A stretch of DNA of 64,000 nucleotides. Source: Actinacidiphila epipremni (GTDB lineage: Bacteria; Actinomycetota; Actinomycetes; Streptomycetales; Streptomycetaceae). Numbering within the stretch: the first letter of the stretch is position 1; each line of letters starts with the position of its first letter. Both the position numbers and the translations under genes were made by a program. The stretch covers positions 124,001 through 188,000 of the forward strand of contig NZ_JAATEJ010000007.1 in assembly GCF_012034175.1 (NCBI RefSeq), read 5' to 3'. The notes under the pieces are model-generated. The model made no database searches, was not told the DNA's origin, and worked only from the letters and a program-made list of their open reading frames with translations. Shown here piece by piece: positions 1 through 64,000 of this stretch.

Positions 1-47
1 TCGAGGATGTAGCGCGTGAGCTGCTAGCCTTGATGCAGATTGACTGA
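1..47 (+). CDS. gmk: guanylate kinase, C-terminal end only (partial)
   Basis: Only the last 14 codons are inside the window, reading in frame from base 3 to a TGA at 45-47 and ending in ALMQID. The short helical tail itself is not diagnostic. The assignment rests on the conserved actinobacterial order gmk-rpoZ-coaBC-metK, because rpoZ starts 45 bases downstream on the same strand. Guanylate kinase makes GDP from GMP in the cytosol. The 5' end lies outside the window. Confidence 0.6.
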   Translation, partial: EDVARELLALMQID

Positions 48-92
48 CTTCTGCACCATCCACTTGTTTCCGTCAGTAGGGGTAGGTAGAGC

Positions 93-368
93 GTGTCCTC
101 TTCCATTGCCACGCCCGAGGGCATCATCAACCCGCCGATCGACGAACTGCTCGAGGCGACCGACTCCAAGTACAGCCTGGTGATCTACGCGGCCAAGCGG
201 GCGCGCCAGATCAACGCGTACTACTCCCAGCTCGGCGAGGGCCTGCTGGAGTACGTCGGCCCGCTGGTGGACACCCACGTCCACGAGAAGCCGCTCTCGA
301 TCGCGCTGCGCGAGATCAACGCGGGTCTGCTGACCTCCGAGGCCGTGGAGCCCCCGCCCACGCACTGA
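93..368 (+). CDS. rpoZ: DNA-directed RNA polymerase subunit omega
   Basis: This 91-residue protein is the small omega subunit that helps the beta' subunit fold and join core RNA polymerase. The signature is typical of streptomycete omega: [18 protein letters not shown] near the N-terminus, the [15 protein letters not shown] helix, and the [15 protein letters not shown]-terminal helix. Length matches the family. The start is GTG at 93, giving the usual [11 protein letters not shown]-terminus, behind a weak GGTAGG-like Shine-Dalgarno. It follows gmk directly and is separated from coaBC by two strong hairpins. Confidence 0.97.
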
Positions 369-386
369 GCGCGCACGTACGCCGTC

Positions 387-460
387 CCGTGCCGCCGCCC
401 CGCAAGGGGTGGCGGCACGGTCGCGTTCACCGGCCCGGCGGCGCGACCGCCGGGCCGGTG
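387..460 (+). terminator. tandem strong hairpins after rpoZ
   Basis: Two back-to-back inverted repeats fill the rpoZ-coaBC gap. The first pairs 387-401 with 406-420: 15 base pairs with one G-U, closed by a GCAA tetraloop. The second pairs 428-441 with 447-460: 14 perfect pairs with a 5-base loop. Neither has a T-run, as is normal for streptomycete terminators. They probably end or attenuate gmk-rpoZ transcription before coaBC. Confidence 0.75.
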
Positions 461-528
461 GTGTGTCATGGGAGCAGACGGGCCGGGCCGGCCGGCCCGG
501 CGGCGGGGGCGGACGGACGGGAGTGGCG

Positions 529-1797
529 ATGGCGCGGCAGGCCGACGGCGGCACGGACGGTACGGCGGCGGAGCGGCGGGGGCCCCGGGTGGTGCTCGGG
601 GTCAGCGGCGGCATCGCCGCGTACAAGTCCTGCGAGCTGCTGCGGCGGCTCACCGAGTCCGGCCACGACGTCACCGTGGTGCCGACCGAGGCGGCGCTGC
701 ACTTCGTCGGCGAGGCCACCTGGGCGGCGCTGTCCGGCCGGCCGGTGGCCACGAGGGTGTGGGACGGGGTGCACGAGGTGCCGCACGTCAGGATCGGGCA
801 GCACGCCGACCTGGTGGTCGTCGCCCCGGCCACCGCCGACCTGCTCGCCCGGGCCGCCCACGGCCTGGCCGACGACCTGCTCACCAACACCCTGCTCACC
901 GCCCGCTGCCCGGTCGTCTTCGCACCGGCCATGCACACCGAGATGTGGGAGCACCCCGCCACCCGGGAGAACGTGGCGACGCTGCGCCGCCGCGGCAGCG
1001 TGGTGATCGAGCCCGCGGTCGGCCGGCTCACCGGCGTGGACACCGGCAAGGGGCGGCTGCCCGACCCCGCGGAGATCTTCGAGGTCTGCCGGCGGGTGCT
1101 GGACCGCGGCGGCGACCTGCCGCGCGACCTGGCCGGCCGGCATGTCGTGGTGAGCGCCGGCGGCACCCGCGAGCCGCTGGACCCGGTGCGCTACCTCGGC
1201 AACCGCTCGTCCGGCAAGCAGGGCTACGCGCTGGCCCGTACCGCGGTCGCCCGCGGCGCCCGGGTGACGCTGGTCGCCGCCAACACCGCGCTGCCCGATC
1301 CGGCAGGGGCCGACGTCGTGGCCGTGGGCAGCGCCGAGCAGCTGCGCCGGGCGGTGCTCGCGGCGGCGGCGGACGCCGACGCGGTGGTGATGGCGGCGGC
1401 CGTCGCCGACTTCCGGCCCGCCCGCTATGTGGACAGCAAGATCAAGAAGCGAGACGGCGAGGGGCCCGCGCCGCTCGTCCTGGAGCAGAACCCGGATGTC
1501 CTCGCGGGGCTCTCCGCGGCGCGCCCGCACCCGGGCCTGGTCGTGGTGGGCTTCGCCGCCGAGACCGACGACGTGCTCGCCAACGGCCGCGCGAAACTCG
1601 CCCGCAAGGGCTGTGACCTGCTGGTCGTCAACGAGGTGGGGGAGCACACCGCCTTCGGCACCGACGACAACCAGGCCGTCGTTCTCGGTGCCGACGGCAC
1701 CGAGACCCCGGTACCGCTCGGGCCGAAGGAAGCGCTTGCCGACCGGGTGTGGGACCTCGTGGCGGCCCGGCTGGGCGGCGAGCTGCGGGGCCGCTGA
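529..1797 (+). CDS. coaBC: bifunctional phosphopantothenoylcysteine decarboxylase / phosphopantothenate-cysteine ligase
   Basis: This 422-residue protein carries out two coenzyme A steps: ligation of cysteine to 4'-phosphopantothenate (CoaB) and FMN-dependent decarboxylation to 4'-phosphopantetheine (CoaC). The N-terminal CoaC half shows VLGVSGGIAAYKSCELLRRL and the FAPAMHTEMWEHPAT stretch of the flavin/active-site region. The CoaB half begins at VVVSAGGTREPLDPVRYLGN with NRSSGKQGYALA, and AVADFRP and KIKK follow. ATG at 529 is chosen; an in-frame GTG at 523 is equally possible, and upstream in-frame sequence is hairpin DNA. It precedes metK on the same strand. Confidence 0.97.
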   Translation: MARQADGGTDGTAAERRGPRVVLGVSGGIAAYKSCELLRRLTESGHDVTVVPTEAALHFVGEATWAALSGRPVATRVWDGVHEVPHVRIGQHADLVVVAPATADLLARAAHGLADDLLTNTLLTARCPVVFAPAMHTEMWEHPATRENVATLRRRGSVVIEPAVGRLTGVDTGKGRLPDPAEIFEVCRRVLDRGGDLPRDLAGRHVVVSAGGTREPLDPVRYLGNRSSGKQGYALARTAVARGARVTLVAANTALPDPAGADVVAVGSAEQLRRAVLAAAADADAVVMAAAVADFRPARYVDSKIKKRDGEGPAPLVLEQNPDVLAGLSAARPHPGLVVVGFAAETDDVLANGRAKLARKGCDLLVVNEVGEHTAFGTDDNQAVVLGADGTETPVPLGPKEALADRVWDLVAARLGGELRGR

Positions 1798-2065
1798 GCG
1801 GCGGAGCGCCGACCTGGGCGGGACGGGGAAACGTAAATCCCCCGGACGGGTGGAATAAAACGGACCTATCAGCCGGAAAGCGTCTCCCGCCGGGCCGATG
1901 GTCCTACCGGCCGGTGAGGTGACGCAGGTCATGGCATATCCAAGGTGCGAGATGTCGTGTCCGTCCGGGCGGTGCGAACGATAAACTGGCGCCGGAGTGC
2001 CAGGCGCAGCCCTGCGCGCTCCGCCGAAATGTCAGCCAGCAGCCGCTGCAACCCCAGGGAGCGAT
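1798..2065 (+). promoter_or_regulatory. metK leader region
   Basis: This is 268 bases between coaBC and metK. It has unusually AT-rich patches for this genome (AATAAAACGG near 1853, and CGATAAACTGG near 1979, which could be a -10) and short hairpins such as CTGGC/GCCAG around 1985-2003. The length suggests a real 5' leader. I looked for a SAM riboswitch core and did not recognise one. The AGGGAG at 2056-2061 serves the metK GTG start. Confidence 0.35.
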
Positions 2066-3295
2066 GTGTCCCGCCGCCTGTTCACCTCAGAGTCCGTGAC
2101 CGAGGGCCACCCGGACAAGATCGCTGACCAGATCAGCGACACCATTCTCGACGCCCTGCTGACCGCCGACCCCGCGTCGCGCGTCGCCGTCGAGACGCTG
2201 ATCACCACCGGTCAGGTGCATATCGCGGGCGAGGTGACGACGACGGCCTACGCCGACATCGCCACCCTGGTGCGCAACAAGATCCTCGACATCGGCTACG
2301 ACTCGTCCAAGAAGGGCTTCGACGGCGCCTCCTGCGGCGTGTCGGTGTCCATCGGCGCGCAGTCCCCGGACATCGCGCAGGGCGTCGACACCGCGTACGA
2401 GAAGCGCGTCGAGGCCGCCGCCGGGCGGGTCGAGGCCGAGCTCGACGACCTGGACAAGCAGGGCGCCGGCGACCAGGGCCTGATGTTCGGCTACGCCTCC
2501 GACGAGACGCCCGAGCTGATGCCGCTGCCGATCACGCTGGCCCACCGGCTCTCCCGCCGGCTCACCGAGGTCCGCAAGAACGGCACGATCCCCTACCTGC
2601 GGCCCGACGGCAAGACGCAGGTCACCATCGAGTACGACGGCGACAAGGCGGTCCGGCTCGACACCGTCGTGGTGTCCTCGCAGCACGCCTCCGACATCGA
2701 CCTGGAGTCGCTGCTCGCGCCCGACATCCGCGAGTTCGTCGTCGAGGTCGAGCTGAAGGCGCTCATCGAGGACGGGATCAAGCTCGACACCGAGGGCTAC
2801 AAGCTGCTCGTCAACCCGACCGGGCGGTTCGAGATCGGCGGGCCCATGGGGGACGCCGGGCTCACCGGCCGCAAGATCATCATCGACACGTACGGGGGTA
2901 TGGCGCGGCACGGCGGCGGCGCGTTCTCCGGCAAGGACCCGTCCAAGGTCGACCGCTCGGCGGCGTACGCAATGCGGTGGGTCGCCAAGAACGTGGTGGC
3001 CGCGGGGCTGGCGGCGCGGTGCGAGGTGCAGGTCGCTTACGCGATCGGCAAGGCGGAGCCCGTGGGGCTCTTCGTCGAGACGTTCGGTACGGAGAATGTC
3101 GACGTCGAGAAGATCGAGCAGGCCATTACGCAGGTCTTCGACCTGCGGCCGGCCGCGATCATCCGCGACCTCGACCTGCTGCGGCCCATTTACGCCGCGA
3201 CGGCGGCGTACGGTCACTTCGGTCGTGAGCTGCCCGAATTCACCTGGGAGCGCACGGACCGCGTCGACGCGCTCCGCTCCGCGGCGGGTATCTGA
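2066..3295 (+). CDS. metK: S-adenosylmethionine synthetase
   Basis: This 409-residue enzyme makes S-adenosylmethionine from methionine and ATP in the cytosol, the methyl donor for the whole cell. Family motifs run in order: [20 protein letters not shown] at the N-terminus, [16 protein letters not shown] (the conserved GDQG/GYA block), the glycine-rich [19 protein letters not shown] phosphate-binding loop, and the [19 protein letters not shown]-terminal region. The start is GTG at 2066, behind AGGGAG with a 4-base spacer. A longer in-frame opening from 1997 lacks the family N-terminus. It follows coaBC at 268 bases. Confidence 0.98.
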
Positions 3296-4056
3296 GCCAC
3301 CCCCTGCGGCGGGCGGCCCCCGCCCCCGCCGCGGGGGTTCCCCCGCGCCCCTGCCCTCGGGGCTGGCCCCGCACCCGTCCGCCGGCGGTGGGTTCCCCGC
3401 GCCCCTGCCCTCCGGGCTGCCCCGTTCTGCCGTCGCGGGATCTTCCCGCCGCTGTGGCTTGGCGCGCAGTTCCCCGCGCCCCTTCCCCTGGGGGTGCCCC
3501 CACCTGTCGTTGCGGGATCTTCCCGCCATCTCGGCTGGTCGCGCAGTTCCCCGCGCCCCTGTTGGCTCGGGTCGTCCGCGTCGGCGTTCGCTCGGGTCCT
3601 CCGCGAGGGTGTTGCTCGGGGTGTCCGCATCGGGGTTGGCTCGGGTCGTCCGCAGCGGTGTTTGTTCGGGTCCTTCCGCATGGGCCCTGTTTCTGCGGCG
3701 CGGGGCAACAAACCAGGGGCGCGGGGAACTGCGCGACCAGCGACAGCGGTGGGGAGGCCCCGCGACGGCAGAGCGGGGCAGCCCGGAGGGCACAGGGGCG
3801 CGGGGAACTGCGCGGCAAGCCACGGCGGCGGGAAGGCCCCGCAACGACAGAACGGGGCACCCCCAGGGGAAGGGGCGCGGGGAACTGCGCGACCAGCGAC
3901 AGCGGTGGGGAGGTCCCGCGAGGGCAGAGTGGGGCAGCCCCGGGGGGCATAGGGGCGCGGGGAACTGCGCGACCAGCCGGGATGGCGGGAAGATCCCGCG
4001 GCGGCAGGGTGGGGCAGGACGGGGGGACTGTCCGAAGCGGGTGGCAGGATTGGCGG
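3296..4056. repeat. metK-priA intergenic array of inverted GC-rich repeats
   Basis: No gene is supported here; long open frames on both strands are low-complexity shadows. The left half (about 3330-3560) repeats GCAGTTCCCCGCGCCCCT and TCGCGGGATCTTCCCGCC on the plus strand. The right half (about 3710-4010) repeats the reverse complements, AGGGGCGCGGGGAACTGC four times, each followed by a GACCAGCGACAGCGG-like block and a (G)GGGCAGCCC-like block. The whole tract is therefore a large imperfect palindrome with periodic units of about 80 bases. Similar units recur near 32.4-32.8 kb. Such elements are familiar in streptomycete intergenic DNA but have no known function that I can state. Confidence 0.8.
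3562..3685. repeat. five 25-bp tandem repeats at the centre of the palindrome
   Basis: Five consecutive units begin at 3562, 3587, 3612, 3636 and 3661. Each is 25 bases (one is 24) with the pattern TTgGCTCGGGTCgTCCGC followed by a variable seven-base tail. The array sits in the spacer between the two oppositely oriented arms of the surrounding inverted-repeat tract. There is no coding signal and no promoter-like sequence that I can see. Confidence 0.8.
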
Positions 4057-6105
4057 GTGAGTGAGCACAGCGGTGAGCAGCTGAGCCTCGTGCGGGAGGC
4101 CGCCCGCAGGGCGAAGCCGCGGACGTGGCGCGGTGCCCCCCTGGCCGAGGGGACGCCCGTCGCGCGCGTGCTGGTCGACAAAGGGCTTCTGCACCTGGAC
4201 CAGTTCTTCGACTACGCCGTGCCCGCCGCCATGGACGCCGACGCCCAACCGGGCGTCAGGGTACGCGTGCGGTTCGGCGCCCGCGTCGTCAAGGGACGGC
4301 GCGAGGGCGGCACCCTCCACGACGGCTTCATCGTCGAGCGGCTCGCCGAGAGCGACTTCGCCGGCCCCCTCGCGCCGCTGGCCCAGGTGCTGTCCACCGA
4401 GCGGGTCCTCACCCCGCGGCTGCTGGCCCTGTGCCGGCTCGTCGCCGACCGGTACGCCGGCGCCCTCGCCGACGTCGTCTCGCTCGCCGTGCCGCCCCGG
4501 ATGGCCCGCGCCGAGCGTGAGCCGTCGCCCGAGCCGGCGCCCCCCCCGCCGGCGCCCGCGCCGGGCACCTGGGCGCGGTACGGCACGGGCCCCGGCTATC
4601 TCCAGGCCCTGGCCCGCGGCGACACCCCGCGGGCGGTCTGGCTCGCGCTGCCCGGACCGCACTGGCCCGCCGAGCTGGCCCGCGCGATCGCCGCGACGCT
4701 CGCCTCCGGGCGCGGCGCCCTCGCCGTGCTGCCCGACGGCCGGGCCGTCGCCCGCGCGGACGCCGCCCTCACCGAGCTGCTGGGGGAGGGCCGGCACGTC
4801 ATGCTCACCGCCGACGCGGGGCCCGAGGAGCGCTACCGCCGCTGGCTCGCGGTCAGCCGCGGCGCGGTCCGCGCCGTCGTCGGGACCCGCGCCGCGATGT
4901 TCGCCCCCGTCGCCGACCTCGGCCTGGTCGCGCTGTGGGACGACGGCGACTCCAGCCACGCCGAGCCGCACGCCCCCTATCCGCACGCCCGCGACGTGCT
5001 GATGCTGCGCGCCGCCGAGGAGCGCACCGGCTTCCTGCTCGGCGGCCTGACCAGCACCGTGGAGGGCGCGCAGCTCGTCGACAGCGGCTGGGCGCTGCCG
5101 CTGGCCGCGGCCCGCGAGCAGGTACGGGCCGCCGCGCCGCTGATCCGTACCGTCGGCGACGCCGACCAGGCCCGGGACGCCGCCGCCCGCGCGGCCCGGC
5201 TGCCGTCGCTGGCCTGGCAGGTCACCCGGGACGCGCTGGCCCGCGGGCCGGTGCTGGTGCAGGTGCCGCGGCGCGGATACGTCCCCCGGCTGGCCTGCGG
5301 CAACTGCCGGGCCGCCGCCCGCTGCGCGGCCTGCTCGGGACCGCTGGAGCTGCGCGAGCAGGGCGGCCTGCCGCACTGCGGCTGGTGCGGGCGGCCCGCG
5401 GCCGACTGGCACTGCCCCGAATGCGGCGGCTTCAAGCTGCGCGCCCAGGTGGTGGGCGCCCGGCGCACCGCCGAGGAGCTGGGCCGGGCCTTCCCGAAGG
5501 TGCCGGTGCGCACCTCCGGCCGCGACACCGTCCTGGCCTCGGTCGGCGCGGCCCCCGCGCTGGTCATCGCCACACCGGGCGCGGAGCCCGTCGCGGACGG
5601 GCCCGGTTACGCCGCCGCGCTGCTGCTGGACGGCTGGGCGCTGCTGAACCGGCCGGACCTGCGGGCGGCCGAGGAGGCGCTGCGCCGCTGGGCCGCCGCG
5701 GCGGCGCTGGTGCGGCCGGCCCAGGAGGGCGGCAGCGTGCTGGTGCTGGCCGAGCCGACGCTGCGGCCGGTCCAGGCCCTGGTCCGCTGGGACCCGGCCG
5801 GGCACGCGGTGCGGGAGCTGGCCGAGCGGGCGGAGCTGCGCTTCCCGCCGGTGTCGCGGATGGCCTCGGTCACCGGCCCGGCCGCGGCGGTCGCCGAACT
5901 GCTGGCCCTGCTGCGGCTGCCGCCGGGCACCGACCAGCTGGGCCCCGTCCCGGCGCCGAACGGCGCCGAGCGGCTGCTGCTGCGCGTGCCGCCGGGCAGC
6001 GGGGCCGCGCTCGCCGCGGCCCTGAAGTCCGCGCAGATCGCCCGCGCCACCCGCGGCGGCGGCGACCCGGTCGCCGTCCGCCTCGACCCGACGGACATCG
6101 GCTGA
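4057..6105 (+). CDS. priA: PriA-like primosomal protein N' (probable helicase-inactive form)
   Basis: This 682-residue protein belongs to the PriA replication-restart family. The N-terminal DNA-binding domain shows VARVLVDKGLLHLDQFFDYA and the V(R)VRVRFGARVVKGRREG block. The zinc-binding region (about residues 415-456) has CGNC, CAAC, CGWC and CPEC. The helicase core is degenerate: there is no Walker A GxTGSGKT between the two regions, and the DEAH box position reads ALWDDGD. Actinobacterial PriA proteins are known to lack ATPase residues. GTG at 4057 (VSEHSGEQLSL) is the first plausible start after the repeat tract. Confidence 0.9.
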   Translation: MSEHSGEQLSLVREAARRAKPRTWRGAPLAEGTPVARVLVDKGLLHLDQFFDYAVPAAMDADAQPGVRVRVRFGARVVKGRREGGTLHDGFIVERLAESDFAGPLAPLAQVLSTERVLTPRLLALCRLVADRYAGALADVVSLAVPPRMARAEREPSPEPAPPPPAPAPGTWARYGTGPGYLQALARGDTPRAVWLALPGPHWPAELARAIAATLASGRGALAVLPDGRAVARADAALTELLGEGRHVMLTADAGPEERYRRWLAVSRGAVRAVVGTRAAMFAPVADLGLVALWDDGDSSHAEPHAPYPHARDVLMLRAAEERTGFLLGGLTSTVEGAQLVDSGWALPLAAAREQVRAAAPLIRTVGDADQARDAAARAARLPSLAWQVTRDALARGPVLVQVPRRGYVPRLACGNCRAAARCAACSGPLELREQGGLPHCGWCGRPAADWHCPECGGFKLRAQVVGARRTAEELGRAFPKVPVRTSGRDTVLASVGAAPALVIATPGAEPVADGPGYAAALLLDGWALLNRPDLRAAEEALRRWAAAAALVRPAQEGGSVLVLAEPTLRPVQALVRWDPAGHAVRELAERAELRFPPVSRMASVTGPAAAVAELLALLRLPPGTDQLGPVPAPNGAERLLLRVPPGSGAALAAALKSAQIARATRGGGDPVAVRLDPTDIG

Positions 6106-6164
6106 GCCGACATGGCCGGCCCGGGCGACATGGCCGACCCGGTAGAGCCCGGCCCGCGTCCGGA

Positions 6165-6617
6165 TCAGCCGCCGCGCGGGCTCGGCAGCACCGCGTCGGC
6201 CGGGCCCTGCCGGGCGGCCGGCACCGCCGGCACCGCGGTGTCGGGCGCCGGGGACTGCGGGGGCACGGCCGGCCGGCGCCCCCCGTAACGGCGGTGCACG
6301 GCCTGCTTGGTGACGCCGAGGGCCGAGCCCACCGCGTCCCAGGAGAAGCCGAGCGAGCGGTCGAACTCCACCGCGGCGGTGACCAGCGTCTCGACGCTGT
6401 CCCGCAGTTCCTGCGCGAGCCGCACGGTGGGGGCCGGCGCGCGGCCGTAGACGACGAAGCCCGCGGTGGGGCCGCCGCGCCGCGGACGGTACACATTGCC
6501 GAGTTGCGCCGTGAGGGTCCGCAGCGCGTCCGCCTGCCGGCGGACCCTTTCGATGTCCCGCACCAGCAGGTGCAGGCTGGCCCGCGCCTGGGCGTCAGGG
6601 GTTGCGTGGTCGGGCAT
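6165..6617 (-). CDS. small helix-turn-helix domain protein of unknown role
   Basis: This is a 150-residue protein. The first half looks helical ([20 protein letters not shown]), and the second half holds a helix-turn-helix, [20 protein letters not shown], followed by a Pro/Ala-rich tail. It resembles the small streptomycete HTH proteins that lie between priA and def. ATG at 6617 is preferred because GGAGAGG lies 7 bases upstream; the frame is open to 6653. It runs opposite to its neighbours, so it has its own promoter. The DNA target is unknown. Confidence 0.75.
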
Positions 6618-6826
6618 CAGCAGGCCTCTCCAACCGACGGTGACTTGGGTCAAACTGCCTTGACCAACGCGGCACCGCCCCTCGGAGTCACGCCCCGGGG
6701 GCGTACGGCCTGGTCCGCACCCCCGCCATGCGCTGCGGACGACCGCCCAGGACCCCCTAGAATTGGCAGCCGCATCCGAGCCGCCGCCCCCCGGCAGCCG
6801 CCGCCCTACGGTCAGGAGAGACCCGC

Positions 6827-7372
6827 GTGGCCGTGAGACCCATCCGCCTGTTCGGCGACCCGGTGCTGCGCAGGGTGGCGCAGCCGGTGACCGACTTCGA
6901 CGCGGAACTGCGCACCCTGGTCAAGGACTTGACCGAGACCATGCAGGCCGCGCCCGGCGCGGGCCTGGCCGCGCCGCAACTGGGCGTGCCGCTGCGGGTG
7001 TTCACCTACTTCGTCGAGGGCGAGCTGGGCCACCTGGTCAACCCCGAGCTGACGCTGGGCGAGGAGCAGCAGGACGGCCCCGAGGGCTGCCTGTCGATCC
7101 CGGGCCTGACGTACGACTGCCGGCGGGCGTACGAGGTGGTGGCGCGCGGCTGGAACATGTACGGCGAGCCCGTGGTGGTCAACGGCACGCAGCGGCTGGC
7201 CCGCTGCATCCAGCACGAGACCGACCACCTCGACGGCATCCTGTTCGTCGACCGGCTCGACGCCGAGCAGCAGGCGGCGGCGATGCAGGCGATCCGCGAG
7301 GCCGAATGGGCGGGCCAGGCCCCGCCGGACATCCGGATCTCCCCGCACGGCACCCTCGGCCGCGCCCTGTGA
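6827..7372 (+). CDS. def: peptide deformylase
   Basis: This 181-residue metallohydrolase removes the N-formyl group from nascent proteins. All three family motifs are present: [18 protein letters not shown] with the metal-binding Cys near residue 88, and QHETDHLDG with the HExxH metal ligands and catalytic Glu near residues 130-134. The start is GTG at 6827 behind AGGAGAG. fmt begins 28 bases downstream, so the pair that adds and later removes formyl groups is probably co-transcribed. Confidence 0.97.
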
Positions 7373-7400
7373 CCCCGTCGAGAAAGGCATCCCCCGCACG

Positions 7401-8333
7401 ATGAAGCTCGTCTTCGCCGGTACCCCCGAGGCCGCCGTCCCCGCGCTCGACGCGCTGATCGCCGCCGGGCGGCATGAGGTCGCCGCCGTCGTGACCCGGC
7501 CCGACGCGGTCGCCGGGCGGGGCCGCAGGCTGGCGGCCAGCCCCGTCGCGCAGCGCGCCGAAGCGGCCGGGATCGAGGTGCTCAAGCCGGCGAAGCCCCG
7601 CGACGAGGACTTCCTGGCGCGGCTGCGGGAGATCGCGCCGGACTGCTGCCCCGTCGTCGCCTACGGCGCCCTGCTGCCCAAGGCCGCCCTCGACGTGCCC
7701 GCCCGCGGGTGGGTCAACCTGCACTTCTCGCTGCTGCCCGCCTGGCGCGGCGCCGCCCCCGTGCAGCACGCGGTGATGGCCGGCGACGAGGTCACCGGCG
7801 CGTCCACCTTCCTGATCGAGCAGGGCCTGGACTCCGGGCCCGTCTACGGCGTCGTCACCGAGGAGATCCGCCCCACCGACACCAGCGGCGACCTGCTCGG
7901 CCGGCTCGCGGTCAGCGGCGCCGGGCTGCTGGTCGCCACGATGGACGGCATCGAGGACGGCCGGCTCAGCGCCCGCCCGCAGCCCGACGACGGGGTCACG
8001 CTCGCGCCGAAGATCACCGTCGAGGACGCCGCCGTCGACTGGACCGCCCCCGCGCTGCGGGTCGACCGGCTGGTCCGCGGTTGCACCCCGGCCCCCGGCG
8101 CGTGGACGCTGATCGGCGGGGAGCGCCTCAAGCTCGGCCCGGTCGTCCTCGCGCCCGAGCGCACCGACCTCGCGCCCGGCGAGCTCGCGGTCGCCAAGAA
8201 CGCCGTGCACGTCGGCACCGGCAGCCACGCGGTGCGGCTCGGCGACGTCCAGCCGCAGGGCAAGAAGCGCATGCCGGCCGCCGACTGGTCCCGCGGCGTC
8301 CAGCTGCCCGCCGGCACGGTGCTCGGCCGCTGA
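7401..8333 (+). CDS. fmt: methionyl-tRNA formyltransferase
   Basis: This 310-residue enzyme transfers a formyl group from 10-formyltetrahydrofolate to initiator Met-tRNA. The N-terminus [19 protein letters not shown] is diagnostic. The catalytic-core stretch [20 protein letters not shown] (about residues 104-123) carries the conserved LLP-RGAAP signature, and [15 protein letters not shown]-like sequence follows. The C-terminal OB-fold domain is present and the length is normal. It sits between def and rsmB in a conserved translation cluster. Confidence 0.97.
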
Positions 8334-8470
8334 GCGCACGACGTAGGCTGATCGGGCCAGCAGCCCGCAGGTCCGGCGACCCGCAGGGCCGACGCCCGCG
8401 ACGAGACGACGCGTCCGTGACGCAGCCACCCGGCAAGCAGACCCAGCAGCAGACCACGAAGCAGAGCGAA

Positions 8471-9916
8471 GTGAACGGCAGACACCAGCAGCGCCGCCCG
8501 CAGGGCGCCACCCCCGCCCGGCGCCCGCAGCGCGACCCGGTGCGCGTCCTGGCCTTCGAGGCGCTGCGCGCGGTCGACGAGCGCGACGCGTACGCCAACC
8601 TGGTGCTGCCCTCGCTGCTGCGCGCCGCCGAGCGCGAGGCCGAGGACCGGGGCCGCGGCTTTGACCGGCGGGACGCCGCGCTCGCCACCGAGCTGGTCTA
8701 CGGCACCCTGCGCAACCAGGGCACGTACGACGCGGTGCTGGCGGCCTGCGTGGACCGGCCGCTGCGCGAGGTGGACCCGCCCGTGCTGGACGTGCTGTCG
8801 CTGGGCGCCCACCAGTTGCTCGCGACCCGCATCCCCGCGCACGCCGCGGTCTCGGCGACCGTGGACCTGGCGCGGGTGGTGCTGGGGGAGGGCCGGGCGC
8901 GGTTCGTCAACGCCGTGCTGCGCCGGGTCGCCGCGCACGACCGGGACCGCTGGCTGGAGCGCGTCGCGCCGCCGTACGACGAGGACGCCGAGGGGCATCT
9001 GGCGGTCGTGCACTCGCATCCGCGGTGGATCGTCTCGGCGCTGTGGGACGCGCTCGGCGGCGGCCGGGCCGGTATCGAGGAGCTGCTGGCCGCCGACAAC
9101 CAGCGCCCCGAGGTCACGTTGGTGGCCCGCCCCGGCAGGTCCACCGCCGCGGAGGTCGCGCAGTCGCTGCCGGCCGGCTCCACCGAGCCGGGCCGCTGGT
9201 CGCCGTACGCGGTGCGGCTCGCCGAGGGCGGCGACCCGGCCGCGGTGCCGGCGGTCGCCGAGGGCCGGGCCGGCGTGCAGGACGAGGGCAGCCAGCTGGT
9301 GGCCGCGGCGCTCGCGGCGGTGCCCGTCGAGGGCCGCGACGCGCGCTGGCTGGACGGCTGCGCGGGCCCCGGCGGCAAGGCGGCGCTCCTGGCCGGGCTC
9401 GCGGCGCCCCGCGGCGCCCGGGTCGTGGCGGCGGAGAAGCAGCCGCACCGGGCCCGCCTGGTGGCCCGCTCGCTGGCCGGCAGCCCCGCTCCGTACCAGG
9501 TGGTCGTGGCCGACGGCACCCGCCCGGCGTGGGCGCCCGGCTCCTTCGACCGGGTCCTGGTCGACGTGCCCTGTACGGGCCTGGGCGCCCTGCGCCGCCG
9601 CCCCGAGGCCCGCTGGCGGCGCCGTGAGCAGGACGTGCCCGGCTTCGCGCCGCTCCAGCGCGGCCTGCTGGCCGAGGCGGTCCGGGCGGTCCGGGTCGGC
9701 GGTGTCGTCGGCTACGCCACCTGCTCCCCGCACCTGGCCGAGACCCGCGCGGTCGTCGACGACGTGCTGGCCGGCGCCCCCGGCCTGGAGCTGGTCGACG
9801 CCCGCCCCTTCCTCCCCGGCGTCCCCGACCTCGGCCCCGGCCCCACCGTCCAGCTGTGGCCGCATCTGCACGGCACGGACGCGATGTTCCTGGCGCTGAT
9901 CCGCCGCATCGCCTGA
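8471..9916 (+). CDS. rsmB: 16S rRNA m5C967 methyltransferase RsmB
   Basis: This is an approximately 481-residue S-adenosylmethionine-dependent rRNA methyltransferase (Sun/Fmu family). The N-terminal NusB-like RNA-binding domain starts at DPVRVLAFEALRAVDERDAY. The catalytic domain has the SAM-binding DGCAGPGGKAALLAGL motif and the two cysteines expected of m5C enzymes, in DVPCTGLG and GYATCSPHLAET. GTG at 8471 is chosen so that the protein begins just before the Arg-rich segment; GTG at 8417 is an in-frame alternative adding 18 residues. It follows fmt. Confidence 0.95.
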   Translation: MNGRHQQRRPQGATPARRPQRDPVRVLAFEALRAVDERDAYANLVLPSLLRAAEREAEDRGRGFDRRDAALATELVYGTLRNQGTYDAVLAACVDRPLREVDPPVLDVLSLGAHQLLATRIPAHAAVSATVDLARVVLGEGRARFVNAVLRRVAAHDRDRWLERVAPPYDEDAEGHLAVVHSHPRWIVSALWDALGGGRAGIEELLAADNQRPEVTLVARPGRSTAAEVAQSLPAGSTEPGRWSPYAVRLAEGGDPAAVPAVAEGRAGVQDEGSQLVAAALAAVPVEGRDARWLDGCAGPGGKAALLAGLAAPRGARVVAAEKQPHRARLVARSLAGSPAPYQVVVADGTRPAWAPGSFDRVLVDVPCTGLGALRRRPEARWRRREQDVPGFAPLQRGLLAEAVRAVRVGGVVGYATCSPHLAETRAVVDDVLAGAPGLELVDARPFLPGVPDLGPGPTVQLWPHLHGTDAMFLALIRRIA

Positions 9917-9929
9917 GCCCTGCGCCGCG

Positions 9930-12035
9930 TCACGTACGCGAGGCCGACCGGCTCAGGCGGGACGGCCACCAGATGCGGTCGCCCAGGTCCAGGGCGATCG
10001 CGGACACCAGGACCGAGCGGACGACGAAGGTGTCCAGCAGCACCCCGAAGGCCACCGCGAAGCCGATCTCGGCGAAGCCCACGACCGGCAGCGTGCCCAG
10101 CACCGCGAAGGTGCCCGCCAGCACCAGCCCCGCGGAGGTGATGACGCCGCCGGTCGCGGCGAGCCCGGTCAGCACGCCCTTGCGGGTGCCCTGCGCGGCG
10201 CTCTCCTCGCGGATACGGGTCATCAGGAAGATGTTGTAGTCGATGCCCAGCGCCACCAGGAAGACGAAGACGAACAGCGGGAAGGCGGTGTCCTGCCCGG
10301 CGTAGTCGAAGACGTAGCGGAAGACGACCGCGCTGACGCCGAGCGCCGCCGCGAAGGACAGCACCACCGTGCCGATCAGCACCAGCGGCGCCACCACCGC
10401 CCGCAGCAGCACGCCGAGGATGAGCAGCACCACCAGCAGGATCAGCGGGATCAGCAGCTCGTCGTCCCGGGAGGACGCCTGCGAGGTGTCCTGCTGGATC
10501 GCGGTCGCCCCGCCCACCCGGGCGTCGGCGCCGGGGAGCGCGTGCAGTTCCTTACGCGCCCGGTCCACGGTGGCGCGGGCCGCGTCCGAGTCCGGCTGGT
10601 CGGTGAGGGTGGCCTCCAGGTAGACCCGGCCGCCCTTGCGCGGGGCCACGCCCGGCGGTGTGCCGACGCTCGCCGGGACGACGCCGGGCAGCGACTTCAG
10701 GGCCGCGGTGACCTCGGCGGCGGCGCCCTCGTCGGCGATCACGACCATGGGCTGGCCGCTGCCGGCCGGGAAGTAGCGGTCCTGGATGCGCTGCCCGACG
10801 ACGGAGTCCGGGGAGTCGGTGAAGGTGTCGGCGCCGGCCAGCCCGTTCGCCTGGAGCGCGAACAGGCCGAAGCCGAGCGCGCCCAGGACGACGACCGTGC
10901 CGGTCCACACCAGCCGGGGCCGGCGGCTGATCCGCCGCCCGATCCGCGCCCACACCCCGGTCGCGGTCGGCTCGGGGCTGCCGACGTGCGGGACCGCCGG
11001 CCAGAACACCCACCGCCCGGCGATCACCAGCAGCGCGGGGAAGAGCGTGACCATCGAGATCAGCGCCACCGCCACCCCGATCGCGGCGACCGGGCCCAGC
11101 CCCGAGGTGGAGTTCATGTCGGCGGCCAGCAGGCACAGCATGCTCAGCGCGACCGTCGCGGCGCTCGCGATCACCGCGGGGCCCGCGCGGTGCAGGGCCA
11201 GCGCCATCGCCTCGTGCCGGTCCTCGTGCCGGCGCAGCTCCTCGCGGTAGCGGGCCACCAGCAGCAGCGCGTAGTCCGTACCGGCGCCGAAGACCAGCAC
11301 GGTGAGGATGCCGGCGCTCTGCGCGTTGACGACCAGGCCGCCGTGCCGGGCCAGCAGGTAGATCAGCGCCTGCGCGCTGAAGAGCGCCACCACCACCGAG
11401 ACCACCGGCAGCACCAGCAGGGTGAGGCTGCGGTAGGTGACCAGCAGGATCACCACGACCACGGCGAGCGCCGCGTACAGCAGGGTGCCGTCGATACCGG
11501 AGAAGGCCTTGTTGGAGTCGGCGGCGTAACCGCCGGGCCCGGTGATGTGGACCTGGAGGCCGCCGTCGCCCTGTGTCGCGGTGTCACGCAGCGCGGTCAC
11601 GGCGTCCTCGACCGAGTCCCAGCCGCTCTCCTCGACCACGATCGGCACGACGACCTGCGCGGCCCGCGGGTCCTTCGGGCGGTCGGGGATCGGGCCGACG
11701 GTGCGGGAGCCGACGATGCCGTGCGCGGTCATCGCGCGCATCTGCCCGGTCTTGCGCCCGATGGCGGCCAGGTCCGCCGGGGTCAGGCCGCCGGCCCTGG
11801 TGTAGAGGACGACGGCCGGCGCGGTCTCCGGGACGAAGGCCTTCTGCTCCTGCGTGACCTTGGTGGATTCGGCCTGGCCCGGCAGCCAGCTCGCCGCGTC
11901 GTTCTTCTCGGCGCCGTTCAGCCTGGTCGCCAGCGGTGCGAGCGCCAGCACCACCAGCACCCACAGCACCAGCACGACCCACTTGCCGCGCCGCCCGCAC
12001 GGCAGGTGCGCCAAGCGTCCCGCTGTGCCCGCCAT
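9930..12035 (-). CDS. MMPL-family (RND superfamily) membrane transporter
   Basis: This 701-residue integral membrane protein has the double RND layout: one N-terminal helix ([20 protein letters not shown]), an extracytoplasmic domain, then a five-helix block, repeated. [20 protein letters not shown] and [20 protein letters not shown] are the paired GxxxDY motifs of MMPL proteins, whose Asp residues relay protons. Substrates of this class are lipids or hydrophobic small molecules; none can be named here. ATG at 12035 is chosen (GGGGGGAG upstream) over an open frame to 12119. It ends 13 bases from rsmB, convergently. Confidence 0.92.
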
Positions 12036-12169
12036 CTGCGCTCCCCCCGTCGCCGGCCCGGTGGTGGCCGCCGGTGCTCCCTGCGGGCGCGGCCGGGGCC
12101 ACGGCCAGCATGGCACCACCGCCCGCCACCCGCCCGCGGGCCGGTGCGGACGTGTGGTTTGCTGGGCCC

Positions 12170-12835
12170 ATGAGCGTGCAGATCAGCCCCAGCATCCTGT
12201 CCGCGGACTTCGCCCGGCTCGCCGACGAGGCCAGGGCCGTCGAAGGGGCCGACTGGCTCCACGTCGACGTGATGGACAACCACTTCGTGCCCAACCTGAC
12301 GCTGGGTCTGCCGGTCGTGGAGTCGCTGCACAAGGCGACCGGCACACCGCTCGACTGCCATCTGATGATCGAGGACCCCGACCGCTGGGCGCCCGCCTAC
12401 GTCGAGGCCGGTGCGTCCTCGGTGACCTTCCACGTCGAGGCAGCCGCGGCCCCGGTCCGTATCGCCCGGGAGATCCGCGCCAAGGGCGCCCGGGCCTCGA
12501 TGGCGCTGCGCCCGGCGACGCCGGTCGAGCCGTACGAGGACCTGCTGCCGGAACTCGACATGCTGCTGATCATGACCGTGGAGCCGGGCTTCGGCGGGCA
12601 GCGGTTCCTCGACATCATGCTGCCCAAGATCCGCCGCACCCGTGAGCTGATCGACCGGCACGGGCTGCAGATCTGGCTCCAGGTGGACGGCGGGGTCTCC
12701 GCCGAGACCATCGAGCGCTGCGCCGAGGCCGGCGCCGACAACTTCGTCGCCGGCAACGCGGTCTACGGCGCCGGCGACCCGGCCGAGGCCGTCAGGGCGC
12801 TGCGCGAGCAGGCCGTCGCGGCCCACCGGCACTGA
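12170..12835 (+). CDS. rpe: ribulose-phosphate 3-epimerase
   Basis: This 221-residue TIM-barrel enzyme interconverts ribulose 5-phosphate and xylulose 5-phosphate in the pentose phosphate pathway. Recognisable motifs are [30 protein letters not shown] (metal-binding His/Asp), [20 protein letters not shown] and the phosphate-binding [10 protein letters not shown] near the C-terminus. ATG at 12170 gives the standard length. It is divergent from the MMPL gene, with starts 134 bases apart, and is followed by a sugar-phosphate-sensing type regulator. Confidence 0.97.
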
Positions 12836-12951
12836 CCGCGCGGGCTCCGTCCCGGCCACCGGAGCTACGCGCCCGTAACATCGCACGTCTGCGAGGATGA
12901 GCAGAGGATGGGCAAGGAGCGGGAACGGCCGGGCGACTGGGGAGAACGGAC

Positions 12952-13965
12952 GTGAGCACAGGCCGCGCACACGCGCGCATGGGCCCGGGAGAGATGGTCC
13001 AGGCGGCGGCGATGGCACGTCGCTTCTACCTGGAGGGCAGATCCAAGATCCAGATCGCCGAGGAGTTCGGCGTGAGCCGCTTCAAGGTCGCGCGGGTGCT
13101 GGAGACGGCGCTGGAGCGGGACCTGGTGCGGATCGAGATCCGGGTGCCCGCCGAGCTGGACGCCGAGCGCTCCGACGCGCTGCGCGCCCACTACGGGCTG
13201 CGGCACGCGGTGGTCGTGCAGACCCCGCAGGACCAGGCCGACGCCCCCGACCCGGAGAACCTGGGCGCGGTCGCCGCCGGCCTGCTCGGCGAGCTGGTCA
13301 CCGACGGGGACGTACTGGGCCTGGCGTGGGGCCGCTCCATCATCACCATGGCCAACGCGCTGGAACGCCTCGCCCCCTGCACCGTCGTCCAGCTCACCGG
13401 GGTGTACGACGTCGGCACCGCCGAGCGCGGCTCGGTCGAGGCGGTACGCACCGCCGCGGCCGTCTCCGGCGGCGACGCGCACCCGCTCTACGCGCCGATG
13501 GTGCTCGGCGACCCGGCGACCGCCGCGGCGCTGCGCGGCCAGAGCGGTATCGCCGCCGTCATGGGCTACTACGACAAGGTGACCGTCGCGGTGGTGTCGG
13601 TCGGCTCGTGGGAGGCCGGGATCTCCACCGTCCACGACGCCCTGTCCGACGCCGAGCGGGAGCACTACGCCGGCCTCGGGGCCGCCGCCGAGATGTCCTC
13701 GCACCTGTTCGACGCGGCCGGCCGCCGGGTCGGCCGGGACCTCGGGGAGCGGTGCATCACCATCGACGCGGACCGGCTGCGCCGCATCCCGGAGGTGCTG
13801 GCCATCGCCGGCGGCACCCGCAAGGCCGCGGCGATCGACGCGGTGCTGCGCTCGGGGCTGGTCACCAGCCTGGTCACGGACGCCGCCGCGGCCGGCCGGC
13901 TGCTCGCCACCACCGAGCCCGCCCGCCGGCCGGCCCTGGAGCGCGCCGACCCCGACGGGCCCTGA
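12952..13965 (+). CDS. SorC/DeoR-type sugar-binding transcriptional regulator
   Basis: This 337-residue protein has an N-terminal helix-turn-helix (IQIAEEFGVSRFKVARVLETAL, about residues 30-51) and a C-terminal sugar-phosphate-binding domain of the SorC/CggR type. In that domain the GLAWGRSI stretch and AIAGGTRKAAAIDAVLRSGL are the phosphosugar-site motifs. The start is GTG at 12952 behind GGGGAGAA. Lying 116 bases after rpe, it may sense a pentose or hexose phosphate, but the ligand cannot be read from the sequence. Confidence 0.9.
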   Translation: MSTGRAHARMGPGEMVQAAAMARRFYLEGRSKIQIAEEFGVSRFKVARVLETALERDLVRIEIRVPAELDAERSDALRAHYGLRHAVVVQTPQDQADAPDPENLGAVAAGLLGELVTDGDVLGLAWGRSIITMANALERLAPCTVVQLTGVYDVGTAERGSVEAVRTAAAVSGGDAHPLYAPMVLGDPATAAALRGQSGIAAVMGYYDKVTVAVVSVGSWEAGISTVHDALSDAEREHYAGLGAAAEMSSHLFDAAGRRVGRDLGERCITIDADRLRRIPEVLAIAGGTRKAAAIDAVLRSGLVTSLVTDAAAAGRLLATTEPARRPALERADPDGP

Positions 13966-14000
13966 GCCCGGGCGACCGGTCCGACCTGCCCGGACGGCGC

Positions 14001-14033
14001 GCTGCCACGGCGCGGGCGGGGCGCTGTGGCAGC
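14001..14033. terminator. short hairpin between the SorC-type regulator and the barstar-like gene
   Basis: GCTGCCAC at 14001-14008 pairs perfectly with GTGGCAGC at 14026-14033 across a 17-base GC-rich loop. It lies 36 bases after the regulator stop and 9 bases before the next ATG. It could terminate the regulator transcript or fold over the next gene's start region. There is no T-run. Confidence 0.45.
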
Positions 14034-14041
14034 ATCGGCGC

Positions 14042-14362
14042 ATGCTCGTGCTCGACCTGACCGGCGTCGGCGACCGGCAGGCGTTCATGGACCGGTGCAC
14101 CGCCGACCTGCAGCTGCCCGGCTGGTTCGCCCGCACCTGGGACTCCCTCGCCGACTGCCTCACCGACCTGTCGTGGTGGCCCGCCGAGCCCGGCGGCCGG
14201 CGGCTGGTCGTACGCGGCTGGCCGGGCTTCGCGCAGGTGCTGCCGCGCGAGGGGCGGATCGTCCGGGACGTCCTGCGCGACGCCGAGATCTTCTGGCGGG
14301 ACACCGACACCCCGCTGACCGTGGACTTCGCCGACGGCGCGGACCCGGACGCCCGACCCTAG
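14042..14362 (+). CDS. barstar-family protein (ribonuclease-inhibitor fold)
   Basis: This is a 106-residue protein. The pattern matches barstar-like proteins: LDLTGVGDRQAFMDRCTADL, then LPGWFARTWDSLADCLTDLSWWP, where barstar has its RNase-contacting helix, and a C-terminal RDAEIFWRDTDTPLTVDF strand region. Classical barstars inhibit barnase-type RNases. No barnase-like gene is adjacent, so this is an orphan whose partner, if any, is elsewhere. The start is ATG at 14042. Confidence 0.82.
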   Translation: MLVLDLTGVGDRQAFMDRCTADLQLPGWFARTWDSLADCLTDLSWWPAEPGGRRLVVRGWPGFAQVLPREGRIVRDVLRDAEIFWRDTDTPLTVDFADGADPDARP

Positions 14363-14540
14363 GCGAGCACTGCCCGCACCCGGCCGCGGGGGCGGTGACG
14401 GCTGCCGTGGATCCAATCAAGGCTGTAAAGTATCCAGCACATCACGCGCTGCGTACACGGGTGCCTGATTTCCCCGCGCCATTTCACCGATCGACGGTGT
14501 GCGCGTCCTCTTGCCCCGATGCCGGGAGGGAAACCGAGCG
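14363..14540. promoter_or_regulatory. AT-enriched upstream region of the SnoaL-like gene
   Basis: This 178-base gap contains an AT-rich patch at about 14411-14441 (GGATCCAATCAAGGCTGTAA, then AGTATCC), unusual in this genome and a reasonable location for a promoter. GGGAGGG at 14524-14530 is the ribosome-binding site of the following ATG. No -35/-10 pair can be assigned with confidence. Confidence 0.3.
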
Positions 14541-14939
14541 ATGTCCAATGTCGAGATCGTCAGGAAGATGTACGACGACTTCTTCGTCCGGGGGGACAGC
14601 GACGCGGTGGTCGCGGTCCTCGACCCGGCCATCGAATGGGCGGAGCCCGACCTGGAGTTCCTGCCCTACGCCGGGCTCACCAAGGGCCGGGACAAGGTCA
14701 GCGAGCTGGTCTTCCCGCACATCCCCAGGACGTACGAGCAGCTGCTCTTCCGCCCCGAGGTGTTCATCGACGGCGGGGAGACGGTCACGGTCATGGGGGA
14801 GTGCGTCGCCAAGGGGTTCGGCAACCCCGAGGAGCGGTTCCCCTTCGCGCATGTGGTCAGGCTCCGCGACGGCCTGGTCGTGCGGTTCGACCACTTCGTC
14901 GACACCCACAAGATCGCCCGCACCCTGAGAGCGGGATAG
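14541..14939 (+). CDS. SnoaL-like / NTF2-fold domain protein
   Basis: This is a 132-residue single-domain protein of the SnoaL-like, NTF2-like fold, recognised from SNVEIVRKMYDDFFVRGDSD, VLDPAIEWAEP, KGRDKVSELVF and the C-terminal VRLRDGLVVRFDHFVDTHKI. The fold is used for small enzymes and binding proteins, and the substrate cannot be deduced. ATG at 14541 has GGGAGG upstream; the frame is open from 14499. The next gene, a hydrolase, begins 10 bases after the stop, so the two are very likely co-transcribed. Confidence 0.87.
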   Translation: MSNVEIVRKMYDDFFVRGDSDAVVAVLDPAIEWAEPDLEFLPYAGLTKGRDKVSELVFPHIPRTYEQLLFRPEVFIDGGETVTVMGECVAKGFGNPEERFPFAHVVRLRDGLVVRFDHFVDTHKIARTLRAG

Positions 14940-14948
14940 CGCGCCGCG

Positions 14949-15845
14949 ATGACTACGGACTGGACGTTCGGCGGTCTGTGGCCCTACCAACCGCGGTGGT
15001 TCGACACCCCCGAGGGCCGCCTGCACTACATCGACGAAGGGCCCCGCGACGCCGACGCCGTCGTCCTCGTCCACGGCAACCCCACCTGGGGCTTCCTCTA
15101 CCGCAACTTCGTCGGCCCGCTGACCGCCGCCGGCCACCGGGTCGTCGTCCCCGACTTCCTCGGGTTCGGCCGGTCCGACAAGCCAAAGGACCGCGCCGTC
15201 TACCGCGCCGACGCGCACACCCGCCGCCTCGTCGACCTGCTGGACTCCCTCGACCTCAGGCACGCCACGGTCGTCGTCCAGGACTGGGGCGGCCTGGCGC
15301 TCGGCTGGGCCGTCGCCCGCCCCGAGCGCGCCGACCGGCTCTTCCTGCTGAACACCACCGCGCACAACCCCGAGCGGTTCGACGTCCCCTTCGCCCTCCG
15401 GCTGTTCCGGCTGCCCGGCGTGGGCGAGGTCATGGTCAAGGGCCTGTCCCTCTTCCACCGCCTCTTCCTCTTCGGCGCCGGCACGATGCGCCGCGACCGG
15501 CTCACCCCCGACGTGCGGCGCGCCTACCTCGCACCCCACCCGACGTGGTCGAGCCGCACCGCGGTGCTGGAATTCCCCCGGCAGATACCCACCGGGCCGG
15601 TCAGCCCGGTGGCGCCGCTGCTGACCGCGCTCGAAAGCGGCCTCGCCCGCGAGTTCAAGGACCGGCCCGTGAAGATCGTGTGGGCGATGAAGGACGTGGC
15701 CTTCACCCCGGACATCCTCGAAGGGCAGTGGCTGCGGACCTTCCCCGACGCCGACGTGGTGCGGCTCCCCGACGCCGGCCACTACCTCCAGGAGGACGCC
15801 CACGAGGAGATCGTCGCCGAACTGCTCGGCTTCCTGCGCACCTGA
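14949..15845 (+). CDS. alpha/beta hydrolase, haloalkane dehalogenase-like
   Basis: This 298-residue alpha/beta-hydrolase has dehalogenase hallmarks. The oxyanion segment LVHGNPTWGFLYRNF contains the Asn used for halide binding. The nucleophile elbow VVQDWGGLALGWA places Asp as nucleophile with the adjacent Trp. WAMKDVAFTP supplies the likely acid, and DAGHYLQED the catalytic His. Haloalkane dehalogenases hydrolyse carbon-halogen bonds, but some relatives act on other esters or epoxides, so substrate class is inferred. It is coupled to the SnoaL-like gene 10 bases upstream. Confidence 0.85.
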   Translation: MTTDWTFGGLWPYQPRWFDTPEGRLHYIDEGPRDADAVVLVHGNPTWGFLYRNFVGPLTAAGHRVVVPDFLGFGRSDKPKDRAVYRADAHTRRLVDLLDSLDLRHATVVVQDWGGLALGWAVARPERADRLFLLNTTAHNPERFDVPFALRLFRLPGVGEVMVKGLSLFHRLFLFGAGTMRRDRLTPDVRRAYLAPHPTWSSRTAVLEFPRQIPTGPVSPVAPLLTALESGLAREFKDRPVKIVWAMKDVAFTPDILEGQWLRTFPDADVVRLPDAGHYLQEDAHEEIVAELLGFLRT

Positions 15846-15946
15846 GCCCCCGCCGCACCCGGGGAGTTGTCCGGGAAATGGCCGGATCGGCGGTGTTGTC
15901 GGCCGGAAGCGGCGTGCCGCCGGGCGCCGCGGAGAAGACTGGGCGC

Positions 15947-18900
15947 ATGGCGGACATACGAGCCGATGTGACACGGATGCTGGCGCGCTGCGAGGCACCC
16001 TGGACCCCCGACGTGGAACGCGCGGTCGCCGCGGCCCAGGGCGGCGGGACCGACCGGCTGCTGCCGGCGGCTGCGGGCGCGCTGCGCGCCTCCTGGAACG
16101 AGGGCGGCCGGTCGGCGGCGGTCGCCGCGGTCGCGCTGCTGGAGACCGCGCTGGAGACCGGCGCACGCGACGACCCGATGCGCCCCCGCTGGGTCCTGCA
16201 CCTGTGGCTGGCCGAGCGGACCCTGTCCTTCCGCTACGGCGACCACCGGCTCTCGCAGGACATCCAGCACACCTTCGGCGCCCAGACGCAAGGGCGCTCC
16301 CCGGACGACCCGGTCGCGGTGGCGGCGGTGTACCCGGACGGGCCGCTGCCCCGCCACGGGGACCCGGTGGCGCCGGTGGAGCGGGCGGCGCTCCGGCTGG
16401 CCGGCACGCTGCCGCCCGACGACCCCGGCCGCCGCAGCGTCCTGGTGCGGCTGGCGCTGACCGCCGCCTACCGCCACGAGTCCGGCGACCCGGCGGCGCT
16501 CGCCGACGCCTGGCAGCGGGCCAGGGACGCCTACGAGGGCCTGGCCGTCGACCACATCGAGGCGCATACGGTGGCCAACGCGGTCGCCCACCTGGCCGGC
16601 GCCTGGTTCCGCGCCCACATGGACGACGAAGCCGCCACCGAACTCGGTGTCCGCGCCGGCCGGTCGGCGCTGGCCGCGGTACGGCACGCCCAGGACCACG
16701 GTGCCGCGTACGTCGGCTACGACCTCGCGGTGGCGCACTCCACGATGGCGCAGGCGCTGATGTGCCGTGCCTCGTGGGACCTCAGCCGTGAGACCGTCGA
16801 CGCCGCGATCGAGCACCTGGAGGCCTTCCGGGAGGCGGGACCGCCCGACGACGGCGGGATCTACGCCGGCAACATGGCCTCGATGCTCGCCGCCCGCGGG
16901 TTCCTGACCCGCTCGCGGGGCGACCTCGCCCGGGCCGCGGACCTGCTCGGCCGGCTGGAGAAGGACCTGCCGGTCGGCCATCCGCTGGTCGCGCCCGTCG
17001 CCCAGAAGCGTGCCGCCTGCGAGAAGCTGGCGGGCCTGATGCGGCGGGTGCCGTTCGACACCTCGGGGCTGCTGCGGCTGCTGCGCCCGCACGCGCGCCT
17101 GCTGATGATCCCGACCGCGCTGCCGCCGATCCAGATCCTCGCGCCGCTGCCCAGCCCCGGCTACCGCTCCCCGGGCCCGGGCCCGGCGGACTTCCGCGAG
17201 CGCTTCGGCGACCTCGGCTCCGGCCCGCCCGACGCCGCCGCGTACCGCCGGGCCCCGGCGGGACCGGGCGCCGTACCCGGGGCGCCGCCCGGTGGCGGGT
17301 GGAGCTGGCCGCCCGTGCCCGGCCCGGGGCCGGCTCCCGCGTGGCCGCAGGAGGCCGACACGGCCGGGATGCCGCCCGACGCCGCCGCCGTGCTCGGCGC
17401 CCTCGACGGCTCCACCGGCGTACCCGTCGACCCGCGCCGGCTGGAGCCCGCCGAGCGGCAGTTGCGGGCCCGGCTGGCCGAGCCGGGGCTGACCGAGGGG
17501 CAGCGCGGCTGGACGGCGACCGTCCTCATGAACGTCCTGGCGGCGCGGCTGGCCGCAGACCCGGGCCAGGAGCGCCTGCTGGCGGCGGTACGGACCGGCG
17601 ACACGGCGCTGGCCGGGCTGTCCCCGGCCGGCTCGCGCTACGTCGGGCTGCTCGACGTGGTGGAGACCCAGCGCCTCGCCCTCGGCGGCCTGACCGAGGA
17701 CCTGCCGACGATGGTGCGGGCCCAGGACGGCTTGCGCTGGGCCCTGGAGCACGCGCCCGCCGGATCGACGCTGTGGGTGCAGTGCGCCTACTCCTACGGC
17801 ATGGCGCTCGCCGGGGTCGCCAGGTTCCGCCGGGACGCCGACGCGGCACGCCGTGCCGTCGCGCTGCTGGCCGAGGCGTCGCAGCTGCTGGACCGGTTGG
17901 GGCAGGGCCTCCCGCCCGGCTCGCCGCAGGCCGCCGTCGTCACGCGGCTGCGCGTGCTGGTCGACCAGGTGGCGGCGGTCGTCGGCGGTCTCGACGCCGA
18001 GCTGCGCCACGACATCCACGACGCGCACGACAGGAAGATCCCGTGGGACCGCGCCGCCGGGGCCGCCCTGCCGCCGGCGACACGCTTCGCGCAGGCGCGC
18101 GGCGCCGCGGAGCGGGCGATGGAGGACAAGGACATGGCGGGCGTCGCCGACGCCGTCGAGGCCGCCCTGGAGGTGCTGCCGCTGCTCACCTCGCGGGCGC
18201 TGGACCGCGACGCCCGGCAGGAGGCGCTGCGCACCGCGCTGCTGGGCGGCCGGGCGTTTGACGCCTACGCCCGCGGCGACCGCGCCGACCTGCCCGACCG
18301 GCTCTCGGGCACGAGCCTGGGGCGGACCGGCTGCGCGGCGGCGGTGTCCGTCGGCGCCGTGGACCGGGCCGCCGTGCTGCTGGAGCAGGGCCGCACCGTC
18401 CTGATGAACCAGGACCTCGAAGCACGGGCCGACCTCACCGACCTGGCCGCCGCCGAGCCCGGGCTCGCCGCCCGGTTCACGGCCGCCGCCGAGCGGCTGA
18501 GCCGCGCCGAGACCGCGGCGGCGGGCGCCGGCGCCGGCCCCCTCGTCGACGAGCAGGACGCAGCCGCCGCCCAGTGGCGCGGGCTGCTCGCCGAGATCCG
18601 CTCCCGCCCCGGCTTCACCGGCTTCCTCGCGCCGCCCACCGCCGACGCCATCCGCGCCGAGGCCGCGCACGGGCCGATCGCCCTGATCAACGTGGACAAG
18701 CTGCGCTGCGACGCGCTCGTCGTCACCCCGGACGCGATCGTGCCCGTGCACCTCAAGGACGTCACCGAGGGGCTGGTGGCGCGCATGGCGCGGGACTTCC
18801 TCGCCGCCGCCGCGGTCGAGGACCGGCGCGGCACCCGGGCCGAAGAGGCCCGCGAGACGGTCTTCCGCACCCTGGAGTGGCTGTGGGACGCGCTGGCCGA

Positions 18901-19732
18901 ACCGGTCCTGGAGGCCGCCGGGTTGACCCGGCCGCTGCCGCCGGACACCCCCTGGCAGGACTTCCCCCGGATATGGTGGTCGGCCTCCGGACCGCTGGCG
19001 CACCTGCCGCTGCACGCCGCCGGCTACCAGCGCAAGGGCCGGCTGGACGTGCGGCGCTCGGTGCTGGACCGGGTCGCCTCCTCGTACACGCCCAGCGTCA
19101 GGGCGCTGCGGCACGCCCGGCAGGCGCCGGTGCCGGCCGGCGACGGCCGCTCCCATCTGGCGGTCGGCCAGCCCACCGGCGCGGACGGCTCGGCGGGCGC
19201 GTCCGCGCACGAGATCGCCATGGTCGCCCGGCGGCTCGGGGACACGCGGATCCTGGACGGCGGGGAGGCGACGGCGGCGGCGGTGCTGGCCGCGCTGGAG
19301 TCGGCGGGGGTCGCGCACTTCGCCTGCCACGGCCTCAGCGACCCCGCCGACCCCTCGCGCAGCCGGCTGGAGCTGGCCGACGGCCCGCTGGAAGTGCCGG
19401 CGATCGCCCGGCAGCGGCTGCGGACCGCGCAGCTCGCCGTGCTCCTGGCCTGCCACACCGCGCGCACCGACCGGCTGCCCGACGAGGCGATCCACATCGC
19501 CTCCGCCTTCCTCACCGCCGGCTACCCGCAGGTCGTGGGCACGCTGTGGGCGGCCACCGACCTGGTGTCGGTACGCTTCGCCGACCGCCTCTACGGCAGG
19601 CTGCGCCGCTTCGGCGGCGGCGTCGACCCGGCCCAGGCCGGCCGCGCGGTCACCGCGGACGTCCGCGAGCTGCGGGCGCGGTACGCCTCGTCCCCCGCGA
19701 CGTGGGCCGCGTACGTCCACACCGGCCGCTGA
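15947..19732 (+). CDS. TPR-CHAT (caspase-like) protease, probable conflict-system effector
   Basis: This is a 1261-residue protein. About 900 N-terminal residues are Ala/Leu/Arg-rich and helical, consistent with TPR-like repeats, interrupted by a Pro/Gly-rich linker (about residues 390-470). The C-terminal CHAT domain contains a peptide-like LPLHAAGYQ, then AHFACHG with catalytic His near residue 1128, and VLLACHTART with catalytic Cys near residue 1169, then FLTAGYPQVVGTLWAATD. Both catalytic residues are intact, so it should be an active cysteine protease. ATG at 15947 is preferred; ATG at 15878 is in frame. The small partner gene starts 55 bases downstream. CHAT/TPR proteins act in bacterial conflict and cell-death systems. 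Confidence 0.87.
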   Translation: MADIRADVTRMLARCEAPWTPDVERAVAAAQGGGTDRLLPAAAGALRASWNEGGRSAAVAAVALLETALETGARDDPMRPRWVLHLWLAERTLSFRYGDHRLSQDIQHTFGAQTQGRSPDDPVAVAAVYPDGPLPRHGDPVAPVERAALRLAGTLPPDDPGRRSVLVRLALTAAYRHESGDPAALADAWQRARDAYEGLAVDHIEAHTVANAVAHLAGAWFRAHMDDEAATELGVRAGRSALAAVRHAQDHGAAYVGYDLAVAHSTMAQALMCRASWDLSRETVDAAIEHLEAFREAGPPDDGGIYAGNMASMLAARGFLTRSRGDLARAADLLGRLEKDLPVGHPLVAPVAQKRAACEKLAGLMRRVPFDTSGLLRLLRPHARLLMIPTALPPIQILAPLPSPGYRSPGPGPADFRERFGDLGSGPPDAAAYRRAPAGPGAVPGAPPGGGWSWPPVPGPGPAPAWPQEADTAGMPPDAAAVLGALDGSTGVPVDPRRLEPAERQLRARLAEPGLTEGQRGWTATVLMNVLAARLAADPGQERLLAAVRTGDTALAGLSPAGSRYVGLLDVVETQRLALGGLTEDLPTMVRAQDGLRWALEHAPAGSTLWVQCAYSYGMALAGVARFRRDADAARRAVALLAEASQLLDRLGQGLPPGSPQAAVVTRLRVLVDQVAAVVGGLDAELRHDIHDAHDRKIPWDRAAGAALPPATRFAQARGAAERAMEDKDMAGVADAVEAALEVLPLLTSRALDRDARQEALRTALLGGRAFDAYARGDRADLPDRLSGTSLGRTGCAAAVSVGAVDRAAVLLEQGRTVLMNQDLEARADLTDLAAAEPGLAARFTAAAERLSRAETAAAGAGAGPLVDEQDAAAAQWRGLLAEIRSRPGFTGFLAPPTADAIRAEAAHGPIALINVDKLRCDALVVTPDAIVPVHLKDVTEGLVARMARDFLAAAAVEDRRGTRAEEARETVFRTLEWLWDALAEPVLEAAGLTRPLPPDTPWQDFPRIWWSASGPLAHLPLHAAGYQRKGRLDVRRSVLDRVASSYTPSVRALRHARQAPVPAGDGRSHLAVGQPTGADGSAGASAHEIAMVARRLGDTRILDGGEATAAAVLAALESAGVAHFACHGLSDPADPSRSRLELADGPLEVPAIARQRLRTAQLAVLLACHTARTDRLPDEAIHIASAFLTAGYPQVVGTLWAATDLVSVRFADRLYGRLRRFGGGVDPAQAGRAVTADVRELRARYASSPATWAAYVHTGR

Positions 19733-19787
19733 CCGGTGAACGCCATCCCTGCCGAACGCCATCCCCACCAGACGACCGGAGCCGCAC

Positions 19788-20174
19788 ATGACCCCCTCGC
19801 GCATCGGGCGCCACGCCGCCGACGACCTGCTGTTCGCCCTGGAGATCGTGCGGACCTGGATGCTGACGCCCGAGAACTGGCGGGCGACCGAGGAGCTGCT
19901 GGCCGAACTGGCCGCGGCCGTCGCCGAGGCGGACACCGCCCGGGTCGTCGAGGCGACCGCCGAACTGGAGTCGCTGGGCTGGCGGGTGAGCCGGGTCGCC
20001 GGCCAGGAGCCGGAGCCCGCCGACGGGCGGGTGCCGCTGCCCGGGCCGGTACGGGACCGGGTGGTGGCGCTGGTGCACGCGCTCGAACCGGACGCCCCGG
20101 CCGGCAGCCCGCCCACCGGGGCGCCGGGGAGGCCCGGAACGCCCGGGGCCGGGGCCGGCGCAGGAGTGGGATGA
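19788..20174 (+). CDS. small helical partner of the CHAT protease (CATASP-like)
   Basis: This is a 128-residue protein. The first 65 residues form an amphipathic helical domain (DDLLFALEIVRTWMLTPENW, then ELLAELAAAVAEADTARVVE), and the C-terminus is a Pro/Gly/Ala tail. From memory this resembles the small proteins called CATRA-associated small proteins, which are encoded beside caspase/CHAT-TPR genes. The family call is by eye only. It starts 55 bases after the CHAT gene on the same strand, so co-expression is likely. It may control or recruit the protease. Confidence 0.68.
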   Translation: MTPSRIGRHAADDLLFALEIVRTWMLTPENWRATEELLAELAAAVAEADTARVVEATAELESLGWRVSRVAGQEPEPADGRVPLPGPVRDRVVALVHALEPDAPAGSPPTGAPGRPGTPGAGAGAGVG

Positions 20175-20297
20175 TCATCGCACCGCGCCGGCCGTAAGGC
20201 GCGGGCACGGCCGGGGCCCGTCAGGGGCACCCGGCCGCGGGGCGTGCCGCGGACGGGGGTTCCGCGAGCGTGGTGGAAGGGGGACACCATTCTTTCG

Positions 20298-21002
20298 GTG
20301 CTGGGCAACATCGCGGTCGGGCTGGCGACCAGCCTGGTCGGCGGCGTGCTGGTGTGGCTGTGGGAGCGGGGCAAGCGGGCCCGGGTGGCGAACGGCAAGG
20401 CCGCGTTCTTCGGCGTGCGGCCCGGGGAGACCTGCCTGATCGTGCTCGGCGACAAGCACGACGCCCCCGGCACGTCGCCGCGCAGCGACGTCCGCGCGAC
20501 CGTCGAACTCGCCATGCTCGCCGCGGAATTGGGCTGCGACGTGGAGCTGGAGTCCGGCTCCTACCGGGGCAGCAACGGCGGCCGTACCGAATTCTGCGTC
20601 GGCGGCCCGCTGGGCGGGGCGAACCTCAGGACCGGCGGGCACCTGGCCGCGTACCTGCCGGGCGTGACCATCCACCCGTACGGCACCGGGCCCGACTCGG
20701 TCGCCCTCGCAGTCGGCGGCCGGCGCTACCTGTTCGACCACGACCGCCAGGAGTACGCGCTGGTCGCGAAGTTCACCCCGACCGAGGCCGGCCGCCCGGT
20801 GCTGCTGGTGTGCGGGCAGAGCTCGCTGGCCAACCAGGCCGCGATCCACTTCCTGCGCCGCGAGTACGCCCAGGCCGCCGCGCTGCTGGAGTCCGTGACG
20901 CGGTTCTGCCTGCTGCTGAAGGTCTCCGACATCGGGACGTACGGATACCACCGCACCGCCATCGAACGGGACGTCACCCGCGAGGCGTTCACCCGGCCCT
21001 GA
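20298..21002 (+). CDS. single-pass membrane protein with a cytosolic domain, unknown function
   Basis: This is about 234 residues from GTG at 20298. One N-terminal transmembrane helix (GNIAVGLATSLVGGVLVWLW) is followed by Arg/Lys, predicting a cytosolic C-terminal domain of about 200 residues. That domain has IVLGDKHDAPG, VRATVELAMLAAELG and VLLVCGQSSLANQAAIHFL, looking like an alternating alpha/beta fold. Start choice is uncertain. GGAAGGGGG at 20275-20283 stands 5 bases from an ATT at 20289 and 14 bases from the GTG; GTG at 20244 has no such site. It lies about 125 bases after the CATASP-like gene and may anchor the system to the membrane. No known family recognised. Confidence 0.72.
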   Translation: MLGNIAVGLATSLVGGVLVWLWERGKRARVANGKAAFFGVRPGETCLIVLGDKHDAPGTSPRSDVRATVELAMLAAELGCDVELESGSYRGSNGGRTEFCVGGPLGGANLRTGGHLAAYLPGVTIHPYGTGPDSVALAVGGRRYLFDHDRQEYALVAKFTPTEAGRPVLLVCGQSSLANQAAIHFLRREYAQAAALLESVTRFCLLLKVSDIGTYGYHRTAIERDVTREAFTRP

Positions 21003-21142
21003 ACGCACGGGACAAGCGCCGGGGGGGCGAGGAGTGCCGGGGGGCGAGGAGCGCCGAGTGGGAGAGGCGCCGAGGGGGGAGGGGCACCGTCCGCCCCTCC
21101 CCCCTCGCCCCCCGATCGCCCCCCGCTCTCTCTCCCCCCGGG

Positions 21143-21526
21143 TCAGATGCCCGTGTACCGCAGCGAGCCGTCCTCCGCGGCCAGCGCGTTGACGAACCGG
21201 CGGATCTTGCGGTTCGCCTTGACGCCGAAGGCCCCCAGCGCCTTGCCGACGCCCAGCATGATCTCCCGGTGGGAGCCGCGGTCCCACATGTTCATGTGGA
21301 CGGCCGACTTCTGTATCTCGGTGCCGCCGCCGCCGAGCACGGCCATCACCACGAAGTCGGGCTGGTCGCCGGAGAGCCGGTCGAAGACCGACCCGCGCGG
21401 CTCCTCGAACTGGGTCCCGGCGCCGCGGAACTCGCTCCACCAGCTCACCCGCATGGCGCGCTGGAACAGGGCGGCGACATCCTCCATCGGAAGCGTGGTG
21501 GTGATCTCCACCGGTTGTCTGGCCAT
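21143..21526 (-). CDS. conserved hypothetical protein, third gene of a reverse-strand operon
   Basis: This is a 127-residue protein with N-terminal MARQPVEITTTLPMEDVAAL and an unusual glycine-rich MAVLGGGGTEIQKSAVHMNM segment. The C-terminus is basic (VGKALGAFGVKANRKIRRFV). There is no signal peptide or membrane helix. ATG at 21526 has AGGAG 8 bases upstream; the frame is open to 21697. It follows the 57-residue Cys4 protein in the same direction, with a 49-base gap. I do not recognise the family. Confidence 0.7.
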   Translation of the reverse strand: MARQPVEITTTLPMEDVAALFQRAMRVSWWSEFRGAGTQFEEPRGSVFDRLSGDQPDFVVMAVLGGGGTEIQKSAVHMNMWDRGSHREIMLGVGKALGAFGVKANRKIRRFVNALAAEDGSLRYTGI

Positions 21527-21575
21527 GTGCGTCACTCCTGATCTGCGGGCGCCGGCGTGTACGGCGCCCGCGTGG

Positions 21576-21749
21576 TCACTTGCTTTCGAATTCCTTCGCG
21601 GTGAAGCGGTACCGCTTCCCGCTGTTGATGTAGTTCGCGCAGGCCGGATTACGGCATTCGTAATAGACCCAGCTCCCCATCGGCTCACGCCGCTCATTCG
21701 TCACGGACATGCGCTGACGGCACACGTCGCAGCTTCGCCCTTTGGCCAT
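21576..21749 (-). CDS. 57-residue Cys4 (zinc-ribbon-like) small protein
   Basis: Reading the reverse strand from ATG at 21749 to TGA at 21576 gives 57 residues. They begin MAKGRSCDVCRQRM, with a second cysteine pair in YYECRNPACANY, so CxxC and CxxxxC are about 19 residues apart, as in a zinc ribbon. The C-terminus is basic. AAAGG lies about 12 bases upstream of the ATG. The gene sits between two larger unknown genes transcribed the same way (gaps of 33 and 49 bases) and has lower GC than its surroundings. The function is unknown; nucleic-acid or protein binding is plausible. Confidence 0.72.
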   Translation of the reverse strand: MAKGRSCDVCRQRMSVTNERREPMGSWVYYECRNPACANYINSGKRYRFTAKEFESK

Positions 21750-21782
21750 CGTCGGTTTTTCCTTTCTCGGGCCCGGGCCGCG

Positions 21783-22499
21783 TCACAGGGTCGGCGCGGG
21801 CAGCGGGATGAACGGCGCGAGGTCCGCGCCGGCCCAGTACGGCGGCACCTGGAGGGTTTCGCCGAGCCGGGCGTAGAGGTCGTAGAGGGTCGGCGCGCCG
21901 AACCACTCGAAGACCGAGCGCGTCGGGTCGGTGTCGCTGGCCCGCGCCTCGACGAGCAGCTGGAAGCCGCCGCCCGCGGCCCGCACCGACAGCACGTTGG
22001 AGTCCGGCGCGGCGGTGAGCACCGCCACCCGGCGGACCTCGCCCGGTACCAGCGGCGCGATCCGCACCGCCTCGCGGGCCGGCCGGGGCCGGCCGACCAG
22101 CCAGGTGTCGCCGCGGTGCCGCCGCCAGAACTGCCAGTCGCCCGCGGTGAGGCGGTTCTTGGGCACACCGGCGGCCCGGAAGAACTCCAGCGCGGCAAGC
22201 CTGACGGTGTCGTACGCCGGGTGCCGGAAGTCCGAGCCCAGCAGATTCCACACCGTGCGCGCGGCGCCGTAGAGGGCGAAGCCGCCGGCCGGCAGCACCG
22301 CCTCGGCCAACGCGGCGGCGAACCGGTCCGGTTCGGACTGGGCGAACTCCAGGAAGGGCGCCTGCAGGACCTCCCACACCACGGTGCCGTCCAGCTCCGA
22401 CCCGGCCGGGTCGAACTCGAACCGCCCGAACTGCTCCATCCGCGGCACGACATCGCGCGGCAGCCGGGCCGCCCCCTGGTCCCTGCGGGAAAACGACAT
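21783..22499 (-). CDS. conserved hypothetical protein, first gene of a reverse-strand operon
   Basis: This is a 238-residue soluble protein with no recognised family. N-terminal RMEQFGRFEFDP and VLQAPFLEFAQSEPDRFAAA are followed by aromatic-rich DWQFWRRHRGDTWLVGRP and, near the C-terminus, SVFEWFGAPTLYDLYARLGE. The starts ATG 22502 and 22499 are adjacent; AGGAGAG favours the second. Downstream are the Cys4 protein and the 127-residue protein, so this looks like a three-gene operon. It is divergent from an HTH regulator, with the shared region carrying phased CCGGAAAA boxes. Confidence 0.78.
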   Translation of the reverse strand: MSFSRRDQGAARLPRDVVPRMEQFGRFEFDPAGSELDGTVVWEVLQAPFLEFAQSEPDRFAAALAEAVLPAGGFALYGAARTVWNLLGSDFRHPAYDTVRLAALEFFRAAGVPKNRLTAGDWQFWRRHRGDTWLVGRPRPAREAVRIAPLVPGEVRRVAVLTAAPDSNVLSVRAAGGGFQLLVEARASDTDPTRSVFEWFGAPTLYDLYARLGETLQVPPYWAGADLAPFIPLPAPTL

Positions 22500-22576
22500 C
22501 ATCTCTCCTGACACTGCGCCGGATCGCTCCGGGCGGGATATGCGCACCGGCCGGCGACATCCGGTCTAACAGCGGG

Positions 22577-22691
22577 CCGGAAAAGAGCACAACGCCTCCC
22601 GGACGGCACCGGGCCATCACCGGAAAACCCGCCCCGGCCGACGGAAAACGCGCAGGCCCGCTATTGCCCCCGCCGGGCGTGCGCCGGAAAA
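22577..22691. promoter_or_regulatory. phased CCGGAAAA boxes in a divergent control region
   Basis: Four boxes of the form (C/A)CGGAAAA begin at 22577, 22620, 22641 and 22684. The spacings are 43, 21 and 43 bases, i.e. multiples of about two helical turns, so all lie on one DNA face. A weaker CCGGACGG at 22599 fits the same phase. They lie between the reverse-strand operon (start 22499) and the HTH gene (start 22764). A TTGACG hexamer follows at 22724-22729. An operator for the adjacent HTH protein is the simplest reading. Confidence 0.5.
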
Positions 22692-22763
22692 CACGCCGGC
22701 GTCCGCCGGGCGCTGTGGAACACTTGACGTAAAGGCACCGGGAACGGGCGGGAGTTCACCACC

Positions 22764-23702
22764 ATGGGTCGTCCGGAGCAGGAGATCACCCCCGACGGAT
22801 CACCGGTCCGGCTCCTCGCGTACTGGCTGCGCGAGCTGCGCGACGACAAGGGGATGTCCAACAAGTCCCTGATCAGCCGCACCGGTTACGCCAAGACCAC
22901 GCTCAGCGACGCCCTGGGCGGCCGGATCCTGCCCAGCCGGCCGGTGACCCTCGCGATCGTCGCGGCCTGCGGCGGCGACACCGAGCGCTGGGCGGCCTTC
23001 CACAGCCAGGTGCGCCGGGCCGTCGACCCGCACACCGTAGGACCGGCCGAGATCACCCCGCCGCCGTGGGGCAACCCCGCCGCCGCGCCGGGCGGCGTGC
23101 ACAACGAGCAGTGCCCGCCGAACTGCGCCTCCACCGAGCCGCACGGCTGGTACACCGACTCCGTCCGCACCCGGCTGAGCCTCGACACCGCCACGCCCGA
23201 GGCCGTCGAACGCCGGGTCGTCGTCGCCACCTGCGACGGCCTGACCCGCATCCCGCTGGCCTTCAGCGTGCCGCGGCACTCCGCCGACGCCGCCCCGCGG
23301 CACGGCCTGGACGTCACCGTCCGCCGCGGCGGCCGGCTGACGGCGGGCGAGCAGCCCTACGAGACCTTCTTCCGGCACCAGTTGCTGCTGCCCGCGCCGC
23401 TGCGCACCGGCGAGCGGCACGAGTTCGTGCTGCGGCTGCGGATACCGCCCAAGCAGCCCATGGCGCCGCACTTCGTGCACGTACCGCTCACCCGCAGCCA
23501 ACGCTTCAGCCTGGAAGTGCAGTTCGACCCGGCCCGGCTGCCGCGCGCGGTGTGGGCCCTCACCCATGTGCCCACCGCCGTCATCTACCAGCGCACCCCC
23601 GGCAACGCCCTGCTGCGCCCCGACCGGCACGGCTGCGTCGCCGCCGACTTCGAGGGGATGCGGGTGGGGTACGGCTACGGGCTGTGCTGGCGCGACGCCT
23701 GA
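22764..23702 (+). CDS. HTH-domain protein with an unknown C-terminal sensor-like domain
   Basis: This is a 312-residue protein. The N-terminus has an XRE-like helix-turn-helix (about residues 25-60): MSNKSLISRTGYAKTTLSDALGG, then RPVTLAIVAACGGDTERWAAF. The remaining 220 residues form a beta-rich domain including a short Cys pair (EQCPPNCASTE), FVLRLRIPPKQPMAPHFVHV and a C-terminal EGMRVGYGYGLCW. The C-terminal family is not recognised. ATG at 22764 follows GGGCGGGAG. It is divergent from the three-gene operon and convergent with the STAND ATPase gene, so it is the natural candidate to control the local operon. Confidence 0.75.
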   Translation: MGRPEQEITPDGSPVRLLAYWLRELRDDKGMSNKSLISRTGYAKTTLSDALGGRILPSRPVTLAIVAACGGDTERWAAFHSQVRRAVDPHTVGPAEITPPPWGNPAAAPGGVHNEQCPPNCASTEPHGWYTDSVRTRLSLDTATPEAVERRVVVATCDGLTRIPLAFSVPRHSADAAPRHGLDVTVRRGGRLTAGEQPYETFFRHQLLLPAPLRTGERHEFVLRLRIPPKQPMAPHFVHVPLTRSQRFSLEVQFDPARLPRAVWALTHVPTAVIYQRTPGNALLRPDRHGCVAADFEGMRVGYGYGLCWRDA

Positions 23703-23735
23703 AACCGGCGCCGCCCGGCCGCCGGTGAGCCGGCG

Positions 23736-26183
23736 TCAGCCCGCGGTCGCCGCCAGCTTGGCGCGGACCGCCGCCGCGTCCGGGTGGCGCAGCGCCTCCA
23801 GCACCGTCAGCGCCCGGGCGCGCAGCGCCCTGGACTCCTCGTGGTGGCCGAGCGCGGCGTGCGCGCCCGCCAGGTGGTCCAGGGCGTGGGCCTCGCGGTA
23901 GTGGTCGCCGAGCGAGCGGTCCAGCGCGAGGGAGCGGTCGTAGACGGCGACCGCCTCGGCGGGCCGGCCGAGCGCCTGCTCGCAGCGCCCGATACCGAGC
24001 AGGATGCCCGCCTGCCCGTCCAGATGCCGCAGCCGCTCGTACAACTCCAGGGCCCGGCGGGCGTGTTCCAGCGCCTCGGCGGGGCGGCCGAGGCTCTCCT
24101 CGGTCTGCGAGACCGCGGTCAGGCCATCGGCCAGCGCGAGCGGGTCGCCGGTGCGCGCGGCCCTGGCCAGGGCCAACCGGGCGTGCGGGAGGGCCCGTTC
24201 GTGGTGACCGGTCGAGGCGTACATCCGCACCAGCGACAACCGCACCTCCCGTACGCCCTCGTCGTCGCCCCGCTCCCGGCAGGCCCGCAGCGCCTCGTGC
24301 AGCAACTCCCGTGCCTCGGCGGGCCGGTCGAGCCGGGACACCGCGTCCCCCAGCTGCCGGGTCGCGGTGCACCAGGCCGCCCGGTCACCGGCCCGCCCGG
24401 CCGCCTCCCGGGCCAGTCCGTGCACCAGGCCGCGCTGGAAACGCCGCCCGGACCTGCGTAGATGGAGCGCGCACGCACGGGCGAGGCGCCATGCGTACGG
24501 CTCCAGGCCGCCGGTGGCCGCGGCCTGCGCCATCACCGCCTGCAACGTGGTGAGTTCGGCGTCGAACCACGCCGTGGCGGCGGCGTGCCCGTCGATCGGC
24601 GGCAGCGCGGCGGGCGCCGTGTCCGCCGTGTCCGCCGTGTCCGCCGGGTCCGCCGGGTCCGCCGGGTCGCCGGGGCCGGCGTCCGGCGCGGCCGGATGCC
24701 ACGGTTCGAGGTGCCGGTCGGCGAGCCGGGCCGCGGCCAGGTAGTGCCGCAGCAGCCGCTGCACCGCCGCCCGCGCCTCGCCCGGCGGGCCGCCGCCGGC
24801 CAACTCCCGTGCGTAGGCCCGCAGCAGGTCGTGCAGCGCGTACCGGCCCGGGCCCTGCTGCCGCAGCAGGTGCGCGGCGGTGAGCGCGTCGAGCTGGGCG
24901 CGCGGGGGACCCGCGGTGCCGGCCAGCGCCGCGCACGCGAAGTCGTCGATCTCCGGCCCCGGATGGCAGCCCAGCAGCCGGAAGAGCCGCGCGGCCGGCG
25001 GCGGCAGCAGGGCGTAGGAGCCGTGGAAGACACTGCGCAGGTCCAGATCGGCGTCCGCCTGGCCGAGCACGTCCAACTGCCCCTGCTCCGCCTCCCCTTG
25101 CGCCTGCCGCAGCTCGGTCACCAGGAAGTTCATCGAGCCGGTCGGGGCGGCGGCCACCCGGGCCGCGGCGACGGCCAGCGCCAGCGGCAACCGCGCGCAC
25201 AGGTCCACCAGTTCGTCGGCCGCGCGCGGCTCGCGGGCCAGCCGCGCGGCGCCCACCAGCCGCTCCAGCAGGCTCCGCGCGGCGTACCGCGGCAGCACGT
25301 CCAGGGTGATGCGCAGCGCGCCCTCCCGGACCACCAGGCCGTCCAGGCGGTTGCGGCTGGTGACGATCGCCAGGCAGCCGGGGGTGCCCGGCAGCAGCGG
25401 CCGGACCTGCTCGGCCGAGCGGGCGTTGTCCAGCACCAGCAGCACCCGGCGCCCGGTGAGCAGGGTCCGCAGCAGGGCCGCGGCCACCCGCTCGTGCGCC
25501 GGCACCGCCCCGGGCGCCACCCCGAGGGCCAGCAGGAAGCCGTACAGCGCCTCCCCGGCCTCCACCGGCGCCCCGGAGTCGAAACCCCGCAGATTGACGT
25601 GGAGTTGGCCGTCGGGGAAGCGGTCCTTCACCCGGTGCGCCCAGTGCAGCGCGAGCGTGGTCTTGCCCACGCCCGCGGTGCCCTCGATGACGGTCACCGT
25701 CACCGGGCGGGTGCCGGCGGCATCCGCGACCGCCGCCGACAGCGCGTCCAGGCGCCGCAGTTCGGCCTCCCGGCCGACGAACTGCGGGTAGGCCGCCGGT
25801 AACTGGCGCGGTACGGCGGCCGGTGCCGGGCCCGCGGGCGGCTCGTCGCCGGCCCGCCCCGCTGTGCCCCGGCGGCCGTGCCGCAGCCGGCGGGCCGTCT
25901 CCGCCGCGTCCCGCAGGGTCGCCAGCCGGCCGGCCTGCGCGCCGGTCACCCCGAGCGCGGCCAGCAGCTCGTCGAAGACCGCGGTCCCGGCCAGCGTCGT
26001 GCCGTTGAGGTACGCGTACAGGCTGCTCGGCGACACGTTGAGCCGCCGCGCCAGCTCGGCGCGGTCCACCGCGCGGCCCAGCCGCTTCTCGGCCCGCACC
26101 ACGGCCGCCGTCAACTCCGCGGCCAGCCGCTCGCGCAGCGCCCCGGCGTCGTCCGCGACGCCCACGGCAGGTGTTGCGTCCAC
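23736..26183 (-). CDS. HTH / NB-ARC / TPR STAND-type ATPase
   Basis: This 815-residue protein has an N-terminal helix-turn-helix (residues 42-60, LARRLNVSPSSLYAYLNGT) and a Pro/Ala linker. An NB-ARC ATPase follows, with FVGREAELRRLDAL, Walker A GTAGVGKTTLA (about 168-178), Walker B RVLLVLDN and the sensor TSRNRLDGLV. Next comes a winged-helix-like RYALHDLLRAYARELA segment, then about 350 residues of TPR repeats. STAND proteins of this layout are signal-dependent switches in regulators and conflict systems. A short repeated Asp/Pro/Ala stretch interrupts the middle. It ends 33 bases from the HTH gene, convergently. Confidence 0.9.
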   Translation of the reverse strand: MDATPAVGVADDAGALRERLAAELTAAVVRAEKRLGRAVDRAELARRLNVSPSSLYAYLNGTTLAGTAVFDELLAALGVTGAQAGRLATLRDAAETARRLRHGRRGTAGRAGDEPPAGPAPAAVPRQLPAAYPQFVGREAELRRLDALSAAVADAAGTRPVTVTVIEGTAGVGKTTLALHWAHRVKDRFPDGQLHVNLRGFDSGAPVEAGEALYGFLLALGVAPGAVPAHERVAAALLRTLLTGRRVLLVLDNARSAEQVRPLLPGTPGCLAIVTSRNRLDGLVVREGALRITLDVLPRYAARSLLERLVGAARLAREPRAADELVDLCARLPLALAVAAARVAAAPTGSMNFLVTELRQAQGEAEQGQLDVLGQADADLDLRSVFHGSYALLPPPAARLFRLLGCHPGPEIDDFACAALAGTAGPPRAQLDALTAAHLLRQQGPGRYALHDLLRAYARELAGGGPPGEARAAVQRLLRHYLAAARLADRHLEPWHPAAPDAGPGDPADPADPADTADTADTAPAALPPIDGHAAATAWFDAELTTLQAVMAQAAATGGLEPYAWRLARACALHLRRSGRRFQRGLVHGLAREAAGRAGDRAAWCTATRQLGDAVSRLDRPAEARELLHEALRACRERGDDEGVREVRLSLVRMYASTGHHERALPHARLALARAARTGDPLALADGLTAVSQTEESLGRPAEALEHARRALELYERLRHLDGQAGILLGIGRCEQALGRPAEAVAVYDRSLALDRSLGDHYREAHALDHLAGAHAALGHHEESRALRARALTVLEALRHPDAAAVRAKLAATAG

Positions 26184-26411
26184 TCGTGCTCCTCAGCCAC
26201 CGCCCACGGCGGTTTCCGGACTTCTCCAGTGTCTTCCAGAGCGGCCCCGGGCGCGGCCGTCCCGGATGGTCCCGTGGACCTCGCCGGCGTCCGCTCGCGC
26301 CGGTGCCGTCCCGCGGGGAGGAGAAACACCGTGCAGACCCACTGATCCCACGCCCGACCCGGACGGGCCGCCCCACCGCCCCCAGCCGCACGGGCCGGGG
26401 CGGCCCCGCGG
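26184..26411. promoter_or_regulatory. upstream region of the STAND ATPase gene
   Basis: This gap holds the promoter region of the reverse-strand STAND gene. I see no clear -35/-10 pair. On the plus strand GGGGAGGAG is followed 8 bases later by a GTG and a stop after three more codons, which is too short to be supported as a gene. Confidence 0.3.
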
Positions 26412-26452
26412 CCCGCCGGTACCGCCCCGCGGGGGAGGGCGGCACCGGCGGG
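26412..26452 (-). terminator. hairpin directly after the CATRA-glycosyltransferase gene
   Basis: CCCGCCGGTACCGCC at 26412-26426 pairs with the 15-base arm at 26438-26452 with one mismatch, around an 11-base GC-rich loop. It begins immediately beyond the stop codon at 26454-26456 of the reverse-strand gene. It is therefore probably its terminator, separating it from the STAND gene that continues in the same direction. Confidence 0.6.
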
Positions 26453-26453
26453 C

Positions 26454-28991
26454 TCAGCCGTCCGCCAGCGCCAGCACCCGCCGGGCCACGTCCGCCCAGG
26501 TCACCGCCTGCTCCACCAGATGCCGGCGGAGCTCCGCGGCACGCCGGAAGGACGTCGGCAGGTCGTACATCACCTGGCCGATCCGCGCCGCCCAGCGCGC
26601 CACGTCCTCCTCGATCCTGGCGGGCTGGCCCGCGACGTCGACGACCACCTGCTCCGCCCACCGCGCCGGCAGCAGCCCGGCCAGCATGATGCCCAGGCCG
26701 CTGCGCCCGCTGACCAGCGCGGGCACCGCGTCGCCCACGGCCTCGGCGCCCACCAGGCCGAAGGACTCCGCCCGCGAGGGCATCAGCACCAGGCTCGCGC
26801 GGGCCAGGTCGGCGGCGATCCGGGCCGGGTCCGGTGTGTACGGCCGCACCGTGACCTCGACCGCGGGGTTGTCGACCAGCGCCTCCACCTCGGCGCGCAC
26901 CGCCTGCGACGTCCCCTCGGCCGCGCCCCGTACCAGCAGCTCCCACCGCCCGAACGCGGACCGCTCGGGCACCGCCCGGCCCAGCGCCCGGCAGGCGATG
27001 TTCAGCCCCTTGCCCTCGTCGTCGGCCATCCGGCCCATCAGCAGGATCTGCGGCACGCCGGCCGGCGGCGGGTGCGGCCCCGGGCGGCCGGTGTCGAACC
27101 CGGGGTCGATCCGCAGCGTGGGCGGCAGGTCCTGGTAGGCGGGCACCCCGCGCTCACGCTCGACCATGCTCTCCAGGCGCGGCCCCACCGGCAGGATGCG
27201 CCAGGCCCCGCGCGCCAGCTCCAGCTCCAGCAGGGTGCGCTCCTCCGCGCGGGCCCCCAGGTCGTGGCCGCGGCCGTCCTTGAACCACTCGTTGCGGTCC
27301 GGCTCGACGTGCAGGAAGTGCAGCCGGCGCGGTACGCCCCCGAAGTGGTCCTCGGTCTGCGCACGGGCCGCCGGGCCGGTCAGCCTGCCGTGGCCGATGA
27401 CCAGGTCGGGTACGACGCCGGCCGGCAGCCGGGCCCGCCGCATCAGCGACGCGGGGCCGGCCAGGTCGGGCCGCGCGGCCTCCACCAGCCGCACCCCCGC
27501 CGCCGCGGCGTCCGCCTGCTCGGCCGGGCCCGCCGCCGGCAGCAGCACGTACACCTCGGCGCCGGCCGCCGCGAGCGCCCGGCACAGCGCCCGGTTGAGG
27601 TTGCTGACCCCGCCGTGCGCCGGCAGCCACTCGTCGACGACGGCGAGCACGCGCACGGGCCCGCGCGGCGCGACGCCGGAAGCCGCCCGCGGACCGCTCG
27701 CCGTACGCGCCACGGGCGCGGCTTCGGACGGCGGGTCGGCGGGGCGTACGGGCCCGGTGGCTTCCAACGGCGAGTCGGCGGGGCGTACGGGCGTGGCGGC
27801 CTCCGGCGGCGGATCGGCGAGAGGTGCGGGCCCGGGCCCGGCGGCCTCCGGCGGCGGGTCCGTGGGGCGTACGGGTTCCGGCTGCGGCTCGGCCGGCGGG
27901 GCCGGTGCGGGGTGCGGGGGGCGGTCGGTGGGGGTGGGCGGGGCGAATCGCAGCAGGGCCGCGTGGTCGGCGAGATCCTGGCGGAACCAGGCCACGAAGT
28001 CCCGGTCGTCGTCGAGCACCCGGCGGTCCGCCAGGGCGCCGGCGCCGGGCGACTCCTCGCACAGCCGCAGGGCCCGCCGCGCGTTGTCCCAGGCGGTGTC
28101 CACAGCCGTCCGCACGGCCGCCAGCCGCTCCGCGGGGGAGTCCAGGTCGACGAAGCGCTCGCCGTACGGCACACGCAGTACGGCCCGCGGCCCCGCGGCC
28201 CCCGGCGGCCCGCCGGCCGCGAGCCGCCGATGGGCCCGCAGCTGGTGGCGCAGCGCCGCCATGTGCATCAGGTAGCGCACGAAGGGCGGCATCGCCATGC
28301 TGCCGTTCGCCGACCAGGCCCACGCCGACAGCCGGCCGTCCTCACCGGGCCGCCCCAGCAGCCGCAGCCGCCGCAGGCTGCGCGGCTCGTCCGACCGGTC
28401 CGCCTCGGTGAGGTCCAGCGTGCCGGGCGCGCCCGCCGCGCTCTTGCCCAGCGCCAGCACCGCGCCGCCCAGGCACCCTCCGCCGAGCGTCCCGTCCGGC
28501 GCGCCGAGGACGCCGGCCATCCGCCGCTCCAGGTCCGGCCAGGCCCGCCCGGGGGCGGCGCCGAGCAGCAGCGAGAGGTTCAGCACCGCGCGGTCACGGC
28601 GTACGAGCATCTGGTCCAGCCCGGTGTGGCTCTGCGCGGCGGCGACCGCCACCGAGCCGTGCACCGGGGCCTGCGGCAGCGCGTCCGGCCGCCGGTGCGG
28701 GGTGGCCGCCCGCACCGGCCGGTCCGCGCCCTGCTGCCGGCCGAAGCGGTCCCACATCGCCCACAGCGACTCCTGCGCGGCTGCCGCGTCCGGCGCGTCC
28801 AGCGGCACGAAGACGTGCGCGGCGATCTCCTGCTCCCCGACTCTCTGCTCCCCGGCCTCCCGCTCCCCGATCGCCTGCTCCCCGGCCTCCCGGCCGGCGG
28901 GCGCCCGCCCGCCGGCGCCCCGCTCCGTGATCTCCTGCTCCGGGACCTCTCGTCCCGCGGTCCTTCGCGCCGCAGCGGGCGGTTCGGGCAT
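26454..28991 (-). CDS. CATRA-like domain fused to a GT4 glycosyltransferase
   Basis: This 845-residue protein has four parts. Residues 1-60 are a charged Glu/Gly/Arg repeat (EAGEQ-type units). About 60-360 resemble the CATRA domain of caspase/TPR conflict systems: AAHVFVPLDAPD, VAVAAAQSHTGLDQMLVRRD, AVLNLSLLLG and MPPFVRYLMHMAALRHQL. A repetitive Pro-rich linker follows. The last 400 residues are a GT-B glycosyltransferase: DEWLPAHGGVSNLNRALCRA, LLMGRMADDEGKGLNIA, and the PSRAESFGLVGAEA E-x7-E donor site. The family 4 call is firm; the CATRA call is from memory. ATG 28991 is chosen; GTG 29003 is possible. The acceptor sugar or protein is unknown. Confidence 0.8.
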   Translation of the reverse strand: MPEPPAAARRTAGREVPEQEITERGAGGRAPAGREAGEQAIGEREAGEQRVGEQEIAAHVFVPLDAPDAAAAQESLWAMWDRFGRQQGADRPVRAATPHRRPDALPQAPVHGSVAVAAAQSHTGLDQMLVRRDRAVLNLSLLLGAAPGRAWPDLERRMAGVLGAPDGTLGGGCLGGAVLALGKSAAGAPGTLDLTEADRSDEPRSLRRLRLLGRPGEDGRLSAWAWSANGSMAMPPFVRYLMHMAALRHQLRAHRRLAAGGPPGAAGPRAVLRVPYGERFVDLDSPAERLAAVRTAVDTAWDNARRALRLCEESPGAGALADRRVLDDDRDFVAWFRQDLADHAALLRFAPPTPTDRPPHPAPAPPAEPQPEPVRPTDPPPEAAGPGPAPLADPPPEAATPVRPADSPLEATGPVRPADPPSEAAPVARTASGPRAASGVAPRGPVRVLAVVDEWLPAHGGVSNLNRALCRALAAAGAEVYVLLPAAGPAEQADAAAAGVRLVEAARPDLAGPASLMRRARLPAGVVPDLVIGHGRLTGPAARAQTEDHFGGVPRRLHFLHVEPDRNEWFKDGRGHDLGARAEERTLLELELARGAWRILPVGPRLESMVERERGVPAYQDLPPTLRIDPGFDTGRPGPHPPPAGVPQILLMGRMADDEGKGLNIACRALGRAVPERSAFGRWELLVRGAAEGTSQAVRAEVEALVDNPAVEVTVRPYTPDPARIAADLARASLVLMPSRAESFGLVGAEAVGDAVPALVSGRSGLGIMLAGLLPARWAEQVVVDVAGQPARIEEDVARWAARIGQVMYDLPTSFRRAAELRRHLVEQAVTWADVARRVLALADG
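27690..27920 (-). repeat. coding repeat: Pro-rich linker of the CATRA-glycosyltransferase
   Basis: Four to five degenerate in-frame units of roughly 40-50 bases, each containing a GGCGGGGCGTACGGG-like core, encode repeats of the form RPADPPPEAAGP. They join the CATRA-like and glycosyltransferase domains. Repeat copy number is likely to vary between strains, changing the spacing of the two domains without breaking the frame. Confidence 0.65.
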
Positions 28992-30763
<1,772 letters not shown>

Positions 30764-30784
30764 CCGGCGGTAGCGTCGGCGGAT

Positions 30785-31240
30785 GTGCCGCTGAACGAAC
30801 TCGACGAACGCATCGTCCACGCGCTGGCCGCCGACGCCCGCCGCACCTACGCCGACGTCGGCGCCGAGGTGGGGCTGTCGGCGCCCGCCGTCAAACGCCG
30901 GGTCGACCGGCTGCTGGCGGCGGGCGCGATCACCGGCTTCACCGTACGGGTGGACCCGGCCGCGCTCGGCTGGCAGACCGAGGCGCTGGTGGAGCTCTAC
31001 TGCCGCCACAACACCTCGCCGGACGACATCAGGCGGGGCCTGGCCCGCTACCCGGAGGTGGCGTCCGCCTCGACCGTGACCGGTGAGGCGGACGCGGTGG
31101 TGCAGGTCTTCGCGGCGGACGTGCGGCACTTCGAGCAGGTGCTGGAGCGGATCGCCGGCGAGCCCTTCGTGACCAGGACCAAGTCGGTGCTGGTCCTCTC
31201 GCCGCTGCTGCGGCGCTACGGGGCGGGCAGCCCGGCATGA
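30785..31240 (+). CDS. Lrp/AsnC-family transcriptional regulator
   Basis: This 151-residue protein has the AsnC-type winged helix (LNELDERIVHALAADARRTY, then VGLSAPAVKRRVDRLLAAGA) and a C-terminal RAM ligand-binding domain containing ASTVTGEADAVVQVFAADV. Lrp/AsnC proteins bind amino acids and form octamers on DNA. The start is GTG at 30785, 22 bases after guaB1. A palindrome beginning 13 bases after its stop could be an operator for this protein acting on the following stress-protein gene. Confidence 0.93.
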   Translation: MPLNELDERIVHALAADARRTYADVGAEVGLSAPAVKRRVDRLLAAGAITGFTVRVDPAALGWQTEALVELYCRHNTSPDDIRRGLARYPEVASASTVTGEADAVVQVFAADVRHFEQVLERIAGEPFVTRTKSVLVLSPLLRRYGAGSPA

Positions 31241-31252
31241 GCCGACCTGGGG

Positions 31253-31309
31253 TTTTGCCAGGTCATGCGGGCGATTGGGCAAAATGTCGGAATTGGCAGG
31301 TTTTGCCAG
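31253..31309. promoter_or_regulatory. TTTTGCC palindromes, candidate operator
   Basis: TTTTGCCA at 31253-31260 faces TGGGCAAAA at 31276-31284, and a second GGCAGGTTTTGCC unit ends at 31307. The three half-sites lie within 57 bases between the AsnC gene and the PRC/DUF2382 gene, in DNA that is much richer in AT than its surroundings. The spacing of inverted half-sites is typical of multi-dimer AsnC/Lrp binding. Which protein binds is inferred. Confidence 0.5.
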
Positions 31310-31371
31310 CACTCCGGGGGTAATCCGATGAGTGACCGTTCCCTGGTCACGGCAGCCCCGAGGAGGCGAGC

Positions 31372-32319
31372 ATGATCACCCGCGAGCAGATACCCCAGGT
31401 GGTGGGCCAACCGGTCCACGATGCCGAAGGGAAGAAGATCGGCGACGCCAAGCACATGTATCTGGACGACAACACCGGCAACCCCGAGTGGGTGACGGTG
31501 AAGACCGGGTTCTTCGGCAGCAACGAGACGTTCGTGCCGACCCGTTCCGCGCGGCTGGTCCAGGACCACCTGGAGGTGCCGTACCCCAAGGAGAAGATCA
31601 AGGGTGCGCCCAATGTGGACGTCGACTCCGGCGGCCACCTGTCGGTGGAGGAGGAGCAGCATCTCTACCGCTACTACGGGATCGAGCGCACCGGTGAGAA
31701 GGGCATGTCCCCGGACAAGTCCGCAGCGGCGGGTACGGCCGGGGCGGCGGGCGCCGGGGGCGCGGCGGCCGGGGCGGCTGCGGGGCGCTCCGCGCGGACC
31801 GGTGCCGGCGGTGAGGCCGGCGGCATGGACAAGTCCGCCGCGGCGGCCGGCACCGGCGCCGGAGCCGGCGCGATGGCCGGCCGCACCGGGGCCCCCGAAC
31901 GCTCCGCCGCGGGCGCCGGGGAGGGCGGCGAGTTCCTGACGCGCTCCGAGGAGGAGATGCACGTCAAGGTCGAGCGGCACGCCGCGGGGAAGGCCAGGCT
32001 GCACAAGTACGTCGAGGTCGAGGACGTCGAGCAGACGGTGCCGCTGCGGCACGAGGAGGTCACGCTCGAACGCGAGCCCCTCAGCCCCGCCGACCGCGAG
32101 GCGCTGCGCACCGGTGCGCAGATCAGCGAGGCGGACCGCTATGTGACCCTGCACGAGGAGAGCCCCGTCGTCGAGACGGAGGTCGTCGCCAAGGAGCGGG
32201 TCCGGATGCGGGTGGAGGAGCAGGTGGAGGAGAAGAAGGTTCGGGGCAGGGTGCGCAAGGAGCGCATCGAAACGGACATGCAGGCCCCGACCGATCCCCT
32301 CCCGGGCGACGAAGCGTAA
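31372..32319 (+). CDS. PRC-barrel and DUF2382 domain stress-type protein
   Basis: This is a 315-residue soluble protein. The N-terminal PRC-barrel (about 1-115) has MITREQIPQVVGQPVHDAEG, IGDAKHMYLDDNTGNPEWVT and VPYPKEKIKGAPNVD. A Gly/Ala-rich linker (about 120-180) follows. The C-terminal DUF2382 (YsnF/AvaK) domain has RSEEEMHVKVERHAAGKARL, VPLRHEEVTLEREPL and VVAKERVRMRVEEQ. Such proteins are often induced by stress, but the mechanism is unknown. ATG at 31372 lies 6 bases after GAGGAGG. The upstream region carries the TTTTGCC palindromes. Confidence 0.92.
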   Translation: MITREQIPQVVGQPVHDAEGKKIGDAKHMYLDDNTGNPEWVTVKTGFFGSNETFVPTRSARLVQDHLEVPYPKEKIKGAPNVDVDSGGHLSVEEEQHLYRYYGIERTGEKGMSPDKSAAAGTAGAAGAGGAAAGAAAGRSARTGAGGEAGGMDKSAAAAGTGAGAGAMAGRTGAPERSAAGAGEGGEFLTRSEEEMHVKVERHAAGKARLHKYVEVEDVEQTVPLRHEEVTLEREPLSPADREALRTGAQISEADRYVTLHEESPVVETEVVAKERVRMRVEEQVEEKKVRGRVRKERIETDMQAPTDPLPGDEA

Positions 32320-33006
32320 CCCTTTTCCCCGAGGGCCCGCCCTCCCCCTCCCCCGGGGAAGCCGGGCCCTCCCCCCTGCCCGGACGCCGGCCTGCGGCTG
32401 CGCCGCGGGCCGGCAAGCCAGGGGCGCGGGGCTGTGTTCTCTGTGCGGCTACCGCCGCGCGGGCGCGACCACCCAGGGGCTGCGGCTGCGCCGGACGGTG
32501 ACAACCAGGGCGCGGGGCTGTGTTTGTTGTGCGGCTGGCGCCGCGTGGGCGCGCTCGGCGGGGGCTTGCGTCTACGTCGGACGCCGACCACCAGGGGCGC
32601 GGGGAACTGCGCGCGCAACCGGTCACCGGCCGGTGGTCCGGATCGGACCGAACAGCCCCTTTGGGTCGGTGACGACCTGCGGGCCGCATGTGGCTGGTCG
32701 CGCAGTTCCCCGCGCCCCTGAAAGGCACCCCGCGGCGCAGCCGCAACCCCCCGCCGGTCGCGCCCGCGCGGCGGTAGCCGCAGGTCGACAACGGCCCCGC
32801 GCTCCTGAAAAAAGCACCCCGCGGCGCAGCCGCGTGTTCCGAAGTGAACAGGTCGGGGCTCCTGGGGGGCCGGGGCGCAATGGATCGGTGGGGGGAGGGG
32901 GAAATGCGCAACGGATGGCGCATAGGTGCGCAAGGGATGGGGGTGGTGGGGGCGGGGGTGGGGTCGTAGCGTCGAGGGGGACTTGGCTTGGGGAAAGAAG
33001 GAACTC
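32320..33006. repeat. second GC-rich inverted-repeat tract
   Basis: These 687 bases are without a supported gene. A perfect 22-base inverted repeat (CAGGGGCGCGGGGAACTGCG core at 32592-32613, complement at 32699-32720) encloses smaller palindromes such as CACCGGCCGGTG and GGACCGAACAG...GGGTCGGT. Further copies of CAGGGGCGCGGGGCTGTG (32430, 32509) and CACCCCGCGGCGCAGCCGC (32727, 32816) flank it. The unit is the same as in the metK-priA tract. The last 100 bases are purine-rich (GGGGGAGGGGGAAATGCGC) and include the davA ribosome-binding site. Confidence 0.8.
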
Positions 33007-33792
33007 TTGCGGATCGCTGTAGCTCAGGGCATCGCGCCCGGGGAGGAGGCGCTCGGCGCGGTGGTGGAGGGGGCGGCCAGGGGCGGGGCGCGGCTCGTGG
33101 TCGCGCCCGAGCTGTCGTGGACGGGCTACGTGCTGGGCCGGGAGGCCGCGCGCGTGGCCGAGCCCGCGGACGGGCCCGCGGCCCAGTGCGCGGCGGCGCT
33201 CGCCCGCAGGTACGGCGTCGCCGTGGTGTACGGCTGGCCCGAGCGCGACGGCACGGCGGTCTACAACAGCACCGCCCTCGTCGGCCCGGACGGCGAGACC
33301 CTCGCGACGTACCGCAAGACGCACCTGTACGGCGAAGAAGAGCGCGCCGCCTTCGCCCCCGGCGGCGACCTCCTCGTGCAGGCCCGCCTCGACGACCTCA
33401 CGATCGGCCTGCTGGTCTGCTACGACATCGAGTTCCCTGAGCCCGCCCGCGCCCACGCGCTCGCCGGCACCGACGTGCTCGCCGTCCCCACCGCGCTGAC
33501 GCGCCCGTACGAGAACGTCCCGCGCGTGCTCGTGCCGGCCCGCGCGTACGAGAACGGGCTCCATGTCGCCTACGCCAACCACTGCGGCCCGCACGGCGGC
33601 CTGGACTTCGCGGGCCTGAGCTGCCTCGCCGGGCCCGACGGCGAGGTGCGGGCCCGGGCCGGCGCGAGCCCCGCGCTGCTGTTCGGCGACGCCGACCGGC
33701 ACAGCGTCGCCGCCGCCCGCGCCGACACCCCTTACCTCACCGACCGCCGCCCCGACCTCTACGCAGACCTCGCCAGGAGCCCCCGCACATGA
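33007..33792 (+). CDS. davA: 5-aminovaleramidase-like carbon-nitrogen hydrolase
   Basis: This 261-residue nitrilase-superfamily amidase has a complete Glu-Lys-Cys triad in APELSWTGY, YRKTHLYG and LLVCYDIEFPEPAR. The overall sequence (RIAVAQG, AVVYGWPERDG, YNSTALVGPDGE, VYANHCG) matches DavA of Pseudomonas, which hydrolyses 5-aminovaleramide to 5-aminovalerate. The start is TTG at 33007, 4-5 bases after AAGGAA; the upstream frame is repeat DNA. It overlaps davB by 4 bases, so the two are translationally coupled, which supports the pathway assignment. Confidence 0.87.
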   Translation: MRIAVAQGIAPGEEALGAVVEGAARGGARLVVAPELSWTGYVLGREAARVAEPADGPAAQCAAALARRYGVAVVYGWPERDGTAVYNSTALVGPDGETLATYRKTHLYGEEERAAFAPGGDLLVQARLDDLTIGLLVCYDIEFPEPARAHALAGTDVLAVPTALTRPYENVPRVLVPARAYENGLHVAYANHCGPHGGLDFAGLSCLAGPDGEVRARAGASPALLFGDADRHSVAAARADTPYLTDRRPDLYADLARSPRT

Positions 33793-35492
33793 CGTCCGTG
33801 CCCACCGCCGTCCACGACGAGCAGCACATCGAGGCGCAGACCGAACCGCCCATCACCATGTTCGGCCCCGACTTCCCCTTCGCCTACGACGACTTCCTCG
33901 CCCACCCCGCGGGCCTGGGCGCGGTGCCGCCCACCGAGCACGGCACCGAGGTCGCGGTGATCGGCGGCGGCCTGTCCGGCATCGTCACGGCGTACGAACT
34001 GCTCAAGATGGGCCTGCGCCCGGTGGTCTACGAGGCCGACCGGATCGGCGGCCGGCTGCGTACCGTCGGCTTCGACGGCTGCGACCCGGCCCTGACCGCC
34101 GAGCTCGGCGCGATGCGCTTCCCGCCGTCCTCCACCGCCTTCTGGCACTACGCCGACCTCGTCGGCCTGGACTCCGCGCCCTTCCCCAACCCGCTCGCCC
34201 CCGGCACCCCCTCCACCGTCGTCGACCTCAAGGGCGAGTCGCACTACGCCACCACGCTGGACGACCTGCCCGAGGTCTACCACCAGGTGATGGACGCCTG
34301 GAACCGCTGCCTGGAGGACGGCGCGGACTTCGCCGCGATGCAGCGCGCCCTGCGCGAGCGGGACGTCCCGGCGATCCGCGCCCTGTGGCACCCGCTGGTG
34401 GAAAAGCTCGACAACCAGACCTTCTACGGCTTCCTGTGCGACTCACCGGCCTTCCGCTCCTTCCGGCACCGGGAGATCTTCGGCCAGGTCGGCTTCGGCA
34501 CCGGCGGCTGGGACACCGACTTCCCCAACTCGATCCTGGAGATCCTGCGGGTCGTCTACACCGGCGCCGACGACGACCACCGCGGCATCGTCGGCGGCAG
34601 CGAGCAGCTGCCGCGCCGGCTGTGGGAGCGGGCACCGGACAAGGCCGTGCACTGGCCGCGCGGCACCTCGCTCGCCTCACTGCACGGCGGCGCGCCCCGC
34701 CCCGCCGTCACCGGCCTGCACCGCACCGCCGGCAACCGGATCACCGTCACCGACGCCACCGGCGACATCCGCTCGTACAAGGCGGTGGTCTTCACCGCGC
34801 AGAGCTGGCTGCTGCTGTCCAAGATCGCCTGCGACGACGCGCTCTTCCCGATCGACCACTGGACGGCGATGGAGCGCACCCACTACATGGAGTCCAGCAA
34901 GCTCTTCGTGCCCGTCGACCGGCCGTTCTGGCGCGACAAGGACCCGCGCACCGGCCGGGACGTGATGTCGATGACGCTCACCGACCGGATGACCCGCGGC
35001 ACCTACCTGCTGGAGGACGGCCCGGACCGGCCGGCCGCGATCTGCCTGTCGTACACCTGGTGCGACGACAGCCTCAAATGGCTGCCGCTGAGCGCGCACG
35101 AGCGCATGGAGGTCATGCTCAAGTCGCTCGGCGAGATATATCCCGGCGTCGACATCAGGAAGCACGTCATCGGCAACCCGGTGACCGTCTCCTGGGAGAA
35201 CGAGCCGTACTTCATGGGCGCGTTCAAGGCGAACCTGCCCGGCCACTACCGCTACCAGCGGCGGCTGTTCACCCACTTCATGCAGGACGCGCTGCCCGCC
35301 GACCGGCGCGGGCTGTTCCTGGCCGGCGACGACATCTCGTGGACGGCCGGCTGGGCCGAGGGCGCGGTGCAGACCGCGCTCAACGCGGTGTGGGGCGTCA
35401 TGCACCACCTCGGCGGCGGCACCGACCCGCTCAACCCCGGGCCCGGCGACGTCTACGACGACATCGCGCCGGTGGCGCTGCCCGAGGACTGA
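33789..35492 (+). CDS. davB: L-lysine 2-monooxygenase-like flavoprotein
   Basis: This 567-residue FAD amine-oxidase-family enzyme has ITMFGPDFPFAYDDFLAHPA, the dinucleotide fold EVAVIGGGLSGIVTAYELLK, YEADRIGGRLR, FGQVGFGTGGWDTDFPNS, MTLTDRMTRGTYL and the C-terminal FAD motif FLAGDDISWTAGWAEGAVQT. These match Pseudomonas DavB residue by residue as far as I can recall. DavB oxidatively decarboxylates L-lysine to 5-aminovaleramide, the substrate of DavA encoded just upstream. Tryptophan 2-monooxygenase is a close relative and an alternative. Its 3' end overlaps the convergent DUF5995 gene by 40 bases. Confidence 0.88.
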   Translation: MTSVPTAVHDEQHIEAQTEPPITMFGPDFPFAYDDFLAHPAGLGAVPPTEHGTEVAVIGGGLSGIVTAYELLKMGLRPVVYEADRIGGRLRTVGFDGCDPALTAELGAMRFPPSSTAFWHYADLVGLDSAPFPNPLAPGTPSTVVDLKGESHYATTLDDLPEVYHQVMDAWNRCLEDGADFAAMQRALRERDVPAIRALWHPLVEKLDNQTFYGFLCDSPAFRSFRHREIFGQVGFGTGGWDTDFPNSILEILRVVYTGADDDHRGIVGGSEQLPRRLWERAPDKAVHWPRGTSLASLHGGAPRPAVTGLHRTAGNRITVTDATGDIRSYKAVVFTAQSWLLLSKIACDDALFPIDHWTAMERTHYMESSKLFVPVDRPFWRDKDPRTGRDVMSMTLTDRMTRGTYLLEDGPDRPAAICLSYTWCDDSLKWLPLSAHERMEVMLKSLGEIYPGVDIRKHVIGNPVTVSWENEPYFMGAFKANLPGHYRYQRRLFTHFMQDALPADRRGLFLAGDDISWTAGWAEGAVQTALNAVWGVMHHLGGGTDPLNPGPGDVYDDIAPVALPED

Positions 35493-36163
35493 CGCCCGCG
35501 CCCGACCGGCGTCAGCAGCAGCCGGCCGACCAGCCCCACGCCCGCGTCGAGCCGGCTCTCGGCCTCGTCGTACGCGTCGGGCAGGCCGCGCAGCGCCCAC
35601 AGCAGCCGGGCCGCCGCCCAGGCCGCGTCCCTGGCCCGGGCCAGCGACCAGGAGCCGACGAGGTGGGTGAGCGGGTCGGCGGCCTCCAGCAGGTCGGGGC
35701 CGGGCATCAGCTCCTCCCTGACCCGCTCCTCGATCGAGGTCAGCACCCCGCCGACCCGGTCGAAGTCGCCCTCCAGGACGCCGAGGCCGCAGCCGGCCGC
35801 CCGGCAGGTGTCGACCACGGCGAGCGCGAGGTCGTGGCCGACATGCGCATTGATGCCGGCCAGCGCGAACTGGAGCGGGCGGATGCCCGGGTGGGCGCGC
35901 ATCGCGAACAGCGGGCGCCAGCACGCCGGCGGGCGGCGCCCCGCCGTGTCGTCCTCGACCGCGGCGAGGAAGCGCCCGGCGAACCGCACCGCGAGGTCGG
36001 CGGCCAGCACCCGGTCGGCGAAGCCGCCGCCCGCGAGCCGCGCCGCGACCTCCTCGGTCACCGAGCCGTACACCCGGGTGAAGACGGCGACCCCGTCCTC
36101 GTACGGCAGCCCCGCCTCGGCACCCCGCATCCGCGCCAGCACACCCGCCACATCCGTCGTCAT
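35453..36163 (-). CDS. DUF5995 family protein
   Basis: This is a 236-residue soluble protein that I recognise as DUF5995 from YEDGVAVFTRVYGSVTEEVA, WRPLFAMRAHPGIRPLQFAL and the conserved AGINAHVGHDLALAVVDTC, with a later SWSLARARDAAWAAARLLWA. The His/Asn-containing NAHVGHDL helix suggests a metal or ligand site, but no activity is established. ATG at 36163 has only a weak ribosome-binding site. The stop lies 40 bases inside the convergent davB gene. Confidence 0.8.
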   Translation of the reverse strand: MTTDVAGVLARMRGAEAGLPYEDGVAVFTRVYGSVTEEVAARLAGGGFADRVLAADLAVRFAGRFLAAVEDDTAGRRPPACWRPLFAMRAHPGIRPLQFALAGINAHVGHDLALAVVDTCRAAGCGLGVLEGDFDRVGGVLTSIEERVREELMPGPDLLEAADPLTHLVGSWSLARARDAAWAAARLLWALRGLPDAYDEAESRLDAGVGLVGRLLLTPVGRGRQSSGSATGAMSS

Positions 36164-36211
36164 GCCCGGCAGTCTCGCCGCCCGGCCCCGCCCGCGGCGG
36201 GCGGCACGCCG

Positions 36212-37093
36212 TCACAGCACGCCGGCGTCCCGGGCGGTCCACACCGACGGGTAGAGCGGGCGGTAGCCCAGCTCGTCGCGGATACGGGTGGTGGAGACCA
36301 CGCCGTCCCACGGGTCGTCCAAGGGCCGGCCGGCGCTGTCCTGCGGGACGGGCACGCCGTTCAGCCAGTGCAGCTCCACCGCCGAGACCGGCGCGTCGTC
36401 GGCGATGTTGTAGACCCGGCCGGCGACACCCGGCGCGTACAGCACCCGCAGCAGGCCCTGCGCGACGTCCGCGTGGTGCACGGTCTGCAGCCGCTTGTGC
36501 GCCGGCCAGTGCGCGGCCCAGCGCAGCGAGTCCGCCAGGTGCGGATCGCCCTCGCCGTAGACGAAGGCCAGCCGCGCCACCCGGACGTCCATGCCGCTCT
36601 CCCGGTGCAGCGCCAGCAGCCGCAGCTCGGCCTCCTTCTTCGCCGCCGGGTAGGCGCCCCACATCGGCGAGCCCGGCAGCGTGTCGTCGTCCTCGACGGC
36701 CGGCCGGCCGCGCCCGGCGCCGTAGACGAGGTTGGTGCTGACCTGTACGAAGCGGGTCACGCCCGCCGCCGCTGCGGCCTCGCCCAGCGCGATCGCGGCA
36801 TCGCGGTTGACCGCCCAGGACTCCTCGTCCGGCACCCCGCGGAAGGACGCCGCGATGTTGACGACCGCGTCCACCCCCGCCACCGCCGCCCGGACGTCCC
36901 CGGCCGCCCCCAGCTCCCCGGCGACGACCTCCGCACCCGCCCGCGCGAACGGCTCGGCCCGCCCCGCGTCGCGCACCAGCAGCCGTACGGAGCTGGCGCC
37001 GGCGCCGGCTTCGGCGCCGGCCGCGCGCCGCAGCAGCCGCGGCACGAACCGGCGGCCGACCTGACCGGTGGCCCCGGTGACCAGAATCCTCAT
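36212..37093 (-). CDS. NAD(P)-dependent epimerase/dehydratase
   Basis: This 293-residue extended short-chain dehydrogenase has an N-terminal cofactor loop, RILVTGATGQVGRRFVPRLL. AAVAGVDAVVNIAASF follows, then the YPAAKKEAELRLL active-site Tyr-xxx-Lys, then VYNIADDAPVSAVEL. The substrate is unknown; nucleotide-sugar or NAD(P)-linked redox chemistry is typical. ATG at 37093 has GGGGAG upstream, and the in-frame sequence beyond it is non-coding. It is divergent from an XRE-family regulator with 136 bases between starts, a common regulator-enzyme pairing. Confidence 0.88.
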   Translation of the reverse strand: MRILVTGATGQVGRRFVPRLLRRAAGAEAGAGASSVRLLVRDAGRAEPFARAGAEVVAGELGAAGDVRAAVAGVDAVVNIAASFRGVPDEESWAVNRDAAIALGEAAAAAGVTRFVQVSTNLVYGAGRGRPAVEDDDTLPGSPMWGAYPAAKKEAELRLLALHRESGMDVRVARLAFVYGEGDPHLADSLRWAAHWPAHKRLQTVHHADVAQGLLRVLYAPGVAGRVYNIADDAPVSAVELHWLNGVPVPQDSAGRPLDDPWDGVVSTTRIRDELGYRPLYPSVWTARDAGVL

Positions 37094-37229
37094 GAACAGC
37101 TCCCCTGCGAAGACGTGGACCGTATACGCCCCCCACCCTGGGGCGACGGGCCGGCCACCGGGAGAGACCTTCCGATCCAGGGACCGCCACTGCCTGGATA
37201 GCCGCGCCGGCCCACCGCATCCTTGACGG

Positions 37230-38072
37230 GTGAACCGACCCGAACTGGCCGACTTCCTGCGCCGCTGCCGCGCCCGGCTCGCCCCCGCCGACGTGGGCCT
37301 GACCGGCGGCGCCCGGCGCCGCACCCCCGGACTGCGCCGGGAGGAGGTCGCCCAGCTCGCGGGCATGTCGCCGGACTACTACGCCCGGCTGGAGCAGGCC
37401 CGCGGGCCGCGCCCCTCGCGGCAGATGCTGGGCGCGCTGGCCAGGGCGCTGCGGCTGACCGCGGACGAGCGCGACCACCTGTTCCACCTCGGCGGCGAGC
37501 AGCCGCCGCGCGAGGCGTCCGGCAGCGGGCACGTACGGCCCGGGCTGCTGCTGGTCCTGGACCGGCTGCACGACACACCCGCCCAGGTCGTGAGCGACTT
37601 CGGCGACGTGCTGGCGCAGAACGCGATGGCCGCCGCCCTGGTCGGGGACGTCTCGGCCCGGCCGCCGGCGATGCGCAACGTGGTGCGGCGGATGTTCACC
37701 GACCCCGGCTCCGCCGCCATCTTCCCCGCCGAGGACCGCGAGGCGCTGGCCCGCGGCCATGTGGCGAACCTGCGCGCGGTCCTCGCCGCCCGCCCCGACG
37801 ACCCGCGCCCGGCCGCGCTGGTCGCCGAACTGCGCTCCACCAGCGCGCACTTCGCCCGGCTGTGGGACGAGCACGAGGTCGCGGTGCGGCGCTCGGACGC
37901 CAAGCGCTTCCTGCACCCGGTGGTGGGGGAGATGGCGCTGGACTGCGAGGTGCTGCTGAGCACCGAGCACGACCAGCGGCTGATCGTCTACACCGCCCGG
38001 CCCGGCAGCCAGGCGTACGAGCGGCTGCAACTGCTGCGGGTCGTGGGGCTCCAGGACCTGACGGCCGGCTGA
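37230..38072 (+). CDS. XRE-family regulator with MmyB-like ligand domain
   Basis: This 280-residue protein has an N-terminal helix-turn-helix of the streptomycete type (TPGLRREEVAQLAGMSPDYY, ARLEQARGPRPSRQMLGALA). It continues into an MmyB-like domain containing DVLAQNAMAAAL, RRMFTDPG and RLWDEHEVAVRRSDAKRFLH. Such proteins usually repress a divergent redox gene and respond to a small ligand. The adjacent epimerase (start 37093, reverse strand) is the expected target. The start is GTG at 37230. Confidence 0.9.
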   Translation: MNRPELADFLRRCRARLAPADVGLTGGARRRTPGLRREEVAQLAGMSPDYYARLEQARGPRPSRQMLGALARALRLTADERDHLFHLGGEQPPREASGSGHVRPGLLLVLDRLHDTPAQVVSDFGDVLAQNAMAAALVGDVSARPPAMRNVVRRMFTDPGSAAIFPAEDREALARGHVANLRAVLAARPDDPRPAALVAELRSTSAHFARLWDEHEVAVRRSDAKRFLHPVVGEMALDCEVLLSTEHDQRLIVYTARPGSQAYERLQLLRVVGLQDLTAG

Positions 38073-38592
38073 TCGCGCCGGCACCCGCACCGCCGCCCGC
38101 ACCGTCGCCCGCACCGGCGCCCGTACCGGCACCTCAACTGGCGCCGGCACCGCGCCCGTACCGCCGCCCGCGCCGGAACCGGCCGCGGGCGCCCGCGGGT
38201 TGCCTACCGGCGCCCGTGCCGCAAGCGCAAGCGGAACCGCACCCGTGTTCGCCCGCCCGCCGTCCCGGGACCGCCCAACTGCCGTACAGCGCACGGTTGG
38301 TGAGGGCGCGCCTGTGCCATGGCGTAATCCCGCGGAATGAATTGCCCGTTGCGCCCTCCCGCCGGGGCGCCATGCGCCGGTAACGTAATGCTCGGTTCGG
38401 CGGGCGCGATTCCCCCGTGCGCGTCCGCCGAACCCCCCCACCTGCCGTGATGTGACCTCTCCACCGGCACCCCCCGCCCCGTGTGCGCCGACCGCGTGAA
38501 CCCCCGGCCCGGCCGGTCCGCGCGCCCCCGCGGCTCATCGGCGGCCACCTACGGTGTGAAAACCCACGGGACGGCGGGGAGGAGCGGGGCTG
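38073..38592. repeat. 520-base gap with Pro/Ala-type minisatellite and a hairpin
   Basis: From about 38078 to 38170 the DNA is a degenerate hexamer/dodecamer repeat of the CGCCCGCACCGG type. The middle, near 38330-38390, is comparatively AT-rich (GGAATGAATTGCCCGTT; GGTAACGTAATGCTC), a possible promoter area. GGTTCGGCGG at 38394-38403 pairs perfectly with CCGCCGAACC at 38425-38434 around a 21-base loop. GGGGAGGAG before 38593 is the permease ribosome-binding site. No gene can be supported. Confidence 0.55.
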
Positions 38593-40020
38593 ATGGTGCG
38601 CGGGGTCGGCTGGACGGTGCACGGGGACGGCCGCAGCCCGCAGCCCGGCGCGGTGGTCCGCCCCGGCGAGCGGCTGAGCTGGGGCCGCACCGCCGGGCTC
38701 GGCGCCCAGCACGTGGTCGCGATGTTCGGCGCCACCTTCGTCGCGCCGGTCCTGATGGGCCTGGACCCCAACCTCGCGGTGCTGATGTCGGGGGTGGCCA
38801 CCGTGCTGTTCCTGCTCGCCACCGGCGGCCGGGTGCCCAGCTACCTCGGCAGCAGCCTGTCCTTCGTCGGCGTGGCCGCGGCCGTCCGCGCGCAGGGCGG
38901 CGACAGCGCGACGCTCACCGGCGCGCTGCTGGTGACCGGCGCGGTGCTGTGCGCGTGCGGGCTCGCGGTACGGGGCCTGGGCGCGCATGTGGTGCACGCG
39001 GTGCTGCCGCCGCCGGTGACCGGCGCGGTGGTGCTGCTGATCGGCTTCAACCTCGCGCCGGTCGCCGCCGGCACGTACTGGCCGCAGGACCAGTGGACGG
39101 CGCTGCTCACCCTGGCCTTCACCGGCTTCGCCCTGGTGGCGCTGCGCGGCTTCTGGGGCCGGATCGCCATCTTCCTCGGGCTGCTGTTCGGCTACGGCGT
39201 CTCCTGGCTCTTCGACCGGGTCTTCGGCCGGCTCGGCGTCAAGCACACCCCCACCGGGCACACCGGCGGGCACTGGCGGCTGGACCTGCACGAGGTGGGC
39301 GGCGCCGCCTGGTTCGGCTGGCCGGCCACGCACGCGCCGTCCTTCGACGGGTCCGCGGTCGTGCTGGCGCTGCCCGTGGTCATCGCGCTCATCGCGGAGA
39401 ACGCCGGGCACGTCAAGGCGGTCGGCGAGATGACCGGCGACCGGCTGGACTCGGTGCTCGGCACCGCGATCGCCGCCGACGGCGGCACCACGGTCCTGTC
39501 CAGCGCGCTGGGCGGCCCGGCCACCACCACGTACGCCGAGAACATCGGGGTGATGGCGGCGACCCGGGTCTACTCCACCGCCGCCTACTGGGCCGCCGCC
39601 GGCTTCGCGATCCTCTTCGGCCTGTGCCCCAAGTTCGGCGCCGTCGTCGCGGCGATCCCCGGCGGGGTGCTCGGCGGCATCACGGTCATCCTCTACGGCA
39701 TGATCGGGCTGCTCGGCGCCAGGATCTGGGTGGAGAACCGGGTGGACCTCGCCAACCCGCTGAACCTGGTGCCGATCGCCGGCGGAGTGGTCGCCGGCAT
39801 CGGCAACGTCACGCTGGACGTCACCGGCAGCTTCTCGCTCAGCGGCATCGCGTTCGGCACCATCGTGGTGCTGGCCGGCTACCACGGGCTGCGGCTGGTC
39901 GCGCCCGCCGCCCTGCGCGAGGCCGCCGACACACCCAGGGGCGGATCCGGGGACGTGGAGCAGGAGGGCGGACCCGGGGACGTAAGGCGGGAGAAGAAGG
40001 AAGCGCCGGGGGACGGGTGA
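38593..40020 (+). CDS. NCS2-family nucleobase permease (uracil/xanthine type)
   Basis: This is a 475-residue membrane protein with about 12-14 hydrophobic segments. NCS2 signatures are GLGAQHVVAMFGATFVAPVL near the start, PSYLGSSLSFVG, the substrate-site helix PVVIALIAENAGHVKAVGE, and the diagnostic GGPATTTYAENIGVMAATRV. The hydrophilic C-terminal tail is charged. Family members import uracil, xanthine or urate with protons; the exact base cannot be decided from sequence. ATG at 38593 follows GGAGGAGCGG. It stands alone behind a 520-base leader region. Confidence 0.92.
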   Translation: MVRGVGWTVHGDGRSPQPGAVVRPGERLSWGRTAGLGAQHVVAMFGATFVAPVLMGLDPNLAVLMSGVATVLFLLATGGRVPSYLGSSLSFVGVAAAVRAQGGDSATLTGALLVTGAVLCACGLAVRGLGAHVVHAVLPPPVTGAVVLLIGFNLAPVAAGTYWPQDQWTALLTLAFTGFALVALRGFWGRIAIFLGLLFGYGVSWLFDRVFGRLGVKHTPTGHTGGHWRLDLHEVGGAAWFGWPATHAPSFDGSAVVLALPVVIALIAENAGHVKAVGEMTGDRLDSVLGTAIAADGGTTVLSSALGGPATTTYAENIGVMAATRVYSTAAYWAAAGFAILFGLCPKFGAVVAAIPGGVLGGITVILYGMIGLLGARIWVENRVDLANPLNLVPIAGGVVAGIGNVTLDVTGSFSLSGIAFGTIVVLAGYHGLRLVAPAALREAADTPRGGSGDVEQEGGPGDVRREKKEAPGDG

Positions 40021-40069
40021 CACCGGGCCGGCTCCCACTCCGGTCGGGGCCGCCCGTCCCCCGGCGGGC

Positions 40070-41290
40070 TTATTCGGCGGCCACCGGCGCGGGCGCGGCG
40101 GCGCCCCCGACCTGCGTGGTGCCGCGCGTCCTGACGACGCCGGCGCCGGCCACCAGACCCAGCGTAAGCGCCGTGACCAGCGCGAAGGACACCGTCAGCG
40201 ACGTGGCACTGGCGATGCCGCCGATCGCCGCCGGCGCCACCAGCCCCGAGGTGTACGTGACGGTCGCGACACCGGCGATGGTCTGGCTGGGGTTGGAGCC
40301 GCTGCGGCCGGCGGCGGCGAAGCACAGCGGCACCACGACCGAGATGCCGATCCCGATGAGCGCGAACCCGGCGATCGCCGGCGCGGGGGAGTGCGCGAGC
40401 ACCACCAGCAGCCCGCCCCCGGTCGCCACCACACCTCCGGTCCTGACCGCCGTGACCGCGCCGAGCCGGCGCACCGCGAGGTCGCCCATCAGCCGGGCGG
40501 CGGCCATCGTGCAGGAGAACGCGGTGTAGGCCAGCGCCGCTATCGCCGGCGAGGCGTGCGCGATGTCCCGCAGGAAGACCGCGCACCAGTCGGCGGTGCC
40601 GCCCTCGGCGAAGACCCCGCAGAAGCCGACCGCCCCGATCACCAGCGCCGAGCGCGGCGGCAGCGCGAACCGCGGCGGCGCCTCCTGGTCCTCGGCCGGG
40701 TGGATGTCGGGCACCTGCGAGCACAGCACGAGCGCGACCAGCACCAGCGCCCCGGCGACCGCCCCGAGGTGGATCCGCCCGTCGAGGCCGGCGTGCGCGG
40801 CCGGCACGCCGATCGCGGCGCCGACCAGGGTGCCCACGCTCCACATGCCGTGCAGCCCGGACATGATCGACTTGCCCTTGTGCTCCTCGACGGACACCCC
40901 GACGGCATTCATCACGACATCCGCCATGCCGGCGCTCGCGCCGAACGCCAGCAGCGCCAGGCACAGCCACGGCAGCCCCGGTACGAGCGGCGGCAGCGCG
41001 AGCACCGCGCACCACAGCGCGAGCAGCAGCCGCAGCGCGGTGCGCGAGCCCAGCCGGTGCATCAGCCGGCCCGCCAGCGGCATCATCAGCACCGAGCCGA
41101 TCGCCGGGAACATCAGGGCGGCGCCCAACTCGCCCGCGCTCAGGCCCAGATGGTCCTTGATCCAGGGGATGCGGGTGGCGAACGTGCCGGCCACCGCGCC
41201 GTGCACGGCGAAGACCGTGGCGATGGCCAGGTGGAAGCGCCGGACCCTGGCCGGTGACCAGGGGGCGGCGTCGGAAGCGGGCGTCGTCAT
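40070..41290 (-). CDS. MFS transporter
   Basis: This 406-residue protein has about 12 transmembrane helices and the major-facilitator A-like motif LAGRLMHRLGSRTALRLLLA between helices 2 and 3. GLHGMWSVGTLVGAAIG in helix 5 recalls sugar-type and FucP-like carriers. ATG at 41290 starts 9 bases from a 27-base palindrome that is probably the operator of the divergent ROK repressor, so a carbohydrate substrate controlled by that repressor is likely. It is convergent with the nucleobase permease, 49 bases from its stop. Confidence 0.9.
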   Translation of the reverse strand: MTTPASDAAPWSPARVRRFHLAIATVFAVHGAVAGTFATRIPWIKDHLGLSAGELGAALMFPAIGSVLMMPLAGRLMHRLGSRTALRLLLALWCAVLALPPLVPGLPWLCLALLAFGASAGMADVVMNAVGVSVEEHKGKSIMSGLHGMWSVGTLVGAAIGVPAAHAGLDGRIHLGAVAGALVLVALVLCSQVPDIHPAEDQEAPPRFALPPRSALVIGAVGFCGVFAEGGTADWCAVFLRDIAHASPAIAALAYTAFSCTMAAARLMGDLAVRRLGAVTAVRTGGVVATGGGLLVVLAHSPAPAIAGFALIGIGISVVVPLCFAAAGRSGSNPSQTIAGVATVTYTSGLVAPAAIGGIASATSLTVSFALVTALTLGLVAGAGVVRTRGTTQVGGAAAPAPVAAE

Positions 41291-41298
41291 GGCGCGTA

Positions 41299-41325
41299 AA
41301 CTATCAGGAAGCCTGCCTGAAAGTT
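41299..41325. promoter_or_regulatory. 27-bp palindromic operator between MFS and ROK genes
   Basis: AACTATCAGGAAG and CTGCCTGAAAGTT form an inverted repeat around a central C at 41312, with 11 of 13 positions symmetric. It begins 9 bases upstream of the MFS start and 62 bases upstream of the ROK start. The TCAGGNAG/CTNCCTGA core resembles ROK-family (XylR/NagC-like) operators. Binding by the adjacent ROK protein is an inference. Confidence 0.75.
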
Positions 41326-41386
41326 AAGCCCCCGGCATCACCGACGGCGTCCGAACCCCGCCCGCCGGTCTGGAAGGATCGCCCGC

Positions 41387-42565
41387 ATGACCGCCACCCG
41401 CCCGCAGCCCGGCCGGAACGCCTCGCCGCGTACGGCCAGGGCCATCAACGACCGGCTGGCCCTGCACCTGCTCCACCGGGAAGGCCCCCTGACCGCCGCC
41501 CAGCTCAAGGAGCTGACCGGCCTTTCCCGGCCCAGCGTCGCCGACCTCGTCGAGCGCCTCCAGGAGTCCGGGCTGATCGAGGTCGTCGGCGAGTCCGGCG
41601 CCGCCCGCCGCGGCCCCAACGCCCGGGTCTACGGCATCGTCGCCGGCCGCGCGTACGTCGCCGGGCTCGACGTACGCGTCGACAGCATCGGCGTGGAGAT
41701 CGCCGACCTGCTCGGCACCACCCTGACCCGCGCCGGGCTCACCGTCCCCGACGGCGCCGACCCCGCCGCCACCATCGAGTCCGGCGTACGGCTGCTGCTC
41801 GACGCGGCCGGCGGCAAACCGCTGCACACCGTCGCCTGCGGCGCGCCCGGCCTGGTCGACCCCGGCACCGGACGGCTCGCCGCCACCGGCGAACTGCCCG
41901 CCTGGCACGCCGACCTCGTCGACGAGGTACGCCGCAGGACCGGTGTGCCGGTGCTGCTGGAGAACGAGGTCAACCTCGCCGCGGTCGCCGAGCAGCGGCT
42001 GCGCGGCGGCGCCCCCGACGAGACGTTCGTCCTGCTGTGGATCGGCGGCGGCGTCGGCGCCGCGCTCATGCTGGAGGGCCGGCTGCGCCGCGGCACCTCC
42101 GGCGGCGCCGGCGAGGTCGGCTTCCTGCCGGTCGCCGCCGGCGGCCGGCTGCCCACCGCCACCAACTGCGACGACGGCTTCCACGGCCTGGCCGGCAGCC
42201 ACGCGGTGTGCGCCCTGGCCCGCGCCCACGGCATCCCCGCCGGCCCGCTCGCCGACGCCGCCGCGGCAGCCGACGCCGTACGCGCCGGCAGCCCGGCCTT
42301 CCTCGACGAGCTGGCCGGCCGGATCGCGGTGGGCGCCGCGGCGATCTGCGCCGTCCTCGACCCCGGCACCGTCGTGCTCGCCGGCGAGGTCGGCGCGGCC
42401 GGCGGCACCGACCTCGCCGAGCGGGTCGCCGGCCGCCTCGCGCTGCTGTCGCCGCTGCGCACCCGGGTGCTCGCCACCGCCGTGCCCTCCGGGCCGATCC
42501 TGCGCGGGGCCGTCATCACGGCGATGGACCGCGCCCAGGACGCTCTCTTCAGCCCGCAGCCCTGA
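41387..42565 (+). CDS. ROK-family transcriptional repressor
   Basis: This 392-residue protein has an N-terminal winged helix (LHREGPLTAAQLKELTGLSR, then PSVADLVERLQESGLIEVV) and a ROK sugar-kinase-like domain. The domain shows GLDVRVDSIGVEIADL, CGAPGLVDPGTGRL, LLENEVNLAAVAEQRLRGG and WIGGGVGAALMLEGRLRRGT. The zinc-site cysteines are reduced: TNCDDGFHG keeps only part of the CxCGxxGC motif. ROK repressors release DNA on binding sugars. The divergent MFS gene and the palindrome between them form the predicted regulon. Confidence 0.92.
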   Translation: MTATRPQPGRNASPRTARAINDRLALHLLHREGPLTAAQLKELTGLSRPSVADLVERLQESGLIEVVGESGAARRGPNARVYGIVAGRAYVAGLDVRVDSIGVEIADLLGTTLTRAGLTVPDGADPAATIESGVRLLLDAAGGKPLHTVACGAPGLVDPGTGRLAATGELPAWHADLVDEVRRRTGVPVLLENEVNLAAVAEQRLRGGAPDETFVLLWIGGGVGAALMLEGRLRRGTSGGAGEVGFLPVAAGGRLPTATNCDDGFHGLAGSHAVCALARAHGIPAGPLADAAAAADAVRAGSPAFLDELAGRIAVGAAAICAVLDPGTVVLAGEVGAAGGTDLAERVAGRLALLSPLRTRVLATAVPSGPILRGAVITAMDRAQDALFSPQP

Positions 42566-42704
42566 ATCCCGCCAACCGCCCCGAATTGGCCCCAACCGGC
42601 CCGAACCGGCACCCGCTCCGGCGCCCCGGGAGCCCGCCGCCGGAAAACCCCCTGGAGACACGCCCGGCAGGCGTGGCAAAATAGATCCCGTACCAGTGAC
42701 GTTT
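42566..42704 (+). promoter_or_regulatory. promoter region of the riboflavin operon
   Basis: The gap between the ROK gene and the FMN riboswitch contains a GGCAAAATAGATC stretch at about 42675-42687. It is the only AT-rich patch and a likely -10 region about 20 bases before the riboswitch. Upstream, CACGCCCGGCAGGCGTG at 42660-42676 is a small hairpin. A clear -35 element is not evident. Confidence 0.4.
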
Positions 42705-42831
42705 GCGCACTCCGGGGTCGGTGTAATTCCGAACCGGCGGTTACAGTCCGCGACCCGGCCACCTCCAGTGGCCGGTTGACCAGGTGAAATTCCTGGACCG
42801 ACGGTGAAAGTCCGGATGGGAGGCAGTGCGC
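42705..42831 (+). ncRNA. FMN riboswitch (RFN element)
   Basis: The conserved RFN core is nearly canonical. GGGGTCGGTGTAATTCCGAA opens it, ACCGGCGGT and AGTCCGCGA follow, CCAGGTGAAATTCCTGG forms a paired arm, and ACCGACGGTGAAAGTCCGG then ATGGGAGG close it. GCGCAC at 42705-42710 pairs with GTGCGC at 42826-42831 to form the P1 stem. It lies 131 bases before ribD and should repress the whole rib operon when flavin mononucleotide is abundant. In actinobacteria control is usually at translation or premature termination. Confidence 0.97.
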
Positions 42832-42962
42832 GGCGGGCGTTCACGACGGTGCGCCGCCATGGCGGCGGGTCCCCCCGGACCTGCCGGCCGCAGTGCGAGG
42901 CGCCCCCGGCGTGCGTGTCCCGCTCGCCCCGGAGTCCGTGCCCGATGCGGCAGGAGGACCCG

Positions 42963-44057
42963 GTGGCCACCACCACGGAAACCGACGCGATGCGCCGAGC
43001 CATCGCGCTCTCCGCCCGCGCCCTCGGCGCGACCGCCCCCAACCCCGTCGTGGGCTGTGTGATCCTCGACACGGCCGGCGGGATCGCCGGCGAGGGCTGG
43101 CACCACACGGCCGGCGGCCCGCACGCCGAGGTGCACGCGCTGCGCGCGGCAGGACCGGCCGCCCGCGGCGGCACCGCCGTCGTCACCCTCGAACCCTGCA
43201 ACCACACCGGCAGGACCGGCCCCTGCGCCCAGGCGCTCATCGAGGCCGGCGTCGCCCGCGTCGTGCACGCCGTGGCCGACCCCAGCCCGGCCGCCGCCGG
43301 CGGCGCCGCCACCCTGCGCGCCGCGGGCGTCGACGTCGAGAGCGGACTGCTGGCCGCCGAGGCCGAGGCCGTCAACATCGCCTGGCTGACCTCGGTACGC
43401 CGCGGGCGCCCGTACGTGCGCTGGAAGTACGCGGCCACCCTCGACGGGCGGATCGCCGCCGCCGACGGCACCAGCCGCTGGATCACCTCCGAGCACTCCC
43501 GCGCCGACGTGCACCGGCTGCGCGCCGAGGCCGACGCCGTCGTCGTCGGCTCCGGCACGCTGCGCGCCGACGACCCGCAGCTCGCCGTCCGCGGCATCCC
43601 CGGCGCCGTCCAGCCGCTGCGGGTGGTCGTCGACTCCCGGGCCCGTACCGCCCCCGGCGCGCGGGTCCTGGACGACGCGGCCCCGACGCTGGTCGCGGTC
43701 GGCAAGGACGCCGACACCTCCCACCTCACCGGCGTGGACACCGTCCGCCTCCCGGCCGCCGACGGCCGCCCGGGACTCGACGTCGCCGCGCTGCTCGCCG
43801 AACTGCACGCCCGCGGCGTCCGCTCCGTGCTGCTGGAGGGCGGACCGACGCTCGCCGGCGCGTTCGTCGCCGCCGGCGCCGTCGACACCGTCGTCGGCTA
43901 CCTGGCCCCCGCGCTGCTCGGCGCCGGGCCAGGCGCCCTCGGCCCGGCAGGAATCAGCACCATCGCGCAGGCGTTGCGGCTCGACGTGACCGACGTCGCC
44001 CGCCTCGGGCCCGACCTGCGCGTCACCGCCGTCCCCGCTGCCCTACAGGAGAAGTGA
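42963..44057 (+). CDS. ribD: riboflavin biosynthesis bifunctional deaminase/reductase
   Basis: This 364-residue enzyme carries out the second and third riboflavin steps: deamination of the diaminopyrimidine phosphate and NADPH reduction of the ribosyl side chain. The N-terminal deaminase has TAPNPVVGCVI, GPHAEVHAL (zinc His and catalytic Glu) and EPCNHTGRTGPC (zinc Cys pair). The reductase domain has VRWKYAATLDGRIAAADGTS, WITSEHSRADVHRLRAEADA and LLEGGPTLAGAF. GTG at 42963 is chosen because AGGAGG lies just upstream; the longer in-frame opening begins inside the riboswitch. It is the first gene of the operon. Confidence 0.96.
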   Translation: MATTTETDAMRRAIALSARALGATAPNPVVGCVILDTAGGIAGEGWHHTAGGPHAEVHALRAAGPAARGGTAVVTLEPCNHTGRTGPCAQALIEAGVARVVHAVADPSPAAAGGAATLRAAGVDVESGLLAAEAEAVNIAWLTSVRRGRPYVRWKYAATLDGRIAAADGTSRWITSEHSRADVHRLRAEADAVVVGSGTLRADDPQLAVRGIPGAVQPLRVVVDSRARTAPGARVLDDAAPTLVAVGKDADTSHLTGVDTVRLPAADGRPGLDVAALLAELHARGVRSVLLEGGPTLAGAFVAAGAVDTVVGYLAPALLGAGPGALGPAGISTIAQALRLDVTDVARLGPDLRVTAVPAALQEK

Positions 44058-44058
44058 C

Positions 44059-44679
44059 GTGTTCACCGGAATCGTCGAAGAACTGGGTGAGATCACCGCG
44101 ATCGAGGAGCAGTCGGACTCCGCCCGCTTCACCGTGCGCGGGCCCGTCGTGACCGAGGGAGCCGGGCACGGCGACTCGATCGCCGTCAACGGGGTGTGCC
44201 TGACCGTCGTGGAGCTCGGCGACGGCAGCTTCACCGCCGACGTCATGGACGAGACCCTCAAGCGCTCCAGCCTCGGCGCCCTGCGCCCGGGCTCCCGGGT
44301 CAACCTGGAGCGCCCCATGGCGCTCGGCGGGCGGCTCGGCGGGCACCTGGTCCAGGGCCATGTGGACGGCACCGGCACGGTGCTGGAGCGCGTCCCCGGC
44401 GAGCACTGGGAGATCGTGAAGATCTCGCTGCCCGCGGAACTGTCCCGCTACGTCGTCGGGAAGGGCTCCATCACGGTGGACGGCATCAGCCTGACCGTCG
44501 TGGATGCCGCCGCCGACCACTTCACCGTCAGCCTCATCCCCACCACGTTGGAGCTGACCACGCTGGGCCTGAAGCAGCCCGGCGACCCGGTCAACCTGGA
44601 GGTGGACGTCATCGCCAAGTACGTCGAGCGCATGCTCGGCGACCGGGCGGCCGTACCGGCACCCGGGGACCGGCGATGA
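44059..44679 (+). CDS. ribE: riboflavin synthase, alpha chain
   Basis: This 206-residue enzyme joins two lumazine molecules to make riboflavin. The duplicated lumazine-binding fold is clear: [11 protein letters not shown] with [20 protein letters not shown] in the first half, and [13 protein letters not shown] with [20 protein letters not shown] in the second. The start is GTG at 44059, one base after the ribD stop (AGGAG at 44047-44051 inside ribD). The ribM start overlaps its stop codon. It is called ribB in some streptomycete papers. Confidence 0.97.
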
Positions 44680-45362
44680 GCGCCCTGCACTGGCTGGACA
44701 GCGAGGCGTTCACCGCCTTCGACCAGCACGTCATGTGGTCGGACATGATCGGCAACCTGCTGGGCCTGGCCGCGCTCGCGCTCGGCTGGCGGCGGGCGCT
44801 GCTGACCTGGCCGGTGCAGCTGCTGTCCGGCGTGGTCCTCGTCGCCGCCTTCTGGTCGGCCGACCTCGGCGGCGGCGTCGGCAAGCAGTTCGTGGTGATC
44901 ACCGTCGCCGTATGGGGCTGGTACCGCTGGCGGCGCGGCCGGGCCGACGCCGGGCAGGTCGCCGTCCGCTTCGCCACCTGGCGCGAGCGCGCCGTCCTGG
45001 TGGCCGCCACCGGCGCCGGCACCGCCGCCGTCGCCGCGCTGTTCCTGGCCTACCCGTCGCTGTCGTGGAACCCCTGGCCGGACGCGTACATCTTCACCGG
45101 CACGCTCGCCGCGATGTACGCCCAGGCGCGCGGCTGGGTGGAGTTCTGGTTCGCCTGGCTCGCCGTCGACCTGGTCGGGGTGCCGCTGAACTTCCACAGC
45201 GGCCTGCCCTTCTCCGGCCTGGTCTACATCATCTACTTCGTCCTGGTCATCGCCGGGATGTACGCCTGGTGGCAGCAGACCCGCCGAGCCGCAGCGGCTC
45301 GCGCGGACCGGCAGCCGCAGGCCCAGCCAAGCACCTCCGTCGCGGAAGGAGTGACGGCATGA
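44676..45362 (+). CDS. ribM: PnuC/RibM-family riboflavin transporter
   Basis: This 228-residue membrane protein of the PnuC fold has about seven hydrophobic segments. [37 protein letters not shown] and the PnuC-like [20 protein letters not shown] near the C-terminus are recognisable. PnuC proteins carry nicotinamide riboside, but members inside actinobacterial rib operons (RibM) are known riboflavin facilitators, and the position here, after ribE with an ATGA overlap and under the FMN riboswitch, supports that. The start is ATG at 44676. Confidence 0.9.
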
Positions 45363-46681
45363 GCGCCGTGACCGCACTGCAGGACGACTGGTACGACGAG
45401 GCCGACCTCGGGCTGGACCCGGTCGAGCGGGCCATCGCCGACATCGCCGCCGGCCGCCCGGTCGTCGTGGTCGACGACGCGGACCGGGAGAACGAGGGGG
45501 ACCTCGTCGTGGCCGCCGAGAAGATCACCCCGGAGATCGTGGCGTTCATGATGAGCGAGTGCCGCGGGCTGATCTGCGCGCCCATGGAGGCCCCCGACCT
45601 CGACCGGCTGGACCTGCCGCAGATGGTGGACGCCAACACCGAGTCGATGCGCACCGCCTTCACCGTCTCGGTCGACGCGGGCGCCGCGCACGGCGTGACC
45701 ACCGGCATCTCCGCCGCCGACCGCGCCGCCACCATCCGCCTGCTGGCCGAACCGACCGCGCTCGCCGCCGACTTCGTACGCCCCGGGCACGTCTTCCCGC
45801 TGCGCGCCCGCAGCGGCGGGGTGCTGGTGCGGCCCGGCCACACCGAGGCCGGGGTGGACCTCGCCCGGCTCGCGGGGCTGCGGCCGGCCGCCGCGATCGT
45901 GGAGATCGCCCGCGAGGACGGCACCATGGCCCGGCTGCCCGACCTGGTCTCCTTCGCCCGCAAGCACGGCCTGGCCATCATCTCCATCGAGGACCTGATC
46001 GCCTACCGCCGCTCCGCGGAGCCCACCGTGCGCCGCGAGGCCGACACCACCCTGCCCACCGCGTACGGCGACTTCCGCGCGTACGGCTACCGCAGCACCG
46101 CCGACGGCGTCGAGCACATCGCGCTGGTCGCCGGCGACCTCGGCGACGGCACCGACGTCCTGGTCCGGGTGCACTCCGAATGCCTCACCGGCGACGTCTT
46201 CGGCTCGCAGCGCTGCGATTGCGGCCCGCAGTTGCAGGAGGCGCTGCGCCGGATCGCCGAGCGGGGCCGCGGCGTCGTGCTGTACCTGCGCGGCCACGAG
46301 GGCCGCGGCATCGGCCTGCTGTCGAAGCTGCGGGCCTACGAACTCCAGGAGCGGGGCCGCGACACCCTGGACGCCAACCTCGAACTCGGCCTGCCCGCCG
46401 ACGCCCGCGACTACGGCGCCGCCGCGCAGATCCTCACCGACCTCGGGGTGCGCTCGCTGCGGCTGATCACCAACAACCCCGCCAAGACCGGCGCGCTGGT
46501 CCGGCACGGCCTGGACGTGCTGGGACGCGAGCCCATGCCGGTCGGGGCCGGGGAGCACAATCTGCGGTACCTGCGGACCAAGCGCGACCGGATGGGGCAC
46601 GACCTGCCCTGGCTGGAGACCGTGGCCCGCCCCCGCACCGTCGACGCCGGAAACGGCACCGAGCACCGAGGAGAGATGTGA
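45359..46681 (+). CDS. ribBA: bifunctional 3,4-dihydroxy-2-butanone 4-phosphate synthase / GTP cyclohydrolase II
   Basis: This 440-residue enzyme supplies both precursors of the flavin ring. The N-terminal synthase domain has [20 protein letters not shown] and [14 protein letters not shown]. The C-terminal cyclohydrolase has [20 protein letters not shown] with the three zinc-binding cysteines, [19 protein letters not shown] and [20 protein letters not shown] at 45359 overlaps the ribM stop, with AAGGAG 6 bases upstream. The ribH start overlaps its own stop, so translation is coupled along the operon. Confidence 0.97.
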
Positions 46682-47163
46682 GCGGCAAGGGCGCCCCCGA
46701 GCTGACCGTCAAGAACTGCGGCGACCTGCGGGTGGCGGTGATCGCGGCCCAGTGGCACCAGCAGGTGATGGACGGCCTGGTGGACGGCGCGATCCGCGCC
46801 CTGCACGACCTCGGCATCGAGGAGCCGACCCTCCTGCGGGTCCCCGGCAGCTTCGAACTGCCGGTCGTCGCCAAGGCGATGGCCGGCCGCGGCTACGACG
46901 CGGTGGTCGCGCTCGGGGTCATCATCCGCGGCGGCACCCCGCACTTCGAGTACGTCTCGCAGGGCGTCACCGCCGGGCTCACCCAGGTCAGCGTGGACAC
47001 CGGGGTGCCGGTCGGCTTCGGCGTGCTCACCTGCGACACCGAGGAGCAGGCGCTGGACCGCGCCGGACTGCCCGGGTCGAACGAGGACAAGGGCCATGAG
47101 GCGGTCACCGCCGCGGTCGCCACCGCCACCGTCATCCGTTCACTATCCGAGCCGTGGCGGTGA
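46678..47163 (+). CDS. ribH: 6,7-dimethyl-8-ribityllumazine synthase
   Basis: This 161-residue enzyme condenses the pyrimidine and butanone phosphate to lumazine, the penultimate step. Family motifs are [60 protein letters not shown] (catalytic His) and [18 protein letters not shown]. The start is GTG at 46678, whose last two bases form the ribBA stop. It ends the riboflavin operon; hisE follows after 34 bases and may be read through. Confidence 0.97.
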
Positions 47164-47197
47164 GCCCGGGGCGGTTCCCCGTAGGCTAGGGACCACC

Positions 47198-47470
47198 ATG
47201 GCCAACAAGACATTCGAGCAGCTCTTCTCCGAGTTGCAGCACAAGGCCGCCACCGGCGACCCCGGCACGTCCCGCACCGCAGAACTGGTCGGCAAGGGCG
47301 TGCACGCGATCGGCAAGAAGGTGGTCGAGGAGGCCGCCGAGGTGTGGATGGCCGCCGAGTACGAGGGCGCCGCCGCCACCGCCGAGGAGATCTCCCAACT
47401 GCTCTACCACGTCCAGGTGATGATGGTCGCCCGCGGCATCTCGCTGGACGACGTCTACGCCCATCTGTGA
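47198..47470 (+). CDS. hisE: phosphoribosyl-ATP pyrophosphatase
   Basis: This 90-residue MazG-like pyrophosphatase does the second step of histidine synthesis. The protein starts [14 protein letters not shown] and carries the acidic metal-binding block [19 protein letters not shown] and [19 protein letters not shown]. The length is normal for a stand-alone HisE. ATG at 47198 is chosen; the open frame upstream overlaps ribH. hisG follows after 146 bases that include tandem repeats. Confidence 0.96.
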
Positions 47471-47551
47471 GCCGTGCGGCCCGCGCGCCCCGCAAGGGGC
47501 ACGGGCCGTACGGCCACGCCCGCTTCCGTGGCACCCCCTGGCACCAGCTCC

Positions 47552-47595
47552 CGCACGCATCCCGCACGCATCCCGTACGTATCTTGTACGCATCC
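47552..47595 (+). repeat. four 11-bp tandem repeats upstream of hisG
   Basis: Units of 11 bases begin at 47552, 47563, 47574 and 47585. The first two are identical (CGCACGCATCC) and the next are variants (CGTACGTATCT, TGTACGCATCC). A fifth partial unit, CACACG, runs into the GAAGGAA ribosome-binding site of hisG. The period of 11 bases is close to one helical turn. A role in hisG expression is possible but unproven. Confidence 0.7.
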
Positions 47596-47616
47596 CACAC
47601 GAAGGAACCCCACCCC

Positions 47617-48465
47617 ATGTTGCGCATCGCCGTCCCGAACAAGGGCTCACTGTCCGGACCCGCGGCGGCCATGCTCCATGAGGCCGGCTACCGGCAGCGC
47701 AAGGAGTCCAAGGAGCTGGTGCTCTTCGACAGCGCCAACGACGTGGAGTTCTTCTACCTGCGCCCGCGCGACATCGCCATCTACGTCGCCTCCGGCCGGC
47801 TCGACATCGGCATCACCGGGCGCGACCTGCTGCTGGACTCCGGCGCCAGCGCCGAGGAGATCCTCCAGCTCGGCTTCGCCCGCTCCACCTTCCGCTACGC
47901 CGCCCGCCCCGGCACCGCGAGCAGCGTCGCCGACCTCGGCGGGATGACGGTCGCCACCTCCTACGAGGGCGTCGTCGAGAAGCACCTGGCCGACAACGGC
48001 GTGGCCGCCACCGTCGTGCACCTCGACGGCGCCGTCGAGACCGCGATCCAGCTCGGCGTCGCCCAGGTCATCGCCGACGTCGTGGAGACCGGCACCTCGC
48101 TGCGCAACGCCGGCCTGGAGGCCTTCGGCGAGCCCATCATGGCCTCCGAGGCCGTCGTCGTCCGCCCGGTCGGCGCGCCCGCCGACGACCCCAAGGTGCA
48201 GAAGTTCCTGCGCCGCCTGCAGGGCGTCCTGGTCGCCCGGCGCTACGTGATGATGGACTACGACATCCGCGCCGAGCACGTCGAGCGGGCCGTCGCCCTC
48301 ACCCCCGGCCTGGAGTCGCCGACTGTCTCCCCGCTGCACCACGAGGGCTGGGTCGCGGTCCGCGCCATGGTCCCCACCGACGACGCACAGCGGATCATGG
48401 ACGAGCTGTACGACCTGGGCGCCCGCGCTATCCTCACCACCGGCATCCACGCCGCCCGGCTGTGA
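47617..48465 (+). CDS. hisG: ATP phosphoribosyltransferase, long form
   Basis: This 282-residue enzyme catalyses the first committed step of histidine synthesis (ATP plus PRPP). LRIAVPNKGSLSGPAAAML, RPRDIAIYVASGRLDIGITG and the PRPP loop GAVETAIQLGVAQVIADVVETGTS are clear. The C-terminal 75-residue ACT-like domain (LESPTVSPLHHEGWVAVRAM) is the regulatory part of the long form, normally inhibited by histidine. ATG at 47617 follows GAAGGAA. The next gene overlaps the stop codon by 4 bases. Confidence 0.97.
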   Translation: MLRIAVPNKGSLSGPAAAMLHEAGYRQRKESKELVLFDSANDVEFFYLRPRDIAIYVASGRLDIGITGRDLLLDSGASAEEILQLGFARSTFRYAARPGTASSVADLGGMTVATSYEGVVEKHLADNGVAATVVHLDGAVETAIQLGVAQVIADVVETGTSLRNAGLEAFGEPIMASEAVVVRPVGAPADDPKVQKFLRRLQGVLVARRYVMMDYDIRAEHVERAVALTPGLESPTVSPLHHEGWVAVRAMVPTDDAQRIMDELYDLGARAILTTGIHAARL

Positions 48466-48998
48466 ACGCCACCGGCGGCGAGCGCGCCGACCGGGACCGG
48501 GCCCGCGCCGAGGCAGCCGCCCGGCTGCCGGTCACCTTCCGGCCGCTGCTCACCCGTGTGGTACTGCTCACGGTCGGCATACTGCTGCTCGGCACGTTCC
48601 TGGTCCTCGCGGTGCTGATGCCCGAGGAGGGCGCCTCCCCGTGGAGCACCGGCGACCGGGTGGGGGTGGCCGTCCTCGGCGTGCTCGCCCTGGCCGTACT
48701 GGTGCTGCTCAGCCGCCCCAAGGCCGTCGCCGACCGCGGCGGCCTCACGGTGGTCAACGTCGTCGTCCGGCGGCGGCTGGCCTGGGCCGAAGTGCTCGGC
48801 GTCCGGCTGCGGCCCGGCGACGCCTGGGTCCACCTGGACCTCGCCGACGGCACCACGCTGGCCGTCATGGGCATCCAGCCCGGCATCGCCCGCCGGCAGG
48901 CCCTGCACGACGCCCGGCTGCTGCGCGAGCTGGTGACCGCCCTCGGCGAGGCGCCCGAGCGCCCCGGGCGGGGCGGTGACCAGGCCGGCCCCGGCTGA
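48462..48998 (+). CDS. PH-domain membrane protein
   Basis: This is a 178-residue protein with a basic N-terminus, then two transmembrane helices (LLTRVVLLTVGILLLGTFLV and RVGVAVLGVLALAVLVLL). The C-terminal bacterial PH-like domain of about 80 residues has ADRGGLTVVNVVVRRRLAWA and VLGVRLRPGDAWVHLDLADG. GTG at 48462 overlaps the hisG stop. A protein of this type follows hisG in streptomycetes generally. The domain probably binds lipids or proteins at the inner membrane face; no function is established. Confidence 0.85.
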   Translation: MNATGGERADRDRARAEAAARLPVTFRPLLTRVVLLTVGILLLGTFLVLAVLMPEEGASPWSTGDRVGVAVLGVLALAVLVLLSRPKAVADRGGLTVVNVVVRRRLAWAEVLGVRLRPGDAWVHLDLADGTTLAVMGIQPGIARRQALHDARLLRELVTALGEAPERPGRGGDQAGPG

Positions 48999-49026
48999 CC
49001 GCCCGCCCGGCCCGTACGCCACCGTC

Positions 49027-49059
49027 GCGGCCCGCCGTCCTTCGCGGTCGGCGGGCCGC
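49027..49059 (+). terminator. hairpin after the PH-domain gene
   Basis: GCGGCCCGCCG at 49027-49037 pairs perfectly with CGGCGGGCCGC at 49049-49059 around an 11-base loop. It lies 29 bases past the stop codon and before a new transcription unit. It is a likely terminator of the hisE-hisG unit, without a T-run. Confidence 0.65.
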
Positions 49060-49206
49060 CTACTACTCTGGATCCGGGGCCTGCCCGCGCGGCACGCCCG
49101 CAGACCCGACCGCCCGACCGAGGAGTGACACCCACACCCCGATGGACGCACCGTCCGGTAGTACCAGCGCCGCCCCTTCCTCCGGAGAACCGGGAGCGGC
49201 GGCCTC

Positions 49207-50589
49207 ATGAGCACGTCCCTGCTGCTGCTCGCAGCCGCATCCGTCCTGGTGATCGCCAACGGCTTCTTCGTCGCCGCCGAGTTCGGCCTGGTGACGGTGG
49301 AGCGCCCGGCCGCCGAGCGCGCCGCGGCCGAGGGCGACCGCCGCGCCGCCGGCGTGGTGGCCGCGCTGCGCAAGCTCTCCTTCCAGCTGTCCGGCACCCA
49401 GCTCGGCATCACCATCACCTCGCTGGTGGTCGGCATGCTCGCCGAGCCCGCGCTCGCCGACCTGCTGACCGGCCCGATCCGCGGCGCCGGCATACCGGGC
49501 GGCGCCGCCCCCGGTATCGCCGTCGTGGCCGGCATGATGGCCGCGTCCGCGGTGCAGATGGTCATCGGCGAGCTCGTCCCGAAGAACTGGGCGGTCTCCC
49601 GGCCGCTCGCCGTCGCCCGGATGGTCGCCGGACCGCAGCGCGCGTTCTCCCGCGCCTTCCGGCCGGTGATCGAACTGCTCAACGGCGCCGCCAACCGCCT
49701 GGTGCGGATGCTCGGCGTGGAGCCCGCCGACGAGCTGGCCTCCGCCCGCACCCCCACCGAGCTGGTCTCGCTCGCCCGGCACTCCGCACGCGCCGGCGCC
49801 CTGGAGCAGGACACCGCCGACCTGTTCGTGCGCACCCTGTCGCTCGCCGACCTCACCGCGGAGAACGTCATGACCCCGCGGGTGCGGGTCAGCGCCCTGG
49901 AGGACACCGCGACCGCCGCGGACGTCCTCAACCTCACCCGGGCCACCGGCCTGTCCCGCTTCCCGGTCTACCGCGACCGGCTGGACGACATCGTCGGCAT
50001 GGTCCACCTCAAGGACGCCCTCGCCGTCCCCGCCGAGCGGCGCGACCGCACCGCGGTCGCCCGGATCGCCGTCGTCCCGCTGCTCGTCCCCGAGACGCTG
50101 GCCGCCCAGCCGCTGCTGGAGCTGCTGCGCAGCCAGCAGCCGATCGCCGTCGTCGTCGACGAGTACGGCGGCACCGCCGGGGTCGTCACGCTGGAGGACA
50201 TCGTCGAGGAGCTGGTCGGCGAGGTCCGCGACGAGCACGACGCCATCGACCTGCCCGAACTCGCCCAGGTGCCCGCCGAGGACGGCAACCCCGCGTGGGA
50301 CGCCGACGGCGGCTGCCGGGTCGACGAGCTGGCCCGGATAGGGCTGGAGGCGCCCGAGGGCCCGTACGAGACCGTCGCGGGCCTGGTCGCCGACCTGCTC
50401 GGGCGGATCCCCGAGGTCGGCGACACCGCCGAGCTGCCCGGCTGGCGGCTGCGGGTCGCCGAGGTCGGGCACCACCGCGCCGAGCGGGTCAGGATCGTCC
50501 GCACCGCCCCGGCCGGCGGCGGCGACGCCACCGGCGGCGGCAGCGGCGGCACGGACGCCGCCGGCGGGACGCGGGAGGGCGGCCGATGA
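49207..50589 (+). CDS. CNNM/HlyC-family membrane protein with CBS pair (first of two)
   Basis: This is a 460-residue protein. The N-terminal CNNM membrane domain (three to four helices) includes ASVLVIANGFFVAAEFGLVT, TQLGITITSLVVGML and MVIGELVPKNWAVSRPLA. A CBS pair follows (VMTPRVRVSALEDTATAADV, FPVYRDRLDDIVGMVHLKDA, VVVDEYGGTAGVVTLEDIVE), then a C-terminal CorC/HlyC domain with the GPYETVAGLVADLLGRIP motif. Such proteins are linked to magnesium or other divalent-cation export. ATG at 49207. It overlaps the second copy by 4 bases. Confidence 0.93.
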   Translation: MSTSLLLLAAASVLVIANGFFVAAEFGLVTVERPAAERAAAEGDRRAAGVVAALRKLSFQLSGTQLGITITSLVVGMLAEPALADLLTGPIRGAGIPGGAAPGIAVVAGMMAASAVQMVIGELVPKNWAVSRPLAVARMVAGPQRAFSRAFRPVIELLNGAANRLVRMLGVEPADELASARTPTELVSLARHSARAGALEQDTADLFVRTLSLADLTAENVMTPRVRVSALEDTATAADVLNLTRATGLSRFPVYRDRLDDIVGMVHLKDALAVPAERRDRTAVARIAVVPLLVPETLAAQPLLELLRSQQPIAVVVDEYGGTAGVVTLEDIVEELVGEVRDEHDAIDLPELAQVPAEDGNPAWDADGGCRVDELARIGLEAPEGPYETVAGLVADLLGRIPEVGDTAELPGWRLRVAEVGHHRAERVRIVRTAPAGGGDATGGGSGGTDAAGGTREGGR

Positions 50590-51698
50590 GCGCGCTCATG
50601 CTGCTGGTCGCGCTGCTGCTGGTGCTCGGCAACGGCTTCTTCGTCGGCGCCGAGTTCGCCCTGGTCTCGGTGCGCCGCAGCCAGATCGAACCGCTCGCCG
50701 CCACCCAGCGGGCCGCCCGTACCGTGCTGTACGGCCTGGAGCACCTGCCGCAGATGATGGCCGCCGCGCAGTTCGGCGTGACCGTCTGCTCGCTGACCCT
50801 CGGCGCGGTCGCCGAGCCGACCGTGGCGCACCTGCTGGAGCCGGTGTTCACCGCGGTGCACGTGCCCGAGGACCTGGTGCACCCGATCGGGTACGTGCTG
50901 GCGCTGGCGCTGGTGGTCTTCCTGCACCTGGTGATCGGCGAGCTGGTGCCGAAGAACCTGGCCATGGCCGACCCGGAGCGGACCGCGCTGCGGCTCAGCC
51001 CCGGCCTGGTCGGCTTCGCCCGGATCTGCCGGCCGGTCATCGTGGTGCTCGGCACCGGCGCCCGGCTGATCCTGCGGGCCTTCCGCGTCGAGCCCAAGGA
51101 CGAGGTCGACGCGGTCTTCACCAGCGCCGAGCTGACCGTGCTCGTCGAGGACGCCCGGCGGGCCGGGCTGCTGGACTCCGACGAGCAGGAGCGCCTTGAG
51201 GACGCCCTGGAGCTGGGCACCCGCCCGGTCACCGAGGTGCTGCTCACCCCGGACCAGCTCATCACGCTCGGCCCGTCCGTGACCGCCCGGCAGGTCGAGG
51301 AGCTGACGGTACGCACCGGCTACTCGCGCTTCCCGGTCGCCGCCGACTCCGACGCCGGGCCCGGGTTCCTGGGCTATCTGCACGTCAAGGACGTGCTGGA
51401 CCTGGAGGACCAGGACCGCCCGGTGCCGCGCCGGCTGTGGCGGCCGATCATCACCCTGCGGGCCGACCTGCCGCTGGACGACGCGCTGACCTCCATGCGG
51501 CGGGCCGCCTCGCACCTCGCGGCGGTCGCCGACGGCGGCGGGCGGGTGCTGGGGCTGGTCGCGCTGGAGGACGTGCTGGAGATGCTGGTCGGCGAGGTCA
51601 CCGACCCCTCCCACCGCTCCCACCGCACCGAGCCCGGCGAGCTGGTCCGCGCCGCCGTCGCCGCCGACCGGCACCGGCCGCTGACACCCGGCCGCTGA
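50586..51698 (+). CDS. CNNM/HlyC-family membrane protein with CBS pair (second of two)
   Basis: This 370-residue paralogue of the preceding gene shares LVLGNGFFVGAEFALVSVRR, AQFGVTVCSLTLGAVAEPT and HLVIGELVPKNLAMADPERT. It then has a CBS pair (TEVLLTPDQLITLGPSVT, YSRFPVAADSDAGPGFLGYL, VLGLVALEDVLEMLVGEV). It lacks the C-terminal CorC/HlyC domain present in the first copy, so the pair may form a heteromer with one regulatory tail. ATG at 50586 overlaps the upstream stop, giving strict translational coupling. Confidence 0.93.
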   Translation: MSALMLLVALLLVLGNGFFVGAEFALVSVRRSQIEPLAATQRAARTVLYGLEHLPQMMAAAQFGVTVCSLTLGAVAEPTVAHLLEPVFTAVHVPEDLVHPIGYVLALALVVFLHLVIGELVPKNLAMADPERTALRLSPGLVGFARICRPVIVVLGTGARLILRAFRVEPKDEVDAVFTSAELTVLVEDARRAGLLDSDEQERLEDALELGTRPVTEVLLTPDQLITLGPSVTARQVEELTVRTGYSRFPVAADSDAGPGFLGYLHVKDVLDLEDQDRPVPRRLWRPIITLRADLPLDDALTSMRRAASHLAAVADGGGRVLGLVALEDVLEMLVGEVTDPSHRSHRTEPGELVRAAVAADRHRPLTPGR

Positions 51699-51722
51699 GC
51701 CGTCCCCGCCGCCCGGCCCGGG

Positions 51723-53636
51723 CTACTCCACCGGGTCGGGCGGCGGGACGCCAGGGCCGCGGCCCGACAGCACCTCGCCGTACGCCTGCATCAGGTCCGG
51801 CAGCCGCAGCGTCGCCAGCTCCTCGCGGGTGGGCGTCGCCCGGTACTCCGACAGCCGCAGATCCCGGTAGGCGCAGCTCTTCTCGTACAGGGTGCGCAGC
51901 AGCCGGCCGTTGCCCAGCTCGTCGATCCAGCCCTGCTCGACGACATGCGTGCTGATCGCCCGCAGCTCCTCCAGCGCCTCGTCGTCCCAGTGGTCGCCGT
52001 TCTCCGCGGCCAGCACCTGGCCGATCCGGGTCAGCTCGGCGGGGCGGTAGCTGGGGAAGTCCACCCGGGTGGTGAAGCGCGAGCCCAGGCCGGGGTTGGC
52101 GGCCAGCAGTCGGTCCATGCCCTCGGGGTAGCCGGCGAGGATCACCACCAGCCGGTCGCGGTTGTCCTCGGCCCGCTTGAGCAGCACCTGGAGGGCCTCG
52201 TCGCCGTACGCGTCGCCCTTGCTGTAGCCGGAGTTGGACAGCGCGTACGCCTCGTCGACGAACAGCACCCCGCCGAGCGCGGAGTCGATCAGCTCATTGG
52301 CCTTCACCGCGGTCTGGCCCAGGAACTCGCCGACCAGGTCCGAGCGCTGGGCCTCCACCAGGTGGTCGCCGCCCAGCAGGCCGAGGGCGTAGAAGACCCG
52401 GCCGAGTATCCGGGCCACCGTGGTCTTGCCGGTGCCGGACGGGCCGGAGAAGACGAAGTGCCGTTTGGGCGGCTGCACCGGCAGGCCCTGCCCGGCGCGC
52501 AGCCGGGCCATCCGCAGCTGCGCCGACAGCGCCTTGACCTGGCGCTTGACCGGCTCCAGGCCCACCATCCGGTCCAGCTCGGCGAGCGCCTGGGCCAGCA
52601 GCGCCGGGTCGGAGCCGCCGAGCGGCAGGGTCTGCGCGGGGGCGGCTGCCGCGGCGGTGGCGGCCAGCGGGGCGGCGGCCCGGTCGCGTATGTCGTCCTC
52701 CAGCGGGCCGGGCGGGGCCAGCAGCGCCTCGTCCGGGTCGGGGCCGCCGGGCGGGCGGCCGTCGCCGGGGTCGGCGTAGAGCGCGGCGTCCAGGTCGGCG
52801 GCGCCCTCGGGCACGGCCTGGCCGCCGGCCAGCGACACCGCGGTGGCCAGGCCCGCGCCCTCGTCGAGGCCGTCGTCGGTCTCGTGTATGGCGGCCAGCC
52901 GCGCGGCGGTGTCCATGAACGCCGGGTCCACCCGGTGCACCGCCCGGTAGAGCGGTACGGCGGCGGCGGTGCGGCCGGTGCCCTCGTAGGCCCGGGCGAG
53001 CCAGTAGCGCAGCTCCTTGCGCTGCGGCTGCTCGCTGCGGCAGCGCATGAGCGCCGCGGCCAGCAGCGGCTCGGCCTGCCCGCACATCTCCAGCCGCACC
53101 CGGGCCATCCCGCCGAACAGGCCCGCCTCGATGCCCAGCAGCGGGTCGCCGAGCAGCGGCTCGGTGTGCCGGACCAGGTGCTCCCAGTCCTTGACGAGGT
53201 AGGCGCGGCAGGCGTGCAGGAAGCGCACCTGCGGGTCGGTGTCGACCGGCGGGCAGTCGGCGAGCGCCCGGTCCAGCTCGGCGACATGGCGGCCGTCCAG
53301 CCAGTGCGAGGCGTGCGCGAGCAGCAGGTCGCGGCCGGTCTCCAGCACCGGCTGCACCCACCAGCCCAGCCAGTACCAGGAGTTCAGGGTGCGGCGGTGC
53401 GCGGCGCGCTGCTCGCCGAAGCGGTCGCGGTGCCGGTACATCTGGAGCAGCGCCGTCGCGGTGTCGGCGCGCAGCGCGTGCAGCCCGAGCCAGGCGTCGG
53501 CCATCCCGGGGTCCAGCCGGACGGCCGTGCGGAACTCCTCCTCGGCCTGCACGTACGCCCCCACGGTGTACGCGTCGATGCCGCGCAGCCACGCGAGATC
53601 GGCAGGGGTGCCCGCGCGGTCGGTGCCGAAGTCCAT
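51723..53636 (-). CDS. TPR-AAA+ ATPase, EccA/CbbX type
   Basis: This is a 637-residue protein. The N-terminal 300 residues are TPR-like (GAYVQAEEEFRTAVRLDPGM, ELRYWLARAYEGTGRTAAAV). The C-terminal AAA+ domain has LDRMVGLEPVKRQVKALSAQ, Walker A SGPSGTGKTTVA, Walker B GGVLFVDEAYALSN and sensor VVILAGYPEGMDRLLAANPG. The layout matches EccA of type VII secretion and the CbbX/SpoVK group. No other type VII genes are adjacent, so the client is unknown. ATG at 53636 is preceded by GGTGGGGA; the frame is open to 53747. It stops 25 bases from the CNNM pair, convergently. Confidence 0.9.
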   Translation of the reverse strand: MDFGTDRAGTPADLAWLRGIDAYTVGAYVQAEEEFRTAVRLDPGMADAWLGLHALRADTATALLQMYRHRDRFGEQRAAHRRTLNSWYWLGWWVQPVLETGRDLLLAHASHWLDGRHVAELDRALADCPPVDTDPQVRFLHACRAYLVKDWEHLVRHTEPLLGDPLLGIEAGLFGGMARVRLEMCGQAEPLLAAALMRCRSEQPQRKELRYWLARAYEGTGRTAAAVPLYRAVHRVDPAFMDTAARLAAIHETDDGLDEGAGLATAVSLAGGQAVPEGAADLDAALYADPGDGRPPGGPDPDEALLAPPGPLEDDIRDRAAAPLAATAAAAAPAQTLPLGGSDPALLAQALAELDRMVGLEPVKRQVKALSAQLRMARLRAGQGLPVQPPKRHFVFSGPSGTGKTTVARILGRVFYALGLLGGDHLVEAQRSDLVGEFLGQTAVKANELIDSALGGVLFVDEAYALSNSGYSKGDAYGDEALQVLLKRAEDNRDRLVVILAGYPEGMDRLLAANPGLGSRFTTRVDFPSYRPAELTRIGQVLAAENGDHWDDEALEELRAISTHVVEQGWIDELGNGRLLRTLYEKSCAYRDLRLSEYRATPTREELATLRLPDLMQAYGEVLSGRGPGVPPPDPVE

Positions 53637-54247
53637 GTGGTCCCCACCCTCGTCCCCCGTGCCCCTCGCCGACACCTCCCGTCGCCAACCGGTAGGCGGC
53701 ATACGGGAGTTGAAGCAGGTGGTGACACCCCACGACACCACCGGCAACCCTTTGGCATCGTACCCGCGAAGCGTTCACCGCCGTAGAGCGCGTAGCCTCT
53801 GCGAGGTTGCTCGCCGGGGGGCCGAGGCGCGCCCGCCCCCGGGCGCCCCCGCCCCGGGGCGCACCGTCGGCCTCGCGCCGTCGCGCGGCGGTCGCGCGGG
53901 GACCCGTCCGCCGCTGGCCTCTGCGCTGTCGCGCGGGTTCATCCGCCGGGGCTGCGCCCCGGGCGCCCGCTCGGACGCCGCGCCTTTGTGGGCCGGGGCT
54001 GCGCCCCGGGCGCCGGCCGGGGTTTGTCACCGGGCTGCGGGCTGGGGGTGCGTCTTCGCGGGGTGGCTGCCCGTGCATTCGGCGCCCGCCGCTGTGCTTT
54101 CGCGCGGTGGCCACCCGCGGGTCTGTGTGCCGGGGTTGCGCCCCCGGCGTCCGTGCGGGCGCCGTGCCTTGGAGTGCGCCTTCGGGCGCAGGTGCGGGCG
54201 CCGCGCCCGTCGGGGGCGCCTCAGGGCGCAGGTGGGGGGATGCAGGA
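53637..54247. other. non-coding GC-rich region with palindromic units
   Basis: No gene is supported. From about 53800 to 54240 the sequence is a series of related GC-rich palindromes: CCGGGGCTGCGCCCCGGGCG occurs twice (near 53955 and 53992) and CCGGGGTTGCGCCCCCGGCG once (near 54130), with (G)CGGTGGCCACCCGCGG-like spacers. These differ from the GCAGTTCCCCGCGCCCCT units elsewhere in the window. The first 120 bases contain the promoter area of the AAA+ gene. Confidence 0.5.
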
Positions 54248-54315
54248 CGGAGCCCCCGGTCACGGGGGAACAACCGGGGGCTCCGTGCTACGGAAGCGGT
54301 CTTCCGGGACCGCTT
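54248..54315 (-). terminator. double hairpin after the uridine-kinase-like gene
   Basis: CGGAGCCCCCGGT at 54248-54260 pairs perfectly (13 bases) with 54273-54285 around a 12-base loop. AAGCGGTC at 54294-54301 pairs with GACCGCTT at 54308-54315 around TTCCGG. They lie 33-100 bases downstream of the reverse-strand gene that stops at 54348, making a tandem terminator. The following DNA (GGTTGAAAACGTAATTGC) is AT-rich, giving T-rich RNA before the hairpins on the reverse strand. Confidence 0.7.
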
Positions 54316-54347
54316 GGTTGAAAACGTAATTGCTCTCCGCCAAGGGG

Positions 54348-54965
54348 TCAAGCCGTGTCCCCCAGGCCCCGGGGGAGCCGGGTCGCGGCGGCGGGGACGG
54401 CGCGGTAGCCGTCGGGGGTCTGATGGACCAGCAGGTCGGCGTAGAGGCGGGACGGGTCGGCCGCGAAATGCGCGTCCTCCGCGGCCGACCAGCCGGTCCA
54501 GAAGTGCTCCAGCTGCGGGCCGTCGCGGCGCATCCCGCGCGCCCTGGCGACCGGCGGCTCGACCTCCAGCCACAGCAGCAGCGCCAGGTGCGGGCGCAGC
54601 GCCCGGCGCCCGGTGCCGACGCCCTCGACGAGCACCACCGGCGCGGCCGGCACCGTGCGCTCGCCGGCGAACCGGCGGGCGGTCCAGTCGTAGACGCCGT
54701 GCGTGGCCGCCCGGCCCCCGGCGAAGGGCGTGAGGACCTGCGCGGCGAACCGGTCCTGCCAGCCGAAGGGCTCCTCGTGCGTGGCGAGGTCGTCGGTGTG
54801 CAGCACCGGCACCCCGTCCAGCTCCTCGGCCAGCCGCCGGGCCAGCGTGGACTTGCCGGCCCCGGCGTGCCCGTCGACGGCGACCAGCCGCACCGGGCCG
54901 CAGGACGGCGGCAGCATGCCCAGCGTGGCGGCGAGCCCGCGCAGGGAAAGGCCGTGTTCCTCCAT
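54348..54965 (-). CDS. uridine kinase-like P-loop kinase
   Basis: This is a 205-residue cytosolic P-loop protein. VRLVAVDGHAGAGKSTLARR is the Walker A region (about residues 25-44). VPVLHTDDLATHEEPFGW holds the substrate-binding Asp pair typical of uridine/nucleoside kinases, VVLVEGVGTGRRALRPHLAL is Walker B-like, and RGMRRDGPQ resembles the lid arginines. It probably phosphorylates a nucleoside or small metabolite; the exact substrate is open. ATG at 54965. It is divergent from the Xaa-Pro peptidase gene and terminated by a double hairpin. Confidence 0.85.
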   Translation of the reverse strand: MEEHGLSLRGLAATLGMLPPSCGPVRLVAVDGHAGAGKSTLARRLAEELDGVPVLHTDDLATHEEPFGWQDRFAAQVLTPFAGGRAATHGVYDWTARRFAGERTVPAAPVVLVEGVGTGRRALRPHLALLLWLEVEPPVARARGMRRDGPQLEHFWTGWSAAEDAHFAADPSRLYADLLVHQTPDGYRAVPAAATRLPRGLGDTA

Positions 54966-55071
54966 GACCCGGCAGCCTAGGGCCTGTCGTGCGGACCACC
55001 GGGCAGGGGCGCGTACGACGTGCCGGAAAAGGTCGCGACCCGCGGCAGGCCCGGCGTCTACCGTGGGCGGC

Positions 55072-56208
55072 GTGACCGATTCCGACCACTCCTCAGCCGC
55101 CGCGCTCCACCCCGCCGAGCGCCTCCACCTGGCCAGGAAGGCCGTACGCGACGCCGGCGTCGACGCGCTGCTGGTCTCGCCCGGCGCCGACCTGCGCTAT
55201 CTGACGGGCTACCACGCGCTGCCGCTGGAGCGGCTGACGTGCCTGGTCGTGCCGGCCGAGGCCGACCCCTTCCTGGTCGTGCCCGCGCTGGAGCGGCCCG
55301 CCGCGCTCGCCTCGCCCGCCGGCGGCCTGGGCCTGGACATCACCGGCTTCGCCGAGACCGACGACGCCTACGCGCTGATCGCCCGCCGGCTGCCGCCCGG
55401 GGTGCGCAGGTTCGCCGTGGACAACCACATGTGGGCCGAGAAGCTGCTGGCCTTCCAGGCCGCGCTGCCCGGCGCCCAGGCGAGCCTGGCCGGGGACGTG
55501 CTGCTGGAGCTGCGGATGCGCAAGAGCCCCGCCGAGGTCGAGGCGCTGCGCCGGGCGGGGGCGGCGATCGACCGGGTGCACCGCAGGGTGGGGGAGTGGC
55601 TGCGGCCCGGCCGCACCGAGCGCGAGGTCGCCAAGGACATCGCCGACGCCATCGTCGCGGCCGGCCACGCCACCGTGGACTTCGTCATCGTCGGCTCCGG
55701 GCCGAACAGCGCGAGCCCGCACCACGAGGTCTCCGACCGGGTCGTCCGGGCCGGCGACCCGGTCGTGGTCGACATCGGCGGCACCACCCCGGAGGGCTAC
55801 TGCTCCGACTCCACCCGGACCTACGCCGTCGGCGAGCCGCCCGCCGCCTTCCGGGAGCTGTACGCGGTGCTGCTGCGCGCCCAGACCGCGCAGACCGACG
55901 CGGTGCGCCCCGGCATCACCGCCGAGGAACTGGACGCGGTCGGCCGCGACATCATCACCGCCGCCGGCTACGGCGAGCACTTCATCCACCGCACCGGCCA
56001 CGGCATCGGCATGGAGTCGCACGAGGAGCCGTACATCGTCGCGGGCAGCCGGCGGGCGCTCGCCCCGGGCATGGCCTTCTCCATCGAACCGGGCATCTAC
56101 CTGCCCGACACCTACGGCGCCCGCATCGAGGACATCGCGGTGTGCACCGAAACCGGCGGCGAGCGGCTGAATCTGACCGGGCGTGACCTCGTGGTGCTGC
56201 CCGGCTGA
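55072..56208 (+). CDS. M24 family Xaa-Pro peptidase
   Basis: This is a 378-residue metallopeptidase of the aminopeptidase P/prolidase family. The N-terminal creatinase-like domain has ADLRYLTGYHALPLERLTCL. The catalytic pita-bread domain has all five metal ligands in order: VVVDIGGTTPEG, YCSDSTRTYAVG, FIHRTGHGIGMESHE, FSIEPGIYLP and ARIEDIAV. It releases residues before proline or splits Xaa-Pro dipeptides in the cytosol. GTG at 55072 fits the family N-terminus; a frame is open from 54703 through the divergent promoter region. Confidence 0.95.
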   Translation: MTDSDHSSAAALHPAERLHLARKAVRDAGVDALLVSPGADLRYLTGYHALPLERLTCLVVPAEADPFLVVPALERPAALASPAGGLGLDITGFAETDDAYALIARRLPPGVRRFAVDNHMWAEKLLAFQAALPGAQASLAGDVLLELRMRKSPAEVEALRRAGAAIDRVHRRVGEWLRPGRTEREVAKDIADAIVAAGHATVDFVIVGSGPNSASPHHEVSDRVVRAGDPVVVDIGGTTPEGYCSDSTRTYAVGEPPAAFRELYAVLLRAQTAQTDAVRPGITAEELDAVGRDIITAAGYGEHFIHRTGHGIGMESHEEPYIVAGSRRALAPGMAFSIEPGIYLPDTYGARIEDIAVCTETGGERLNLTGRDLVVLPG

Positions 56209-56358
56209 GCGCCACAGGACAAGACCAATGACGGTCGCGCCACGCGGCCGGAAAACCTGGTGGAAGGGGCGGCGGTACTGCCATGGTGGTGCGACCTGCC
56301 CGCCTGGCGGCGCGCAGGGGTGTCCCGTACCCGTCGAGGGAGAAGAGGGGATTCAGCC

Positions 56359-57762
56359 ATGACCAGTACCGCACCCCGCCGTACCGTCATCACCGCGGCG
56401 CTCGCCGCCGCCGCTGCCGCGGCCACCACCGCAGCCGCGCGGCCCGCGGCTGCGGCTTCCGCAGCGCCTGCCACGGCCGCCGGCCGCCACGGGCACGGCG
56501 GCGGCGCCGCGCCCGACGACGCGCCGGTCGACTACCACGCGTGGACGACCTTCCCGCAGTGGCTGTCGGGCACGCACGCCGGCACGCTGCCGGTGCCGGG
56601 CGTCCGCCCGGGCCTGCGGATCGCCCGCGCGCACGGCACGTCGGACTACACCGACCCGCACACCGGCACCACCGCCGCCTGGGAGTACGCCAGCTGGACC
56701 TCCCCGGTACGGCGTGTGCCGCACCCGGCGAGCGAGCTCATCGCGTCCTGGAACGCGCACACCCCGGCCGGCACCTGGATCCAGGTCGAGCTGCTGGGCA
56801 CGTACACCGACGGCACCGCGACGCCCGCGTACGTGATGGGCCGCTGGACCGCCGGCGACGGCCCCGAGGACATCCGGCGCACCTCGGTGGACGACCAGAC
56901 CGACGGCAAGAGCAGCATCTGGACCGACACCTTCTCCATCGACGACACCACCGCGGGCCCGCTGCTGGCCTCCTACCGGCTGCGGCTCACGCTCTACCGC
57001 AAGCCCGGCAGCCGGCTCACCCCGACCGTGTGGCGGCTGGGCGCGATGGCCTCCGACATCCCGGACCGCTTCACCGTGCCGGCCTCGGTGCCGGGCGTGG
57101 CCACCGGCGTCGAACTGCCGGTGCCGGCGTACTCGCAGAACATCCACAAGGGCCAGTACCCGGAGTACGACAACGGCGGCGAGGCGTGGTGCAGCCCGAC
57201 GTCGTCCACGATGGTCATCGAATACTGGGGCCGCGGGCCGACCGCGGAGCAGCTGGCGTGGGTGGACCCGTCCTACGCCGACCCGCAGGTCGACCAGGGC
57301 GCCCGCTACACGTACGACTACCAGTACGAGGGCTGCGGCAACTGGCCCTTCAACGCGGCCTACGCGGCCACCTACCAGGACCTCCAGGGCGTCATCACCC
57401 GGCTGCACTCGCTCAGCGACGTCGAGACGCTGATCGCGGCCGGCATCCCGGTGATAACGTCCCAGTCCTTCCTGGCCTCGGAGCTGGACGGCGCCGGATA
57501 CGGCACCTCGGGGCACCTGATGGCGCTGGTGGGCTTCACCGCCGACGGCGACGTCGTCGCCAACGACCCGGCGAGCGACAGCGACGCGGTGGTCCGCAAC
57601 GTCTACAAGCGCGCCCAGTTCGAGACGATCTGGCTGCGCACCAAGCGGATCAACGCCTCGGGCGGCGTCAGCGGCGGCACCGGCGGGGTGTGCTACCTCT
57701 ACTTCCCCGCCAAGCCCAGCCCGCGGCAGCGGCGCGCCCTGGCGGCGGTCGGGGTGGTGTGA
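56359..57762 (+). CDS. secreted C39-like cysteine peptidase
   Basis: This is a 467-residue protein with a probable Tat signal (APRRTVITAALAAAAAAATT, Ala-rich h-region, cleavage near residue 35-45). The middle 200 residues are beta-rich (WEYASWTSPVRRVPHPASEL). The C-terminal C39-like peptidase has the catalytic Cys in GGEAWCSPTSSTMVIEYWG, the His in GTSGHLMALVGF and the Asp in VVANDPASDSD. Likely an extracellular protease or peptidase-like enzyme. ATG at 56359 follows GAGGGG. It precedes another secreted enzyme, the chitinase, with its own promoter. Confidence 0.9.
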   Translation: MTSTAPRRTVITAALAAAAAAATTAAARPAAAASAAPATAAGRHGHGGGAAPDDAPVDYHAWTTFPQWLSGTHAGTLPVPGVRPGLRIARAHGTSDYTDPHTGTTAAWEYASWTSPVRRVPHPASELIASWNAHTPAGTWIQVELLGTYTDGTATPAYVMGRWTAGDGPEDIRRTSVDDQTDGKSSIWTDTFSIDDTTAGPLLASYRLRLTLYRKPGSRLTPTVWRLGAMASDIPDRFTVPASVPGVATGVELPVPAYSQNIHKGQYPEYDNGGEAWCSPTSSTMVIEYWGRGPTAEQLAWVDPSYADPQVDQGARYTYDYQYEGCGNWPFNAAYAATYQDLQGVITRLHSLSDVETLIAAGIPVITSQSFLASELDGAGYGTSGHLMALVGFTADGDVVANDPASDSDAVVRNVYKRAQFETIWLRTKRINASGGVSGGTGGVCYLYFPAKPSPRQRRALAAVGVV

Positions 57763-57836
57763 CCGGGCCGCCCGGACCGCTCACGACCGGCCGCAGATGA
57801 CCGGCCGCGGATGACCGGCGGCCCGCCGGAAACCCC

Positions 57837-57854
57837 AATTGGTAGAGACCAATT
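57837..57854 (+). promoter_or_regulatory. DasR-like box 1 upstream of the chitinase
   Basis: AATTGGT-AGAG-ACCAATT is a perfect 7-base inverted repeat. It agrees at 10 of 12 core positions with the DasR responsive element (TGGTCTAGACCA) known from streptomycete chitin genes. It lies 30 bases upstream of the second box and about 50 bases before the -35 hexamer. Regulation by DasR, relieved by glucosamine-6-phosphate, is inferred. Confidence 0.72.
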
Positions 57855-57867
57855 TGTGGATTGCTCT

Positions 57868-57915
57868 AAAGGTCTGGACCAACTCATTGACGGGTTCGCG
57901 TCAGCGCAGGATTCT
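57868..57915 (+). promoter_or_regulatory. DasR-like box 2 and chitinase promoter
   Basis: AAAGGTCTGGACCAAC at 57868-57883 is a second DasR-type element (10 of 12 core positions). TTGACG at 57887-57892 is a good -35, and GATTCT at 57910-57915 lies at a 17-base spacing as a possible -10 (overlapping CAGGAT, 57907-57912). The box abuts the -35, where a bound repressor would block polymerase. AAGGAGG at 57932-57938 is the ribosome-binding site. Confidence 0.7.
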
Positions 57916-57945
57916 GCTGCCACGTTCCCCCAAGGAGGTCCAGAC

Positions 57946-59181
57946 GTGAAGCGTCTCCATGCACTGGGTTCCGGCGTGGCCGCCGCCGCGCTCGCCGTGG
58001 CCGGGCTCGGCGCCACCGCCACCTTCGGTGCCGGCCAGGCCGACGGCGCGACGGCGGCGGCCAACGCCCTGAGCAACCAGTGGTACGCCGCCGCCCCGTA
58101 CCTGATGCCGACCGACAACAACCCGCCGGACGCGACCGCGATCATGGACGCCACCGGCCTGAAGGCCTTCCAGCTCGCCTTCATCCTCGCCCCCAACGGC
58201 GGCGGCTGCAGCCCCACCTGGGGCGGCACCAGCGCCGTCTCCTCCGACACCGCGGTCGGCAACGTCATCTCCGCGATCCGGGCCAAGGGCGGCGACGTCT
58301 CGGTCTCGATCGGCGGCTACGGCGGCACCAAGCTCGGCCAGGCGTGTTCCGACGCGGCCTCCACCGCCGCCGCGTACCAGCAGGTCATCAACAAGTACCA
58401 GCTCAAGGCGATGGACTTCGACCTGGAGGAGCCGGAGTACGAGAACACCGCCGCCGTCGCGCACGAGATCGGCGCGGCCAAGATCCTCCAGCAGAACAAC
58501 CCGGGCCTGTTCATCTCGGTGACCACCGCCGGCACCGCGGCCGGCACCGGCTGGTTCGGCCAGCAGATGCTCAACGAGGCCAAGTCGCAGGGCTTCACGC
58601 CCAACAACTTCTCCATCATGCCCTTCGACGGCGGCTTCAACGGCGCCGCGTCGCAGACCGCCGCGCTCACCGCCTTCAACGGCCTGCTGAAGTCCACCTT
58701 CGGCTGGGACACCGCGACCGCGTACGCCCACGAGGGCTTCTCCGGCATGAACGGCCGCAGCGACTCGGGCGAGTACTTCTACCAGTCCGACTTCCAGACG
58801 GTGCTGAACTACGCCACCAGCAACCACATGGGCCGCTTCACCTTCTGGTCGCTCAACCGCGACCGGCAGTGCAACCCGCCGGACAACGGCACCACGTCCG
58901 GGACGTGCAGCAGCGTGCCGCAGGCGGCCTGGGACTTCGCGAAGTTCTCGGTGAAGTTCGCCGGCGTCACCCCGCCGACCAACCCGCCCACCACCCCGCC
59001 GACCACCCCGCCCGGCGGCGGCACCTGCACGGTGGCCGAGTGGAGCGCGTCGGCGGTCTACGTCGGCGGCAACGAGGTCGCCCACAAGGGCCACAAGTGG
59101 AAGGCCAAGTGGTGGACCACCAACGAGGAGCCCGGCACCACCGGCGAGTGGGGCGTGTGGCAGGACGAGGGCACCTGCTGA
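57946..59181 (+). CDS. secreted GH18 chitinase with a C-terminal chitin-binding module
   Basis: This is a 411-residue exoenzyme. The signal peptide covers residues 1-35 (KRLHALGSGVAAAALAVAGL). The GH18 domain has GGDVSVSIGGYGG and the catalytic strand KAMDFDLEEPEY, with the acid in the DxDLE part, then FTFWSLNRDRQC. A Thr/Pro linker (PPTNPPTTPPTTPPGGG) joins a 50-residue CBM5/12-type module with AEWSASAVYVGGNEVAHKG and KAKWWTTNEEPG. It degrades chitin outside the cell. GTG at 57946 is supported by AAGGAGG. Two DasR-like boxes precede it and a 16-bp hairpin follows. Confidence 0.93.
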   Translation: MKRLHALGSGVAAAALAVAGLGATATFGAGQADGATAAANALSNQWYAAAPYLMPTDNNPPDATAIMDATGLKAFQLAFILAPNGGGCSPTWGGTSAVSSDTAVGNVISAIRAKGGDVSVSIGGYGGTKLGQACSDAASTAAAYQQVINKYQLKAMDFDLEEPEYENTAAVAHEIGAAKILQQNNPGLFISVTTAGTAAGTGWFGQQMLNEAKSQGFTPNNFSIMPFDGGFNGAASQTAALTAFNGLLKSTFGWDTATAYAHEGFSGMNGRSDSGEYFYQSDFQTVLNYATSNHMGRFTFWSLNRDRQCNPPDNGTTSGTCSSVPQAAWDFAKFSVKFAGVTPPTNPPTTPPTTPPGGGTCTVAEWSASAVYVGGNEVAHKGHKWKAKWWTTNEEPGTTGEWGVWQDEGTC

Positions 59182-59275
59182 GCGCTGGCGCGAACGCGCA
59201 ACTCCCGTACTGACAAGGTCGTTTGACGGGGCGTCGAGCGACCGCGCCAGGCCCCGGGAAAATGGCCGGAAAACG

Positions 59276-59314
59276 ATGGTGGGCCCGCGGCTGCGCACGC
59301 CGCGGGCCCACCAT
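59276..59314 (+). terminator. strong hairpin after the chitinase gene
   Basis: A perfect 16-base inverted repeat (59276-59291 with 59299-59314, arms beginning ATGGTGGGCCCGCGGC) encloses the 7-base loop TGCGCAC. It lies 95 bases beyond the chitinase stop. It is one of the strongest stems in the window and a probable transcription terminator. Confidence 0.8.
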
Positions 59315-59532
59315 GGTGTCCGGTCGTCCCCCGCGCCTGGCGCGATGTCGCCGTTGCGCGTTCCCGCACGTGCACATGCCGGTGGTTGTTGACCGAAAAC
59401 GGACGTAGCGTCTCCGGATGGTTGTTTCGCTCCGAACACACGATCAGTAGCCTCACAGGGAAAGCGGCCCACCCGTCCGCGGCAGTGCGCTCCGGACGCG
59501 TCCACCCGGCCCCCCGACCTGGAGACTCCACC
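59315..59532 (+). promoter_or_regulatory. promoter region of the methyltransferase-GGDEF/EAL pair
   Basis: About 220 bases between the chitinase terminator and the methyltransferase start. It includes the AT-richer stretch GGTTGTTGACCGAAAACGG at about 59383-59401, with TTGACC as a possible -35 at 59387-59392. GTAGCGT follows about 13 bases later, and a palindrome CGGATGGTTGTTTCGCTCCG lies at about 59416-59435. GGAGAC sits before the GTG start. No gene is seen. Confidence 0.4.
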
Positions 59533-60354
59533 GTGACTGACCGTCCCTCCTGGGCACCACCCGGCATCGACATCAACGTGCCCAGCGTGTCCCGGGTGTA
59601 CGACTACTTCCTCGGCGGTTCGCACAACTTCGAGGTGGACCGGGAGGCCGCCCGGCACGTCCTCAAGGCCGTGCCGGCGATGCCCAAGGTCGGTCAGGCC
59701 AACCGCGCGATGATGCGCCGGGCGGTGCGCTACGCCGCCGGCCGCGGCATCGACCAGTTCCTCGACATCGGCTCGGGCATACCCACCTTCGGCAACGTCC
59801 ACGAGGTCGTGCACGCGCTCAACCCGGAAGCGAACGTCGTCTACGTCGACAACGACCCGGTCGCCGTCGAGCACAGCCGGGCGGTCCTGGAGGGCAACGC
59901 GCACGCCACCATCGCCGCCGCCGACCTGCGCGACCCGCAGTCGGTCCTGGACCACCCCGAGACCCGTCGGCTGCTGGACTTCGACCGGCCGGTCGCGCTG
60001 CTGCTGGTCGCGGTGCTGCACTTCCTGTCCGACGAGGACGACGCGCACGGCGTGGTCGCCACCCTCCGCGACGCCCTCGCGCCCGGCAGCGTACTGGTGA
60101 TCACCCACGCCACCGTGACCCCGCACGACCGCTCCCTCGACGACGACGTGCACCGCGGCGCCGCGGTCTACCAGCGCACCAGGACCCCGCTGATCCTGCG
60201 CCCGGTCCCCGAGGTGGAACGCTTCTTCACCGGCTTCGAACTGCTGCAGCCCGGCGTCGTCCCGATGCCGCACTGGCGCCCCGACACCCCGCCCGGCGAC
60301 GACATCGACCCGGCGGTGCTGACCGGGTTCGCCGGTGTGGGGCTCAAGGCGTGA
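59533..60354 (+). CDS. SAV2177-family SAM-dependent methyltransferase
   Basis: This is a 273-residue protein. PPGIDINVPSVSRVYDYFLG and GGSHNFEVDREAARHVLKA are the signature N-terminus of this abundant streptomycete family. The SAM-binding fold has FLDIGSGIPTFGNVHEVVHA, VVYVDNDPVAVEHSRAVLEG and LLLVAVLHFLSDEDDAHGVV. The methyl acceptor is not known for most members. GTG at 59533 behind GGAGAC gives the family start VTDRPSWAPPG. The next gene overlaps by 4 bases, coupling it to cyclic-di-GMP signalling. Confidence 0.93.
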   Translation: MTDRPSWAPPGIDINVPSVSRVYDYFLGGSHNFEVDREAARHVLKAVPAMPKVGQANRAMMRRAVRYAAGRGIDQFLDIGSGIPTFGNVHEVVHALNPEANVVYVDNDPVAVEHSRAVLEGNAHATIAAADLRDPQSVLDHPETRRLLDFDRPVALLLVAVLHFLSDEDDAHGVVATLRDALAPGSVLVITHATVTPHDRSLDDDVHRGAAVYQRTRTPLILRPVPEVERFFTGFELLQPGVVPMPHWRPDTPPGDDIDPAVLTGFAGVGLKA

Positions 60355-62621
60355 CCGCGCGACCGGCCCCCTCCGGGCGCGGCCCGGACGGGACCCCGGT
60401 GGTCCGGGCCACCGGCCGGGCCGCCGCCGCCGAGGACAGCCTGGCGCGCTTCGCCGCGATATGGAGCCGGGCGATCTACCCGGTGACCGCCACCTCGATG
60501 ACCCGCGCCGAGTTCGAGGCGCACCTGCTGCCGCTGGCCCGCTCGCTGCGCGACTCGCTGCACGCCACCCGCTTTGACCCGCGCGACGCCGTACCCGTCG
60601 GCACCGCCCTGGTCGCCGCGCACTGCACCGACCCCGAGGCGCTGCCCAGCATCCTCGGCGTCATCGACGCCTACATGGTGCTCTACTGCGGCCCCGGGCC
60701 GGGCCTGGCCGCCGACGAGTGCCGGGTGCGCTGCTCCCGGCTGCAGCACGCGGTGGCGGTCGGCTTCTCGCAGGCGCTGCGCGAACGCACCCTGCGCGAG
60801 CAGGAGTCCATCTCGCGGGCCGCGCTCAACGCCAAGACCGAGGCCGAGATCGCGCTGGCGGCCAGCGAGGCCCGCTTCCGCGCGGTGTTCGAGACCGCCG
60901 GCATCGGGATCGGCATCGCCGACCTCGACGGCACCGTACTGGAGGTCAACGACGCGCTCACCGGGATGCTCGGCAACGAGTCCTACATCCGCCAGCGCCG
61001 GGTCGGCGAGTGGACCCACCCCGACAACGCCCCCGGCACCGACCACCTCAACCGCGAGCTGGTACGCGGCGAACGCGACCATTACCACGTGGAGAAGGCC
61101 TTCCCCCGCTCGGACGGCACGGTGCTGTGGGCCGACGTGCAGGTCTCGCTGCTGCGCGACACCGCCGGGCGCCCGCGCTACCAGCTCGCGCTGCTGGAGG
61201 ACGTCACCGAGCGCCGCCGGCTGCTGGAGCGGCTGCGCCACCAGGCCACCCACGACGCGCTCACCGGGCTGCCCAACCGGGCGCTGTTCTTCGAGCGCCT
61301 CGACCAGGCGCTCGCCGAGAACACCGGCGCCGGCGGTACGGGCAGCGGCAATAAGGCCAGCCGTAAGGGCGGTACGGGCCCGGGCGGCGCGGCGCCCGCG
61401 CCCCGGCAGATCGGTGTGTGCTACCTCGACCTCGACGGCTTCAAGGCCGTCAACGACAGCCTCGGCCACGCCGTCGGCGACCGGCTGCTGGTCGCCGTCG
61501 CCGACCGGCTGCGCGGCTGCCTCACCACGCCCGACCAGCTGGTCGCCCGCGTCGGCGGCGACGAGTTCGTCGCCCTCTACGCCGACCCGCCGGACCTGCG
61601 CGCCGTCACCGAGCTGGCCGCCCGCATCCTCACGGCACTGTCCGCGCCGGTCCTGCTCGACGACCGGCAGCTGCCGGTGCACGGCAGCATCGGCATCGTG
61701 CACGGCCCGGTCGGCGGGCGCGGCGCCGAGGACGTCCTGCGCAGCGCCGACATCACGATGTACCGCGCCAAGGAGCGCGGCGGCAACCGCTACGAGGTCG
61801 CCGACCCGGCCGCCGACGCCCGCGCGATCACCCGGCACGGCCTGACCAACCAGCTGCCCAGCGCACTGCGGCACGACGAGTTCTTCGTGGAGTACCAGCC
61901 GCTCATCGGCCTGGAGGACAACGCGGTCCTGGGCGCCGAGGCACTGGTGCGCTGGAGCCACCCCGTGCACGGCGTGCTCGGCCCCGACCAGTTCATCCCG
62001 CTCGCCGAGAGCACCGGGCAGATCGTGCCGCTCGGCCGCTGGGTGCTGGAGCAGGCCGCGCAGCAGGCCCAGGACTGGCGCCAGGACCTGCAGTGCGCCG
62101 GCCGCCCGCCCCGTATCAACGTCAACCTCTCGCCCGTGCAGCTCGGCCACCCCGACCTGGTCGCCGAGGTCGCCGCGGTGCTCGACGAGACCGGCCTGGA
62201 GCCCACCGCGCTGTGCCTGGAGGTCACCGAGAGCGCCCTGATCGGCGCCGACGAGGACGCCCTCAAGCCGCTGCGGCGGATCGCCGACCTCGGCGTCGCC
62301 ATCGCCCTGGACGACTTCGGCACCGGCTACTCCAACCTCTCCTCGCTGCGCTGGCTCCCGGTCAGCGTGCTCAAGCTCGACCGCTCCTTCACCCGCGGCA
62401 TGCGGCAGCCGCAGCCCGACCCGGTCGAGGTCAAGATCGTCGAGGGCATCGTCTCGCTCGCCCACGACCTCAACCTCACCGTCACGGTCGAGGGCGTCGA
62501 GACCCGCGCCCAGGCCGAGCACCTGCGGGCGCTGGGCTGCGACACCGCGCAGGGCTGGTATTACGGCAAGGCCGGGCCCGCCGACCAGCTGCACAAGCTG
62601 AGCCTGGCCGACGCGGGCTGA
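60351..62621 (+). CDS. PAS-GGDEF-EAL cyclic-di-GMP signalling protein
   Basis: This is a 756-residue soluble protein. About 160 N-terminal helical residues precede a PAS domain (RFRAVFETAGIGIGIADLDG, about 175-295). The GGDEF domain has HDALTGLPNRALFFERLDQA and an intact RVGGDEF (402-406); no RxxD inhibitory site is seen before it. The EAL domain has GAEALVRW (E530), VNLSP, LEVTESALI and LDDFGTGYSNL, so both active sites look complete. A 30-residue Gly/Ser/Lys insertion sits inside the GGDEF domain at 61320-61410. It resembles the composite Cdg proteins of S. coelicolor controlling development; exact orthology is not claimed. Confidence 0.94.
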   Translation: MTARPAPSGRGPDGTPVVRATGRAAAAEDSLARFAAIWSRAIYPVTATSMTRAEFEAHLLPLARSLRDSLHATRFDPRDAVPVGTALVAAHCTDPEALPSILGVIDAYMVLYCGPGPGLAADECRVRCSRLQHAVAVGFSQALRERTLREQESISRAALNAKTEAEIALAASEARFRAVFETAGIGIGIADLDGTVLEVNDALTGMLGNESYIRQRRVGEWTHPDNAPGTDHLNRELVRGERDHYHVEKAFPRSDGTVLWADVQVSLLRDTAGRPRYQLALLEDVTERRRLLERLRHQATHDALTGLPNRALFFERLDQALAENTGAGGTGSGNKASRKGGTGPGGAAPAPRQIGVCYLDLDGFKAVNDSLGHAVGDRLLVAVADRLRGCLTTPDQLVARVGGDEFVALYADPPDLRAVTELAARILTALSAPVLLDDRQLPVHGSIGIVHGPVGGRGAEDVLRSADITMYRAKERGGNRYEVADPAADARAITRHGLTNQLPSALRHDEFFVEYQPLIGLEDNAVLGAEALVRWSHPVHGVLGPDQFIPLAESTGQIVPLGRWVLEQAAQQAQDWRQDLQCAGRPPRINVNLSPVQLGHPDLVAEVAAVLDETGLEPTALCLEVTESALIGADEDALKPLRRIADLGVAIALDDFGTGYSNLSSLRWLPVSVLKLDRSFTRGMRQPQPDPVEVKIVEGIVSLAHDLNLTVTVEGVETRAQAEHLRALGCDTAQGWYYGKAGPADQLHKLSLADAG

Positions 62622-62707
62622 GCGCCCCGCTGTGATGGAATCCCCTGGTACGCCGCCATCCGGACCGGGGAGTTCCACTGAGCACCGCTGCCGCAGAGAC
62701 GCTGTCC

Positions 62708-63934
62708 GTGGCCGCGCTGCTGCTCGTCCTGGGCTTCGCCGTGCTGCGCCCGCGCGGCTGGCCCGAGGCCGCGGCGGCGGTGCCGGCCGCGGTCCTGCTC
62801 ACCGCGGTGGGCGCGGTGCCGGTGTCCGCGGCGTGGCACCAGATCAAGGAGCTGGCACCGGTCGTCGGCTTCCTGGCCGCGGTCCTGGTGCTGGCCGAAC
62901 TGTGCGCCGAGGACGGGCTGTTCACCGCCGCGGGCGACGCGCTCTCGCAGGCCTGCCACGGCCGCCCGCAGCGGCTGCTCGCCGGGGTCTTCGCGGTCGC
63001 CGCCGTCGTCACCGCGGTGCTCAGCCTGGACGCCACCGTCGTGCTGCTCACCCCGGTGGTCATCGCCACCGCCTCGCGCGCCGGCGCCCGCCCCCGCCCG
63101 CACGTCTACGCGTGCGCGCACCTGGCCAACTCCGCCTCGCTGCTGCTGCCGGTGTCCAACCTGACCAACCTGCTGGCCTTCACCGCCGCGGGCGTCACCT
63201 TCACCCGGTTCGCCGCGCTGATGGCCGTGCCGTGGGTGCTGGCCGTCGGCATCGAGTACCTGGTCTTCCGGCGCTTCTTCGCCGCGGACCTCGCCGTCAC
63301 CGAGCACCCGCCCGAGCGCGGCGAACCGCCCGCCGTGCCGGTCCTCACCCTCGTGGTGCTGGCCCTGACCCTCGTCGGCTTCGCCGTCACCTCGCTGGCC
63401 GGGATCAACCCGGCGTGGGCGGCGCTCGGCGGCGCGCTGGTGCTGGGCGGGCGGGCGCTGTACCGCCGCAAGGCCACGGTGGGCGGCCTGGTCGTCGCCG
63501 CCGGGCCGCTGTTCTGCCTGTTCGTGCTGGCCCTCGGTGTCGTCGTCGAGGCGGTCGTACGGGGCGGGCTGTCGGACGCGGCCGGCAGCGTCCTGCCCGA
63601 CGGCAGCGGCCTGCCCGCGCTGCTGGGCGTCGCCGCCTTCGCCGCGGTCCTGGCCAACGTCATCAACAACCTGCCGGCGACCCTCGCGCTGCTGCCGCTC
63701 GCCGAGCCCGGCGGCCCCGGCCCGGTGCTCGCCGTGCTCATCGGCGTCAACCTCGGCCCCAACCTCGGCTACGCCGGCTCGCTGGCGACGCTGCTGTGGC
63801 GCCGGGTGCTGCGCGACCACGGGGCCGACGCGAACCTGCGCACCTTCACCAAGCTCGGCCTGCTCACCGTGCCGCCCACGCTGGTCGCGGCGACCGTCGC
63901 GCTGTGGGCCGGGCTGCGGCTCACCGGGACCTGA
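62708..63934 (+). CDS. ArsB/SLC13-type membrane transporter
   Basis: This is a membrane protein of at least 408 residues with about 11 helices. VTAVLSLDATVVLLTPVVIA and ANSASLLLPVSNLTNLLAF are the hairpin-type motifs of ArsB/SLC13 carriers, and ANVINNLPATLALLPLAE with IGVNLGPNLGYAGSLATLLW is the C-terminal counterpart. It could move arsenite or a dicarboxylate-like anion. Start: GTG 62708 is conservative, but CTG at 62678 sits 5 bases after GGGGAG and would add STAAAETLS. No arsenic-resistance partner genes are adjacent. Confidence 0.87.
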   Translation: MAALLLVLGFAVLRPRGWPEAAAAVPAAVLLTAVGAVPVSAAWHQIKELAPVVGFLAAVLVLAELCAEDGLFTAAGDALSQACHGRPQRLLAGVFAVAAVVTAVLSLDATVVLLTPVVIATASRAGARPRPHVYACAHLANSASLLLPVSNLTNLLAFTAAGVTFTRFAALMAVPWVLAVGIEYLVFRRFFAADLAVTEHPPERGEPPAVPVLTLVVLALTLVGFAVTSLAGINPAWAALGGALVLGGRALYRRKATVGGLVVAAGPLFCLFVLALGVVVEAVVRGGLSDAAGSVLPDGSGLPALLGVAAFAAVLANVINNLPATLALLPLAEPGGPGPVLAVLIGVNLGPNLGYAGSLATLLWRRVLRDHGADANLRTFTKLGLLTVPPTLVAATVALWAGLRLTGT

Positions 63935-63941
63935 CGCCCGC

Positions 63942-64000
63942 TCAGCCCTGCTTCTCCAGGGTGGCCGGCGCCCCCGCGGCCTGCGAGCCCGCGTCCAGTC
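63942..64000 (-). CDS. C-terminal end of a reverse-strand gene (partial)
   Basis: From the right edge, the reverse strand reads open to a TGA at 63944-63942, ending in GAPATLEKQG. It stops 7 bases after the convergent transporter stop, the tight spacing seen elsewhere in this window. The short Ala/Gly/Gln-rich tail gives no family clue, and the rest of the gene is outside. Confidence 0.45.
   Translation of the reverse strand, partial: LDAGSQAAGAPATLEKQG

Follow-up and report, generated by a model that had tools for sequence, protein, structure and literature searches.

The window, a stretch of 64,000 nucleotides from the 8.2 Mb genome of Actinacidiphila epipremni, contains a cassette of genes for a CHAT protease, a CATASP, a membrane protein (hereafter MEM), four accessory proteins, an NB-ARC protein, and a CATRA-GT4 protein whose gene lies ~5.5 kb beyond MEM (table 1). 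Open reading frames agree with the initial annotation of this DNA in placing the CHAT gene, the gene of a 128-aa protein, and the membrane-protein gene in series on the same strand.

Table 1. Genes of the cassette and their positions in the window.
Feature	Position	Strand	Evidence and remarks
CHAT caspase-like protease gene	15947..19732	+	Start uncertain, 15878-15947; Pfam CHAT 9.7e-43
CATASP (CATRA-associated small protein), 128 aa	19788..20174	+	PF20271 7e-15, above cut-off
MEM, single-pass membrane protein, predicted cytosolic alpha/beta domain	20298..21002	+	Start uncertain; homologues, AF2
127-aa companion	21143..21526	-	Translation; no Pfam match; look-alikes by eye in L034, L060, L065
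57-aa zinc-ribbon-like companion	21576..21749	-	CxxC and second Cys pair, label by eye; translation
239-aa companion	21783..22502	-	No Pfam match; homologues in cassettes
HTH regulator-like gene (HTH_31)	22764..23702	+	Pfam 2.2e-8; synteny
HTH / NB-ARC / TPR gene	23736..26183	-	NB-ARC 2e-7, TPR_12 4.6e-17, HTH_3 8.5e-6 (Pfam); synteny
CATRA-N / CATRA-C / GT4-conflict effector gene	26454..29003	-	PF20269 5.3e-24, PF20270 2.6e-6, PF20706 6.6e-120

Composition and conservation of the cassette

The CHAT domain (PF12770) occupies residues 975–1260 of the 1261-aa reading from 15947. It has the motifs HFACHG (residue 1124) and LLACHTA (residue 1166), which we presume to contain the catalytic His and Cys, and HFACHG and LLACHT are intact in all seven CHAT proteins compared, that of the window included. 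Upstream of the domain, Pfam finds no TPR repeats at E ≤ 1. The 128-aa protein matches the CATASP family at 55.1 bits (cut-off 29) and would serve as an adaptor. The effector protein combines CATRA-N (85.6 bits, cut-off 27), CATRA-C (28.7 bits, cut-off 24.6, with a best stretch of only profile positions 1–22 of 137), and a full-length GT4-conflict domain (401 bits). The last retains the EX7E motif (ESFGLVGAE at residue 746), which we take to be catalytic, and in both its length and this motif it is like other GT4-conflict effectors (PF20706). CATRA stands for caspase and TPR repeat-associated, and the original description of the systems is reportedly that of Burroughs and Aravind in 2020. Because Pfam recognizes CHAT, CATASP, CATRA-N/CATRA-C, and GT4-conflict together, the region is, at the level of sequence, one end of a predicted CATRA ternary conflict cassette, which is a kind already known.

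The cassette has in common with CATRA systems its CHAT protease, CATASP, CATRA-N/CATRA-C, and GT4 effector domain. Beyond these parts, it includes MEM, whose family the libraries that we searched do not name, two companions without a Pfam match, and the 57-aa companion. CHAT proteases are also found in other settings, such as Csx29 TPR-CHAT (Craspase), and gasdermins are cleaved by CHAT proteases. The NCBIfam model of Csx29 TPR-CHAT and the protein in the window share the CHAT protease domain, and the match is to the CHAT part only (1.3e-10, 40.8 bits, below the cut-off of 300). A Pfam scan of ten proteins of the window gave no match to a CRISPR or gasdermin family. According to the GT4 passage of PMC8195603, the effector of caspase-dependent CATRA systems can be GT4; the passage names no membrane partner, whereas the GT4-conflict effector of the window has one.

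The run of CHAT, CATASP, and MEM, followed by the 127-, 57-, and 239-aa companions, HTH, NB-ARC-TPR, and CATRA-GT4 genes, recurs in four of 297 family-sample genomes (the window, G018, G056, and G269). In a scan of genome contigs, it is also found in L085, L089, L094, and L105, and in L098 it is interrupted by a contig end. Two further scan loci (L087 and L106) apparently repeat the records of G269 and G056, so the scan and the family sample are not independent, and nine cassettes were counted. Genes were matched by BLAST, except for the 127-aa and 57-aa companions, which were compared by eye; a stretch like that of the 57-aa companion is present in L034 only. In the cassette of L085, no 239-aa gene was called; the homologues of this companion in cassettes are 53–66% identical, and its AF2 model is poor (pLDDT 69).

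CATASP is directly before MEM in all nine cassettes (window, G018, L085, L087, L089, L094, L098, L105, and L106), which is beyond chance, and the three-gene order is conserved. The gap between the two genes is 9–10 nt in six of seven scan cassettes, suggesting co-expression, and 79 nt in L085. For the window, a start of MEM at GTG 20298 would put the two genes 123 nt apart. The far (GT4) ends of related cassettes are richer (L073:16877-19901, L060:1-1942, L065:17790-19701, and L085:18202-20693). Extra genes at this end include a second CATASP in G018, G056, and G269 and a CHAT-like gene in L073 and L085; both are absent in the window, where another gene begins at 29324.

Topology, fold, and relatives of MEM

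The open reading frame of MEM ends at 21002 and has three candidate starts: GTG 20244 (252 aa), ATT 20289, and GTG 20298 (234 aa). Five CATRA-linked homologues start with MLSV(I/L), at which place the window reads ATT CTT TCG GTG. A rare ATT start is possible, as is one of the GTG starts. MEM of L074 likewise has ATT at the place where the five homologues have their ATG.

A hydropathy scan identified one membrane segment, which is N-terminal and directly followed by a basic stretch. According to the positive-inside rule, a basic flank marks the cytosolic side, and the remaining domain of ~195 residues is therefore predicted to be cytosolic. This is in keeping with the initial annotation, which described a single-pass membrane protein with a 200-residue cytosolic domain. 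It had also assigned no recognized family to the membrane protein and its 128-residue neighbor. The neighbor is a CATASP, and for MEM the statement holds across the libraries searched: models of Pfam, NCBIfam, PADLOC, and PHROG gave no match, and the family is unnamed in any of them. Against Pfam, MEM of the window has nothing at E ≤ 0.5, and stray matches were obtained for one to four of 45 members (best E of 0.027). No relatives were confirmed in viral contigs, and one plasmid record has a relative at 35%.

The AF2 model of MEM, built with 45 sequences, has a pLDDT of 91 and a pTM of 0.85. It predicts a continuous helix (residues 2–38) that runs from the membrane segment into one compact alpha/beta domain. 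The top structural neighbor of the model in VIA-align is the flavodoxin-like domain of cellulose synthase BcsB (Z of 12.0, 2.4 Å over 127 residues), followed by N-terminal domains of glycoside hydrolases (Z of 10–11) and an anchor domain of archaeal S-layers (Z of 10.2). Foldseek returned no match at E ≤ 0.001 (best E of 5.6e-3), and a 45-sequence profile matched no PDB chain at E ≤ 10, so the likeness to BcsB that these searches show is one of fold. BcsB, like the role considered for MEM below, is a partner of a glycosyltransferase. It differs in being periplasmic, in being joined to carbohydrate-binding-like domains, and in having a family-2 transferase as partner, whereas the domain of MEM is predicted to be cytosolic. 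Caspase folds also appeared in VIA-align (Z of 5.3–5.4) and were set aside as inside the background of the tool.

Fourteen residues of MEM are invariant in all 45 aligned sequences. Seven of them (E98, G102, G103, P104, N109, R111, and H115) are on a single strand-loop-helix of the AF2 model and on this account resemble a ligand site, and we regard the motif as a putative one.

MEM has a paralog throughout the genus. All 35 genomes of the genus sample have a match to the family at 35–40% identity (partial in G022), and this core paralog carries the same invariant motif. Around the core paralogs of L033 (7686-8447), L035 (7940-8695), and L037 (7942-8799), there are no homologues of the CHAT or GT4 genes of the window. 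In a phylum sample of 396 genomes, the MEM family was found in 10 genomes, all within the family to which the window belongs. Copies in Actinomadura, Frankia, Streptosporangiales, and cyanobacteria came from the genome-contig scan. In G085, the match to the MEM family is in two pieces that are ~26 kb apart (C1:4296729-4297124 and 4323413-4323736).

The scan yielded 79 loci (the best 80 of 560 relatives), which were divided on the basis of identity and kind into 52 of conflict type (L074–L124 and L143) and 27 of paralogous core type. A quick tree was built from the window, G018, G034, and 62 of the 79 scan loci (65 sequences in all). It separates the core group with an SH-aLRT of 100, and L124, which was counted as conflict type, falls among the core sequences. 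Labels change twice along the tree for CATRA and six times for each of two other GT4 labels. The placement of the cyanobacterial sequences is unsure because the long branches of the core group and three cyanobacterial rows meet, and several branchings inside the conflict group are provisional.

Association of MEM with CHAT and with GT4-conflict

The initial annotation tied MEM to the CHAT protease and suggested that it could be a pore-former activated by cleavage. Among the best 80 of 560 relatives, CHAT and CATASP adjoin MEM in just seven of 52 conflict-type loci, some of which are cut by contig ends. In the family sample, conflict-type MEM (E ≤ 1e-45) is present in 16 of 297 genomes and CATASP in 23 (27 places, one under the cut-off), and the two are neighbors in four of the 16. 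The co-occurrence (four of 16 genomes with MEM hold CATASP, versus 23 of 297 overall) has a p of 0.027 when genomes are treated as independent. MEM is mostly without CHAT and CATASP in both family sample and scan, and we reject it as a CHAT-specific partner.

It is very improbable that MEM is a pore-former or another killing effector freed by CHAT. The codirectional CHAT, CATASP, and MEM genes with their short CATASP-MEM gaps, as well as the intact CHAT motifs, fit such a role. In addition, the GT4 that adjoins MEM in L092, L103, and L104 carries a fused caspase-type protease, and the caspase-type part in L104 is also recognized by the CHAT model (27.7 bits, cut-off 24). Against it are the rarity of CHAT beside MEM and the form of the protein. 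Gasdermin-type pore-formers have an exposed linker at which the neighboring protease frees a pore-forming part, whereas the model of MEM, with its continuous helix and single compact domain, is predicted to have no linker. Residues 20–46 are basic and gap-free in 44 of 45 aligned sequences (L131 begins later), and they follow one pattern across conflict-type sequences with and without CHAT and a related pattern in core sequences; a cleavable linker that goes with CHAT was not observed. No pore-former is among the listed Foldseek or VIA-align neighbors of the compact fold and no gasdermin chain was recognized there, which does not imply exclusion or prove absence. Of the membrane-linked cascade that was originally proposed, a conserved gene run in a predicted conflict system is supported; MEM as the substrate of CHAT or as a pore is not.

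GT4-conflict is associated with MEM more broadly. Matches are present in 25 of the 52 conflict-type loci (best 80 of 560 relatives), including a fragment of 125 residues in L090. Nineteen are within 200 nt of MEM, which is arranged tail-to-tail to GT4 in ten, directly downstream in seven (one beside the fragment), and upstream in two. The other six are CATRA cassettes, in which GT4 is 4.4–5.3 kb away and MEM sits beside CHAT and CATASP rather than beside the GT4 domain. Around the 27 core-type loci among the same best 80 of 560 relatives, there are no GT4-conflict genes. Two cyanobacterial copies of MEM (records of Trichocoleus and Coleofasciculus, 35–36% identity) are each directly followed by a GT4-conflict gene (2.9e-76 and 5.5e-78); at 1e-30, none of 14 control genomes has a match.

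The GT4 domains near MEM are joined to diverse partners. Fusions next to MEM include caspase-AAA-GT4 (L104), AAA_16/STAND-like-GT4 (L074), TIR-GT4 (L114), and, with EAD2 at 18.9 bits and below its cut-off of 23.8, EAD2-GT4 (L109). Stand-alone GT4 genes are next to an NB-ARC-TPR homologue in L099, L102, and L107 (BLAST). Pfam identifies a NACHT protein with GT4 in L036, and a protein of L095 is 39% like it (BLAST), with AAA domains only according to Pfam. This diversity bears on whether MEM could be a sensor, whose conserved pocket binds a ligand derived from the cell wall or a nucleotide sugar and signals damage from infection to the effector. We consider this unlikely: a sensor is expected to go with one type of trigger, yet MEM accompanies the effector across several. 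The invariant pocket-like motif, a fold common to carbohydrate-linked domains, and the same-motif paralog across the genus sample are consistent with sensing.

The GT4-conflict model also matches ordinary GT4s, with hits in all 297 family-sample genomes and all 14 controls. From the family-wide search, which scored six candidates per genome, we used only the places above a clear break in E among the matches listed: 28 full-length ones at E ≤ 7.4e-86 and the split GT4-conflict genes of G096 and G055 (the next match is at 1.3e-24). Eight of 16 MEM places are within 6 kb of one of these 28 places, and nine of 16 genomes with MEM hold GT4-conflict, compared with 26 of 297 overall (both among the matches listed; p of 5.5e-7 with genomes taken as independent). 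Distance matrices of MEM and GT4 are correlated over 27 loci (Mantel r of 0.79, 0 of 5000 permutations) and over 24 loci that exclude L109, L119, and L120 (r of 0.67, 0 of 5000 permutations). Joint inheritance alone may explain this correlation.

Each of the two genes is also found alone. Among the matches listed, MEM is absent at 20 of the 28 full-length GT4-conflict places (tblastn at E ≤ 1 across the surrounding 11–13 kb). A GT4 gene was called at 17 of these 20, seven at 43–49% and ten at 28–33% identity to that of the window. Conversely, GT4 is absent in 27 of 52 conflict-type loci (best 80 of 560 relatives); 20 of these have at least 5 kb on both sides and seven have less on one side, including the interrupted CATRA cassette of L098. 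Of nine genomes with a GT4-less MEM that were searched in whole, two hold GT4-conflict elsewhere and seven have none at E ≤ 1e-30. Pairing is therefore frequent and obligatory in neither direction. A crude hydropathy scan of GT4 proteins that lack MEM gave mixed results, flagging internal stretches in only part of them, and substitution of MEM by their own membrane segments was not adopted.

Two further readings of MEM were weighed. MEM could be an immunity or tolerance protein that shields a membrane target of the host from the GT4 toxin, in which case the copies that stand alone would be orphan immunity genes. The close arrangements with GT4, the GT4-less copies, and the paralog in all 35 genus-sample genomes fit this, and GT4 domains occur in predicted secreted toxins too, as stated in the GT4 passage of PMC8195603. 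However, at least seven fairly close GT4-conflict genes are without MEM, and an effector that is off until triggered should not require an antidote, making this fairly unlikely as an explanation. Alternatively, MEM could be a passenger, an envelope gene of housekeeping or mobile kind whose position near GT4 genes is incidental. MEM and GT4 are often without each other, and solitary copies of MEM have common neighbors, by eye, in Actinomadura (L108, L111, L112, and L143) and in L115 and L117. The passenger explanation is nevertheless quite improbable given the adjacency of MEM and GT4 across two phyla and several architectures and the lack of GT4 in the 27 core-type loci.

Two observations concern GT4-conflict genes elsewhere. 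The source genome has a second one (G000:C19:55339-56466, L161) that is beside the gene of a 1192-aa protein and has no MEM nearby. In L167, L169, L170, and L171, distant GT4-conflict domains follow N-termini with an AGNAAVVQM-like stretch, which in our view resemble cargo of extracellular contractile injection systems.

A possible role for MEM at the membrane

In our best reading of the sequences, the likeliest partner of MEM shifts from the protease to the glycosyltransferase. We tentatively favor for MEM the role of an accessory that is anchored in the membrane and serves the GT4 effector, whatever the trigger. Put forward with slightly more caution is a wider possibility, that MEM represents an unnamed family of trigger-independent, membrane-anchored partners of GT4-conflict in Actinomycetota and Cyanobacteriota, which would dock the effector or present its acceptor and would be related to a housekeeping protein that occurs across the genus. 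The triggers meant are CATRA/CHAT, caspase, STAND, NACHT, NB-ARC, TIR, and perhaps EAD2.

In the cassette of the window, the NB-ARC and CATRA parts would detect an invader, and the CHAT protease with CATASP would free or activate the CATRA-GT4 protein. MEM would tether the glycosyltransferase to the inner side of the membrane, or present a carbohydrate or lipid-linked acceptor to it. The activated transferase would then glycosylate something at the membrane, and growth or phage production would stop. The activation steps (sensing, cleavage by CHAT, and release of GT4) are proposed by analogy with conflict systems of this kind.

In the limited collection that we searched, we found neither an experimental study of CATRA or of GT4-conflict effectors nor a paper on a MEM-like partner. 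According to the GT4 passage of PMC8195603, GT4-conflict domains are found repeatedly, both in conflict systems of prokaryotes and in immune-type proteins of animals, and their target is unsettled, with invader molecules or the interface between molecules of invader and host having been proposed. A comparable pattern, the repeated joining of one module to unrelated immune systems, is described for nuclease-protease pairs in PMC12799240.

The occurrence of MEM under differing triggers provides a concrete handle on the site and substrate of the GT4 effector. The frequent link between MEM and GT4 is a hint that the cell membrane is the place of action of this effector, which is still poorly understood. 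If the proposed role is true, a GT4 immune effector would work on the inner side of the membrane, with a component of the envelope or a lipid-linked molecule as its acceptor.
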